Origin: Bacteroidota bacterium
Lineage (GTDB): Bacteria; Bacteroidota; Ignavibacteria; Kryptoniales; JAKASW01
NCBI GenBank assembly: GCA_021789975.1
Contig: JAJYIT010000032.1
Span: 1 to 49,217, forward strand
Direction: 5' to 3'
DNA length: 49,217 bases
Both the position numbers and the translations under genes were made by a program. Below are positions 1 through 49,217 of the stretch, in pieces. Within the stretch, counting starts at the first letter, position 1. Each line of letters begins with the position of its first letter. The notes under the pieces were generated by a model, which saw only the letters and a program-made list of their open reading frames with translations, was not told the DNA's origin and did no database searches.

Positions 1-48
1 AGTCTCCGAAGCGATCCTGAGTTCATCGAACTGCTCAAGGACAAGTGA
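1..48 (+). CDS. C-terminal tail of an upstream protein (partial)
   Basis: Frame 1 is open from the window edge to a TGA at 46-48, giving the last 15 residues SLRSDPEFIELLKDK. A tail of the form 'DPxFxxLLK' is common at the end of Ser/Thr kinases that finish in tetratricopeptide repeats. With two kinase genes immediately downstream, the upstream gene may be another member of the same family. Only 15 residues are visible, so the family is an inference and not a firm call. Confidence 0.45.
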   Translation, partial: SLRSDPEFIELLKDK

Positions 49-84
49 AGAAGGGATCCCCTCGTCTCAATTGAGGACAACCAG

Positions 85-135
85 CTGGTAAGTAGTAATC
101 TTGTTCAATACGAAATCATACAGAAACATGGCGAA
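85..135 (+). pseudogene. Relic of a kinase gene start
   Basis: The 17 codons at 85-135 translate to LVSSNLVQYEIIQKHGE. This aligns without gaps to the first 17 residues of the next kinase (MISGTVLHYEILEKLGE). The resemblance stops exactly after the Gly-Glu that opens the glycine-rich loop, where the GC-rich repeat begins. The initiator is CTG rather than ATG and nothing continues the kinase fold, so this is read as a decayed fragment. A better-preserved equivalent lies at 2958-3008. Confidence 0.6.
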
Positions 136-222
136 CCTGCCTGCCGGACAGGCAGGCCTGCGTGCCGGAAGCCGGGGCGGACCTGTCCGCCGAAACCACT
201 CAACCCACCAGCGGACTGACAT
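136..222 (+). repeat. GC-rich palindromic repeat element, copy 1
   Basis: An 87-base GC-rich block built of imperfect palindromes of the CCTGCCTGCCGGNCAGGCAGG type, followed by the hairpin GGCGGACCTGTCCGCC and a conserved edge CCAGCGGACTGAC. It abuts the ATG at 223 directly. A longer copy (3009-3116) sits in the same position before the second kinase, and short fragments of the same palindrome occur near 9853 and 13560. No Shine-Dalgarno site is visible between the element and the kinase start. Confidence 0.75.
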
Positions 223-2961
223 ATGATAAGCGGAACCGTCTTGCATTACGAGATATTGGAGAAATTGGGCGAAGGCGGGATGGGCGAGGTTTACAAAGCC
301 CACGATACGAAACTTGACCGCTTCGTGGCGCTGAAATTTCTTCCTTCACACCTCACAGCGACCGAAGATGAGAAAGCCCGCTTCATTCAGGAAGCCAAAG
401 CGGCTTCACAGCTCAATCATCCGAATGTCTGCACCATACACGATATACAGGAGTATGAAAATCAGCTCTTCATAGTCATGGAGTATATCGAAGGAGAGAC
501 ACTGCGGGCGAAGAACAAAAGCTTGTCGGTGAAGCAGATAATCGACATCGGGGCACAGACTGCCGACGGACTTGCGGCTGCACACGAAAAGGGGATTGTC
601 CACAGGGACATCAAGCCGGAGAACATCATGGTCAGGAAAGACGGCATTGTCCAGATCATGGACTTCGGACTTGCCAAACTCCGTGAGACTTCGGAAGTGT
701 CGAGGCTCACCAAAGCCGGCACTACAATGGGTACGATGGGGTACATGTCTCCTGAGCAGGTGCAGGGTCAGGATGTGGACTATCGCACCGATATATTCTC
801 CCTGGGAGTAGTGTTGTACGAATTGCTGTCCGGGGAGCCGACTTTCAAAGGAGTCCACGAAACTGCGGTGATGTACGAGATCGTGAATGTTGATCCGCCA
901 CCGCTTACTTCACTGAAACCGGAAATCGATCCTGAGCTGGACAACATCATCCTTGAATGCCTCCAGAAAGATCGGGATGACAGGATTCAGTCCGCGAAAG
1001 AGCTTGCGCGGAACTTGAGGAAGGTCAGGAAAGGCTCGACCGGCCGGAGGACAAGCAGGACTTACGATGTCAACTCCGGAATCACCAACGTGCGGACGAC
1101 CGAGAGTCAGGCGGTCCGGCAGTCGGGTGTTTATCCGCAGGAAGAGATTCGGCAAGAGGATTCACTTATCAAAGGCATCTTTGGAAAAAGAGCGCCATTG
1201 ACTTTGGTGGTGTTGCTCCTGGTAGGACTCGTTGTTCTCTCCGCACTCTACTTTCTGAAAAGCTCTGGCATAACGATGCCTGAGCTGCAATCGTCAATCC
1301 TGCCGCCGCCGGGACTGACATTCAATAACCAGAGAGGGAGCAATCTCGCGATATCGCCGAACGGAAAATATATCGCCTTTATCGGATCGGATTCGTCGGG
1401 TACAACCAAACTCTGGCTGAGGCCGACAAACTCGATGAACGGCAAAATTCTGACAGATGCGCAAAGCAATGCATATCCCTTTTGGTCTCCTGACAGCAAA
1501 TCGATAGGCTATTTCCTTTCGGGAAAGCTCATGAAAGTCGCTATCGATGGCGGGCCTCCGCTGGCAGTTTGCGACGCCCAAAGCGGAAGAGGTGGTACCT
1601 GGAACAAAGAAGGCACGATTGTTTTTGCCCCGTTCGCGGCGGGAGGTCTGTACGAGGTCTCGTCCGGAGGAGGGAAACCGGAATTAATAGTCAAATCCGA
1701 TTCGAGCAAGAAATGGCTGAGCCCAAGATGGCCCTTTTTTCTTCCCGACGGGAAACATTTCTTGTTTTCGATTCAATCGTCCACCAGCGGATCCGGACCG
1801 AATGATGGCATCTACGTCGCTTCACTCGACGATCCGAAGCCGCATTTAGTCTTGAGGGCTTCGTCGAACACTGAGTATTCGGACGGCTATATCTTCTTCG
1901 TGCGCCAATCGATCTTGCTGGCTCAGCCTTTTGATCCGGGGAGCTTGAAGCTGTCGGGCCAAATCACGCCTCTGACTGACAACGTCCAGTATTATGATGT
2001 GAGAATCAGCGGCACTTATTCTGTCTCTCAAAACGGTTTGTTGATTTACGAAAAGCAAGTGGTTGAGGATAAAACCGTGGAGTTGATGAACAGTGAAGGC
2101 AAGGTACTTAACACGCTCTTCCGGAAACCGGTCTGGCAGAGAGCTTGTTTTTCACCAGATGACAAAGTCATTGCGTTTGATTCGTACGATGCAAACGAAA
2201 GGAACTTCGACATTTGGACCCATGATATTGCGAGCGGCGTTACTACGAGACTGACATTCAACCATGCTGCCGATGCATATCCTGTCTGGTCGCCTGATGG
2301 CAAGCAGATAGCTTTCACCTCAAGCAGGACGGGAAATAATCTAAATGTCTACGTCAAAAACTCCGACGGATCTGATAGAGCTCAACCCTTGTTTCTCTTC
2401 GACAACACGGCAATTCCTACGGATTGGTCGCGCGATGGAAAGTACATCCTGATCACGGCGTTCAACTATGTAAGCAAGAAGAGTGGGGGGGATCTGCTCA
2501 TACTTCCGACTTTTGGCGACCGGAAACCGGAGGTATTTCTCGGAACGGACTTCAATGAAGTATTCGGGAAATTTTCGCCGGACGGCAAGTGGATTTCTTA
2601 TATCTCCGACGAATCCGGCAGGTCACAGGTTTACGTGTCGCCCGTCAGCGGCGGAAGCAAGTGGCAGGTTTCAGTGAATGGAGGAGGTCAGTCATGGTGG
2701 GTGGATAACGGCAAGAAACTGTTCTTCCTTTCGCTCGACAATAAGGTGATGGGCGTAGACGTGACTGAGGAGGGAAGCGTTCTTACCTTCGGCAGGCCAT
2801 ACATGGTATTTGATCTTAGAAAAACAGGGGAGGACGTCACCATCTATGACATAAATAGTTCAGGTAACGAATTCCTCGCCGCCGTGTCTTCAGGAAAGTC
2901 CGGCCCGGCAACTATCACCATGGTGACGAATTGGAAAGCTGAATTGCAAACCACAAAATGA
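223..2961 (+). CDS. Transmembrane Ser/Thr protein kinase with TolB-like propeller sensor
   Basis: Residues 1-265 form a complete Hanks-type kinase: glycine loop GEGGMGEV (16-23), Lys38 in ALK, catalytic HRDIKPEN (His127, Asp129), DFG at 147-149 and SPE at 176-178, so it should be active. A charged linker leads to one hydrophobic segment (about 325-346). The remaining 560 residues are repeated beta-propeller blades with the WSPDGKxIAF signature (for example near 375, 435 and 700) and should lie outside the cytoplasm. The architecture predicts that the propeller senses an external or envelope signal and the kinase reports it inside. The ATG at 223 is the only start giving a full glycine loop, but no clear Shine-Dalgarno site precedes it. 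The stop overlaps the start of the relic at 2958 as ATGA. The ligand and target are not evident. Confidence 0.93.
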   Translation: MISGTVLHYEILEKLGEGGMGEVYKAHDTKLDRFVALKFLPSHLTATEDEKARFIQEAKAASQLNHPNVCTIHDIQEYENQLFIVMEYIEGETLRAKNKSLSVKQIIDIGAQTADGLAAAHEKGIVHRDIKPENIMVRKDGIVQIMDFGLAKLRETSEVSRLTKAGTTMGTMGYMSPEQVQGQDVDYRTDIFSLGVVLYELLSGEPTFKGVHETAVMYEIVNVDPPPLTSLKPEIDPELDNIILECLQKDRDDRIQSAKELARNLRKVRKGSTGRRTSRTYDVNSGITNVRTTESQAVRQSGVYPQEEIRQEDSLIKGIFGKRAPLTLVVLLLVGLVVLSALYFLKSSGITMPELQSSILPPPGLTFNNQRGSNLAISPNGKYIAFIGSDSSGTTKLWLRPTNSMNGKILTDAQSNAYPFWSPDSKSIGYFLSGKLMKVAIDGGPPLAVCDAQSGRGGTWNKEGTIVFAPFAAGGLYEVSSGGGKPELIVKSDSSKKWLSPRWPFFLPDGKHFLFSIQSSTSGSGPNDGIYVASLDDPKPHLVLRASSNTEYSDGYIFFVRQSILLAQPFDPGSLKLSGQITPLTDNVQYYDVRISGTYSVSQNGLLIYEKQVVEDKTVELMNSEGKVLNTLFRKPVWQRACFSPDDKVIAFDSYDANERNFDIWTHDIASGVTTRLTFNHAADAYPVWSPDGKQIAFTSSRTGNNLNVYVKNSDGSDRAQPLFLFDNTAIPTDWSRDGKYILITAFNYVSKKSGGDLLILPTFGDRKPEVFLGTDFNEVFGKFSPDGKWISYISDESGRSQVYVSPVSGGSKWQVSVNGGGQSWWVDNGKKLFFLSLDNKVMGVDVTEEGSVLTFGRPYMVFDLRKTGEDVTIYDINSSGNEFLAAVSSGKSGPATITMVTNWKAELQTTK

Positions 2962-3113
2962 TCACCGGCACTATCCTTCATTACCAAATTCTCGAGAAGC
3001 TCGGCGAACTTGCCTGCCGGAAGGGCAGGCCTGTCTACCGGACAGGCAGGCCTGCCTGCCGGAGGCAGGGGCGGACCTGTCCGCCGAAGCCACTCGTCCT
3101 ACCAGCGGACTGA
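2958..3113 (+). pseudogene. Truncated kinase start fused to repeat sequence
   Basis: An ATG at 2958 overlaps the stop of the preceding kinase (ATGA) and opens a 51-codon frame. Its first 17 residues, MITGTILHYQILEKLGE, match the start of the next kinase; I count 41 of 51 identical bases between the two. After the codon for Glu17 (3006-3008) the frame runs into the GC-rich repeat and encodes only Arg/Pro/Cys-rich sequence to a TGA at 3111-3113. It is best read as a kinase N-terminus cut off by the repeat. It might still be translated by coupling to the upstream gene. Confidence 0.65.
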
Positions 3114-3116
3114 CGT
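3009..3116 (+). repeat. GC-rich palindromic repeat element, copy 2
   Basis: A 108-base block homologous to 136-222: repeated CCTGCCTGCCGG / CCGGACAGGCAGG palindromes, the hairpin GGCGGACCTGTCCGCC, and the same right edge CCAGCGGACTGAC directly before an ATGATAAGCGG kinase start. It begins after a GGCGAA kinase codon pair, exactly as copy 1 does. Confidence 0.75.
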
Positions 3117-5810
3117 ATGATAAGCGGAGGCATCCTCCATTATGAAATCCTCGAGAAGCTCGGCGAAGGCGGAATGGGGGTTGTCTACAAAGCCGAGGAT
3201 ACCCGACTGCGGCGATTGGTCGCGCTCAAGTTCCTTCCTCATGATCTGAATCCGACCGACGAAGACTTCGCGAGGTTCATGCGAGAGGCGCAGTCTGCGG
3301 CCACACTCAACCATCCGAATGTGTGCGTAGTATATGCGATCGAAGATGCTGAAGACGAGAGATTCATCGTAATGGAGTATGTCGATGGTACCACATTGCG
3401 CGTCAAGCTACAGCCGGGTCCGCTGCAAATCGGCGAGGCCGTCGAATACACGCTTCAGATTGCAGGTGCGCTCGCCGAGGCCCACGACCATGGTATCGTA
3501 CACCAGGATGTGAAGTCTGAAAACATCATGGTTAATTCGAAGAACCAGATAAAGGTGATGGACTTCGGATTGGCCAGACTTAGAGGAGTTCATGCGGCAG
3601 GAGAAACCAATTCCACAGGCGGCACACTTGCCTATATGTCGCCGGAACAGGTGCGTGGAGATGTTGTTGATATTCAGTCCGACATCTGGTCTCTCGGAAT
3701 TATTCTATATGAGATGGTTACCGGGCGGCTCCCGTTCTTTCATGGCTACGAGGCTGCAACATCGTACTCCATTCTGAACTCTGATCCTACTCTTCCGTCA
3801 GAACTGCGTCCGGACATTCCCGACGAGTTGGAACAAATCGTCCTGAGATGCCTTCGCAAGAATCCGGGAGAAAGGTACGGGTCAGCTGCGAAGTGCATTT
3901 CCGATCTGAGATCTCTCGACCACAGAACTCGACCCGCGCCAATAGCTCCCACGGTTACAGGTAGGCACGAGGTAAAGGCAAGAGAGGGGATAGAGAGGAA
4001 GCAAGTAACGGTAATTCAAGGCGTTATAACGGGCTTCGAGGAGATCGCGAAAATAATAAGCGAGGAAGACATACCCGATGCCCTTGACAACTTGAAGTCG
4101 ATCTTGAGATCCTCTTTAGCGAAGTACGAAGGAATACTTAACAAAATGTCAGGGGGGGCGTTTACTGCTTTCTTCGGACTGCCTGATGCACTGGAGAACG
4201 CTCCACAGAAAGCAATCAACGCGGCTTTGCATATCAGGATGCGAGTCCACGAATATGGTGGTACACTCGGACAGGGTCTCAATCTCAGGCTTCGTGGAAG
4301 CATCAATACAGGTCCGGCGATTGTCGGGTCGCTGGGCGCCGATAATGGAGAGGAATATAGCACCGTCGGGGAAGCGATTGATGTTGCGAACCGGCTCCTC
4401 AGGGAAGCTGGAGAAAACGAATTTGTAGTTGGGTCTTCAACATTCAGGTACACGAGGGACGAATTTCGGTACCGTGGTTTGAGACCGGTTGTCCTGGAGG
4501 GAAAGAGGGATCCTGTGCTCGCATATCTGTTGCTGACCGAAAAGGAACAGAAGCAAAAGGCGGAACCGGGCCATGGTCGCGCAATATATTCCGAATTTGT
4601 GGGAAGGAACGAGGAGCTTGACAAGCTTCAATTTCATCTCCTGAAAGTGATAAACGGACAAGCGGGAATTGCCAGCATAATTGCCGATGCAGGTGTCGGT
4701 AAGTCGAGACTCCTCGCCGAGTTCAGAAGAAATGATCCTGTCTCGCGAGTGGCACTCTTTGAAGGGAGGGCACTCTCGGTTGGGAAGAACCTCGGTTTCC
4801 ATCCGATCATCGACATACTGAGAAACTGGGCGGGCATATCGGAAGAAGACAGTGATTCACAAGCATATCTCAAGCTGGAGGACTCGATCTTGAGAGTGCT
4901 TCCGGAGAACGGTGCGGAAATCTTTTCATTTGTCGCGACCATGATGAAGTTTGCATTGAAAGGAAATGCTGCCGACCGGGTACACGGTATAACGGGTGAT
5001 GCCCTGAACAATTTGATACAGAAAAGTGTCAGAGATCTTATCATTGGCGGAAGTGAACTGGCACCGGTCGTGATTCTCATCGAGGATCTTCACTGGGCCG
5101 ACCGGTCTTCAATAGATTTGCTTCAATCGCTGTTCCGGCTTGCGGAGAACCAACGGGTACTATTCGTGATTACATCCCGGCCGGGCTTCGCAGAAACCAG
5201 TGACTACCTCCTCTCATCGACCAGGGAAAGATACTCTGCGTTCTACGAAGAAATACATTTGAAGCCACTTGGTCACCAGGAAGGTCGGCGCCTTGTCGAG
5301 AACCTCCTCAGCGTTAGGGATCTCCCTCCGAAGCTGGTCGAAACAATAGCCAAAGCCGAAGGCAATCCGTTTTTCATCGAAGAAGTGCTGAGATCTCTGA
5401 TTGACGACGGCGTATTGGTCGAGGAAGATGGTCGCTTCGCCTTCACGGAAAAAGTGGAAGCTGCAGTTGTTCCGGCGACAATCCAGGATCTCCTCATGTC
5501 GAGAATCGATAAACTCGATGACAGAAGCAGGTCTCTTCTCAAGCTTGCGTCGGTGATGGGCCGCTTTTTCCTTTACGACGTTCTCTGTTCTGTCGAAGAT
5601 GACCAGGCGAGAGTAGATGGTAGCCTGTCGCATCTAAAAAGTGTGCAGCTTATCAGGGACAGCAGCCGGAACAGAGACAGAGAGTTCGTCTTTGTTCATG
5701 CACTCGTCCAGGAGTTGGTCTACAGCACTCTTATCGCAAAAGCAAAAAAGCGAATTGCATCTGAAAGTTGCAAAAGCGATAGAGTCGGTTTACTCCGAAA
5801 GACTTTCTGA
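3117..5810 (+). CDS. Kinase-cyclase-ATPase signalling protein, N-terminal part (frameshifted)
   Basis: Residues 1-265 are a Hanks-type kinase with GEGGMGVV (16-23), Lys38, DFG (149-151) and SPEQ. The catalytic loop reads HQD (129-131) rather than HRD, so the arginine that normally contacts the activation loop is absent while Asp131 remains. Residues about 295-480 have the class III adenylyl/guanylyl cyclase fold, but both positions that normally carry metal-binding Asp are replaced (VITGF for xDIxGF near 305; SGGAF for GDGxx near 346), so it is probably non-catalytic. From about 493 (FVGRNEEL) there is an AAA_16 ATPase with Walker A DAGVGKS and a Walker B-like ILIEDLHWAD. The frame leaves homology after about 5742 and stops at 5810; the natural continuation is in the +1 frame (next entry). 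The start follows the repeat element directly. Confidence 0.85.
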   Translation: MISGGILHYEILEKLGEGGMGVVYKAEDTRLRRLVALKFLPHDLNPTDEDFARFMREAQSAATLNHPNVCVVYAIEDAEDERFIVMEYVDGTTLRVKLQPGPLQIGEAVEYTLQIAGALAEAHDHGIVHQDVKSENIMVNSKNQIKVMDFGLARLRGVHAAGETNSTGGTLAYMSPEQVRGDVVDIQSDIWSLGIILYEMVTGRLPFFHGYEAATSYSILNSDPTLPSELRPDIPDELEQIVLRCLRKNPGERYGSAAKCISDLRSLDHRTRPAPIAPTVTGRHEVKAREGIERKQVTVIQGVITGFEEIAKIISEEDIPDALDNLKSILRSSLAKYEGILNKMSGGAFTAFFGLPDALENAPQKAINAALHIRMRVHEYGGTLGQGLNLRLRGSINTGPAIVGSLGADNGEEYSTVGEAIDVANRLLREAGENEFVVGSSTFRYTRDEFRYRGLRPVVLEGKRDPVLAYLLLTEKEQKQKAEPGHGRAIYSEFVGRNEELDKLQFHLLKVINGQAGIASIIADAGVGKSRLLAEFRRNDPVSRVALFEGRALSVGKNLGFHPIIDILRNWAGISEEDSDSQAYLKLEDSILRVLPENGAEIFSFVATMMKFALKGNAADRVHGITGDALNNLIQKSVRDLIIGGSELAPVVILIEDLHWADRSSIDLLQSLFRLAENQRVLFVITSRPGFAETSDYLLSSTRERYSAFYEEIHLKPLGHQEGRRLVENLLSVRDLPPKLVETIAKAEGNPFFIEEVLRSLIDDGVLVEEDGRFAFTEKVEAAVVPATIQDLLMSRIDKLDDRSRSLLKLASVMGRFFLYDVLCSVEDDQARVDGSLSHLKSVQLIRDSSRNRDREFVFVHALVQELVYSTLIAKAKKRIASESCKSDRVGLLRKTF

Positions 5811-7398
5811 CTTTTACGGAATGCTGGCATTTCATTACAGCGCGGGTGGTGAGTTAAAGAAAGCCGAGGATTACCTGTTCAAAGCTGCGGAGCAGACCTT
5901 CAACTCGGCAGCGTCGCATGAGGCAATAAACTATCTGAAGGAAGCAATCGAGTTCTATGTCAAAATCTATGGAGAAAAGGCAGACCCAGATAAGCTGTTT
6001 GTACTGGAAAGAAATCTTGGCCTCGCATACTACAACAAGGGATATTGGAACGATTCTCTCGAACATCTCAAGAAAGCGCTGTCGTACAAAGGCGTCGTCC
6101 TCGAACCGGGAAAATTGAAGGAGACTTTGCGATTCGGGGCCGATCTTGTCGCGGTGCTCAATGATCTATATTTCCCATCGAAAAGGATCAAAAAGGTTCC
6201 TGATGAGGACACGAATTCCGTCTTCGATGTTCTCTACAAGATTGCTTCGGTGACCGCAAACTTCGATGCAAAGAAAATGTTCTTCGAGCTTCTGCATATG
6301 TTGAGGATGCAAACCAGATATCAGCTGCAGCCGAAGGAAGGTCATGCGAGCTACGCATACGCGAGCGGGATTTTCAGCTACAGCGGATTGTCATTTTCAC
6401 TGAGCCGGAAATTTATGCAGCGGGCCAGCGAATATGCAATCGCAGGTCATCTCGATTCCGCTCTCAAGAACAGCGAGCATGAAGTGATGTTGAATTTTCT
6501 CAATGGGGATTGGAAAAATATACATGACATAAATGAGGAATATGTAAACGAAAGACTGAGGAACGGAGACCTGTATGCCGCGACTCTTGCGATAAGCTGG
6601 GTCATTTATGTCAAGAACGCTCAGGGTGACTTGCAGCGTTCAATCGAACTCATTCATAAACAGGAAGACATCGGCGAGGAGTTCGATTCAGGATATGCCC
6701 GACTTTTCAGCTCCAACTTCACTCTCGACAGGCACCTCGCAAAGAGAGACCTGAGGGCTGCCGTGAAAGCTGCCGACCGGACATCCGGTTTTGCCGAGCA
6801 GCTCGGCTTTGAAAGCTGGCTCATCGGAATTCTTGCGAAGAAGACAAAAGTACAGGTGTTATCCGGCGACCTGGATGGCGCGGCCGTGTCGATAAAAAAA
6901 GCCGGCGATGTGATAGCCAAGCTGGATAAGAGCAAGCTGGCGCCGATGCTTACATGCTACTATCTGACATACCACTTCTGGTACCTGGTAGAATTGCTGG
7001 AGAGAAAGTCGAAGGCAAGAAACGAAAAGTTCTCGACTTCAGAGATAAGAGACTTAAAGAAGTCGGCACTTAAAGCAGGCGTCCGGGCAATGAAAATTTC
7101 GCGAAAGGTAGCAGACGTACGAGTTGAGACATATTTTCTGATGGGAAGATATGCGTGGCTCGTCGGAGACCGCAGGAAGGCGTTTCGTTACTGGAGAAAG
7201 AGTGCGGAGTTTGGCGAGCGTCTTCGTGCATTGCCGGATGTAGGGAGGATTTATTGCGAGGTTGGAAGTAAGATGCTCGCCGACAAATTGAATCGAAGCG
7301 ACTTCCTCGGACTTTCCGGCCAGGATTGCCTGAAGAAAGCCGTTTCAATATTCCACGAACTGGAATTGGAGCACGACCTGGAGCTGATTCCACATTAA
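5641..7398 (+). CDS. TPR-rich C-terminal part of the same signalling protein
   Basis: From about 5743 onward this frame encodes helix-rich, tetratricopeptide-like sequence (LHLKVAKAIESVY, AEDYLFKAAEQTF, ALSYKG, SIELIHKQEDI) of the kind that follows the ATPase in kinase/cyclase-ATPase-TPR proteins. The first 34 codons after the ATG at 5641 are out of frame with the real gene and look like nonsense. Removing one A from the A6 run at 5744-5749 would join the two parts as AKAKSELHLKV, a plausible continuation. Either the gene carries a one-base insertion or the assembly has an indel. If separately translated, this fragment would start inside the ATPase region. TPRs here normally mediate protein contacts. 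The ORF ends 19 bases before the next gene. Confidence 0.75.
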   Translation: MCSLSGTAAGTETESSSLFMHSSRSWSTALLSQKQKSELHLKVAKAIESVYSERLSDFYGMLAFHYSAGGELKKAEDYLFKAAEQTFNSAASHEAINYLKEAIEFYVKIYGEKADPDKLFVLERNLGLAYYNKGYWNDSLEHLKKALSYKGVVLEPGKLKETLRFGADLVAVLNDLYFPSKRIKKVPDEDTNSVFDVLYKIASVTANFDAKKMFFELLHMLRMQTRYQLQPKEGHASYAYASGIFSYSGLSFSLSRKFMQRASEYAIAGHLDSALKNSEHEVMLNFLNGDWKNIHDINEEYVNERLRNGDLYAATLAISWVIYVKNAQGDLQRSIELIHKQEDIGEEFDSGYARLFSSNFTLDRHLAKRDLRAAVKAADRTSGFAEQLGFESWLIGILAKKTKVQVLSGDLDGAAVSIKKAGDVIAKLDKSKLAPMLTCYYLTYHFWYLVELLERKSKARNEKFSTSEIRDLKKSALKAGVRAMKISRKVADVRVETYFLMGRYAWLVGDRRKAFRYWRKSAEFGERLRALPDVGRIYCEVGSKMLADKLNRSDFLGLSGQDCLKKAVSIFHELELEHDLELIPH

Positions 7399-7417
7399 TA
7401 GAACGGAGGAGGAAAAC

Positions 7418-7651
7418 TTGGAGATAGAATTCAGCAAAGGCTATTATCATCCCGCTGACGAAAGAGAAGTCCGGGAACTGATCCTTGTGGCTCGCGAAAA
7501 GAAAGTGAAAATCCGGGTGCGCGGATCAGGTCATTCAGTACCGCAGGCAATCTACACAAAAGACTTTGAGCATGAAGATGGCGACGGCATAGATATAATG
7601 CTGGACAAAATGCTTTCAGTTCGTATCGACACACAGAAAGGAAACAAGTGA
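7418..7651 (+). CDS. FAD-linked oxidase, N-terminal fragment
   Basis: The start is TTG at 7418, chosen because GGAGGAGG lies at 7405-7412. The 77 residues contain the beginning of a PCMH-type FAD-binding domain, including VRGSGHS (the flavin-contacting RGxGHS motif). The frame stops at 7651 with the domain half finished, and the rest follows in the -1 frame from 7648. Adding one A to the AAG just before the stop would give KGNKVTVEAGC and restore a single protein of about 520 residues. This looks like one gene split by a one-base deletion or an assembly error. The GTGA overlap would still allow coupled translation of the second part. Confidence 0.8.
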   Translation: MEIEFSKGYYHPADEREVRELILVAREKKVKIRVRGSGHSVPQAIYTKDFEHEDGDGIDIMLDKMLSVRIDTQKGNK

Positions 7652-8988
7652 CAGTGGAAGCCGGTTGCCATCTCGGTCGTGATCCGTACGATCCGAGCGG
7701 AACTTCCAACTGGATAAACAGTCTTCTGTACCAGATCGATCAGGCAGGTTTTGCAGTGCCCGATCTTGGAGGTATCATCCATCAAACAGTCGGCGGGTTT
7801 CTGTCGACAGGTTCCGCGGGCGGATCGATCCAGCACGCCTTCGACGACCAGGTAATCGGAATAAGATTGATTGATGGGACGGGCGAGATTCGTGAATTCA
7901 CCCGTGAGAGTGGTTCCGACGAGTTCTTTGCTGCCGGTGTCTCTATGGGTCTCCTCGGAGTAATCACTTCTGTGACTATTCAGCTCATCGACAAGTTTGA
8001 TATCATCGGTTCTCAGTCGACACTTCCGGTTGACGATTGCGGCATCGATCTATTCGGTACGGGCAATGCCGATATGCCAGGCATCGAGAGCTTCTTCCGT
8101 ACAACCGAATATGCACGTCTCATGTGGTGGCCGCAGCGGAAGGTGGAGAAGATGGTTGTGTGGAAGGCCAGGAAGATGAAGCCGGATGACTACACTCCTT
8201 ACAATCCGAGGACCAAAAAGGGAACTGGAATGCCGAATAGTTTCCATCCTCAGCCATACCTGGAGTTTTTCAAGTTTCATGGCAACCAGCTTTCAGCCGA
8301 GGCTGCCGGCGGCATCTTCTATTCCATTGCAGGGAACTGGCTGAATGCTTTTCAGAAGTTGAAGCTATCATGGATCGTCAGACTGCTCATGAGAATTGTG
8401 ACCTGGTTGTATCCTTCCCACATTCTTCCGGTCGTCATCAATATGTTCAATCCTATCGACTCGGAATCAAACCCTCCGGGGCCTCAAGTATTCTGGGACA
8501 CATGGTGGGACGGTCTTCCGATGGACAACAAGGTTGACGACAAGCTTGTCCCCGTTAAGTTCACCGAGATTTGGATCCCCCTGGAAAAGAGTATGGAGGT
8601 GATGGTTGCTCTCCGCGGTCTATATGAGAAATCCGGTTACAGTGCCGCCGGCTCATTCAGTTGTGAAATCTACTCAGCCAAGAAAAGTGACTTCTGGATG
8701 AGTCCATCGTACAACCGCGACGTGATACGTGTTGACGTCTTTTGGTTTGGCTACAATTATGGCGACCCCGCGAAGGATTATTATCCGCAGTTCTGGAAGC
8801 TGCTGATGGAAAACAAAGATCTCAACTGTCGATTCCATTGGGGGAAATATATGCCGATCAATCCTGAATACTTGAAAGCTCAATATCCGAAGTGGGAAGC
8901 TTTCATGAGACTTCGGGAGAAGATGGACCCGGATCAAATTGTCGTTACAGAATACTGGAGAGAAAGACTCGGTATTCCTGTGGCGTAA
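7648..8988 (+). CDS. FAD-linked oxidase, main part (aldonolactone oxidase-like)
   Basis: It completes the FAD-binding PCMH domain (VTVEAGCHLG, then GGIIHQTVGGFLSTGSAGGS, a strong flavin-binding signature) and continues into a C-terminal domain like D-arabinono-1,4-lactone or L-gulonolactone oxidases, ending with FHWGKYMPINPEYL, where the HWGK element is characteristic. Such enzymes oxidise sugar lactones or related polyols with oxygen or another acceptor; the substrate cannot be fixed from sequence. The GTG at 7648 overlaps the stop of the N-terminal fragment, so the annotated start reflects the frameshift rather than a real N-terminus. The gene lies downstream of the kinase cluster in the same direction and upstream of the tandem ABM gene, with which it may form a redox operon. 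Confidence 0.85.
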   Translation: MTVEAGCHLGRDPYDPSGTSNWINSLLYQIDQAGFAVPDLGGIIHQTVGGFLSTGSAGGSIQHAFDDQVIGIRLIDGTGEIREFTRESGSDEFFAAGVSMGLLGVITSVTIQLIDKFDIIGSQSTLPVDDCGIDLFGTGNADMPGIESFFRTTEYARLMWWPQRKVEKMVVWKARKMKPDDYTPYNPRTKKGTGMPNSFHPQPYLEFFKFHGNQLSAEAAGGIFYSIAGNWLNAFQKLKLSWIVRLLMRIVTWLYPSHILPVVINMFNPIDSESNPPGPQVFWDTWWDGLPMDNKVDDKLVPVKFTEIWIPLEKSMEVMVALRGLYEKSGYSAAGSFSCEIYSAKKSDFWMSPSYNRDVIRVDVFWFGYNYGDPAKDYYPQFWKLLMENKDLNCRFHWGKYMPINPEYLKAQYPKWEAFMRLREKMDPDQIVVTEYWRERLGIPVA

Positions 8989-9061
8989 ATAATTTTAGCT
9001 TCGAATCAGGCGGCTTAAGAAAAATCAATCGGCTACCTACTTAGAAATGGAGGAGACTCGA

Positions 9062-9817
9062 ATGTTTATGAGACTTGTTCAGCTCAAGGTCAGGCCGCAT
9101 AGTATAAGCCAAATGAAATCATCATACGAGAAGGAAATTGTACCGGAGCTTGAGAAGGTGGATGGGTGCAGGTTCGCGAGCCTTGCACAAAATGCCACTC
9201 AACCTGACGAATTCATTTCGTTGACTCTATGGGAGAGCCCCGATGCTGCAGACCGATACGTCCGTGACGGGACATATGCCCGTCTTCTCGATAAGGTCAC
9301 TGCGTATTTCGCGACTGCCACCGAATGGAAAGTTCAGCTTACGGCCGACCAGACGTTAGAGTATGTGGAAACTGTTGAAGAACCTGAAGTGAAAGCTTAT
9401 CACGTGAGTTCCATACCTCAATTGTCTCCGCCGGCAGAGAATCCTGAAACTCTTTATGTGCGCGTCCTTTCGCTCCGTTTCAAATCGGGAAAAATGGACG
9501 AGTTCAAACGAATATACCAATCTAAGATTCTTCCGCTTCTTCAGATAACTAAAGGGTGTCGTTACGCTTGTTTGACCGAGAACGCGAATGATGAAGATGA
9601 AGCGATATCAATGACAATTTGGAATTCGAAGTCGGATGCCGATGAGTACGAACTGAACGGAACATTCTTCTCACTCCTGCACGATGTCGGTTATCTCCTG
9701 TCTGAGTTGTATCAATGGAAGATGGCTCTGGGCAGAGAGCCGGGACGCAAAACCGTCTCCAGTGAGGATCTGTCTGTGAAAGGTTTCAGCGTAGTGACAG
9801 GCAGGAGCTTCATCTAG
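9062..9817 (+). CDS. Tandem antibiotic-biosynthesis-monooxygenase (ABM) domain protein
   Basis: This 251-residue protein holds two ABM/dimeric alpha-beta barrel modules. The first is about 1-95 (MRLVQLKVRP, LTLWESPDAADRYV) and the second about 135-235 (LYVRVLSLRFKSGKMDEFK, MTIWNSKSDADEY). ABM domains usually act as homodimers, so a tandem fusion can form one barrel within a chain. Members include cofactor-free monooxygenases and haem-degrading enzymes, but many are uncharacterised; no diagnostic catalytic residue is evident. The ATG at 9062 is preferred because GGAGG at 9049-9053 is optimally spaced for it, whereas an in-frame ATG at 9047 overlaps that site. It follows the FAD oxidase by about 70 bases and may be cotranscribed. 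Confidence 0.85.
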   Translation: MFMRLVQLKVRPHSISQMKSSYEKEIVPELEKVDGCRFASLAQNATQPDEFISLTLWESPDAADRYVRDGTYARLLDKVTAYFATATEWKVQLTADQTLEYVETVEEPEVKAYHVSSIPQLSPPAENPETLYVRVLSLRFKSGKMDEFKRIYQSKILPLLQITKGCRYACLTENANDEDEAISMTIWNSKSDADEYELNGTFFSLLHDVGYLLSELYQWKMALGREPGRKTVSSEDLSVKGFSVVTGRSFI

Positions 9818-9823
9818 GAGCGC

Positions 9824-9945
9824 GGCCGAAAAGTGCAACCACCAAGTCACCAACCTGCCTGCCGCAGGCAGGGGCACTAAGTGTTGTACAACGACACCAA
9901 TATCAAACATTTTTCTTTGAGTCTTTGTGGTAAGGCTTTTCGGCC
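9824..9945. repeat. Inverted-repeat element with GGCCGAAAAG ends
   Basis: A 10-base perfect inverted repeat, GGCCGAAAAG (9824-9833) and CTTTTCGGCC (9936-9945), encloses a fragment of the GC-rich palindrome (CCTGCCTGCCGCAGGCAGG near 9854-9872) and short CACCAAG / CTTTGTGG motifs that also pair. A related stretch, CCGAAAAGTGTAACCAC, occurs near 25871. This looks like a small non-coding repeat or miniature element. The remainder of the gap up to 10283 holds nothing recognisable. Confidence 0.6.
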
Positions 9946-10283
9946 GGATCTCCAGGACAGTTATCCGCAACGAGTCGCTTCCTTACACCAAGTGTTCGGA
10001 TTCGAAAGAGAGTCTGATCAATTCAATGATTCGCCTGAATTCACGTTTGAGTTTCTACATATTGTAATTACATTTATTCACCGTGATTATGAACAATCAT
10101 TTTAGCTCCGCTGTTTCATCTATGAGATGGATCGACCAGCCGTAACCGTTGCCACCTCTTGTCCTGGAGCAGCACCAAAGTTGAAAGGTAAGAAAAATGC
10201 CGTCCCTGAGTACCCACCGCCTGTCGATTTTATATGAACCACATCCATCTCCCAAGACTTCCTGGTCGGGTCGGTCTTGGGCG

Positions 10284-13200
10284 ATGAAGACACTTTTCAC
10301 TTTGTTTGGGACTGCTGCGATAATCCTTTCATCGCTTTCGCCAAGCATTGCTCAAGGGGCACTTAATGTGAACTTGTCCTCGATGCACTGGCGTCTTGTC
10401 GGGCCATTCCGTGGCGGACGCGCACTTGCTGCCTCGGGCATTCCTGGAAATCCGTATGTCTTCTATTTCGGCTCGGTCGATGGTGGTATGTGGAAGACAA
10501 CAAATGCCGGGCTGACCTGGAACCCTATCGGAGATGGGCAGATGAATCCGTCTGTCGGTTCATTTGCAATTTCTCAATCCGATCCGAACATTATCTATGT
10601 AGGAACCGGCGAAGCAGATATGCGCTCCGACATCACTTACGGAGATGGCGTTTACAAGACCACCGACGGCGGTCAACACTGGATACATCTCGGCCTCGGC
10701 GATACGCGGCAAATTGGCAGAATATTGATAGACCCGAAGGATCCGGACATCGTACTGGTCGCGGCACTGGGTCATGCGTATGGCCCGAACGAAGAGCGTG
10801 GTGTGTTTCGAACGACGGACGGAGGAAAAACCTGGAAGAATGTTCTATACAAAGGACCAAATGTTGGCGCAATCGATCTGGCATCGGATCCGGAAGATCC
10901 GTCAGTCGTCTATGCTTCCATGTGGATGGCACGTCGACCACCATGGAGCCAATACCCTCCCGATCAAGGTTCTGCCGTGAGCAAGTCGGATTGGCGTGCC
11001 GACGGAATTTACAAATCTACGGATGAGGGACAGACATGGGCAGAAGTCGGAAGCCATGGACTTCCTGAAGGACCTCTCGGCAGAATCGGATTGTCGGTGG
11101 TGACAGGCTCGCACGGCGAGAATCTATATGCTATTATCGATGCATTGAAGAAGGGCTCCGGACTCTATCACTCTAATGACGGAGGGAAAAGTTGGACGCT
11201 TGCAGGAAACGATCCTCGGATTGCCAGCCGGATGTGGTATTTCAGCCGTCTTGTTGTTGATCCTCAGAATCCGAACATAATCTATGTGCCTAACGTAGCG
11301 CTGATGAGATCGACCGATGGCGGCAAGACCTGGGAAGCCATCAAAGGTGCCCCCGGCGGAGACGATTATCATTTTCTATGGGTAGACCCGACCGATGACA
11401 AACGTATGATCGTTGCATCTGATCAGGGTACAGTCATAAGCGTCGACGGCGGAAAGACATGGAGCAGTTGGTACAACCAGCCGACAGGGCAGATGTATCA
11501 CGTCACTACGGACAATCATTTCCCATTCAGGATCTACGGAGCACAGCAGGATGCTGGTACAGTCTGTATAACCAGCAGAAGCAACGACGGAACTATCACA
11601 TTCCGAAACTGGCACCCCGTCGCGGCAGGCGAAAGCGGCTACATTGCTCCCGACCCGAGGAATCCGAATATCGTTTATGGTGGCGACACGTATGGTGGCA
11701 TGTACCGATTCAACAGGATCACAGGTCAGTCGCAGGTCATATCTCCATCACCATTGGCCGAATTCGGTACGCCGATACCTCAGCGAAAATATCGCTTCAC
11801 ATGGACCTCGCCAATTGTCTTCGATCCGCACGACCCGCACACCATCTACTACGGTGCACAGGTGCTATTAAAAAGCCGAGATGGCGGACTGCACTGGGCC
11901 GCGATCAGTCCAGATCTCACCGGCGCGCTACCGAGGTCACAGCGAAAACCCGGACAGCCTAATATTGGTGATGCCGCTTCTCAAGGTTGGGGGGTGATCT
12001 ATACGATTGCACCTTCGCCTGTTCGGCCTGGAATGATTTGGGTCGGATCCGATGACGGACTTATACACATCACCACGGATGGCGGGAAGAAATGGGAAAA
12101 CGTTACTCCGCCGGGATTGAGGCCGTGGAGCAAGATTACAATGGTTGAAGCCTCTCCGTTTAACCCGGGAGAAGCGTACGCCGCGGTCGATTGCCACAGA
12201 CTCGATGACGTGGCCCCTTACATTTACAGGACCACCGATTTTGGAAAACGCTGGCAGTTGATTGTAAATGGCATCGGAGATAAAGACTACGTGAATGTAG
12301 TTCGCTGTGATCACAAACGGCCGGGACTCCTTTACGCAGGTACCGAGGAAGGCGTCTACGTCTCCTTCAATGACGGCAACAATTGGCAGTCACTCCAGTT
12401 GAATCTTCCTGTCTGTTCAATTAGAGACCTCGCGGTACGCGACAACGATCTTGTTGCCGCAACGCACGGTCGAGCGTTTTGGGTACTCGATGATATCACA
12501 CCTCTTCAGCAATTGAATGAAAAGATTCTGGGTTCAAATGCGTTCCTCTTCAAACCGGAAACCGCAGTTCGCATTCGGAGGAGTGTTAATTCAGATACGC
12601 CGCTGCCACCGGAGATTCCACAGGGAACAAATCCGCCGAGCGGTGCCATCATCGATTATTATTTGCATTCCGCTCCGTCCGGTCCAATTTCTCTGGAGAT
12701 CCTTGATGGATCGGGAAACGTTGTTCGTCGCTATAGCAGCGATGACCGGCCACTCCCAACCTCGAAGGTGCCGATCGTTTCCTATTGGTTTCCACCGTTC
12801 AAGAAACTGACCACCCATGCTGGTCTGAATCGCTTTGAATGGGATCTCAGTTACCCTCCGCCACCGGTCTCGCATTATGGTTACACGATGAGAGTGGCAA
12901 ACCTTCACAGCAGCCTCAGCCCTGCGGGCCCACTGGCGCTTCCGGGCAATTACACGGTCAAACTCAAGGTGGATGGTCATTCTTATACCAAGCGGCTTAG
13001 AGTTGTGATGGATCCTCGCGTACATGTCTCGAAGACGGCGCTTCGGGATCAACTTAGCCTGGCAATAAAAGTCTGGAACTCTATCTCCGACGAGAATGCA
13101 ATCAGCGGCCGGCTTACCTCGATGACGAAGCAAGTAAAGGATGGCGATGTGAGTGGATCGACTCAGCGTCTTCAGACAGAAATGTCCCAAGTCAGAGATT

Positions 13201-13439
13201 CGCTTGCCGTGGGTGAGTTGGCAATGCTGGAGGGAGAGATCATGAGCGCAGACCGTGAGCCGACAGCACAGATGAGGATGGGATACAAGTTGCTTGAAGC
13301 GAGGTTCGCGTACGCTGACAAGGTATGGAGTCGAGTCAAGTCCGACGCGATGTCAATGCTGGGCCGCTCGCATGGAAGCTCACCCGTTAATCAGACTAAG
13401 AAAGGTGAAGCGCGCCCGGTTCATTTGGTCATGCCGTAG
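10284..13439 (+). CDS. Large secreted Asp-box (BNR/sortilin-like) propeller protein
   Basis: The chosen ATG at 10284 starts a classical signal peptide (MKTLFTLFGTAAIILSSLSP, cleavage near SIAQG), giving 1051 residues. An in-frame ATG at 10197 has a better Shine-Dalgarno site but would put 29 polar residues in front of the signal. The mature protein has many Asp-box repeats of the form YKTTDGGQHW, FRTTDGGKTW, MRSTDGGKTW and SVDGGKTW through about residue 720, consistent with a large sortilin/VPS10-type propeller. A C-terminal part follows with beta-sandwich segments and a helical tail (about 860-1010). Such proteins are widespread in Bacteroidota and Acidobacteriota and are often labelled glycosyl hydrolase, but no catalytic residues can be assigned. 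No sorting domain is seen at the C-terminus. Confidence 0.88.
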   Translation: MKTLFTLFGTAAIILSSLSPSIAQGALNVNLSSMHWRLVGPFRGGRALAASGIPGNPYVFYFGSVDGGMWKTTNAGLTWNPIGDGQMNPSVGSFAISQSDPNIIYVGTGEADMRSDITYGDGVYKTTDGGQHWIHLGLGDTRQIGRILIDPKDPDIVLVAALGHAYGPNEERGVFRTTDGGKTWKNVLYKGPNVGAIDLASDPEDPSVVYASMWMARRPPWSQYPPDQGSAVSKSDWRADGIYKSTDEGQTWAEVGSHGLPEGPLGRIGLSVVTGSHGENLYAIIDALKKGSGLYHSNDGGKSWTLAGNDPRIASRMWYFSRLVVDPQNPNIIYVPNVALMRSTDGGKTWEAIKGAPGGDDYHFLWVDPTDDKRMIVASDQGTVISVDGGKTWSSWYNQPTGQMYHVTTDNHFPFRIYGAQQDAGTVCITSRSNDGTITFRNWHPVAAGESGYIAPDPRNPNIVYGGDTYGGMYRFNRITGQSQVISPSPLAEFGTPIPQRKYRFTWTSPIVFDPHDPHTIYYGAQVLLKSRDGGLHWAAISPDLTGALPRSQRKPGQPNIGDAASQGWGVIYTIAPSPVRPGMIWVGSDDGLIHITTDGGKKWENVTPPGLRPWSKITMVEASPFNPGEAYAAVDCHRLDDVAPYIYRTTDFGKRWQLIVNGIGDKDYVNVVRCDHKRPGLLYAGTEEGVYVSFNDGNNWQSLQLNLPVCSIRDLAVRDNDLVAATHGRAFWVLDDITPLQQLNEKILGSNAFLFKPETAVRIRRSVNSDTPLPPEIPQGTNPPSGAIIDYYLHSAPSGPISLEILDGSGNVVRRYSSDDRPLPTSKVPIVSYWFPPFKKLTTHAGLNRFEWDLSYPPPPVSHYGYTMRVANLHSSLSPAGPLALPGNYTVKLKVDGHSYTKRLRVVMDPRVHVSKTALRDQLSLAIKVWNSISDENAISGRLTSMTKQVKDGDVSGSTQRLQTEMSQVRDSLAVGELAMLEGEIMSADREPTAQMRMGYKLLEARFAYADKVWSRVKSDAMSMLGRSHGSSPVNQTKKGEARPVHLVMP

Positions 13440-13748
13440 ATTTTAGGTGCTTAGACATTGAATTTGCCCAATAGAAGCGAAGAGATGGCACACGGATTTA
13501 CACTGAAAGCCACCGGATGACCACGGATAAGAACAGAATTAAGAAATCAGCGAGGACGTGCCTATCGGCAGGCAGGTCCTTATTGATCTCTGGTAGCCAG
13601 TGTGCCTTCCTTGGTCCCGCCCTTGCCGATTGGGAATTCATTCGAAGAAGAGCCAAATCTTGATTGCGGGCCGCGTGAATTGTTAGCCGGAAGTTTGACA
13701 ACATAAACTATTTCCTCCTTCTTCGCGTTGTTAAGAAGAGGTGAGATT
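13440..13748. other. Intergenic region with repeat remnants
   Basis: The stretch holds degenerate CACGGAT/CACCGGATGACCACGGAT motifs (about 13490-13530) of a type common in intergenic repeats, and a remnant of the GC-rich palindrome, CTATCGGCAGGCAGG (about 13561-13575). A purine-rich GGTGAG just before 13749 serves the next gene. No convincing gene is present. Confidence 0.5.
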
Positions 13749-14348
13749 ATGAAAACTCTTCCGGGCAGAAGGTATTTGCTGCTGGCAACCACAATCGTGT
13801 TCCTCCCCTCCGCGGCTTCGTACGCGCAAGGTTCTCAGACCGTCGTCATGGCGAGAATCGGGAACGTGATACAAAATTCACTTCCTGGTGCGGCTGATTA
13901 CTTTGTGAAGAAGATCGCAATCGGACAGAACGATCGTGCCGAGATAGAAGCGAAGTGGAATTTCTCACCGAACGCATCGACTCTCGAGTTCTTCTATGGA
14001 GAGAACTCCTACGGTCAATTAGTAGGAACTGTCTTCTTCGATTGGGTGGACACAAGGTATGGCACGATCGAAGTCGGGACGGCTTTTGAACCCTGGGGGG
14101 CCGTCTCGAATGTTGTAGTTGCGAAAGCGACGGTAAAAACCGAACCGTGGGTGGAAGCCGTTTTGCGAAGGGGGCTGGTCAAGAACCTTATCGGACTGGA
14201 CGGCACATCGACTCTGGGTGCGCTCAAGAATCTCAACAGGAATTCAATGGGACCGAGGAATTACTTCATGACACAGGCTATCACGACGGCCGTCATAAGA
14301 GGGATCATCTACTACGATAGCCTTTTCCAGCCGCACCTGCCGGGCTGA
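13749..14348 (+). CDS. Secreted protein of unknown function
   Basis: The ATG at 13749 follows GAGGTGAG at good spacing; an upstream TTG at 13728 is in frame but overlaps that site. The 199-residue product starts with a signal peptide (RRYLLLATTIVFLPSAASYAQG). The mature part is mixed alpha/beta. A stretch near 120-150 (GAVSNVVVAKATVKTEPW) has a faint look of the FMN-binding domain of RnfG/NqrC-type proteins, but the threonine-attachment motif is not clear, so no function is assigned. The last 44 bases overlap, tail to tail, the end of the minus-strand membrane protein gene. Confidence 0.7.
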   Translation: MKTLPGRRYLLLATTIVFLPSAASYAQGSQTVVMARIGNVIQNSLPGAADYFVKKIAIGQNDRAEIEAKWNFSPNASTLEFFYGENSYGQLVGTVFFDWVDTRYGTIEVGTAFEPWGAVSNVVVAKATVKTEPWVEAVLRRGLVKNLIGLDGTSTLGALKNLNRNSMGPRNYFMTQAITTAVIRGIIYYDSLFQPHLPG

Positions 14349-15921
14349 GCTTAAAAAGATTGTAATGCGCGTTTGTCGTGAGTTTGTTGCCGGGGAAATC
14401 GGGATTTAGTGAAACGGCATATTGGGCTTCATCGCGTGTCGTGAACCACGACCCGACGAGATAGTAATCGATTGCCCGGTGAGAAAACCCTACCATCCAT
14501 GTTTGGTTGCCATCAAGATACACTTTACTATCCGGGGGAAGGTCATTTTTGATATTTTGAAATTCGCCGGTCACCCTGTCTATGCTTCGAGAGGGTGATA
14601 CCAGATTGTTGGTCATGGACATTGAGATGAAAAACGTTAAAGCCAGATCTATTGCGAGGAACCTAAGAGTGCCCTCCTTAATCCGGGAAAGCAGCATTGA
14701 ATATACGGCAAGAGCAAACGCTATGTAAAATATCGACTGAAAGGCGTGTAACCCAACGAAACTTCTCAGCGGAATCGTCCAGAGTAGAGCGCAATAAATC
14801 ATGATGAGAAAGACTTTGTTTGCAGGTCTTCTATCCTTCCGGTACCGTACGAGCATGTAAGCGAACACGAAGACTACGATTGCTACTGACCCATTTACTC
14901 CCGGATCCGACTGGAATATAGGCCAGAAAGGGATGAGCATCATTGTCATCGCATACGCTTGGCTGAGAAAGTAGCTATGCCAGGCGAACGCCGAAACGTA
15001 ATTCGTATGTCCCGCGGCAGAGCTCAAGCCCGTCCTCCACATCGCACTCCCAACGCTTGGGAGATTTGCGAATGTCCCCCCTACAATCCTCCATTCGTTG
15101 AGAAGCTGCAGCCCCAGAATGACCACCCCCCATGCTACGGCTAAACAGGTGATCGCAAAAGAAGGACGGTGCAGGAGGTCTTTGATCTTTTTCGCAATGC
15201 TGGTTTCTCTGCCGGTTAGTATCTCAGAAGCGTCGACTATGAGCCACATGCCGAGTACTGCATAGGGTTGCCATCCCATACTTATGGGGACAAGGGCATA
15301 GAGAAGGATGTCTGGTTTCGTGATTGGACCACTTTCGGCTTTCACTACCCCGTACAGTGCCAGAAGGAATCCCATAAGAGCAGGAATATCATTGAAGACC
15401 ATGTTATGGTAGTTGACAACATAATATGAGGAAAACGCGATTATGGTAACCGACAATGCCAGGTATCTATTCTTCGTAAGCTTGTCCAGCACCATGAATG
15501 CCAGGATAATAGAAAGGAAGAAAAAGACATCCATCAGGAGACGAGCCGTGTATACTTGAAGTGCGAGGTTGTTCTCAAACGGATGTGTGAGCGCACCGAT
15601 GATCAAAAAGGGAAAAACTGGAAACCGGTTGTAGGCGTCATAGACCGCTTTTCCCGCTTCCAACTGTCTACCCCGAAACATAAACAGGGGATGGTGGCCT
15701 TCGAAGAGATTGTTGGCGAGAGCCATGCCGTCCACCGACACGTCATTGTAAATCCCATGTGCTATAAACCCTCCGCTTCGGTTCTCGGTGACGAATATTG
15801 TTGCGCCGACCAGCATCAGCAAAGTGAACGGGAGCCAAACGTTGGACCGTGTGGTAGATGAATGTTGTCTGGTGTCGCTGAGCTTTTCCAATGAAATCCC
15901 TTCTTTCTTGGTGTGGGTCAA
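14305..15921 (-). CDS. Polytopic membrane protein, possible GT-C type glycosyltransferase
   Basis: The product of 538 residues has about ten hydrophobic segments and a first periplasmic loop carrying acidic residues right after the first membrane helix (YNDVSVDG, Asp60 and Asp64). This layout is typical of GT-C enzymes such as the PMT/ArnT family, which move sugars from lipid-linked donors. The match is structural in style only. The TTG at 15921 overlaps the stop of the upstream gene (TTGA), which suggests coupling. A second TTG at 15891 follows AAGAAGGGA at good spacing and may be the real start. It is encoded with, and downstream of, a secreted MEMO protein. Its 3' end overlaps the convergent gene at 13749-14348 by 44 bases. 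Confidence 0.7.
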   Translation of the reverse strand: MTHTKKEGISLEKLSDTRQHSSTTRSNVWLPFTLLMLVGATIFVTENRSGGFIAHGIYNDVSVDGMALANNLFEGHHPLFMFRGRQLEAGKAVYDAYNRFPVFPFLIIGALTHPFENNLALQVYTARLLMDVFFFLSIILAFMVLDKLTKNRYLALSVTIIAFSSYYVVNYHNMVFNDIPALMGFLLALYGVVKAESGPITKPDILLYALVPISMGWQPYAVLGMWLIVDASEILTGRETSIAKKIKDLLHRPSFAITCLAVAWGVVILGLQLLNEWRIVGGTFANLPSVGSAMWRTGLSSAAGHTNYVSAFAWHSYFLSQAYAMTMMLIPFWPIFQSDPGVNGSVAIVVFVFAYMLVRYRKDRRPANKVFLIMIYCALLWTIPLRSFVGLHAFQSIFYIAFALAVYSMLLSRIKEGTLRFLAIDLALTFFISMSMTNNLVSPSRSIDRVTGEFQNIKNDLPPDSKVYLDGNQTWMVGFSHRAIDYYLVGSWFTTRDEAQYAVSLNPDFPGNKLTTNAHYNLFKLSPAGAAGKGYRSR

Positions 15922-16955
15922 TTAGTGGTATAGAACGCCGCCGACAGCCATCCGCACCAGTGTTTGTAGGAAGCCGGTGCAGTCGTCCCCATTCCAGTGT
16001 TTCTCAAAGGAAGCACGCTCTCGGAGTACGAATCCGAATAGCGAAGCACTTTTCCATCGAGCTTCTTTCCGGAGACTTTCGAGACAGTTTTCTCGGCAGT
16101 CAATAGTCCGAATGGCACAGAAAACTTTCCGCACCAAAGGGTGTTGTCCATCTCATGCGTCAGGTCTTCCACTTTGTCGTCAGAGAGAACTCCATCGAGA
16201 TCTTTGTGAGCGATGCGCCTGTCATTAGCTGTTGCCTCCTCGTGCGCGCGTGCATCTTCACCGTAGGGAGAATTGTCGAAGTCCTCGCCATAATGGTCCG
16301 CATCTGACGACATCAGGAATACGATATCCTTTCCCAATTTCACGTGACGCTTCGCTATGTATTTTGCAATGATTATAGAAAGCTGATTTGAAATCGTCTC
16401 CATTCTTCCGTACGACATCTGTGTGACCATAATAGGCGTGATTCTTATGTTCGGGTTGTAGTACTGCAGCCAGGGAAGTAATGCCTCGATAGAGTGTTCG
16501 AGTGCCTGGGCCTTGTCGTTGACGACGAAGAACGAAGTGTCGAGGTGAGCTTTGATATACTCCCTTAACGGAGAGACTACCACGGTGTGCCTGATTCCCG
16601 GCCAGGCCTTGAAGTTGTCGAGTATGAGAATATTACGCGGATCGCCGATTTCTTTTCTGACATCGCCGTGTGTTACTCCGAAAATAACAACTTCCTTTGT
16701 TCGGAGAACTCTGTAAAGTGGATAATAAACCCGGGCCGCATACATGTAATCGTCGTGCGGAGAGACCGCGGCTACGAAATTCGACTGCGCCGGCGGTTCG
16801 GTCTCGATGCTCTTGACGTAGTTGACGAGCCGGTTCATCTGGGCAGCGTCCCAGCAAAAGCCGACGTTGTCGCGGACAGGCTTCACATTTTGCCCCGACA
16901 GATTCGATACGTCGATACAGAAAAGAATTGCAACGAAAGCTACAATGAACCTCAT
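15918..16955 (-). CDS. Secreted MEMO-family protein (AmmeMemoRadiSam system protein B-like)
   Basis: A signal peptide (MRFIVAFVAILFCIDVSNLS) precedes a complete MEMO fold. All four residues that correspond to the metal site described for human MEMO1 are present: His67 in SPHDDY, His96 in GVTHGD, His221 in SSDADHYGE and Cys275 in LWCGKF. The second family signature LEHSIEALLPWLQ (152-164) is also intact. MEMO-like proteins resemble extradiol dioxygenases and bind iron or copper. In bacteria they are usually cytoplasmic and found with an AMMECR1 protein and a radical SAM enzyme; neither partner is in this window, and here the protein appears exported. It forms a two-gene operon with the membrane protein downstream. 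The start is an ATG preceded by GGAGGG on the minus strand. Confidence 0.85.
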   Translation of the reverse strand: MRFIVAFVAILFCIDVSNLSGQNVKPVRDNVGFCWDAAQMNRLVNYVKSIETEPPAQSNFVAAVSPHDDYMYAARVYYPLYRVLRTKEVVIFGVTHGDVRKEIGDPRNILILDNFKAWPGIRHTVVVSPLREYIKAHLDTSFFVVNDKAQALEHSIEALLPWLQYYNPNIRITPIMVTQMSYGRMETISNQLSIIIAKYIAKRHVKLGKDIVFLMSSDADHYGEDFDNSPYGEDARAHEEATANDRRIAHKDLDGVLSDDKVEDLTHEMDNTLWCGKFSVPFGLLTAEKTVSKVSGKKLDGKVLRYSDSYSESVLPLRNTGMGTTAPASYKHWCGWLSAAFYTTN

Positions 16956-17102
16956 AGACCCTCCTGAGCTTTGTTGAAATCTATCAACTGCTTGCTATAA
17001 ATCCTACCGGGACTCGACGCATCCGCTGCTCAATCCAGAATGGACTTTGCAAAAACTCCGTTCGGGAACTTTTTCCTTGACACCCGCTTCAAGGATCCAT
17101 AT

Positions 17103-17130
17103 CTTGTAACATTGTTGAGTTCTTTATAAT
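17103..17130 (+). promoter_or_regulatory. Probable sigma70-type promoter of the SAM riboswitch transcript
   Basis: A perfect TATAAT at 17125-17130 lies just before the riboswitch, with TTGTAA (four of six matches to TTGACA) at 17103-17108 and a 16-base spacer. A start near 17137 would place the whole riboswitch on the transcript. Confidence 0.55.
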
Positions 17131-17136
17131 ACCTCT

Positions 17137-17250
17137 TTCTTATCAAGAACGGTCGAGGGAACAGGCCCTGTGACGCCGTAGCAACCGTCCCCATTTTCGG
17201 GGAGTCAAGGTGCTAATTCCTGCTTCGCCTATTGCGAAGAGAGATGAGAA
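17137..17250 (+). promoter_or_regulatory. SAM-I (S-box) riboswitch
   Basis: The aptamer core is recognisable: CTTATCAAGAACGG at the 5' side of P1/P2, GAGGGAACAGGCCCTGTGACG, CCGTAGCAACC, a P3 hairpin around CCCCATTTTCGGGG, then AAGGTGCTAATTCCTGC and the closing GAGATGAGAAG. These are the conserved blocks of the S-box. It lies about 85 bases upstream of the cystathionine gamma-synthase-type gene and is followed by an intrinsic terminator. Bound S-adenosylmethionine should favour termination and shut the gene off when methionine/SAM is plentiful. Confidence 0.93.
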
Positions 17251-17268
17251 GAAGATGCGTACAATGCT

Positions 17269-17299
17269 ACCTCTTCTGATCATCGGAAGAGGTTTTTTT
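17269..17299 (+). terminator. Intrinsic terminator of the SAM-I riboswitch
   Basis: The stem ACCTCTTC (17269-17276) with GAAGAGGT (17286-17293) closes a 9-base loop and is followed by seven T. The purine-rich 3' side of the aptamer (GATGAGAAGAAG, 17243-17254) can pair with the pyrimidine-rich 5' arm, giving the expected antiterminator. Confidence 0.9.
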
Positions 17300-17333
17300 G
17301 TGATCATTGTTTTCAAACAGACGAGGAAATTGT

Positions 17334-18524
17334 ATGCGTCTTCAAACAAAGACGGTTCACACCGGTGTAGATAAAGACACGGCTTTCAACAGCGTCATCA
17401 CCCCCATTTACCAGACTTCCACATTTCGATTCGAGGACGTAGGGAAATCAAAGGGCTTCGATTATACAAGGAGCGCTAATCCGACTCGGAGAGCGCTTGA
17501 AGAAAACATCGCGGCATTAGAGGGTGGGACATCCTGCGCCGTCGTCGCTACCGGTATGGCGGCGGTCGCACTTGCGCTTCATTTCTTCAAGAGTGGCGAC
17601 CACATTATCTGTACTCACGACTGTTATGGTGGTACGGAACGGCTGCTTAGAACATACCGCGACCAGTTCGGTCTGGAAATCTCCTATGTTGACATGCGTG
17701 ACCCCGATTTAGTCAGATCGGCAATTAGACCGAATACAAAAGGATTCTGGATCGAGACACCGAGCAATCCGCTTCTCAACATCATCGATATCCGCACCAT
17801 ATCTGAGATTCCTCACGAGTGGGGGTCTCTGGCTATCGTGGACAACACTTTCCTTTCGCCTGTCAATCAGAGACCGTTCGAGCTTGGAGCCGACATCATC
17901 ATTCACTCTACGACCAAGTACTTGAATGGACACAGTGATGTGGTCGGCGGAGCTGTCGTTGTGAAGCGGCCGGATCATGCAGAGAAGCTGCAATTCCTGG
18001 CAAATGCTGTCGGACTCGGTGCGTCGCCTTTCGACTGTTGGCTCGTTCTGCGTGGAATAAAGACGCTGGCGCCACGCATGAAGGAGCATGAGAGAAACGC
18101 GAGGGCTGTTGCAGAATTCCTTTCGAGTCATCCTTCCGTGGGCAAAGTTTTTTATCCCGGTCTCCCTACACATCCGCAGCATGACCTGGCAATGAGGCAG
18201 CAGCATGGGTTTGGCGGAATGGTTTCATTCGAAGTCGACGGCGAAATTAGCGACGTGCAGCACGTCCTTCGTTCGACAAGAATATTTACACTCGCCGAGT
18301 CGCTTGGCGGCGTCGAGTCTCTGATTGAACATCCTGCTACGATGAGTCATGCATCGATGGCAGCCGAGCTGCATGAGAGAGCAGGGATCAACGAGCGAGT
18401 CATCCGACTGTCGGTCGGGATTGAGGACGTCGATGATCTGATTGAGGATCTCGATCAGGCACTGAAGTTCAAAAATGACAACCTATCTTTTGCCGAGACT
18501 CCCAAAGAGGCGGTCGAATGCTGA
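17334..18524 (+). CDS. metB: Trans-sulfuration PLP enzyme, cystathionine gamma-synthase type
   Basis: This is a full-length Cys/Met-metabolism PLP enzyme of 396 residues. The cofactor lysine is Lys195 in HSTTKYLNGH, the pyridine-nitrogen Asp is Asp170 in VDNTF, the phosphate/Tyr motif is YTRSANPTR (44-52), and SNP at 144-146 follows the family pattern. Such enzymes make cystathionine from an activated homoserine and cysteine (MetB), cleave it (MetC/CGL), or sulfhydrylate homoserine esters; sequence alone does not separate these cleanly. Control by a SAM-I riboswitch favours a methionine-biosynthetic role. The ATG at 17334 is chosen over an in-frame TTG at 17307 because it follows GAGGAAAT. 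It precedes the cysteine operon in the same direction. Confidence 0.88.
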   Translation: MRLQTKTVHTGVDKDTAFNSVITPIYQTSTFRFEDVGKSKGFDYTRSANPTRRALEENIAALEGGTSCAVVATGMAAVALALHFFKSGDHIICTHDCYGGTERLLRTYRDQFGLEISYVDMRDPDLVRSAIRPNTKGFWIETPSNPLLNIIDIRTISEIPHEWGSLAIVDNTFLSPVNQRPFELGADIIIHSTTKYLNGHSDVVGGAVVVKRPDHAEKLQFLANAVGLGASPFDCWLVLRGIKTLAPRMKEHERNARAVAEFLSSHPSVGKVFYPGLPTHPQHDLAMRQQHGFGGMVSFEVDGEISDVQHVLRSTRIFTLAESLGGVESLIEHPATMSHASMAAELHERAGINERVIRLSVGIEDVDDLIEDLDQALKFKNDNLSFAETPKEAVEC

Positions 18525-18691
18525 CCTGGATTGCACGAAACGAGGAAGTGTCATTCTGCGTCTATTCTCATCGTATCCTCGCCTATGGATGGGGTAACTC
18601 AAAAAGGATGATGCTGGTAAGATGATGCCAAATCCTTCGCGGTTCTTTCATTCAGGAAAATCTTAAGAGTAAGGGAAAGGACTTCAGGTTT

Positions 18692-18756
18692 GTCATGACT
18701 TTTGAAAATAATACTTGACAAAACCGTCATGATTTTATAACTTGTAACCGTCATGA
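18692..18756 (+). promoter_or_regulatory. Promoter with repeated TCATGA operator-like sites
   Basis: TTGACA at 18716-18721 is a perfect -35 box; the best -10 is TATAAC at 18736-18741, with a short 14-base spacer. The 11-mer AACCGTCATGA occurs twice, at 18722-18732 and 18746-18756, flanking the -10 box, and a third GTCATGAC palindrome lies at 18692-18699. The TCATGA core is palindromic. This arrangement suggests a repressor that occupies the core promoter, in addition to the attenuator downstream. Confidence 0.5.
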
Positions 18757-18860
18757 GAACCGAAAAACATTCACGAAAAGCAGAGAGTCTTTTGACCTGC
18801 GCTTGTTGTTGTTGCTGTATGAACGGATCGCTCTGTTTTCGCGAAGGCGTAGGTCCATGA
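18753..18860 (+). CDS. Cysteine-rich leader peptide of the cysteine operon attenuator
   Basis: An ATG at 18753 opens a 35-codon ORF ending in TGA at 18858-18860. Residues 15-23 read TCACCCCCM: Cys16, then five consecutive Cys codons 18-22 (TGT TGT TGT TGC TGT, 18804-18818), plus Cys28, so 7 of 35 residues are Cys. A strong terminator lies 24 bases after the stop and the sulfite reductase gene follows. This is the layout of a classical amino-acid attenuator. No Shine-Dalgarno site precedes the ATG, and the -10 box would put the transcript start about 5 bases upstream, so the mRNA may be nearly leaderless. The segment CGAAGGC (18842-18848) can pair, with one bulge, with GCCCTTTG in the 5' arm of the terminator. 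A ribosome at the stop codon would cover it, and one stalled at the Cys codons would leave it free. Confidence 0.75.
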   Translation: MRTEKHSRKAESLLTCACCCCCMNGSLCFREGVGP

Positions 18861-18884
18861 TTTAAAGTACCATACGAGATTTTC

Positions 18885-18920
18885 AAAGCCCTTTGTCGAA
18901 AGCAGACAAAGGGCTTTTTT
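18885..18920 (+). terminator. Attenuator terminator before sulfite reductase
   Basis: A perfect 13-base-pair stem, AAAGCCCTTTGTC (18885-18897) with GACAAAGGGCTTT (18905-18917), closes the 7-base loop GAAAGCA and ends in six T (18915-18920). It lies between the Cys leader ORF and the first structural gene, so it must be bypassed for the operon to be expressed. Confidence 0.93.
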
Positions 18921-18983
18921 GTTTATATAGACTTTATGAGTTGCCAAGTACGAGTTTGAAATTTGATATAGGAGGAGATGCTG

Positions 18984-20756
18984 TTGGAGATAGAGACGAG
19001 AGAATCGATTCAAACCGGAGTCGATAGCAGGGACGCTTACCAGGAAGATATAGATGCGATGCGTGATGCTATCCTGCGTTTCAAGCAGAACGAGTTGCCA
19101 GAGGATGAGTTCAAGCGATTCCGTCTTCACCGCGGCATCTATGGGCAGCGGGCCGACCAAAAGGGGTTCAATATGGTAAGGGTAAAGGTTCCATACGGAT
19201 TGCTCGACTCACGACAGCTTGTCACTCTTGCCGGAATCGCACGAGATTACTCCGACGGATTTGCTCACGTGACGACAAGGCAGGATGTTCAATTGCATTG
19301 GGTGCGCCTTGAGGCAGTACCTGACGTCATGGAGAAGTTGAATCAGGCTGGTCTCACCACCCGCGAAGCCTGCGGGAATACCGTTCGCAATATCGTTGGG
19401 TCGCCTCCCGCTGGCGTCTCACGAGACGAGTTGTTTGACGTTACCCCCTATGCGCACCTTCTTGCCTCACACCTTCTTCGCAATTCTTTGAACCAAACTC
19501 TGCCGCGCAAATTCAAGATTTCATTTTCAGGGAGCTCAGATGAGCGCGACGGCATCATACCCTGGATTCATGATATCGGATACGTTGCCGCAATTGAAGC
19601 CTCCGGCTCGAATGTGAAACGCGGCTTCAGAGTTTTCGTAGGGGGCGGACTCGGTGCCCAGCCTCGCGTGGCGGATCTGCTCGAGGAGTTCATCCCAGTC
19701 GAATGGCTGATCCCAACCACCGAAGCCATCCTGTCAATCTTTAACGAATTTGGGAATCGCGAGAAGAGGGACAAAGCGAGAATGAAATATGTATTGTGGC
19801 AGCTTGGCTTCGCAGAATTCAAGCAGAAGGTCGGCGAATTGAGATCGGGTATTCTGGCTGCAGGCAGAACATTTCCGGAGCCTGACATCGTGGATGAGGG
19901 CGGTTATCTTCCTCTGGATTCCCCAACTTTGCCTGCGACGAATGGCGACGTTGAATTCAATCGATGGCTTCACTCTAATGTCTTCAGCCAAAAACAAACT
20001 GGATACAATGTGGTCTATGTCAATCCGACGATCGGTGACATTACAGTGGATCAATTGCTTGCGCTGAGTCGGATTGCAGAGAATTACTCGAACGGCACAG
20101 TTCGAACCACGCCTCAGCAGGATATGGTGCTCCGCTGGATAAGGTCATCGGACATTCACTCTGTCTATAATGAATTGAAATCAGTTGGACTCAACCAGCC
20201 GGGAGCTCAGCAAACTGCAAACGTAACCTCATGTCCGGGTGCAGACACGTGCAATTTAGGTATCACCCACTCACGCGCTCTTGGCAGGGAGTTGACATTA
20301 TCGCTCCAGCGCCAGCCGGATTGGAGCGAGCTTCTGGGTGGAGTACGGATCAAGATCAGCGGCTGCATGAATTCATGCGGTCAGCATCACGTCGCGGCCA
20401 TCGGCTTTCATGGTGCAACGAAAAATGTCGAAGGAGGAGAAATACCGTCTTATATCGTATCGATCAGCGGAGGGATGAATTCAGGCAGATATAATTTTGG
20501 CAAAACCCTCGGGCGAGTACCTTCTCATTATGCGGCTGAGGCGGCACTGAGAATCATCAAAAGGTTTATTTCTGAAAGAATTGCCGGAGAGAATTTCTGG
20601 CAACTTGTCGAAAGGATCGGCGTTCGCCCATTCCGTGATGCAATATCCGACCTTGCCGATGTGCGGCCCGAAAAGATCACTGAAGAGCTATTCGTAGACA
20701 TTGGAGAGTCAACGAAGTTCGCGGCCGTAACTGGAGAGGGAGAATGCGCGGTATGA
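18984..20756 (+). CDS. sir: Sulfite (or nitrite) reductase, sirohaem/4Fe-4S type
   Basis: The protein has the two-fold ferredoxin-half/catalytic repeat of the assimilatory sulfite/nitrite reductase family. The four cluster and sirohaem cysteines are all present: Cys417 and Cys423 in TSCPGADTC and Cys461 and Cys465 in SGCMNSCGQHH. It reduces sulfite to sulfide with six electrons, normally from ferredoxin when no flavoprotein subunit is encoded; none is seen here. Its neighbours are siroheme synthase and cysteine synthase, which favours sulfite over nitrite. The TTG at 18984 is preferred because GGAGGAG lies at 18971-18977; the ATG at 18978 is too close to that site. Expression should depend on the Cys leader attenuator upstream. 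The next gene overlaps its 3' end by 13 bases. Confidence 0.9.
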   Translation: MEIETRESIQTGVDSRDAYQEDIDAMRDAILRFKQNELPEDEFKRFRLHRGIYGQRADQKGFNMVRVKVPYGLLDSRQLVTLAGIARDYSDGFAHVTTRQDVQLHWVRLEAVPDVMEKLNQAGLTTREACGNTVRNIVGSPPAGVSRDELFDVTPYAHLLASHLLRNSLNQTLPRKFKISFSGSSDERDGIIPWIHDIGYVAAIEASGSNVKRGFRVFVGGGLGAQPRVADLLEEFIPVEWLIPTTEAILSIFNEFGNREKRDKARMKYVLWQLGFAEFKQKVGELRSGILAAGRTFPEPDIVDEGGYLPLDSPTLPATNGDVEFNRWLHSNVFSQKQTGYNVVYVNPTIGDITVDQLLALSRIAENYSNGTVRTTPQQDMVLRWIRSSDIHSVYNELKSVGLNQPGAQQTANVTSCPGADTCNLGITHSRALGRELTLSLQRQPDWSELLGGVRIKISGCMNSCGQHHVAAIGFHGATKNVEGGEIPSYIVSISGGMNSGRYNFGKTLGRVPSHYAAEAALRIIKRFISERIAGENFWQLVERIGVRPFRDAISDLADVRPEKITEELFVDIGESTKFAAVTGEGECAV

Positions 20757-22222
20757 CAAGTATGAATAACCTTTATCCCGTATTCTTGAAATTGGAACAT
20801 CGCCGCGTTCTCGTGGTGGGCGGCGGGAAAGTCGCGCTGCAAAAAATTAGCGGTCTGCTTGATGCCGGGGCAGACACTACCGTTGTCGCCCCGGTCCTCG
20901 CTGAAGCGATCACGTCGATGGCCGCTTCCGGAAAGCTCCGTGTTTTCAACCGTGACTATCATGGAGATGAAGTCCACGGCTACTTCCTGGTTATCGCCGC
21001 AACGGACGATCGGTCTGTGCAAAAAAGAGTGTTCGAAGATGCGCGGAAATGGAATGTCCCGGTCAATATTGTGGATGAACCGGAAATGTGCGATTTTTAC
21101 CTCGGGGCGGTGTTCCAGGAAGGTGAACTGAAAATTGCCGTCTCCACTAACGGCAAGAGTCCGACGCTGGGGAAAATAATTCGTGACAAAATAAGAGAAG
21201 AGTATTCGAAGAGCTACCCTGATGTTCTCGATCGCCTGGGGAAAATCAGAGAGGATGTTCGGAATGCATATCCCGATTTCGAAAGCAGGAAACGATTTCA
21301 TGAGCAAATCATGAAGAGTGAGTTAGAACGCGTAAGAAGGAACATGGAACAGGGAAGACGGGACACGCCTGCGTGCCGAAACGACGCACTCTGGCGTGCA
21401 GGCACGGAACACGGGGAAAGGAAAGAGGACGCGCCATGCTCAAGAAAGGGAAAAGTCTATCTCATTGGAGCGGGCCCTGGTGATCCTGAACTGATCACCT
21501 TGAAGGGAATTCGGATTCTCCGCACCGCGAATGTTGTCGTCTATGACGCTCTGGTGAGCGATGAACTTCTTTTCGAGGTTCCTCAGTCGGTCGAAAAAAT
21601 CTACGTCGGGAAGCGGGCAGGGAAACACTGCATGAAGCAAAGCGAGATCAATGCGATCCTTCTTGAGAAAGCACAGGAAGGGAAAACGGTTGTCAGACTG
21701 AAAGGCGGCGATCCTTTTGTCTTTGGTCGTGGCGGTGAAGAAATGGAATTCTTGAATGATGCCGGTATCGAAGTCGAGGTTGTTCCAGGTGTCACTTCCG
21801 GTATTGGAGTTCCGACATCGCTCGGCATTCCGTTGACTTACCGGAATGTGGCTTCGAGTGTCGCTTTCGTTACCGGCCACGAAGATCCTGAGAAAGACTG
21901 CAAGAGTATCAACTGGGAGGGAATTGCCTCTGCGGACTCAATCGTCATATACATGGGAGTAAGACGCGTCGCTTGCATTGTTGAGAGATTGATTGGTGCA
22001 GGCGTCACACCGGAAAAGCCGGTAGCCGTGATCTTCGGCGGAACGCTTCCTACCGCGCAGGTGATAACCGGTAAACTGTCTGAAATCTCCGATCAGGTCG
22101 CCGAAGCTGGCGGCAATTTGCCCGGGTTGATAGTGGTCGGCGACGTCGTGAGCAAATTCAGTTGGAGCCTATCAAACTACAGATACTGTGAGCACGATTA
22201 CGTTCTTAGGGAATCTTTTTAA
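20744..22222 (+). CDS. cysG: Siroheme synthase, fused precorrin-2 dehydrogenase/ferrochelatase and uroporphyrinogen-III methyltransferase
   Basis: Residues 1-200 are the NAD-dependent dehydrogenase/ferrochelatase half (VLVVGGGKVALQK at 22-34; catalytic-type Asp in VNIVDEPE). Residues about 236-475 are the SAM-dependent uroporphyrinogen-III C-methyltransferase (VYLIGAGPGDPELITLKG, VVRLKGGDPFVFGRGGEE, VPGVTSG). Together they make sirohaem from uroporphyrinogen III for the sulfite reductase encoded upstream. The order matches E. coli CysG, but at 492 residues it is longer, because residues 201-233 between the halves are an Arg/Cys-rich insert made by a GC-rich hairpin in the DNA (21367-21403). 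The ATG at 20744 follows GAGAGGGAG. Two later in-frame ATGs (20753, 20762) are possible. Its stop overlaps the next start as TAATG. Confidence 0.92.
   Translation: MRGMTSMNNLYPVFLKLEHRRVLVVGGGKVALQKISGLLDAGADTTVVAPVLAEAITSMAASGKLRVFNRDYHGDEVHGYFLVIAATDDRSVQKRVFEDARKWNVPVNIVDEPEMCDFYLGAVFQEGELKIAVSTNGKSPTLGKIIRDKIREEYSKSYPDVLDRLGKIREDVRNAYPDFESRKRFHEQIMKSELERVRRNMEQGRRDTPACRNDALWRAGTEHGERKEDAPCSRKGKVYLIGAGPGDPELITLKGIRILRTANVVVYDALVSDELLFEVPQSVEKIYVGKRAGKHCMKQSEINAILLEKAQEGKTVVRLKGGDPFVFGRGGEEMEFLNDAGIEVEVVPGVTSGIGVPTSLGIPLTYRNVASSVAFVTGHEDPEKDCKSINWEGIASADSIVIYMGVRRVACIVERLIGAGVTPEKPVAVIFGGTLPTAQVITGKLSEISDQVAEAGGNLPGLIVVGDVVSKFSWSLSNYRYCEHDYVLRESF
21367..21403 (+). repeat. In-frame GC-rich hairpin element inside cysG
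   Basis: The arms GCCTGCGTGCC (21367-21377) and GGCGTGCAGGC (21393-21403) form an 11-base-pair stem with two G-U pairs around a 15-base loop. It lies in the linker between the two enzyme domains and is read in frame as TPACRNDALWRAG. It resembles the CCTGCCTGCCGG-type palindromes found between genes in this window. Confidence 0.6.
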
Positions 22223-22464
22223 TGAACAAGCTTGTTTGTAGTGTGGAAAGATGTTCAGAAGAACCGATTGCACGAGGGCTCTGCTGGAAGCATTACCGGA
22301 GGCAACAACGCCACGGCAGTGTTGAATACGTGAAAAGACGGTATAGGATGCCTCCGAAGTGTAAGTACTGCGGTGTAACCGGAGCAGTGAACTTCTATGG
22401 ATCTTATAAGAGTATTTGCAAAAGATGCAAGAAACTTAGAGCCGCTTTGCGGTCAGCAAGTTGA
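22222..22464 (+). CDS. Small zinc-ribbon protein of unknown function
   Basis: An 80-residue basic protein whose ATG overlaps the cysG stop (TAATG), implying coupled translation. It has two metal-binding patterns: CSVERC with GLCWKHYRR in the N-terminal half (Cys6, Cys11, then Cys and His about 12 residues later), and CKYC with CKRC in the C-terminal half. The N-terminal 'C-x4-C ... RGLCxxHYxR' motif is common in small phage and bacterial proteins, often beside HNH nucleases, and suggests nucleic-acid or protein binding. No enzymatic motif is present. Its place inside a cysteine operon is unusual; it could be a regulator, a metal or sulfur chaperone, or a hitchhiker. Confidence 0.75.
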   Translation: MNKLVCSVERCSEEPIARGLCWKHYRRQQRHGSVEYVKRRYRMPPKCKYCGVTGAVNFYGSYKSICKRCKKLRAALRSAS

Positions 22465-22542
22465 AAGGTAATGGTACGGTACTGAAAGGTCATGCAGAAG
22501 TTTATGAATGACATGAATTATGGTACAGGAGGTGGTCATAGC

Positions 22543-23487
22543 GTGATATCAGAAATTGAGGTCGAAAAGGCAGAGAGCCAGATAGGCGATCGTCATTCCG
22601 TTCTAGGAAACATAGGGAACACCCCGCTTCTGAAGATCCGAAGGATCATGCCGCAGAACGAATGTGTGGAAATATATGCGAAAGCAGAATGGTTCAATCC
22701 GGGTGGATCGATAAAGGACCGCGCGGCGTTGAGCATGATCATGGATGCGGAGAAGTCGGGCGCCCTTACCCGGGATAAGGCTGTCATCGACGCAACGAGC
22801 GGCAATACGGGGATCGCGTACGCGATGATCGGCAGCGCGCTCGGATATCGAGTTGTACTTGCACTTCCCTCTAATGCAAGCAGGGAACGCAAGAATGCCC
22901 TCTTTGCATACGGCGCGGAAATAATCTTCACGGATCCTCTCTTGGGAACCGATGGTGCCCAGCAAAAAGTGAAGGAGATCGTTGCTTCAGAACCGGACAA
23001 ATACTTCTATCCAGACCAGTACAACAACCCTGCCAACTGGAGGGCACACTACCGTACCACGGCCGTTGAAATATGGGAACAGTCTGGACATCGCGTGACA
23101 CACTTCGTTGCCGGACTCGGAACGAGCGGTACTTTTGTGGGTACTTCGCGGCGCCTGAAGGAATTCAATCCGTCCGTAGAATGCGTATCGTTTCAACCCG
23201 ACTCGCCGCTTCATGGACTTGAGGGACTAAAATATCTAGAGACTTCCATAGTACCGGGGATTTACGACCCGACTCTCGCAGATGATCAACTGTTCGTGTC
23301 GACTGACGAGGCCTATGAGATGGTCAGGCGCCTTGCCCGCGAGGAGGGGATGTTCGTGGGAATTTCCAGCGGCGCAGCGATGGCTGCAAGCCTTAAGCTT
23401 GCGTCCCGGATTGACTCGGGAGTCATCGTCACTGTTTTCCCTGATAGCGGGTCAAGGTATGGGACGGAGCATTTCACAAATGAGTAG
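22543..23487 (+). CDS. cysM: Cysteine synthase family PLP enzyme
   Basis: A fold-type II PLP enzyme of 314 residues: cofactor Lys58 in GGSIKDR, substrate-binding TSGNTG (85-90), phosphate-binding GLGTSGT, and SSGAAMAA near the C-terminus. The family joins sulfide, or a protein-bound thiocarboxylate, to O-acetylserine or O-phosphoserine to make cysteine. The GTG at 22543 is preferred because GGAGGT at 22528-22533 is well placed for it; an ATG at 22492 would add 17 residues. The segment VPGIYDP resembles the CysM type that works with the CysO carrier. The adjacent JAMM protease and sulfur-carrier fusion genes support that role, so I use cysM rather than cysK, but the acceptor is inferred from context. 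Confidence 0.85.
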   Translation: MISEIEVEKAESQIGDRHSVLGNIGNTPLLKIRRIMPQNECVEIYAKAEWFNPGGSIKDRAALSMIMDAEKSGALTRDKAVIDATSGNTGIAYAMIGSALGYRVVLALPSNASRERKNALFAYGAEIIFTDPLLGTDGAQQKVKEIVASEPDKYFYPDQYNNPANWRAHYRTTAVEIWEQSGHRVTHFVAGLGTSGTFVGTSRRLKEFNPSVECVSFQPDSPLHGLEGLKYLETSIVPGIYDPTLADDQLFVSTDEAYEMVRRLAREEGMFVGISSGAAMAASLKLASRIDSGVIVTVFPDSGSRYGTEHFTNE

Positions 23488-23534
23488 AAGAGAAATAGTC
23501 GGTCGATGATTGGAATAACCGAGGAAATGGATGT

Positions 23535-24059
23535 ATGATAAAAATCTCAAAAGAAGCAATCGGAAAAATCGAACTTCACGGCAAGAAGACATATCCTGAA
23601 GAGTGTTGCGGTGTAATGCTCGGCCGAAGCGATGGTGACAGACAGACAGTCTATGACATTGTGGAGTTTGATAATAACCAGGATGAGAACAGGCGGAGAA
23701 GGTTTTTTGTGACGCCAAAGCAATATCTTCAGGCAGAACGGCTTGCCTCTGAGAATAGTCTGGAACTCCTCGGTTTCTACCATTCTCACCCGGACCATCC
23801 TGCTATCCCGTCCGAATACGATCGCGATCATGCTCTTCCGTGGTTTACTTATGTCATAGTATCCATTATGAATCGCGAGGCAAAAGGCATCGCAGCGTGG
23901 CTTCTTTCTGAAGATCGCTCGCATTTCAATGAGAGAGAAATGCTTGTGCATGATTCTGGAAAGATGTCGCTTGAACGGACTCTGACGCTTGCGACAGAAC
24001 AGCAAGATAATTTCAATAAGTACAAAGAAATCGGCGCCAGTTCAAAAGTTGGCGATTGA
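23535..24059 (+). CDS. mec: JAMM/MPN+ metalloprotease, Mec-like
   Basis: A 174-residue single-domain JAMM peptidase with every catalytic element: Glu23 in PEECCG, and the zinc site His83, His85 and Asp96 with Ser93 in HSHPDHPAIPSEYD. In mycobacteria the homologous Mec protein cleaves the CysO-cysteine adduct to release free cysteine and regenerate the carrier. More generally JAMM enzymes cut bonds after a ubiquitin-fold Gly-Gly. Here the next gene, 16 bases downstream, encodes such a carrier fused at its Gly-Gly to an activating enzyme, so this protease may act on the adduct, on the fusion junction, or both. The assignment rests on intact motifs and operon context. Substrate is inferred. Confidence 0.9.
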   Translation: MIKISKEAIGKIELHGKKTYPEECCGVMLGRSDGDRQTVYDIVEFDNNQDENRRRRFFVTPKQYLQAERLASENSLELLGFYHSHPDHPAIPSEYDRDHALPWFTYVIVSIMNREAKGIAAWLLSEDRSHFNEREMLVHDSGKMSLERTLTLATEQQDNFNKYKEIGASSKVGD

Positions 24060-24075
24060 AAAACCAGGAGAAAAA

Positions 24076-25563
24076 ATGTCGATACAAGTATTAATACCAA
24101 CACCTCTAAGACCTTACACAGACAAGCGCGACACAATTGAGGTGGAAGGCCAAACTGTCGGTGAAGTTCTTCAGAACCTGTCGAAAAAGTATGCCCAGAT
24201 CCATCAGCATCTTTACGCCGAAAATGGGAATCTAAGGAGTTATGTGAATGTCTACGTGAATGACGAGGATATTAGATATCTCGCGAAAGATAGAACGCCT
24301 GTAAGCGAGAAGGATACGATCAGTATCATTCCTTCCATAGCAGGTGGAGCGCCTTCAGACAGGTCGGGAAGTGGTCGGGACGGAGAAGTGGAAGTGGCGA
24401 CGGCGGAAATTGAGAACGAGGTGATTCTGTCAAGAGATGAACTACTTCGTTATAGCAGACATCTAATCATTCCAGAGGTCGGAATAAGTGGTCAGAAGAA
24501 GTTGAAAGCCGGTAAGGTGTTGATGATCGGTGCAGGGGGACTCGGTTCCCCCCTTGGAATGTATTTGGCAGCCGCCGGTGTTGGAAAGATCGGCATCGTG
24601 GATTTCGACGTGGTGGACACGACAAACTTGCAACGACAGGTCATGCATTCGACGGAAGATGTCGGCAGACCGAAGCTCGATTCTGCGCGCGAGACGCTGA
24701 AGGGTATTAACCCTAACGTCGAAATTGAAACTTATGAGACGCGACTGACATCGGAGAATGCTCTTAGTCTGTTTGCCGATTATGATGTCATTGTTGATGG
24801 GACGGACAATTTCCCAACGAGATATCTTGTGAACGATGCTTGTGTTCTCCTCGGCAAGCCGAATGTCTATGGCTCGATCCTCCGTTTTGACGGACAGATA
24901 AGCGTGTTTGATGCGAAACGCGGACCGTGCTATCGCTGCTTGTATCCCACGCCACCTCCTCCCGGACTTGTGCCGAGTTGCGCGGAGGGTGGAGTCCTCG
25001 GCGTGCTCCCCGGAATTGTCGGGACACTACAAGCCCTCGAAGTGATCAAACTTCTTCTTGGGGAAGGCGATCCGCTCATAGGAAGACTCGTCTTGTTCGA
25101 TGCACTGAAGTTCAAGTTCCGCGAATTGAAGCTTCGCAAGAATCCGGAATGCCCGATCTGCGGACCAAATCCTACCATCCATGAGTTAATAGACTATGAG
25201 CAATTTTGCGGAATAACGCCTCCTCAACCGATAGAGCAGGTGGATGACAGAACGGAAATCTCTGTCGAGGATTTAAAAGCGAGGCTTGACCGCGGCGATG
25301 ATGTATTCGTCCTTGATGTACGCGAACCGCAAGAGTATGAGATTGTCAACCTCGGCGCTCCGCTAATACCGCTTTCGGAGCTCCCGAAGAGATATCAGGA
25401 GCTTGATCAGTCGAAGGAGATCGTGGTACACTGCAAAATGGGAGGACGGAGCGCGCGGGCCGCTGCTTTTCTCAGACAACACGGTTTCAAAAATGTGAAG
25501 AACCTGGTAGGCGGCATCGACGCCTGGGCAGAGAGAATAGACCCGACAATGGCGAGATACTGA
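24076..25563 (+). CDS. Fusion of ubiquitin-like sulfur carrier, E1-like adenylyltransferase and rhodanese
   Basis: From the ATG at 24076 (AGGAG upstream; an in-frame ATG at 23989 lies inside the previous gene) the product has 495 residues. Residues 1-91 are a ThiS/MoaD/CysO-type beta-grasp carrier ending in IIPSIAGG. About 92-117 is a charged linker. About 118-370 is a ThiF/MoeB adenylyltransferase with nucleotide motif IGAGGLGSP (151-159) and two zinc CxxC pairs (Cys285/288, Cys359/362). About 392-490 is a rhodanese with active-site Cys453 in HCKMGGRSA. The last two domains match MoeZ/MoeB-rhodanese proteins, which adenylate a carrier C-terminus and replace AMP with sulfur. Here the carrier is the N-terminal domain of its own activator, so Gly91 is not a free C-terminus. 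Either proteolysis after Gly91 exposes it or a second carrier is used. Confidence 0.9.
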   Translation: MSIQVLIPTPLRPYTDKRDTIEVEGQTVGEVLQNLSKKYAQIHQHLYAENGNLRSYVNVYVNDEDIRYLAKDRTPVSEKDTISIIPSIAGGAPSDRSGSGRDGEVEVATAEIENEVILSRDELLRYSRHLIIPEVGISGQKKLKAGKVLMIGAGGLGSPLGMYLAAAGVGKIGIVDFDVVDTTNLQRQVMHSTEDVGRPKLDSARETLKGINPNVEIETYETRLTSENALSLFADYDVIVDGTDNFPTRYLVNDACVLLGKPNVYGSILRFDGQISVFDAKRGPCYRCLYPTPPPPGLVPSCAEGGVLGVLPGIVGTLQALEVIKLLLGEGDPLIGRLVLFDALKFKFRELKLRKNPECPICGPNPTIHELIDYEQFCGITPPQPIEQVDDRTEISVEDLKARLDRGDDVFVLDVREPQEYEIVNLGAPLIPLSELPKRYQELDQSKEIVVHCKMGGRSARAAAFLRQHGFKNVKNLVGGIDAWAERIDPTMARY

Positions 25564-26085
25564 GGGCTGCCTGAGAGACCATGTATAGGAACGGCATTGT
25601 TACGTACGAAAGGCAGAAGAACATTAGTTAGGGATCGACGAGCGCGAGCTTGTGAAAGACATACTGGTCAGACCGGCATCAGGAAGAATATTCTACTTTC
25701 TGATCCCTTTTCTCCGGTCACCCTTACGGTGTCTTGTCCGTTTTAACGTTGTGCCTTTGTCCAGCGATCTTTGCCGGGAGGCATCACGCGTTCGGTTCCA
25801 GTGTTCCATCAGCTCAGCTTTATGCATCGTGGCACACACTCGCACCATGGCATCAGCTCCAGAAGCGCAGCCGAAAAGTGTAACCACTGCCGAAGGCATC
25901 ACTTCGTGAGAAGTCACCGAAAAAACTGCTCAGCAGTGGTACCGATGAGTATAGCAAAGAAGGCATTCGATGACAACGGGAAGCAATGGGGGAAATGGCC
26001 GTGGAAAGCTGTTTGTGTCCCCAACAGGAGTGACAGCTTAGACTTCCGTTTAGCGTAGGCTAATCTTCTTTACGCCCTCGCAGGC
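25564..26085. other. Intergenic region between convergent operons
   Basis: About 520 bases separate the sulfur operon from the minus-strand decarboxylase operon. A CCGAAAAGTGTAACCAC motif at about 25871 repeats a stretch near 9827. Short open frames exist on both strands but show no recognisable domain, no good ribosome-binding site and no family resemblance. I see no clear terminator hairpin with a T-run. Confidence 0.4.
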
Positions 26086-27567
26086 TCATCTGACTTTCTT
26101 TACATTTTCTCTGATCACGTCGAGAGCAAGTCGTACTTCCCTAAGGTGACTCCTGAAACTCATGATCGCGCATCGAATCCAGAACTCGCCATTTATCGTC
26201 GTTGATGAAAACAATACTCTTCCATCGACTCGGATCAAGTCCAGGAGTTGCTTGTTGACTCTCTCTTTGTCATTTCCCGGATACCTGAAGAGTACGATAG
26301 ATAGCTCCGGCTCGGGACCCGTCTCAAAACCCATGTCCTTGATTTCGCCATAAAAATACCTTGCGAGGAGAAGTTTCTCCCTGAGGTTTGTCCTGAACGC
26401 ATTCACTCCATGAAGATGGAGCGGGAGCCACATCCTCAGTCCTCTGAAATGTCTCGTCAATTCGATTCCGGAATCTGCCGGGCTTATTTCGTCATAACCC
26501 AACGCATCCTGCATATAAGAGGCACGTTCCAAATTCGATTCAAGGAGCGCCTTCCCATCTCTGACGAGTACTGCCCCAACTCCGAAGGGCAGGAACATTC
26601 CTTTGTGTGGATCCATCACGAGTGAGTCGGAGCGCTCAACTCCTTTGAATTTTTTCCCGGTTTCTTCGAGCAGCATGAAGAAACCACCATATGCAGCGTC
26701 AACATGAAACCATGCTCCGAATTTCTCGCAAAGATCTGCAATCTTCTCCAGCGGATCGATGGCGCCGGTGTCCGTGGTGCCCGCCGTTGCCACGACAAGA
26801 AAGGGATGGAGACCTTCTTCGACATCCCTGAGCATCATTTCTTCCAGATTATCGGAATCCATCCGGAATTCTGAGTCCATCCGAACTGTACGTTGAATTA
26901 TCTCGTCCAATCCGAGGATATGCACCGCCTTGTGAATGCAGTGATGTGCGTGCCCTGTGAAATAGATTACCGCTTTCTTAACGTTGGTGGAGTCGATACG
27001 GTACTTGTCCCTCGCAGTCTGAATTGCAGTCAAATTTGCGATTGACCCGCCTGATGTAAGGTTGCCGTGCGCAGTTTGAGGATACCCCGCAATTGAAGAG
27101 AGCCAGCGTATCATCTGGTTTTCGATAATGACGGCACCGGGGCTTGAGAAATAAACTCCAGCATAGCGGTTTGTCGCCGCTGCAAGCATGTCTGCAACCG
27201 AGCTTGCCCAGATTCCTCCGCTTGGAACATATGCGAATCCGGCGCCCGATGAAGAGTTTATGCCCACGCGGTTCACCTCATCCTTTAGAATAGCAAGCAA
27301 GTCGTCGAATTGCTTTGGATTGTCGCCGACCTTAAGAGACTTGAGGTGGGCGCACTCACCGTCGACGTATGCTTTCATATTTGCCAGCGAGTCGAGATAA
27401 TCATTGACGTATGAAGACGCTTTGGTTGATATTTCGTTTCTAAAAGCGACATCCGGTTCAAGGTTGAGGGATACTTTCTCAAGTTCAGAAATCTGCCGAA
27501 TGATGTCTTCGGTTGGCGAGGAGTTCTGCTGAGAGTCATTGAAACTTTTTCCAGGTTCTGGAGTCAT
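26086..27567 (-). CDS. PLP-dependent group II amino-acid decarboxylase
   Basis: A 493-residue fold-type I enzyme of the aromatic-L-amino-acid/glutamate decarboxylase group. The cofactor lysine is Lys322 in MDPHKGM, the PLP-stacking His lies in TGHAHHCIHKA (about 204-214), and the pyridine-nitrogen Asp is Asp290 in HVDAAYGG. The early Pro-Gly-Gly segment (YVPSGGIW) and the C-terminal AIMSFRSH helix fit the family. The substrate, an aromatic or acidic amino acid, cannot be decided. It is the last gene of a minus-strand operon after an AhpD-like and a SnoaL-like gene, with only 17 bases between it and the latter. Start ATG at 27567. Confidence 0.9.
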   Translation of the reverse strand: MTPEPGKSFNDSQQNSSPTEDIIRQISELEKVSLNLEPDVAFRNEISTKASSYVNDYLDSLANMKAYVDGECAHLKSLKVGDNPKQFDDLLAILKDEVNRVGINSSSGAGFAYVPSGGIWASSVADMLAAATNRYAGVYFSSPGAVIIENQMIRWLSSIAGYPQTAHGNLTSGGSIANLTAIQTARDKYRIDSTNVKKAVIYFTGHAHHCIHKAVHILGLDEIIQRTVRMDSEFRMDSDNLEEMMLRDVEEGLHPFLVVATAGTTDTGAIDPLEKIADLCEKFGAWFHVDAAYGGFFMLLEETGKKFKGVERSDSLVMDPHKGMFLPFGVGAVLVRDGKALLESNLERASYMQDALGYDEISPADSGIELTRHFRGLRMWLPLHLHGVNAFRTNLREKLLLARYFYGEIKDMGFETGPEPELSIVLFRYPGNDKERVNKQLLDLIRVDGRVLFSSTTINGEFWIRCAIMSFRSHLREVRLALDVIRENVKKVR

Positions 27568-27584
27568 GCCGATTCTTTCATGAT

Positions 27585-27935
27585 TTATAAATTCCCGAAC
27601 GGTCTTGCGTCGTAGAAGAGTTCGGTACGAGAGATCAAACCATTCCTGATTGTCATAAGAACTGCGGTAGGACAGACATCGACAGGTGCCGTCAATCTCA
27701 TATCATATATAAGCACTACCTGATCGCCTGAACTGAATCTTGCGCGAACGTCAATGTTTTTCAGGAGCGGCGCAAGATGCTTGGCAGCTTCTATGACAGC
27801 GGCCCGTCCATTGCTTTCTCCCATCGGTGCAATAAACTTGACATCCGGGTGAAGGTAGTTACCCGCGGTGTTTAGGTCTTTTGCCGCCAGCGCTTTGTAA
27901 TAAGCTTCGGCGATAGATATGTTGTTGTCGTTCAT
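27585..27935 (-). CDS. SnoaL-like (NTF2-fold) protein
   Basis: A 116-residue cone-shaped alpha+beta barrel protein. The N-terminal helix AEAYYKALAAKDLNTAGNYLHPDVKF is the usual opening of the SnoaL/NTF2 superfamily, followed by beta-strands ending in ISRTELFYDARPF. Members are polyketide cyclases, isomerases or ligand-binding proteins. No function can be chosen from sequence. The start has GGAGGAG on the minus strand and lies one base after the stop of the AhpD-like gene, so the two are cotranscribed. Confidence 0.85.
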   Translation of the reverse strand: MNDNNISIAEAYYKALAAKDLNTAGNYLHPDVKFIAPMGESNGRAAVIEAAKHLAPLLKNIDVRARFSSGDQVVLIYDMRLTAPVDVCPTAVLMTIRNGLISRTELFYDARPFGNL

Positions 27936-27936
27936 T

Positions 27937-28380
27937 TCAATTCTCCTCCGCCACCATATGAGTTGAGATGGCTATTCTATTCCAGGTTCCGGTTGTCGAG
28001 ATGATGAATACCAACTGCGCGACTCCTTTTTCCCCGACGGCATGCAAAGCGTTGTCGAAAGTCTCGTCTGTTACTCCGCCCTTCGAGATGAGAGTCACCT
28101 CGTCTGTAAACTTCAATATAGCTCGCTCGTCCCGTGTGAAAAAAGGAGTTTCCCACCAGGCGCTAAGTGCATAGAGGCGTCGCTCAGTTTCTCCGATCCT
28201 CCGTGCCTCTTTGGTGTGGTAGTTGATGCAGTAACCGCATCCATTTAGTTGGGAGACTCTAACTTTCACAAGCTCCTTGATCTTTGGTTCGATCTCGAAT
28301 GCCTGCACCAGGTCGTCTGCCTGATCCATGCACTCATAAATGCGTTTATCTGCCTTTTTGATGCTCATCCGTTCTTTCAT
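27937..28380 (-). CDS. AhpD-like carboxymuconolactone decarboxylase family protein
   Basis: A 147-residue all-helical protein with the redox CxxC motif in NGCGYCINYHTKEAR, the signature of the AhpD-type alkylhydroperoxidase branch rather than the true decarboxylases. It probably reduces peroxides or another thiol substrate. It is the first gene of the minus-strand operon with the SnoaL-like and PLP decarboxylase genes. AAAGGAG precedes the ATG, and a TATAAT box (minus strand, complement of 28407-28412) lies about 27 bases upstream of the start codon. Confidence 0.88.
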   Translation of the reverse strand: MKERMSIKKADKRIYECMDQADDLVQAFEIEPKIKELVKVRVSQLNGCGYCINYHTKEARRIGETERRLYALSAWWETPFFTRDERAILKFTDEVTLISKGGVTDETFDNALHAVGEKGVAQLVFIISTTGTWNRIAISTHMVAEEN

Positions 28381-28436
28381 GTGCTTCTCCTTTGTTTTAC
28401 ATCTTGATTATACAACAAGGTAATAATCAATGTGAT

Positions 28437-28662
28437 TTCAAAGCATCGGATGGAGGAATGGCCGTCTGGCCGAAGTCCAATGGTGTCAGACTAAGAGCGG
28501 TGACCGACAGGGCGGAGAAGATGCAAATTTCGACAAATGATGGTACACTTTCTAAATATCAGTACCCCGGATCACAAGTCGATGCGCCTCGCATTCGCTT
28601 CTCTGAATTTCAAGGAGCAAAATCGTGTTGTAGAAATACTAGCGAAAGCGCTGGGAGACTGA
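28437..28662 (+). pseudogene. Decayed C-terminus of a MocR/GntR-type PLP regulator or aminotransferase
   Basis: On the plus strand, 28449-28578 reads DGGMAVWPKSNGVRLRAVTD and onward, like the GGMxxW segment near the end of the aminotransferase domain of MocR regulators. After a +1 shift near 28580 the frame from 28582 to a TGA at 28660-28662 reads MRLAFASLNFKEQ...VEILAKALGD, which matches the final strand and helix of that fold. The 5' three-quarters of the gene are missing, and the promoter of the minus-strand AhpD-like gene occupies that space. It is therefore a truncated, frameshifted remnant. MocR proteins often regulate adjacent PLP-enzyme genes. Confidence 0.6.
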
Positions 28663-28682
28663 TTTTCCGCTGAGCCGCAACT

Positions 28683-29753
28683 TCAGGCTGCAGCAACAAC
28701 GTGCAGCCGCTCATAATAGCTTGCAAGCCAGTCGTTCGACCACCCGAAGAGAGTCGTATCAAACATGATCTTCTTGACGTCTCGACGGTTTATCTTGACT
28801 TCGGAGAGGACGACGTCGATATTGTCCCGGCTAACCGCGAGGGTTTTCACCGCAAACAGCAGCGGCCACATGCATGCGAGTCTTAAGCCGTGCAGCCACT
28901 TCGGGAGGTCTGTAATGTAATTCAGTCCATACTGTAGATGAGTTTCTGCTTTGTCAGCAAGACGATCGATCACTTTCAAAGCCCGGGTCGCATTCCCGGG
29001 CGATAAGAGTGTCTCACGAGTAAGGCCGAGCGGCTCGTAAAAAGATCGCGGTACATATACCCATCCGCGCTCGTAATCTTTTCGCAGTCCTCGGATAATG
29101 TTCACGGTCTGAAGCGCCAGACCGAAATGCCTTGCAAGGGGAAAGAGTTTTTCCTTGCGTTCCATGATAGCAGGTGAGTACCAGGCAAAGATCTCGGTCA
29201 GAAGATAACCGACCAGACCGGCGACATTATGCATGTAGTCATCCATGTCCTCTTCGGTCATGACATCCAACTTTTCCTGCCAGCGCGCCATCCCGAGTGA
29301 GGTTTCCCTGACGTACTTGGTAATGATGTTCTGGATCGGCTGGGGAAATTTTCTGAGGCGATCGAGGATTTCTCCGGCGTGTTTCGCAACGTAAACCTCA
29401 GGGTCACTCTCGTCAAGATGAAGTATCTTGCCCGTCAGACTATCGACCGGAGTGTTGTCTACGAGGACATGAGCCCAGACCCGAAGAAGTTCCGCTTTGT
29501 TGGGAGCATTGAGGATCGTGTTGTCCTCAAGACAGTCTGAAACCCGGAAGAGAAGATAGGCGGTAGTGACCACATCACGCATCGGTTTCGGGAGTCGCTC
29601 TATCGAGACAGCGAAGGTACGGCTTACAGCTTGCAGCATCTCATTTGCCTGCAGGCTTTTGGCCCGCATCTGCGCTTTTCTATGAACGGCCGATGCCCCT
29701 TCTGACCTTCTTCCTGGAAGTTCAAGTATCGGCTTATCGAGTAGTCCCTGCAT
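28683..29753 (-). CDS. Squalene/phytoene synthase family protein
   Basis: A 356-residue trans-isoprenyl diphosphate synthase of the head-to-head type, which condenses two prenyl diphosphates into squalene or phytoene for hopanoids or carotenoids. The first Asp-rich motif is intact (SDCLED, Asp73 and Asp77). In the second, the usual NIxRDxxxD reads NIIRGLRKD, so the first Asp is Gly222 and only Asp226 is kept. RGWVYVP follows as expected. The altered motif may mark a subfamily with different metal binding or product. No other isoprenoid gene is nearby. It is transcribed away from the M3 peptidase gene. Confidence 0.85.
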   Translation of the reverse strand: MQGLLDKPILELPGRRSEGASAVHRKAQMRAKSLQANEMLQAVSRTFAVSIERLPKPMRDVVTTAYLLFRVSDCLEDNTILNAPNKAELLRVWAHVLVDNTPVDSLTGKILHLDESDPEVYVAKHAGEILDRLRKFPQPIQNIITKYVRETSLGMARWQEKLDVMTEEDMDDYMHNVAGLVGYLLTEIFAWYSPAIMERKEKLFPLARHFGLALQTVNIIRGLRKDYERGWVYVPRSFYEPLGLTRETLLSPGNATRALKVIDRLADKAETHLQYGLNYITDLPKWLHGLRLACMWPLLFAVKTLAVSRDNIDVVLSEVKINRRDVKKIMFDTTLFGWSNDWLASYYERLHVVAAA

Positions 29754-29980
29754 AGGAGTTCCGTTTTTGATTCTTGACTAATATAACACTCGGCGAGTTC
29801 CGATGCCTGTCGTGTTCTCTGATTGTGTGCCGGACCAATCTATCCGGATTGTTTTCCTTTCTTGAACCTCACGTACCAGTCTTGTACCTTACTACACGTT
29901 TGCGCCGGTTCTGGTGTGGCACAGAAGTGTATCTACGGCGCGGACTAAAAAGCGTGGGAACTTATAACATGGGAGAAACA

Positions 29981-32143
29981 ATGATAAAGCGTTCTTCTTC
30001 TCTGGCTGTAATTCTGGCCATTTCAATTTCAGCTCTTTCTTCAAGTGCCAAGTCGACTCGGTCGCTCAGCGCCCAGGACACAATAGCTCAGGGCTTCACG
30101 AGCGCAAATCCGTTTGCTGAAGCGAGCCCTCTTCTTTACCAGGCACCGCCGTTCGACAAGATCCATGACTCAGATTACAAACCTGCTATAGAAGAAGGAA
30201 TGCGTCTGCAACTAAGCGAGATCGAAAGCATCGCCTCCGATCGGGCACGTCCGACATTCGAGAATACAATCGTTGCCATGGAACGTTCCGGTGAGCTTCT
30301 CACTCGTGCCGCCAAAGTTTTCTTCGCGGTACAACAAGCCAATACCGATGACACGCTTCAGGCCATCCTTTCTGAGGAGGCTCCGAGACTTGCAGCGCAT
30401 AACGACGCAATTTATCTGAATGACAAATTGTTCCAGCGGGTGAAAGTCATTTATGACAACCGTAATCATCTTGATCTCGATCCGGTGCAGAAGTTTCTCA
30501 TCGGACGATACTATCTGGATTTTGTCCGTGCCGGCACTTTGCTGTCTGAACAAGACAAAACCCGACTCAAGGAGATCAATCAGGAAGAAGCTAAACTCGA
30601 GACTGATTTCCAGAACAGGCTCCTTGCGGCCACGAAGGCGGGCGCGGTTGTCATGGATAATAGGAACGATCTTGATGGATTAAGCGAAGTAGAAATTACT
30701 GCCGTATCTCAGGCTGCTCACGACCGGGGTCTGGACGGCAAATATGTATTACCTCTGCAGAACACCACTCAACAACCGGCACAGGCTGAGTTGACAAACC
30801 GCCTGCTGCGGGAACGACTTTTCGATGCGTCCACGATGCGCAACGAGAAAGGCGACAGCAACGATACTCGTGGAATCATTCTTCGGCTTGAATCATTGCG
30901 GGCCGAAAAAGCCAGGATGCTGGGCTTCCCGAACTATGCCGCATACTCACTCGACGATAAGATGGCAAGAACTCCAGCGGCTGTGATCAAGCTTCTGACC
31001 GACCTTGTACCCGCAACGATGAAGAAGACACAGGGCGAAGCGCAAAGAATGGAGGCATTGGCAAAAAGACAGGATGCCGACTTTAAGCTCGAACCATGGG
31101 ACTGGCAGTATTATGCGGAGAAAGTGCGCAAGGCGCGGTACGATCTCGACGAGTCTCAGATCAAACCATACTTCGAACTGAACCGTGTTCTCGAAGACGG
31201 AGTCTTCTACGCTGCCAACCGGCTTTACGGTCTGACTTTCAAGGAGCGAAAGGATATTCCAGTGTACCAGCCTGACGTGCGGGTGTTCGAAGTAATTGAC
31301 TTGGCAGGAAAATCCATTGCTCTCTGGTATTGCGATTACTTCAAACGCGACAACAAATCCGGCGGAGCGTGGGAAGACACGTTTGTCGATGGATCGGGCT
31401 TGCTCGGTACTCAACCTGTTGTGTATAACGTCGCCAACTTCCCGAAGCCGGCTTCCGGTCAGCCGGCATTGCTTACATATGATGACGTAACGACCATGTT
31501 CCACGAATTCGGACACGCCCTGCACGCCATGCTGACGACGGTCGAGTATCCGCGACTCGCAGGCACAAATGTGCCGAGAGACTTCGTGGAGGTCCCTTCT
31601 CAGTTCAACGAGCATTGGGCGCTTTATCCGGAGGTCCTGGCACACTATGCGATGAACTACAAGACTGGCGAGCCGATGCCCCGGTCGCTGGTCGACAAAA
31701 TCAAAAAGTCACAAACGTTCAATCAAGGGTTCGAAACTCTGGAGTACCTTGAAGCCTCTCTGCTCGATATGGCATGGCACACGCTTCCCGCAGTGGTGAG
31801 AGTGGCGAGCGTCGACTCGTTCGAGACAGCGGCTCTCCACCACTACAAAGTCTACATGCCGCTTGTCCCGCCAAGGTACAGGTCCACTTACTTTGCACAT
31901 ATCTGGGAAGGCGGCTACTCGGCGGGATACTATTCATACATTTGGAGTGAAGTCATCGACGACGACGCGTTCGAGTGGTTTGAAGAGCATGGAGGTCTGA
32001 CTCGCGCGAACGGCGAGCGGTTCCAAAGAATGGTCCTTTCGCGCGGCGGGACTGAAGACGTGGGCGCAATGTACCGTGCCTTTCGCGGAAGGGATGCAGA
32101 TGTGAAGGCGCTGCTCAAAGATCGCGGGCTGACTCAGAATTGA
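29981..32143 (+). CDS. Secreted M3 family metallopeptidase (peptidyl-dipeptidase Dcp-like)
   Basis: The ATG at 29981 follows GGGAGA and starts a signal peptide (KRSSSLAVILAISISALSSS), giving 720 residues; the frame is open further upstream but without such features. The thermolysin-like zinc site is HEFGH (His508, Glu509, His512) with the third ligand region DFVEVPSQ (Glu537), as in oligopeptidase A, thimet oligopeptidase and Dcp. The N-terminal AxPLLYQxPPFDKI and YKPAIEEGM elements match the Dcp branch, which removes C-terminal dipeptides. It probably works on peptides in the periplasm or outside. It is one of four exported peptidases in this window. Confidence 0.92.
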   Translation: MIKRSSSLAVILAISISALSSSAKSTRSLSAQDTIAQGFTSANPFAEASPLLYQAPPFDKIHDSDYKPAIEEGMRLQLSEIESIASDRARPTFENTIVAMERSGELLTRAAKVFFAVQQANTDDTLQAILSEEAPRLAAHNDAIYLNDKLFQRVKVIYDNRNHLDLDPVQKFLIGRYYLDFVRAGTLLSEQDKTRLKEINQEEAKLETDFQNRLLAATKAGAVVMDNRNDLDGLSEVEITAVSQAAHDRGLDGKYVLPLQNTTQQPAQAELTNRLLRERLFDASTMRNEKGDSNDTRGIILRLESLRAEKARMLGFPNYAAYSLDDKMARTPAAVIKLLTDLVPATMKKTQGEAQRMEALAKRQDADFKLEPWDWQYYAEKVRKARYDLDESQIKPYFELNRVLEDGVFYAANRLYGLTFKERKDIPVYQPDVRVFEVIDLAGKSIALWYCDYFKRDNKSGGAWEDTFVDGSGLLGTQPVVYNVANFPKPASGQPALLTYDDVTTMFHEFGHALHAMLTTVEYPRLAGTNVPRDFVEVPSQFNEHWALYPEVLAHYAMNYKTGEPMPRSLVDKIKKSQTFNQGFETLEYLEASLLDMAWHTLPAVVRVASVDSFETAALHHYKVYMPLVPPRYRSTYFAHIWEGGYSAGYYSYIWSEVIDDDAFEWFEEHGGLTRANGERFQRMVLSRGGTEDVGAMYRAFRGRDADVKALLKDRGLTQN

Positions 32144-32299
32144 GATTAGGCTAGCGAGGAATTGATCGTGGTCGGGAATTGGGAAGAGAACTGACCTGAA
32201 AAGGATTCAACCACAGAGGCCACTGAGGCACACCAAAAGCGATTTGACAAATGCCTTCCGTGAGCTCTGTAGCTATGCTTGTTGGTTAAGCCTCTAACT

Positions 32300-33316
32300 C
32301 TACATTTCCTTGAATTTCGACAGGGCGTCCTCCTGTACCATGATCACTCTGTCACTGAACCTGTCAAACTCTTCGTCAGGAATTTGTAGATCGGGGTGCG
32401 ACAAGATATGATTGACGGTTCGCCGAATGCCTTGCGCAAATGGCACAGTGGCTACATAGCCCGGGACGAGTCGCTTGAGCTTGCTGTTGTCGAATACCAC
32501 GGACGTCGATTTGTCGCCGATAAGTCCACCTTTCAATTCCGGATCGCAGGCGGCGAGAAAATCCGAAGTGACATGAAACTTTTGCACCTGCTTACCGAGC
32601 GCCGCCCCGATCAAGTCGTAAATGGCATCCCAGGTTAGTGACTCATCCGAAGTGATGTTTACGGCTTCGCCGATCGCAGCCTCGTTTCCCATGATCCCTA
32701 GAAAAGCCCTGGCAAAATCCGAGCTATGTGTCATTGTCCAAAGCGACGATCCGTCTCCATGAACCAGCACCGGCTTGTCCCTTCTGATTCGGTCGAGAAC
32801 TTGCCAGGTTCCTTTTCGTCCATGGACTGACATCGGAACCTTTCTTTCGTCGTATGTATAGCTGGGTCTCACTAACGTGACGGGAAACCCAGTCTTACGG
32901 TACTCCTCCATCAGATCCAGTTCACATGCAATCTTGTTGTTCGAATATTCTGCGAAAGGATTTGCGAGTGGCGTGCCCTCCGTTATTTTGAAATGTGCTA
33001 AAGGCTTCTGATACGCTGAGGCAGAACTTATGAAGATGAATTGGCGGGTCTTGCCGGTGAAGAGTCGTATGTCTCTTTTCACATGTGAAGGTGTGTAGCA
33101 TATGAAATCTGCAATCACGTCGAGCTTCATACCCCGAATCAAATCGGCGACTTTCTCCTCGTCGTCGATGTCAGCCTGTAAGACTTTCGCCCCGTCTGGG
33201 ACTGCATCCGATCTGGTCCCTCTATTTAGAAGAAAGATCTCCCAGTCATGCTCGGCACAAATCTTAGATACTGCTGTACTTATGGTTCCCGTCCCACCTA
33301 TGAACAAGGCTCTCAT
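32300..33316 (-). CDS. NAD(P)-dependent epimerase/dehydratase (extended SDR)
   Basis: A 338-residue Rossmann protein with an N-terminal GGTGTIS (8-14), the DID-type acidic residue after beta3, FISSASAY for the catalytic Ser/Thr strand, and a YSNNK active-site Tyr-Lys pair. It resembles the nucleotide-sugar epimerase/reductase group of extended short-chain dehydrogenases (CSP41/mRNA-binding-like branch), acting on sugar nucleotides or related carbonyls. It stands alone on the minus strand. The substrate cannot be assigned. Confidence 0.88.
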   Translation of the reverse strand: MRALFIGGTGTISTAVSKICAEHDWEIFLLNRGTRSDAVPDGAKVLQADIDDEEKVADLIRGMKLDVIADFICYTPSHVKRDIRLFTGKTRQFIFISSASAYQKPLAHFKITEGTPLANPFAEYSNNKIACELDLMEEYRKTGFPVTLVRPSYTYDERKVPMSVHGRKGTWQVLDRIRRDKPVLVHGDGSSLWTMTHSSDFARAFLGIMGNEAAIGEAVNITSDESLTWDAIYDLIGAALGKQVQKFHVTSDFLAACDPELKGGLIGDKSTSVVFDNSKLKRLVPGYVATVPFAQGIRRTVNHILSHPDLQIPDEEFDRFSDRVIMVQEDALSKFKEM

Positions 33317-33748
33317 AAAATCTCCCTTCTTCCTGGCTCCATTTATTTGAATTGACCGTTACTCCAGTCAATCGTTCGTTGGTCGCAGATCGTCATAACG
33401 ACAAAATAGCATAGAAGATAGCGAGTTAAAAAGTCTACGAGCACACATGTGATTCAAGTCAGCCCAAGCTTCGTCTCTGGATTTCCGATTGCGATGGGAA
33501 GGGCGTTTATGTAATAGATCATGAGTCGTTGCTCGAGAAATCCATGGATGGGTTCATGCGAAACTGTTCCAACCAGAGAACGAAAGAATTAAAAGATCAC
33601 CGCTGTCGTGTTTCAAGAACTTCCCATTGACTCGCATTTGCACTTGCGAAATCCAGCGAATATATTACGCGGAAATGCGAAGGATCAGATCCTAAGCGAG
33701 ATTCGACCAAAAAACCATACCGATCAATCAGGAGGAGGTAGCATTTAT
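33317..33748. other. Divergent intergenic region
   Basis: This stretch separates the minus-strand epimerase from the plus-strand MFS transporter. It should hold promoters for both, but I see no strong consensus pair. A frame open into the MFS gene from 33608 encodes no transporter-like sequence and is treated as non-coding. Only the GGAGGAGGT at 33731-33739 is clear. Confidence 0.4.
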
Positions 33749-35017
33749 ATGGACCATAACGGGTACAGACTCTACGGTTACAGGTGGCTGGTGTTAGTCG
33801 TCTTCATGTTGGCAGCCGCTTTCAACCAGCTTGTGTGGATTACATTTGCGCCGGTGACCGACGCTGCCGCCGCATACTACCACGTCTCACAGCTCGACGT
33901 CGGTTTGCTATCGATGAGCTTCATGATTGCCTACCTCATTGTATCTATTCCTGCATCATGGGTAATTGACACATACGGATTCCGAATATCCGTCGGGATC
34001 GGTGCGGCTCTGACAGGTGTGTTTGCATTGATGCGCGGGTTGGTGGCGTCAGATTTCACAATGGTCATGGTTGCGCAGATAGGATGTGCTGTCGGACAGC
34101 CGTTCATTCTGAATGCGCTCACAAAAGTGGCAGCAAGGTGGTTCCCGATCGAAGAGCGGGCCACGGCGTCTGGGCTGGGTTCACTCGCGATGTATCTCGG
34201 TATCCTGGCAGGCCTGGCTTTAACTCCGGCACTCGTCTCCGGGGCCGGATTCTCAGCCATGCTAATGTATTACGGAATCGGGTCACTCGTTGCGGCAGTC
34301 CTCTTCATTGTGTTTGCCCGCGAACGTCCGGCAACACCGCCTAGTGTCGCGGAGTCGGAAGATCGGGCGTTGATGTTTGACGGAATGAAGAACGTTTTGC
34401 GGAATGGGAACTTCATTCTTCTGATGCTGATATTCTTTATAGGACTCGGTGTATTCAACAGCGTCACAACCTGGATCGAAGACATAATCAGCCCGCGCGG
34501 ATTCACGGCGGCTCAGGCCGGGACTGCGGGCGGTTTGATGATCGTCGGAGGAATAATCGGAGCACTTATTCTTCCGACGCTCTCCGATAAGTATCGACGG
34601 CGAGTACCGTTCATTCTGGTAGGACTTGCCGGCGTGATTCCCGGATTATTGGGAATTGCTTATGCCGATGGAAGCGGGCTCCTTTATGTATCATCGTTCG
34701 CGCTCGGCTTTTTCCTGCTGAGCACGGGGCCGATCGGATTTCAGTACGGAGCCGAGATTGGAAGACCGACGCCTGAAGGAACTTCAAACGGCTTACTTCT
34801 TCTAATGGGACAGATCTCCGGAATAGCATTCATATTCGGAATGGATGCATTTAGAATTGGTCCTAAAGGTTCCATGACACCGTCGTTGCTATTTATGGTT
34901 GGTCTGGTTTTGGTTGGTCTACTAATGGCAACCAGGTTGAAGGAATCTGAATTGGTGAAGAGCGCTGGAGTGGATCTCTCACGATCAATGGAGAAAGGTA
35001 ATGAGACGGGCTCATGA
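33749..35017 (+). CDS. Major facilitator superfamily transporter
   Basis: A 422-residue inner-membrane protein with about twelve hydrophobic segments in two bundles and a charged central loop near residues 195-225. The first loop carries a weak form of the MFS motif (VIDTYGFR in place of GxLaDrxGrr). The start at 33749 is supported by GGAGGAGGT at 33731-33739. It belongs to a branch resembling nitrate/oxalate-formate or cyanate-type MFS porters, but the substrate is unknown. The next gene starts 91 bases downstream in the same direction. Confidence 0.88.
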   Translation: MDHNGYRLYGYRWLVLVVFMLAAAFNQLVWITFAPVTDAAAAYYHVSQLDVGLLSMSFMIAYLIVSIPASWVIDTYGFRISVGIGAALTGVFALMRGLVASDFTMVMVAQIGCAVGQPFILNALTKVAARWFPIEERATASGLGSLAMYLGILAGLALTPALVSGAGFSAMLMYYGIGSLVAAVLFIVFARERPATPPSVAESEDRALMFDGMKNVLRNGNFILLMLIFFIGLGVFNSVTTWIEDIISPRGFTAAQAGTAGGLMIVGGIIGALILPTLSDKYRRRVPFILVGLAGVIPGLLGIAYADGSGLLYVSSFALGFFLLSTGPIGFQYGAEIGRPTPEGTSNGLLLLMGQISGIAFIFGMDAFRIGPKGSMTPSLLFMVGLVLVGLLMATRLKESELVKSAGVDLSRSMEKGNETGS

Positions 35018-35108
35018 AAGCTGTCTTTTGTAATTTCAGTTGACTCGCGATAATATCTACTGGAGTGTTGGTGCAGAACGAACAGGAACCAATTTCTATG
35101 AGGTAATC

Positions 35109-37238
35109 GTGAAAACGCATGTTGCTATCCTTTCAACTATTCTCCTTCTTTCCACGATAATTCTGGTTGGATGCAGCTCGGCTCCGAAGCCGCCTGCGAC
35201 TGCAACGGATTCTGTCACTACCAGCTATTTCGGCACCGTCGTTCCCGATCCGTATCGCTGGTTGGAGAACGACTCATCGCCAAAAGTGAAACAGTGGATC
35301 AAAGCGGAAAATGAATATACCGACAAGGTATTGTCGGGCTTTCCTGAGGCGAAAGTTGTTGCCAAGAGACTCGGGGCTCTATCGCTTACCTCCGCCGAGC
35401 GGTTTTCTCCACGACTTGTCAGCGGAAACTTGTTCTTCATGCAGTGGACGCCGCCTGAAGGTCAGCCGGTCGTAGCATACCGGAAGTGGCCGGACGGCAA
35501 GATCAAAACTCTAATAGATCCGAATAAGCAAAAGAATACTGCAGTCACCGGCTTCTGGCCCTCTCCCAAAGGCAATTACGTGGCTTATGGGACTGCCGTC
35601 GGAGGAAATGAGGCAACCACCATCCATATACTGGATGTGAAGACAGGCAAGGATCTGCCTGAGACTTTGCCCTACGCCGGCGGCGGGACGACGCCAGCTG
35701 CCGTGGTGTGGGATGCGAACGAAAAAGGGTTCACACACGTCAAACTCCCGTCGCCGGGGACGGTTCCGAATAGCGACCTTCAATTCTATGCGGCGCTGTA
35801 CCATCATACACTTGGCCAACCTGGTTCGGATGATAATTTGGTCTTCGGTAAAGATCTCTCGAAGGTTGCCGAATACACTTTTGTTGCTTCACGGGGAGAC
35901 ATCCATGCAGCTATGTTCGTTCATTTTGGTGACGGCAATCCCGACTACGTTTACGTCAGAGAGGGAACGGAACACTGGAACCAGGTCCTGGGTCCGGACG
36001 CCAATGTCCGTGTGGCATCTGAAGTAAATTTGGGTGCAGCGTGGGACGGTCCCAATCTGCTGGTAATTTCCTATCAGAATGCTCCGAGAGGTGAACTCCT
36101 TTCGATCTCTTCGGACGGAAGATCAAGAGTGTTGGTGCCTCAGGGAAGATGGGCGCTCAATTCAGTGCACCCGGTACAGGGAGGGTTCATGATGGTGAAG
36201 GTACTCGGTCCGAACTGGAAAGCTGATCAATACACCAGCGCCGGTAGAGTTATCCGAGCCGTTGCACTCCCCGACTCGGGAATCGGAATCGGGGCGGTCG
36301 CTTCTTCAAGCGAATCGTCCAAGGCGCTGCTGACGTATTCAGGTTGGACCGTGCCGGATACGTGGGCAGAATACGACTGCGCAACCGGAAAATTGAAAAC
36401 GGTTTTTCAGGTCAAACCTGCCGCCGACTATTCGCAAGTAAGATTTCAAACTGTCGATGCGACATCGGAAGATGGTACAAGGATTCCAGTGACAATACTT
36501 ACCATGGAAGGAACCCCTCCCGACGGTAAGCGACCAACTATCGTAACCGGCTACGGCGGATTTGGAATTCCGACGGCCCCGCACTTCATCGGCTCTTCAC
36601 TTTTCTGGCTCGAAAATGGTGGGGTGCTTGCATATGCAAATATCAGGGGCGGCGGCGAATTTGGAGAGGGCTGGCATGAAGCCGGAATGCTCGGGCATAA
36701 ACAGAATGTCTTCGATGATATGTACGCTGCGGCCGAGGAGATGGTCAAGGAGGGCTGGACAGACAGGGAGCATCTTGGTATCGTTGGAGGTTCTAATGGC
36801 GGACTCTTAATGGGTGCGGAACTGACACAACATCCGTCTGCATTCAAAGCCGTCGTCAGCTTCGTCGGTATCTACGACATGCCGAGAGCCGAGCTCTTTC
36901 CGAATGGACAATACAACATCAGCGAATACGGGACTTCGACGAAAGAGCCGGATTTCAAATGGCTTTATGCGTACTCGCCGTACTATAATGTCAAGCCGCA
37001 CACAGCTTACCCGGCAGTGCTTTTGGAGACTGCAGTAAACGATCCGCGTGTAGCACCCTGGCAATCCAGAAAATTCGCAGCTACTCTCCAAGCAGCGAAT
37101 TCCTCGGACAACCCTATTTTGCTCTTGACAAGAATGTCAGGAGGACATGGTGTAACAGCTTCATTCAGTCAACGCTTAGGCAACTCGGCTGCTGAGTACA
37201 CTTTCTTTGCACACGAACTCGGCTTGAGAGTTAAATAG
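35109..37238 (+). CDS. Prolyl oligopeptidase (S9A family), lipoprotein
   Basis: The GTG at 35109 follows GAGGT and begins a lipoprotein signal (ILSTILLLSTIILVGCSS, lipobox LVGC), giving 709 residues. An in-frame TTG at 35040 would put 23 polar residues ahead of the signal. After the lipid anchor come the S9A propeller (starting DPYRWLEND) and an alpha/beta hydrolase domain with the full triad: Ser562 in GGSNGGLLMGA, Asp645 in NDPRVAP and His680 in GGHG. Such enzymes cut short peptides after proline and, here, would act at the envelope. It is convergent with the M1 peptidase gene. Confidence 0.93.
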   Translation: MKTHVAILSTILLLSTIILVGCSSAPKPPATATDSVTTSYFGTVVPDPYRWLENDSSPKVKQWIKAENEYTDKVLSGFPEAKVVAKRLGALSLTSAERFSPRLVSGNLFFMQWTPPEGQPVVAYRKWPDGKIKTLIDPNKQKNTAVTGFWPSPKGNYVAYGTAVGGNEATTIHILDVKTGKDLPETLPYAGGGTTPAAVVWDANEKGFTHVKLPSPGTVPNSDLQFYAALYHHTLGQPGSDDNLVFGKDLSKVAEYTFVASRGDIHAAMFVHFGDGNPDYVYVREGTEHWNQVLGPDANVRVASEVNLGAAWDGPNLLVISYQNAPRGELLSISSDGRSRVLVPQGRWALNSVHPVQGGFMMVKVLGPNWKADQYTSAGRVIRAVALPDSGIGIGAVASSSESSKALLTYSGWTVPDTWAEYDCATGKLKTVFQVKPAADYSQVRFQTVDATSEDGTRIPVTILTMEGTPPDGKRPTIVTGYGGFGIPTAPHFIGSSLFWLENGGVLAYANIRGGGEFGEGWHEAGMLGHKQNVFDDMYAAAEEMVKEGWTDREHLGIVGGSNGGLLMGAELTQHPSAFKAVVSFVGIYDMPRAELFPNGQYNISEYGTSTKEPDFKWLYAYSPYYNVKPHTAYPAVLLETAVNDPRVAPWQSRKFAATLQAANSSDNPILLLTRMSGGHGVTASFSQRLGNSAAEYTFFAHELGLRVK

Positions 37239-37355
37239 ACTTGATGCGATGCAATCTTGCGGAAGTCGAATTGAACAAAGTTTCCTTCTGTCAGGACGAT
37301 CTTATGATGGAGGAAGCCTTCAACCCCGGACTTTCCCAAGGATCCCGGTGACCCG

Positions 37356-39095
37356 TCACATTCTGATGCTGCTGTTCGGATCGGTATAGAAACGAAGGAT
37401 CTTGACTCTGCAGTAGAACTCGTCTTCGTCGACTTTGAAGTATTTCGGGTCAAGATTAGCAACCGCCATTCTCTGCCAATACGTTGTCGGATAAACGAAT
37501 CTGAATTTGCCTTTAGACCTTGTGACCTTGATCGGCATCCTGAAGTCCTTCACATCTGCTTCCCATCGGTATCGAACGTATGTGGAGTCGCCCTTTTGTG
37601 AGACGATTGCGAGAAATTCAGGTGGATTTGTGTACCTAAAATATTGATCGAAGAAGTAATTATAATTTGCGCCTGTTCTCTTGTTGACGTATTGTATTAC
37701 ATCGTCCGCGTCGACAGTCCGGTACGCGTACTCTTGTTGAAAGCCCTTCAGCATCGAGAACCACAGCGTATCATCGTCGATCACATCTCTCAGTGTGTTG
37801 AGGACTAGCTGTCCCTTATCGTACATGTCACCGGAACCTTCCTGGTTGACACCGTATGGACCAATCATCGGCTTATCATTCCTGACTGTTTGCCGCTTTG
37901 CGTTAATGTACTCGAGCGCGGCTTTGTGTCCCCAATTGTACTCGACGTAAAGAGCTTCCGCGTAGGCACCGAAACTTTCGTGGATCCACATGTCTGCGAG
38001 GTCTTTAGATGTCACGCTGTTCCCCCACCACTCGTGTGCACTTTCATGGATAATGATGAAGTCAAACTTCAGTCCTTCGGGCGAGCTCGCCCTCCCTTCG
38101 TAACCCATCATGTAATGGTTTCCGTATGCGACGGCTGTCTGATGTTCCATGCCGTTGTGCGAGGATTCGATTAATTTATACCCCTCTCGATAGAACGGAT
38201 ATTTTCCGAAATATTTTTCGTAGCAAGCCAGCATGGTCTTGACTTCGCGAAACTGACGCTTTGCCTTGTGAAGATTTCCAGGAAGAACGTAATAGTCAAG
38301 AGTCAGCTTACTTCCATCCCTGCTCGTGTATGCGTCATTGAAATGTGCATATTTCCCGATATTCAATGTTACGTTGTAATTGTTAATCGGGTAGCTTATA
38401 AACCAGTTGTACTGAGTCATGCCGTTTGGGAGATCGACTTTGCTTCTGAGCCTTCCGTTGGAAATATCTTGGAGGCTGCCAGGCACGGATACACTCAAAA
38501 GCATGCTGTCCGGCTTCGCCGTTTGATGGTCTTTGTTAGGCCACCACAGACTCGCACCTGTGCCCTGGCAGGTAACCATTATCCACGGATTACCTTCGCT
38601 ATCGTGTTTCCAGATGAAGCCGCCATCCCAGGGTGGATTGTTCGCGACCTGCGGCTTGCCGGAATAATAGAAAACAATGCGGTGGTACGATCCTGCTGCC
38701 AGCGAATGGGGCATATGGATAAACACGGCTCCAAACTCACGATCATAACGTAGAGGTGTACCATCTTCTCCGTCAGAGGCGGATACGCCTTCGGCGAAAT
38801 AGAGTATGCTGTCGACTTTCATATTGGGGAATAGATCCACCTGCATCGAGTCGAATGGGAAGGCAACTTTGAACCAGATAGCGTTCGAACCCCTGATTGA
38901 ATGCCCGGCGGTATCGACCGTGATATCCAGATGATAATAAGTAACGTTATAACAGGTGCGGAGAGGAGACAGGTACCCCCGCAGGGAATCGGCAGGAGTG
39001 AAATTTCCCCAATCGTAATGCGACGGCTCTTGCGCAGAACCGGTAATTTGAATGAGAAGTATTGTCAGTATGCCCGCATACAGCCGTTTGCTCAT
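37356..39095 (-). CDS. Secreted M1 family aminopeptidase
   Basis: The ATG at 39095 has GGAG at good spacing and starts a signal peptide (KRLYAGILTILLIQITGSAQ), giving 579 residues; the longer frame up to 39203 overlaps the M28 gene and is rejected. The zinc site is HESAH (His350, Glu351, His354) with Glu373 in HESFGAYAE. The exopeptidase motif usually written GxMEN reads GMEHQ here, so the Asn is replaced. Some M1 enzymes of Bacteroidota share this form. It lies 50 bases downstream of the M28 gene and is probably cotranscribed, giving a secreted aminopeptidase pair. Confidence 0.92.
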   Translation of the reverse strand: MSKRLYAGILTILLIQITGSAQEPSHYDWGNFTPADSLRGYLSPLRTCYNVTYYHLDITVDTAGHSIRGSNAIWFKVAFPFDSMQVDLFPNMKVDSILYFAEGVSASDGEDGTPLRYDREFGAVFIHMPHSLAAGSYHRIVFYYSGKPQVANNPPWDGGFIWKHDSEGNPWIMVTCQGTGASLWWPNKDHQTAKPDSMLLSVSVPGSLQDISNGRLRSKVDLPNGMTQYNWFISYPINNYNVTLNIGKYAHFNDAYTSRDGSKLTLDYYVLPGNLHKAKRQFREVKTMLACYEKYFGKYPFYREGYKLIESSHNGMEHQTAVAYGNHYMMGYEGRASSPEGLKFDFIIIHESAHEWWGNSVTSKDLADMWIHESFGAYAEALYVEYNWGHKAALEYINAKRQTVRNDKPMIGPYGVNQEGSGDMYDKGQLVLNTLRDVIDDDTLWFSMLKGFQQEYAYRTVDADDVIQYVNKRTGANYNYFFDQYFRYTNPPEFLAIVSQKGDSTYVRYRWEADVKDFRMPIKVTRSKGKFRFVYPTTYWQRMAVANLDPKYFKVDEDEFYCRVKILRFYTDPNSSIRM

Positions 39096-39144
39096 CCGTT
39101 TCTCCGTTGTTAGTCGAAATGATTTGGGAAGCGAGATCTGTGAT

Positions 39145-41487
39145 TCATTTTGAAGTCTTGATTTTAGGTAGAATTCGAAAAGTCTTTTGGACGAGTGATA
39201 CATCTGTTTCTACGAAAGGCCGCCTCGTGAGCGATCCCGGACGGGGCGGAATAGCTTCACTGTCAAGCGTGGGAAGACCCGGTTCGACGCTGACGAGTGT
39301 TAGTCGCAACGTATCTGTTTGTGGGACGGTGAGGGAGAGAACCCAGCCGGCTTTCGGCGCACCGAAGCAGTAAAGTATCCATCGGTGGCTTGCGCGTTCA
39401 GGACCGGTTCCGCTCGGGACTGTTCTGTCGTTCACTTTTGCGGACATGATCCGCGTGAGCATATTCGCGAAGACCTTCAACACGTAGTAGCCCCGCATGA
39501 ATGGAATCATCAACCTCACATTAGAATAGCCTTGACTGCTGGAATCGCTGAGTACACCGATCGAGTCGGAAGGCAGATCTACCGGCGTTGCCCTTGAAAT
39601 TTTGGCCGGTACTTCGGTCCCTGGGAAGAACCCCGGTCCGTCTGACGCAATCGAACTTTCTATGCCTGTTGTGTCTTTAAGAAATTTCCCCGTCCACATA
39701 TCCCCAGTTTTCTCAAAGGACATCCAGTATGCTACGGAATCATTCGCATCAAGCGCGTACAGCACACTATCTGGTTCAGGAAGATCCACATTGAAGTTGT
39801 GTGAGAAAAAGCCGAGTGCAAAGAGTCCGAGGCCGATAAGCAGCATAGCCAAAGGCAAGATCCACCTATTTGGGGAAGAGATAATCGCGATATGCGGAAG
39901 GAGTGTGCCACATGTCAAAACGGAAATCGCAATTACTCCCGCTGCCAATTCCGGTGGAAGCCCATTAAGAAATAATAGGTAGATTATCTGGGTGGTTAGG
40001 TACACCCCGGGCACTGCGCATACAAGAAATAACGCAAATATAAGTGGAGACCTGAAGTCTGCTTTCTTTGCGACAAAGAAAATAAGCAGTGCAATCGTGC
40101 TGATTAGGAGCGGCCATTCAAAGAAGTAACTTGCCTCAGGGGCATACTCTGTCGAGAGAGCAAGGAGCACAAACCACCATACAAGAGCGCCGATTGCCAT
40201 TTCCGACGAACGGAAAAACTTTCGCATCAGGATGTAAAGCAGTATCGTGAGCGAAATAACAAACACGATCAGGCCGGATAAGATGATCCCGCTATCGTAG
40301 AAGTATCCGAAGATAAATCTGGAAGCTTCAGGGAAATATCCTTGCAGAAACCTCCAGAGGAAATACGTCCCTACGGTGAATATGAAAAGCGGCACGCCGA
40401 GCAATATTATTCCGAAGCCGGCTCTGGTGAGTTTGATAACCTCCTTCCTGAACCCGATATATATCGCGAGAAGGAAGATGATAAGAGTAACCACCATCAG
40501 GGGGCTAACAAGCGTAACGGGGTAATAAACAAAACGTGGCCACAAGAAATTGAAGTACACGTCGTTTACCTCAGCAGCGGGCGGGAGAATTCGATTGCCG
40601 TAGTAACGGGTCAGCGCGAGCGCGTAAGCACCGTCATGCTGCAGGCTGCGCGGGTCGACGTTTGCGTAGTTATCCAGCTCGCTGTGATACCGGGCGGCAT
40701 CCCCGATAAATGCGAAATTGTAGCCGGCGATTCCTTGCTTCTTCAGCCTCGTGAAATCGGTGTTATTCGGCGAGCGTTTGTACATATCATATGCGACTGA
40801 AGTGGCGATCGGATTGTTGACAGCACGGGCAATGTTCTTGATGGGTCCCCCGTCGTTCTCGCTAGTCTCGAACATGAGCGATGGTCCCGATGTGCCTCTC
40901 GCCTCGAAGTTCAGCGCGATGCCCATCTTCCTGACAAGAGAATCATTTTCAGCGATTGCCTGTGAACCGAGCATCCCCTCCTCTTCTCCATCCGTGAAGA
41001 TGGCGATCACGTCGTTCTTAAGCGGCGGTAGCGACTTCAAAGCATGGAGCGTCTCAAGTATCGTGGCCACCCCCGATCCATCGTCACTCGCGCCCGGGCC
41101 GGTGGGAACAGAATCGTAGTGTGCCATCAGCACCACGGCATTGCTGTTCGCCGTCCCCGGAAGTCTGGCTACTATGTTAACGACAAAAGCCGCATAGTGA
41201 ATGCCATGAAACATGCCTGTCACAGTTGCGCTGTCGAGAGTCGGCCTGATTCCCATCGCCCGAAGTTGGCCAACTATGTATTCTCGAACCTTCGCTTCTG
41301 CAGGAGTGCCGATCGGGTGCGGCGCTGCCGCAATATGTCTGATGTAGCCCATAGCTCTGTCGGCAGAGAAAACAGAGTCGGGTGCGGTAGCGGGGACCAC
41401 TCCGGGTGGTTGCAAGTTGTAAATTGCGCTCGCAGCAGCGACGAGAAGAAAGGTGGCGGCAACGATCGCAGCTGGAATAGGTTTCAT
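39145..41487 (-). CDS. M28 family metallopeptidase with C-terminal membrane domain
   Basis: A 780-residue protein: an N-terminal signal anchor (about 6-23), an M28 zinc exopeptidase domain (about 40-310) with ligands and catalytic residues in MAHYDSVP (His123), GASDDGSG (Asp135) and DGEEEG (Glu168/169), then about nine membrane-spanning segments (about 330-570) and a C-terminal beta-rich periplasmic domain. The layout matches the ER metallopeptidase 1/Fxna-like M28 group rather than simple soluble aminopeptidases. It is followed by the secreted M1 peptidase gene on the same strand. A lone Arg/Lys-rich loop suggests peptidase and tail are both outside. Confidence 0.9.
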   Translation of the reverse strand: MKPIPAAIVAATFLLVAAASAIYNLQPPGVVPATAPDSVFSADRAMGYIRHIAAAPHPIGTPAEAKVREYIVGQLRAMGIRPTLDSATVTGMFHGIHYAAFVVNIVARLPGTANSNAVVLMAHYDSVPTGPGASDDGSGVATILETLHALKSLPPLKNDVIAIFTDGEEEGMLGSQAIAENDSLVRKMGIALNFEARGTSGPSLMFETSENDGGPIKNIARAVNNPIATSVAYDMYKRSPNNTDFTRLKKQGIAGYNFAFIGDAARYHSELDNYANVDPRSLQHDGAYALALTRYYGNRILPPAAEVNDVYFNFLWPRFVYYPVTLVSPLMVVTLIIFLLAIYIGFRKEVIKLTRAGFGIILLGVPLFIFTVGTYFLWRFLQGYFPEASRFIFGYFYDSGIILSGLIVFVISLTILLYILMRKFFRSSEMAIGALVWWFVLLALSTEYAPEASYFFEWPLLISTIALLIFFVAKKADFRSPLIFALFLVCAVPGVYLTTQIIYLLFLNGLPPELAAGVIAISVLTCGTLLPHIAIISSPNRWILPLAMLLIGLGLFALGFFSHNFNVDLPEPDSVLYALDANDSVAYWMSFEKTGDMWTGKFLKDTTGIESSIASDGPGFFPGTEVPAKISRATPVDLPSDSIGVLSDSSSQGYSNVRLMIPFMRGYYVLKVFANMLTRIMSAKVNDRTVPSGTGPERASHRWILYCFGAPKAGWVLSLTVPQTDTLRLTLVSVEPGLPTLDSEAIPPRPGSLTRRPFVETDVSLVQKTFRILPKIKTSK

Positions 41488-41579
41488 AAGTGTGCTGGGA
41501 CTTCTTCCATATTAACCGGGTACAATTTAGTAAAGTTCAGTTGAAGGAATTCAATTGAAATCGGTTACAGGGTTCGGGT

Positions 41580-42707
41580 CTAAATAACAAAATCCAGATA
41601 ATTCTCCTTGGTTATCACATTGAATTCCGAATCCGGGTATGTCTCCCGCCATTTTCTTGGCGGAGAAACTCGCGTCTTCTTCCATTTGAATTCGTAACCG
41701 AAAAGCCTTCCTTCTCTTTCTTCTATCAAGTCGATTTCTTTTTGGTCCCATGTTCGCCAGAAATATATATTCGCGATTATGCCGGAGTAGACCCTTTTCT
41801 TCATCCGTTCCATGAAGAGGAAATTCTCCCATAGCTGCCCGATGTCATTCCGCATTTCCAACTTGTTGAAGTTGGAAATGACTGAATTCCTGACTCCGTT
41901 GTCATAGAAGAAGTATTTGCCTTTGTTGACGATTTCTTCCCGAAGATTCTTGCTGAAACCCCGGACGTTGTAAAGCACAAAGGACTTTTCAAAAAGATCT
42001 AAATATCTTGCAACAGTCTTGCCATCTACGCCAAGCTGCTTCGCTAGTTCCGACATCGACACCTCACTGCCAATTTGAAATGCGATGAGCCTGAGAAGAT
42101 CGAGAAGCACCTTCGATCCTTTTACGCGCTCAAGTTCGAGGATGTCCTTCAGGAGGTATGATCCAACAATTTCTCCGAGCAGCTTCTGCTTATCCTCTGC
42201 CTTCTTCGAATTGATTACCTCCGGATAACCTCCGTAAAGGAGAGACTGCTCAAGTTGTTCTGTCATCTCAAACTTGTTGCGAAGCTTTGATAGCTCCATT
42301 TGAGAAACGGGGAAAAGATTGAGAGTGCTTTTCCTGCCTGTCAGCGGCTCGCCAACCTGACCTGCGAGCGCAAATGAAGACGATCCAGTTGCAATGACTT
42401 TCAGATGTGGTATTTGGTCAACCAAAATCTTGAGGCCTTGCCCCGCGCCCGGAATTCTCTGGGCCTCGTCGATAATTATCAGTTCATAACCTTCCGCAAA
42501 GGTCCTTATCTGCGCGAAGTCTTCCGAACTCAACAGGTGCCGAATTTGGACGTTATCACCTGACTCGATCCTGAATCTGAGTTTGCAAGTCTTAAGATAT
42601 TCATTAACAAGAGTCGTCTTACCGACCTGGCGTGGCCCATAAATGAGCAGCACTTTGTTCTCGTGCATGTACCTTGAAAGGTCGCTATATTTTCTCGGGA
42701 TCAACAT
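41580..42707 (-). CDS. AAA ATPase with DUF4143 C-terminal domain
   Basis: A 375-residue protein with Walker A YGPRQVGKTT (Gly24-Thr32), a Walker B-like LIIIDEAQRI and sensor ATGSSSFAL, followed by the DUF4143 domain with its C-terminal nuclease-like EIDLIEE / YEFKWKK elements (Glu-Asp-Lys pattern of restriction-like folds). Members are very common, patchily distributed and of unknown function. They spread horizontally and have been suggested to act in defence or DNA handling. The upstream region carries paired repeats (42721-42789) and no strong Shine-Dalgarno site. The gene is isolated between a peptidase operon and a gene-poor region. Confidence 0.9.
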   Translation of the reverse strand: MLIPRKYSDLSRYMHENKVLLIYGPRQVGKTTLVNEYLKTCKLRFRIESGDNVQIRHLLSSEDFAQIRTFAEGYELIIIDEAQRIPGAGQGLKILVDQIPHLKVIATGSSSFALAGQVGEPLTGRKSTLNLFPVSQMELSKLRNKFEMTEQLEQSLLYGGYPEVINSKKAEDKQKLLGEIVGSYLLKDILELERVKGSKVLLDLLRLIAFQIGSEVSMSELAKQLGVDGKTVARYLDLFEKSFVLYNVRGFSKNLREEIVNKGKYFFYDNGVRNSVISNFNKLEMRNDIGQLWENFLFMERMKKRVYSGIIANIYFWRTWDQKEIDLIEEREGRLFGYEFKWKKTRVSPPRKWRETYPDSEFNVITKENYLDFVI

Positions 42708-42720
42708 CGGAGAAATATAG

Positions 42721-42789
42721 CCAATTCCGAGAATTCTGCCAAATTCAAGGAGTAATAATCCCTGTATTTCACCAAATTCAGGGAATTGG
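42721..42789 (-). promoter_or_regulatory. Repeat-containing promoter region of the AAA/DUF4143 gene
   Basis: Within 80 bases upstream of the ATPase start, ATTCTGCCAAATTCAAGG (42733-42750) and ATTTCACCAAATTCAGGG (42766-42783) are direct repeats with 14 of 18 matches, 33 bases apart. The block is closed by the perfect inverted pair CCAATTCC (42721-42728) and GGAATTGG (42782-42789). The AT-rich stretch next to the start codon (GGCTATATTTCTCCG on the minus strand) is the likely core promoter. Repeats so placed suggest autoregulation. Confidence 0.5.
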
Positions 42790-42854
42790 CGTAAGCTGTG
42801 ACTTTTCAGTTAGCGGTAGAAACCCACTGCCTACGGCGGTGTGATGTGAAGATG

Positions 42855-42934
42855 GCATCTCCAGTCGAACTCACCCCTTTCTCCCCTCTCTTTTTCGAAA
42901 GAGAGGGGACGGGGATGAGTTCGGTTGGAGATGC
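42855..42934. repeat. Long palindrome, about 38-base arms
   Basis: The sequence from GCATCTCCAG (42855) to TTGGAGATGC (42934) folds on itself around a TTTTTCGAAA centre. The arms match with few mismatches (GCATCTCC/GGAGATGC, GTTCGA-type, CCCCTCTCTTT/AAAGAGAGGGG). It could be a miniature inverted-repeat element or a bidirectional terminator-like hairpin. It has no coding content. Confidence 0.8.
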
Positions 42935-42983
42935 TGAATTTCTTGAATGACAAGATCTGTTGGACATATATCCTTTTCAGAAG

Positions 42984-43002
42984 CCACCGGCTTTGCCGGT
43001 GG
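42984..43002. repeat. Short palindrome CCACCGGC-TTT-GCCGGTGG
   Basis: A perfect 8-base-pair stem with a TTT loop, flanked by AAG and TAGTTT. It resembles a REP-like unit or a weak terminator. It lies 49 bases from the long palindrome. Confidence 0.6.
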
Positions 43003-43708
43003 TAGTTTAGACCTGGCAGACGGAGAAAAGTCGTTTGTTTGTTAGATGCATGCCGTCACAATGGATCTCTTTTTGCCCCACCTCCTTCCCCTCAAACAAC
43101 TGTCTTCCATCTCCGAGGAGAGCAGCTGTCAACAAGATTAGCGCCAAGATGTCCGTCAGCGTCCTGGAAGCCGACTGGGAAATGAGAATGAGAAGGAGGT
43201 ATCCAGGTCTGCCACCCCAAAGCACAATCCTTTGAGCATGGCTGAATGCTTTTGATTGCGACATTTGAATTGGGTCCTATTAGCCTGAAATTGTGATTTC
43301 TTCTTTCTTGTCAAATGCCCGGGTTAGTTTTCCGGATTATAAACGAGCCCGAATTCATACGATGGTACAGGCGCTATTCGACAGCCAGTAAGAATGACTG
43401 TTCCCGTTGGATACGCCCGGAGATTAAGAACCATTAACGTAGATTTAACATTAGATCTCTGGACACTTACTTTCTTGTGTTTTAGTTTATGCACGGATTC
43501 CTACGAGCGGTTCTCTCAGGAACTACTGACGAGAGAAGACATTCGTACTTGATGGGGAATTCGGCCCAGTGTGGTGAGACGGCTTCTTGACTAAAATGTG
43601 AATCACCATAGAGAAGCCAGTCGAGTTGTTGATGAAGCTGCGACATTGATGAACATGTATCCATGATAGAAACACACAGTCATGGATTAAATGAGTTGGA
43701 GGCGTACC
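43003..43708. other. Gene-poor region before the Asp-box cluster
   Basis: About 700 bases without a convincing gene. An 85-codon frame on the minus strand (43007-43264) and others at 43482-43987 have no ribosome-binding site or recognisable domain. The second set partly mirrors the odd N-terminus of the following gene and may be remains of an older gene. A GGAGG at 43697-43701 serves the start at 43709. Confidence 0.4.
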
Positions 43709-45982
43709 ATGATGGGATTGATACAGAAGAGACTGCAGTGGAGCGGGAAACGGGTAGAGAGGCAACTGGGCGCTGAGTTGCGAGGAGCGGGCGGAGCCGA
43801 CCGGGTGAATCCAAGTGGGATAAGTAGGCCATGCCGACGGGTTAAAATCCAATCCACTATTATCCAACTCATTCCCACCCTGGCAGATTGGGTGCGAGCC
43901 CTGATTTTGGTTTCTGTGGTATTGCTTGCATCTCTCGGGAAAAGCGATGCTCAGTGGAAGCAGCTCAACGTCGGTGGCCCATGGCAAGTATGGGGTGTCG
44001 CAGTAATTGATTCGACGGAGTTTGCCGGTACATACGCAGGCATCTATCGTTCAACTGATGGCGGACAAAGCTGGACAAACGTGGACGGTGCATTTGGTAG
44101 TTGCTTTGTACAAAAAGGTTCAGAGATCCTTGCTGGAACGTATTACGGTGTTCGCAGATCAACCGACGATGGAATAACATGGATGAACCCCGATTCTGCC
44201 CTGACCTCAAACATACAACATATGGTGGTGAAGGATTCGGTTATCTATGCCGGTGGAGGTGGCATGTTCCGGTCGACAGACGACGGAACGACCTGGACGG
44301 CAATTGAAAACGGGATGGTATACGGGCAAACGAATGTAACCGGGCTCGCGTTGGTTGGTACAAAGCTATTTGCTTCAACACTTTCCGGAGTCTGTGAAAC
44401 TACGGATGGGGGAAATGAATGGTCGACGGTCATAGGTACGGGTTCTACGAACGATGCCACCACTTGCATTGCCACTTACGATTCCACCGTACTCGTGGGA
44501 TGGGTTGGGGGCATAATCAGATCAACGGACGCTGGCAATACATGGAGTGGCACGAATGCTCCACCCTATTCCGGAGAAGTCTACAGCGTTGTGATGGACA
44601 GTGCTTACTCATATATAGGAACGGGGGAGGGAGTACTAATCTGCACCGACAGGGGCGCAACTTGGAAAAACACCGGCAGTGGTTTGCCAGTGGCTCAAGT
44701 ATTCTCAGTTGCAGTCACAGATACGGACTTGTATGCCACAAGCTTCGCCAACGGTGTTTATGCTTCAACCGATAACGGTGCAAACTGGACATATGCAGCT
44801 AACGGAATCGTCGGGTCAGATATTACTTCTCTCTCAGGAGACGGCTCTAACGTTTATGCTGTGTTCAATCTCGATTCTGTTTTTTCTTCCACAGACAATG
44901 GCAACAGTTGGGTTGCGGACACCGGCCTGAAGGGTGCATACCAAATAAATGAGGTAACCGCGATAGGTACGCACGTTTATGCGGCCGCCGCCAACGGAAC
45001 TTTCGTCTCATCCGATTCGGGAAAGACATGGGACACCTTGAATCGTCCTGCGCATGCTCTTGTACAAAGCGGAACTAACCTCATCGCAGCTTCAGGTCGG
45101 GTGTATTTTTCTACAAATGGAGGAGTGAGTTGGTTGCTTGCAAATAACAGTCCATACGGGATATTGTATTTGGCAGCGACGGGCTCAAGTGTTTTCGCGG
45201 CTGGATACTACGGGATATACCGCTCTACGGACAGCGGTGAAAGCTGGGTGGTGGTCGACAGCAACTTGGTACAAATTTCATCTCTCGCGGCAAGCGATTC
45301 TATTGTCGTGGCGGGAAGATGGATTATGCCTACGCCCCTTACTGACACTATCCCGCCGCCACCGGGCGGTCTATTCCTTTCAACGGATAACGGCCAGACA
45401 TGGTCGTCGTTCGTGAATGGTCTTTCTAGATACCAAGCTCCGCAGGTATTGGCAGTCGCGCTGCATGGTGGAGATGTCTTCGCCGGCTTGACCAGCCAGG
45501 GCCAGGGCGGGGCTTATTACGCGTCGATGTTTTATACCTCAACCATACACCGGGACCACTGGATTAATACGGGGCAGGGACTGCCATTGTTGGGAATCTC
45601 GTCCATATATATCAATGATTCAAGTATTTTCGTAGGGATCATTCATGAAGGAGGGATATGGCGCGCACCGCTTTCGCAAGTAACGGCGATAGAACATTCT
45701 CAAGGTCCGGGCGTCCCCCAATCGATTCATCTCAGCCAGAACTACCCCAATCCATTCAACCCATCAACCACGATCGACTACTCTATCCCGACAAGGTCCC
45801 GTGTGGTCCTCACGGTATATAATATACTCGGGGAAAAGGTTGAGACGCTGGTGGATGCGTTTCAGCAAGCGGGAGAGCACAGTGTGAATTTCAATGCGTC
45901 GAGGTTAGCCAGCGGAGTCTATTTTTATCGCCTGACAGAGGGAGCCCATTCTATCGCCATGAAAATGCTTTTGCTAAAATAG
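43709..45982 (+). CDS. Asp-box (BNR) propeller protein with type IX secretion sorting domain
   Basis: The ATG at 43709 has GGAGG at ideal spacing. The first 55 residues are Arg-rich and unlike a secreted protein; a normal signal peptide (LILVSVVLLASLGKSDAQ) follows at about 64-81, so the true start could be further in, for example GTG near 43890. The mature protein has at least twelve Asp boxes (YRSTDGGQSW, FRSTDDGTTW, ASTDNGANW, FLSTDNGQTW) forming propellers. The C-terminus, about 80 residues, is a type A T9SS sorting domain: QNYPNPFNPST, then YNILGEKVETL and GVYFYRL. It should be exported by T9SS and anchored at or released from the surface. It heads a tandem set of related genes. Confidence 0.88.
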   Translation: MMGLIQKRLQWSGKRVERQLGAELRGAGGADRVNPSGISRPCRRVKIQSTIIQLIPTLADWVRALILVSVVLLASLGKSDAQWKQLNVGGPWQVWGVAVIDSTEFAGTYAGIYRSTDGGQSWTNVDGAFGSCFVQKGSEILAGTYYGVRRSTDDGITWMNPDSALTSNIQHMVVKDSVIYAGGGGMFRSTDDGTTWTAIENGMVYGQTNVTGLALVGTKLFASTLSGVCETTDGGNEWSTVIGTGSTNDATTCIATYDSTVLVGWVGGIIRSTDAGNTWSGTNAPPYSGEVYSVVMDSAYSYIGTGEGVLICTDRGATWKNTGSGLPVAQVFSVAVTDTDLYATSFANGVYASTDNGANWTYAANGIVGSDITSLSGDGSNVYAVFNLDSVFSSTDNGNSWVADTGLKGAYQINEVTAIGTHVYAAAANGTFVSSDSGKTWDTLNRPAHALVQSGTNLIAASGRVYFSTNGGVSWLLANNSPYGILYLAATGSSVFAAGYYGIYRSTDSGESWVVVDSNLVQISSLAASDSIVVAGRWIMPTPLTDTIPPPPGGLFLSTDNGQTWSSFVNGLSRYQAPQVLAVALHGGDVFAGLTSQGQGGAYYASMFYTSTIHRDHWINTGQGLPLLGISSIYINDSSIFVGIIHEGGIWRAPLSQVTAIEHSQGPGVPQSIHLSQNYPNPFNPSTTIDYSIPTRSRVVLTVYNILGEKVETLVDAFQQAGEHSVNFNASRLASGVYFYRLTEGAHSIAMKMLLLK

Positions 45983-46003
45983 TTCAGGAGAGTACCATGC
46001 AAG

Positions 46004-46062
46004 AAAGGAGGAAGAGATATGCGTAAGTTTATTTAGCATGGGGGACGTTGCAGCGCCCCCCA
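46004..46062 (+). promoter_or_regulatory. Leader module A: ribosome site, 5-codon ORF, hairpin
   Basis: AAAGGAGG (46004-46011) precedes ATG at 46019 and a 5-codon ORF, MRKFI, stopped by TAG at 46034-46036. A hairpin follows at once: TGGGGGACG / CGCCCCCCA (46039-46062) around loop TTGCAG, with one A-C mismatch. Two further copies of the same 59-base length lie at 47215 and 48464. Confidence 0.6.
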
Positions 46063-46133
46063 CGGCAGAGAAGATGAATAAACGGCAGTCGACTTTGTTA
46101 TTGAAATTAATTGGTGAAAAATTGAGGGAACAC

Positions 46134-47214
46134 ATGAAGTACTGGAAATCTTCGTTCGCCTTGCTCATTTATCGGTTGCAACAATAATCCGGCAGATTCC
46201 GGTGGATCAATCTGGAGTGAGGGCGCAGGAGTTACAAATGTGAACCACTTCTATGCAAGTGGGGGAAATCTACTTGCGAGTACGTACTGCTCATTATGTT
46301 CGCAAACTTACATCTTCATTTCAACAGATGACGGCTCGACGTGGAAACTCGATACCACCTTTCATGTTGACAACCACTTCGACAACGGATATCTCACGAA
46401 CGGCATCTATCTCCCCGCACCCATTACGTTTATCAATGATGGGAATTATTTGTTCGCCGGGATCGGACAGGTATATAAGGGTGACATTTACCGTTCGACT
46501 GACCGGGGAGTGACTTGGTCGGACAAAGGAATCACTTGGGCCGAGACTGACAGCAACAGCGAAGATATCAACTGCTTTTGTGAATTGAACGGAAATATCT
46601 TCGCTGGAACAGACGATGGGGTGTTTGTTTCCACCGATCACGGCATTACATGGGATCCTGCCAATGTCGGCATTCCCAAACCCACTTTTTATTATCATGT
46701 CCCAGTGAGCGGGCTTGTGGTAAAAGGCAATAGTGTATTTGCCTCTACCTGGGGCTCAGGGATTTTCCGTTCCACGGACGACGGTGCAACATGGACTCTG
46801 GCCAACACAACAAACTACTCATTCGAGGCACTCGCGACCGTCGGCTCGGATGTGTTCGCGGTGGCCTTCAATGACCAGGGCAAACCGTCCACAGGCGGCG
46901 TTTTCATTTCCAAGGATAACGGTGAAACTTGGCAGCATGCCGACGCGGATTTACCGGATCATAGAGTCGGTATCATTTGCGCAAGCGGTCCTTATCTTTT
47001 CGCAGGAACGGAGACTGCAATCTTTGTTTCAACTGATCTGGGCAGTATCTGGACAGACATCTCCAACGGAGCCCCCTTCAGCGGTGCAACCACCGCACTT
47101 TGGACAAATGGCGCGTATTTATTTGCCAATTCATGGGGAGGCGTCTGGCGCTATCCGCTTTTTCTATTGCCTGCATTCACTCGCAATCTGAAGATTGAAA
47201 AACTACCAAAATGA
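46134..47214 (+). pseudogene. Asp-box lipoprotein, frameshifted in the signal peptide
   Basis: The reading frame from Cys at 46177 to 47214 encodes a mature lipoprotein (CNNNPADSGGSIW...) with six Asp boxes such as ISTDDGSTW, RSTDRGVTW, VSTDHGITW and RSTDDGATW. A signal peptide start, MKYWKSSFALL, lies at 46134 but in the preceding frame; it runs to TAA at 46185-46187. One base too many between about 46160 and 46175 breaks the gene. Joined, it would read ...SFIGCNNN with a normal lipobox. Without the upstream start, translation could begin only at a GTG such as 46240, losing the signal. The neighbour at 47334 is a close paralogue with an intact lipobox. Sequencing error is possible. Confidence 0.7.
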
Positions 47215-47273
47215 AAAGGAGGAAGATATGCTAAAGTTCATATAAACCATGGGGAACGTTCCAGCGTCCCCCA
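47215..47273 (+). promoter_or_regulatory. Leader module B: ribosome site, 5-codon ORF, hairpin
   Basis: AAAAGGAGG precedes ATG at 47228 and the ORF MLKFI, stopped by TAA at 47243-47245. The hairpin TGGGGAACG / CGTCCCCCA (47250-47273) has loop TTCCAG and one A-C mismatch. The copy lies directly after the stop of the preceding gene. Confidence 0.6.
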
Positions 47274-47333
47274 CAGCAGTGAAGCAAACAAACACTCGTT
47301 TCTCTTCTTATTCAGATCAGTTTAGGTGACAAA

Positions 47334-48464
47334 TTGAAAACACATAAAACATATAGACAAGCTTTGCTAGCTCTGTTCTTGTCCTCTATCATGTTCGTCT
47401 CTTGCAACAATAGCAATAATTTGGTTGGCCCCAGCACGGGTCCAACATGGACTCAGCAGCTACCGGGATCGGAGATTCCCGGTATCTGTACCATTGGCGG
47501 TGTTATCATCGTTGCTGTTTCCGACGCTCTTTCGTCGCGTGTTTATCTAGTGCGGTCAACAGAAGATGGTTTTGTGTGGCACGAGGTGGCTGAAATACCC
47601 GTTGATAACCACTCTCCAGATAATCACCTCTACCTAGATCCATCTGCCACGTTCTTGATCGATGGTTCAAAGGTTGTGATGGGGATCGGAGGCTGCAGCA
47701 AGGGTGGCGTGTATATTTCGGATGATAACGGAATAAGTTGGACCAACAATGGAATAGATTGGCCAGCGAGTGATTACGCGGGCGGGGGGGAAAACATCAA
47801 CAGTTTTACAATTTTGGGAGATGAGATTTTTGCCGGAACCGGCCATGGGGTGTTTCGGTCGACGGACAATGCCATGAGTTGGAGCGCTGCGAACTTCGGA
47901 CTTTCGTATGGCAGTTACGACAGTATTTATGGTCATGCACCCCAAGTTATGAGGCTCGCAACGATGGGAACCGTATTGTTCGCGGGGACAACGGGGGGCG
48001 GGGTCTTTCGTTCTGTCGATGACGGTGATAGCTGGATCACGACTAACAACGGTCTACCAAGCCAATCAATCTATGGCCTATCTGTGATAGGAAGCTATGT
48101 CTTCGCTGGGGCATTCCCATGGTATCACAATTCCATCGGCGGCGTCTTTGTTTCCACTAATGATGGTGAAAAGTGGACGAGCGTCGACTCTGGTCTTACA
48201 CATCATACCGTCAACGTGCTCGCGAGCGACGGAAGAAACCTTTTTGCTGGCACAAACGATGGTGTTTCCGTTTCTACAAACTACGGCACAAGTTGGGCGG
48301 ACATCTCGGCAGGCTGAGCTCTAGACTCGCTCGCCGTCATCTCCCTGGCAACAAATGGTTCATATCTTTTTGCCGGAACCAACGGAAGTGGAATTTGGCG
48401 TTACCCGCTATGGGATCTGCCATCTGCGAGTGGCACAAACGCGCACCAGAGGTCACACAAATGA
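47334..48464 (+). pseudogene. Asp-box lipoprotein interrupted by an in-frame TGA
   Basis: TTG at 47334 follows AGGTGA and starts a lipoprotein signal (ALLALFLSSIMFVSC, lipid-anchored Cys24). Asp boxes include VRSTEDGFVW, ISDDNGISW, RSTDNAMSW, RSVDDGDSW, VSTNDGEKW and VSTNYGTSW. The frame stops at TGA 48315-48317 after 327 residues, but the same frame continues to TGA 48462-48464 with clear homology to the end of the upstream paralogue (GIWRYPLW against GVWRYPLF). So either a nonsense mutation removed the last blade, or the stop is read through. It is the third propeller gene of the tandem set. Confidence 0.75.
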
Positions 48465-48522
48465 AAAGTAGAATAACATGCTAAACTTCACATAACCATG
48501 GGAGGTGTTGCAGCGCCTCCCA
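48464..48522 (+). promoter_or_regulatory. Leader module C: weak ribosome site, 5-codon ORF, hairpin
   Basis: AAAAGTAG stands where the other copies have AAAGGAGG. ATG at 48478 opens MLNFT, stopped by TAA at 48493-48495. The hairpin TGGGAGGTG / CGCCTCCCA (48499-48522) has loop TTGCAG and is fully paired with one G-U. Its A-T pair replaces G-C pairs of copies A and B at the same place, a compensatory change. Confidence 0.6.
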
Positions 48523-48648
48523 CACTAGAAAAGGAAACATAAGGCATTTGACTTTACTCGCCGCGTAAGCGGGGAAGAGTGACTTACTTGTTTACCTCCA
48601 TTAGTTAACGAATAGTTCACAAGAATTCAAAGCACGAAAGGAAAGGCC

Positions 48649-49161
48649 ATGAAAGCAATTGGAAAATACTTCACGATGCCGCTGGTCCTTTTAGTTGTGT
48701 CGATGTGCTTCGCACAGCAGAACACCACACTGCAAGTAGTCCATTCACGGATACGCGACCTTGTCAAGGCGAAGGGACTCACGGCAATATCCAACGTTGA
48801 CACTTTACATCATCTGAGACTGGCGATTGCTATGCTGTTGCGCAACCAAACGCACCTTGACACTCTCCTCAGCCAGATCTATAACCCCGCAGGCCCGACG
48901 TACCGTCATTATCTTACCGTGGCGGAGTTCACGTCGGAGTTCGGTCCGACGGCCCAGGATTACGACTCTCTGATTGCATTCGCGAAAACCAACGGCTTAA
49001 CTGTGCTGAGTACGACCCCAAACAGGATGATACTTGATGTATCAGGGAATGTTGGGGCCATTGAAAGAGCGCTAGACGTGACGCTTCGCAACGATGATGC
49101 CCCTTTCTCCGTTGAAATTGACAAGGCGAAGTTTATCCGAGGCATAAATCTATGCAGCTAA
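48649..49161 (+). CDS. S53 (sedolisin/kumamolisin) propeptide-only ORF
   Basis: The 170-residue product starts with a signal peptide (MPLVLLVVSMCFAQQ) preceded by GAAAGGAAAGG. It then matches the pro-kumamolisin activation domain: LRLAIAMLLRNQTHLDTLL, YNPAGPTYRHYLTVAEFTSEFGPT, then GAIERALDVTL. In full-length sedolisins this prodomain is followed by a subtilisin-like catalytic domain with a Ser-Glu-Asp triad. Here a TAA stops the frame at 49161 right after the prodomain, and only 56 bases remain in the window, so the catalytic part is missing or displaced. It may be a truncated gene or a free-standing inhibitor-like prodomain. Confidence 0.8.
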   Translation: MKAIGKYFTMPLVLLVVSMCFAQQNTTLQVVHSRIRDLVKAKGLTAISNVDTLHHLRLAIAMLLRNQTHLDTLLSQIYNPAGPTYRHYLTVAEFTSEFGPTAQDYDSLIAFAKTNGLTVLSTTPNRMILDVSGNVGAIERALDVTLRNDDAPFSVEIDKAKFIRGINLCS

Positions 49162-49217
49162 TTGTTTGGTGTCAAGTGTTCTTCGTCTGTATTCTTCGTC
49201 GAGCGCAGCGACTAGTA

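Follow-up and report, generated by a model that had tools for sequence, protein, structure and literature searches.

A predicted cysteine-specific transcription attenuator upstream of a sulfite reductase operon in the Ignavibacteria

The window, a 49,217-nt contig of a Bacteroidota bacterium assigned to the Ignavibacteria (JAJYIT010000032.1), carries a sulfur operon on its forward strand. Its first gene is sir, of the sulfite/nitrite reductase family (18978–20756), followed by cysG, encoding siroheme synthase (20744–22222; NF007922, above the cut-off), cysM, encoding cysteine synthase (22492–23487; TIGR01138, just below the cut-off), a mec-like JAB/JAMM peptidase gene (23535–24059; PF14464) and an ORF in which a ThiS-like sulfur carrier is fused to a ThiF/MoeB E1 and a rhodanese (23989–25563). 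The order sir-cysG-cysM-mec-carrier given in the first-pass annotation is confirmed, with the last ORF refined to this fusion. The fusion ORF has an internal Gly-Gly after its carrier domain, adjoins the JAB/JAMM peptidase gene and is kept in two relatives (G003 and G010). The sir gene probably starts at TTG 18984 and not at ATG 18978, because the spacing between AGGAGG and a TTG or GTG codon is conserved in the sequences of several relatives. Among named genomes, those nearest by this sulfite reductase are metagenome assemblies of uncultured bacteria recorded as 'Bacteroidetes bacterium' and 'Ignavibacteria(les) bacterium'.

Upstream of the operon, a cystathionine gamma-synthase-like gene (17307–18524) is preceded by a SAM riboswitch (Rfam RF00162, 90.7 bits; 17137–17250) and then a terminator, the whole unit covering 17137–17293. 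This riboswitch is the sole Rfam match in the window. The gene that it precedes lies directly upstream of the cysteine leader described below, and two adjacent sulfur operons would therefore stand under two different RNA switches, a SAM riboswitch and the predicted Cys attenuator.

Between the cystathionine gamma-synthase-like gene and sir lies a leader ORF of 35 codons plus a stop (18753–18860, forward strand), which translates to MRTEKHSRKAESLLTCACCCCCMNGSLCFREGVGP before its stop codon. It contains the five consecutive Cys codons reported by the first-pass annotation (18804–18818; TGT TGT TGT TGC TGT), which we propose as the ribosome's stall site. Given that 1.5% of the codons in this neighbourhood are Cys, at least seven Cys codons among 34 would arise with a probability of 8e-7. 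Five TGY codons in a row are found at this one place in the window and never in 100 shuffled versions of it, and the 4.7-Mb genome holds a single further site; that site lies within a long stop-free frame, and we rejected it as a short leader ORF. The leader is thus a short ORF in which cysteine codons stand in a row, and the genes downstream of it make that same amino acid.

A promoter-like site, TTGACA-N17-TAACTT (18715–18743, forward strand), ends 9 nt before the leader's ATG, and in the window this promoter-ATG pattern matches at the leader only (0.14 matches expected). The arrangement TTGACA-N17-TAnnTT with about 9 bases to the ATG is common to most leaders of the class and is absent in three of them (G049, G173 and G312). 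No Shine-Dalgarno motif was found in the examined stretch of any leader. Together, the promoter spacing and the missing Shine-Dalgarno motif predict that the transcript begins no more than a few bases from the AUG, which is also the arrangement of mycobacterial polycysteine ORFs, and the leader ORF is probably leaderless. In four related genomes (G002, G003, G010 and G012; loci L003, L006, L007 and L011), an element TTGTCAATTTAGAA lies directly upstream of the sir promoter and is possibly a regulator's site. The window lacks it and has GTCATGA repeats in its place. We discarded the element as a regulon marker; apart from the sir promoter it has one other site in the genus, which is unrelated.

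The leader is followed by an intrinsic terminator, located between it and the first structural gene. The hairpin (18885–18917, forward strand) has a 13-bp stem and a loop of 7, and three of the six T in its T run (18915–18920) double as closing bases of the stem. These are the stem length and T count that had been described earlier, and the stem begins after a 24-nt gap from the end of the leader stop codon at 18860. The stem core, AAGCCCTT..AAGGGCTTTT, is found nowhere else in the genome. Six terminator-like sites, a total not above chance, were found in 16900–26100, and the leader's stem is the longest among them. Rfam scans for T-boxes, riboswitches and known leader motifs returned no match at the leader or in 11 related loci.

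We then consider the genus; the first-pass annotation had proposed that the region upstream of sir be compared in related genomes. A sir gene close to the window's is present in 8 of 13 genomes, the window's own included, and in two copies in one of them (G002), for nine loci in total. All nine have a Cys-rich leader with its Cys cluster kept and share one terminator core, and the distance from stop codon to terminator is nearly constant; in a further genome that has no sir (G008), the Cys leader precedes cysM instead. The Cys codons vary between TGT and TGC only, and the run length shifts by whole codons (five in the window, four in G005). Downstream of the run, the segment TTTCGCGAAGG (18837–18847) is invariant across the genus in two reading frames, some species translating it as FREGVGP and others as SRRCGS. 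Therefore, it is the RNA, and not the peptide, that is constrained downstream of the Cys run.

This constrained segment falls within one strand of a competing structure. The first-pass annotation had paired 18842–18848 with the terminator's 5′ arm at 18888–18895; that pairing exists, but its extent was understated. The antiterminator runs from 18833–18847, overlapping the 3′ part of the leader ORF, to 18890–18905, comprising the terminator's 5′ arm and loop (both on the forward strand). It is about twice as long as had been stated and it takes in the terminator loop. Across leaders, the upstream strand ends about 5–16 nt ahead of the leader stop codon. We computed duplex energies for 24 leaders; antiterminators are weak in a few of them (G049, G133).

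Covariation within the genus alone was not significant. Because the core is invariant there, a genus-only count is uninformative, and we instead applied a swap test across families, re-pairing leaders and terminators at random among 14 divergent leaders of the class. The native duplexes sum to −249.2 kcal/mol, compared with −197.9 kcal/mol (sd 9.5) for the re-paired ones, and none of 20,000 leader-terminator permutations reaches the native value. The clearest case is G312, whose antiterminator strand has diverged in sequence and yet forms 14 contiguous pairs. The covariation between terminator and antiterminator for which a check had been suggested is thus found across divergent leaders, where the two strands have changed together.

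Next, we quantified how the ribosome's position affects these structures by folding the leader with the ribosome's footprint masked. With the terminator's 3′ arm not yet made, the probability of the antiterminator is 0.79 when the ribosome is at the Cys codons and 0.05 when it is at the stop codon, the opposite conformations anticipated by the first-pass annotation, and every other leader tested shifts in this direction too. At equilibrium, folding of the full-length RNA favours the terminator in nearly every state, and we therefore tested the switch by folding nascent RNAs of increasing length. In most leaders, a growing 3′ arm leaves the stalled state's antiterminator in place until 3–8 nt short of the complete arm, and in G152 it lasts to the arm's end; in one acidobacterial leader, the stalled-state probability never reaches 0.5. 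In the stop-codon state, the antiterminator is never favoured at any length of the 3′ arm. Since the terminator wins at full length in nearly all leaders, the switch must be kinetic. In the absence of a ribosome, the probability of the antiterminator is 0.78 in the window and 0.15–0.39 in several relatives; consequently, poor initiation on the window's leader would give readthrough. By folding and by the swap test, the antiterminator appears to exclude the terminator, to be free at the stall and to be covered at the stop codon.

To determine how widely the leader is distributed, we ran a covariance model built from the nine leaders of the genus over 391 genomes of the class and read the matches by hand. 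Cys leaders were found in at least seven families (f1, f4, f10, f13, f17, f18 and f22). The genes downstream, assigned by Pfam and NCBIfam for representatives and by reading for the remainder, are sir, cysE, cysK/cysM, cysH, a rhodanese gene and metY. The same model, trained on Cys leaders, also recovered leaders with other codon runs. Trp-rich leaders (WAWWW, YWFWW and similar) with terminators precede trpE-like genes (L052, L053, L055, L112, L207, L209 and L216), and in family f10 terminator-bearing Met-rich leaders (L199, L200, L202, L203, L204 and L217), some of them arranged in tandem, stand before metY, which encodes O-acetylhomoserine sulfhydrylase, or before other genes; MMCMCMMMRM exemplifies the Met-rich type. 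Functionally, no argument is stronger than this agreement between the repeated codon and the pathway downstream. The model is itself biased to the shared terminator core, and the similarity among Cys, Met and Trp leaders does not establish common descent. Weak matches that were bare terminators or chance, among them L031, L104, L105, L107, L109, L111, L210, L212, L218, L219, L220 and L221, were not counted. Outside the class and within the phylum, one Cys/Met leader precedes metY (G597).

Considering the computed conservation, terminator, coupled strands, promoter spacing and effect of ribosome position, the leader is very probably a Cys-specific, ribosome-mediated transcription attenuator. 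Transcription would begin at the leader AUG or a few bases before it, and a ribosome would load on the leaderless ORF and trail the RNA polymerase. When charged Cys-tRNA is ample, the ribosome would reach the stop codon and mask 18833–18847, allowing the terminator to form before sir. When it is scarce, the ribosome would stall at 18804–18818, leaving 18833–18847 free to pair with the emerging 5′ arm and loop of the terminator. With its loop sealed by the antiterminator, the terminator could not nucleate until nearly the whole 3′ arm has been made. By the time that arm is complete, the polymerase would have passed the T run and would continue into sir-cysG-cysM-mec-carrier. Low levels of charged cysteine tRNA would thereby turn the operon on, which is the logic of the trp attenuator applied to cysteine.

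The strongest competitor to this mechanism is translational attenuation, in which a stall at the Cys codons exposes the Shine-Dalgarno sequence of sir and the terminator is secondary. Leaderless polycysteine ORFs are described as working in this way in Mycobacterium smegmatis, according to the papers that cite the work (PMC13236596, PMC9031893), but here a strong terminator with a T run separates the leader from sir and changes together with the leader strand, and our folds, which extended to the terminator only, contained no pairing that hides the sir Shine-Dalgarno sequence. We consider a translational switch very unlikely at this locus. Slightly less likely still is a functional Cys-rich peptide, for example a metal-binding one, with a hairpin that merely ends its transcript. 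Short Cys-rich peptides are able to bind metals, but the frames that follow the Cys run differ between species while the RNA is kept, the terminator pairs with the ORF's own 3′ end, and Trp and Met leaders of the same layout precede trpE and metY. An accidental short ORF next to what is simply the terminator of the metB-like gene that ends upstream at 18524, on the same strand, is hardly credible, given the negligible probability of the Cys run, the nine loci of the genus and the leader's moves to other cys genes elsewhere.

Having set these alternatives aside, we compare the predicted transcription attenuator with known systems. It shares with the mycobacterial polycysteine attenuators (Canestrari 2020, as cited in PMC13236596, PMC9031893 and PMC9094748) a short ORF, leaderless as judged here by its promoter spacing, with contiguous Cys codons and a position upstream of cysteine-synthesis genes. 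It differs in that, as far as these citing papers describe them, the mycobacterial sORFs act translationally and, in Actinobacteria, Cys leader peptides are without obvious terminators (PMC1262725), whereas the locus here has an intrinsic terminator with an antiterminator to match. In Rhodobacterales, the uORFC-8-2 motif upstream of cysS combines a Cys-Cys uORF with an intrinsic terminator and has been proposed to respond to Cys-tRNA (PMC8632094). The likeness lies in the Cys codons of a uORF followed by a terminator; the differences are that its gene encodes cysteinyl-tRNA synthetase, whereas the gene downstream here is sir, that its two tandem Cys codons are inside a stem and that it belongs to another lineage. 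With the classical trp, his and leu attenuators of Proteobacteria, our leader shares regulatory codons, competing terminator and antiterminator structures, and ribosome position as the switch. Unlike them, it has Cys codons, no Shine-Dalgarno motif, no clear hairpin for the untranslated state and an antiterminator that includes the terminator loop. Attenuation by leader peptides is on record for Proteobacteria and Actinobacteria and, since 2010, for Firmicutes as well (PMC2965389); the wide survey of Lopatovskaya 2010, which we know through its citation in PMC4833913, may hold predictions for related phyla. In the open-access literature, we found no earlier report of a Cys attenuator in Ignavibacteria, nor of poly-Met attenuators, including Met-rich leaders before metY.

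Beyond the phylum, upstream Cys-rich short ORFs are present at several of 71 more distant sir loci, compared with one in shuffled controls. A terminator lies between the Cys-rich ORF and sir at three loci of Acidobacteria gp2 and two of Anaerolineales (L156, L165, L167, L175 and L188), each a single metagenome assembly. Computed for two leaders of each group, the duplex can form, though it exceeds shuffled controls only modestly. These cases raise the question of an ancient origin for the control of sulfite reductase by Cys attenuation, as against transfer or repeated invention. A broader reading takes the leaders of the Ignavibacteria-type bacteria as one modular leaderless cassette, whose codon run is exchanged between Cys, Met and Trp and which moves between genes with constant geometry and terminator type, serving as the main RNA-level control of sulfur amino acid synthesis, with poly-Met attenuators and with counterparts before sir in Acidobacteria and Anaerolineales. 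We hold this reading tentatively, at a little short of an even chance.

The leader would extend attenuation by leader peptides across an uncultured Bacteroidota/Ignavibacteriota lineage, in a form that is predicted to sense cysteine, uses an intrinsic terminator and apparently lacks a Shine-Dalgarno sequence. From it, the control of sulfur assimilation (sir, cysH, cysE and cysK/M) can be predicted in organisms with few experimental data, and the predicted attenuator is a conserved RNA whose switch between two strands can be put to the test.
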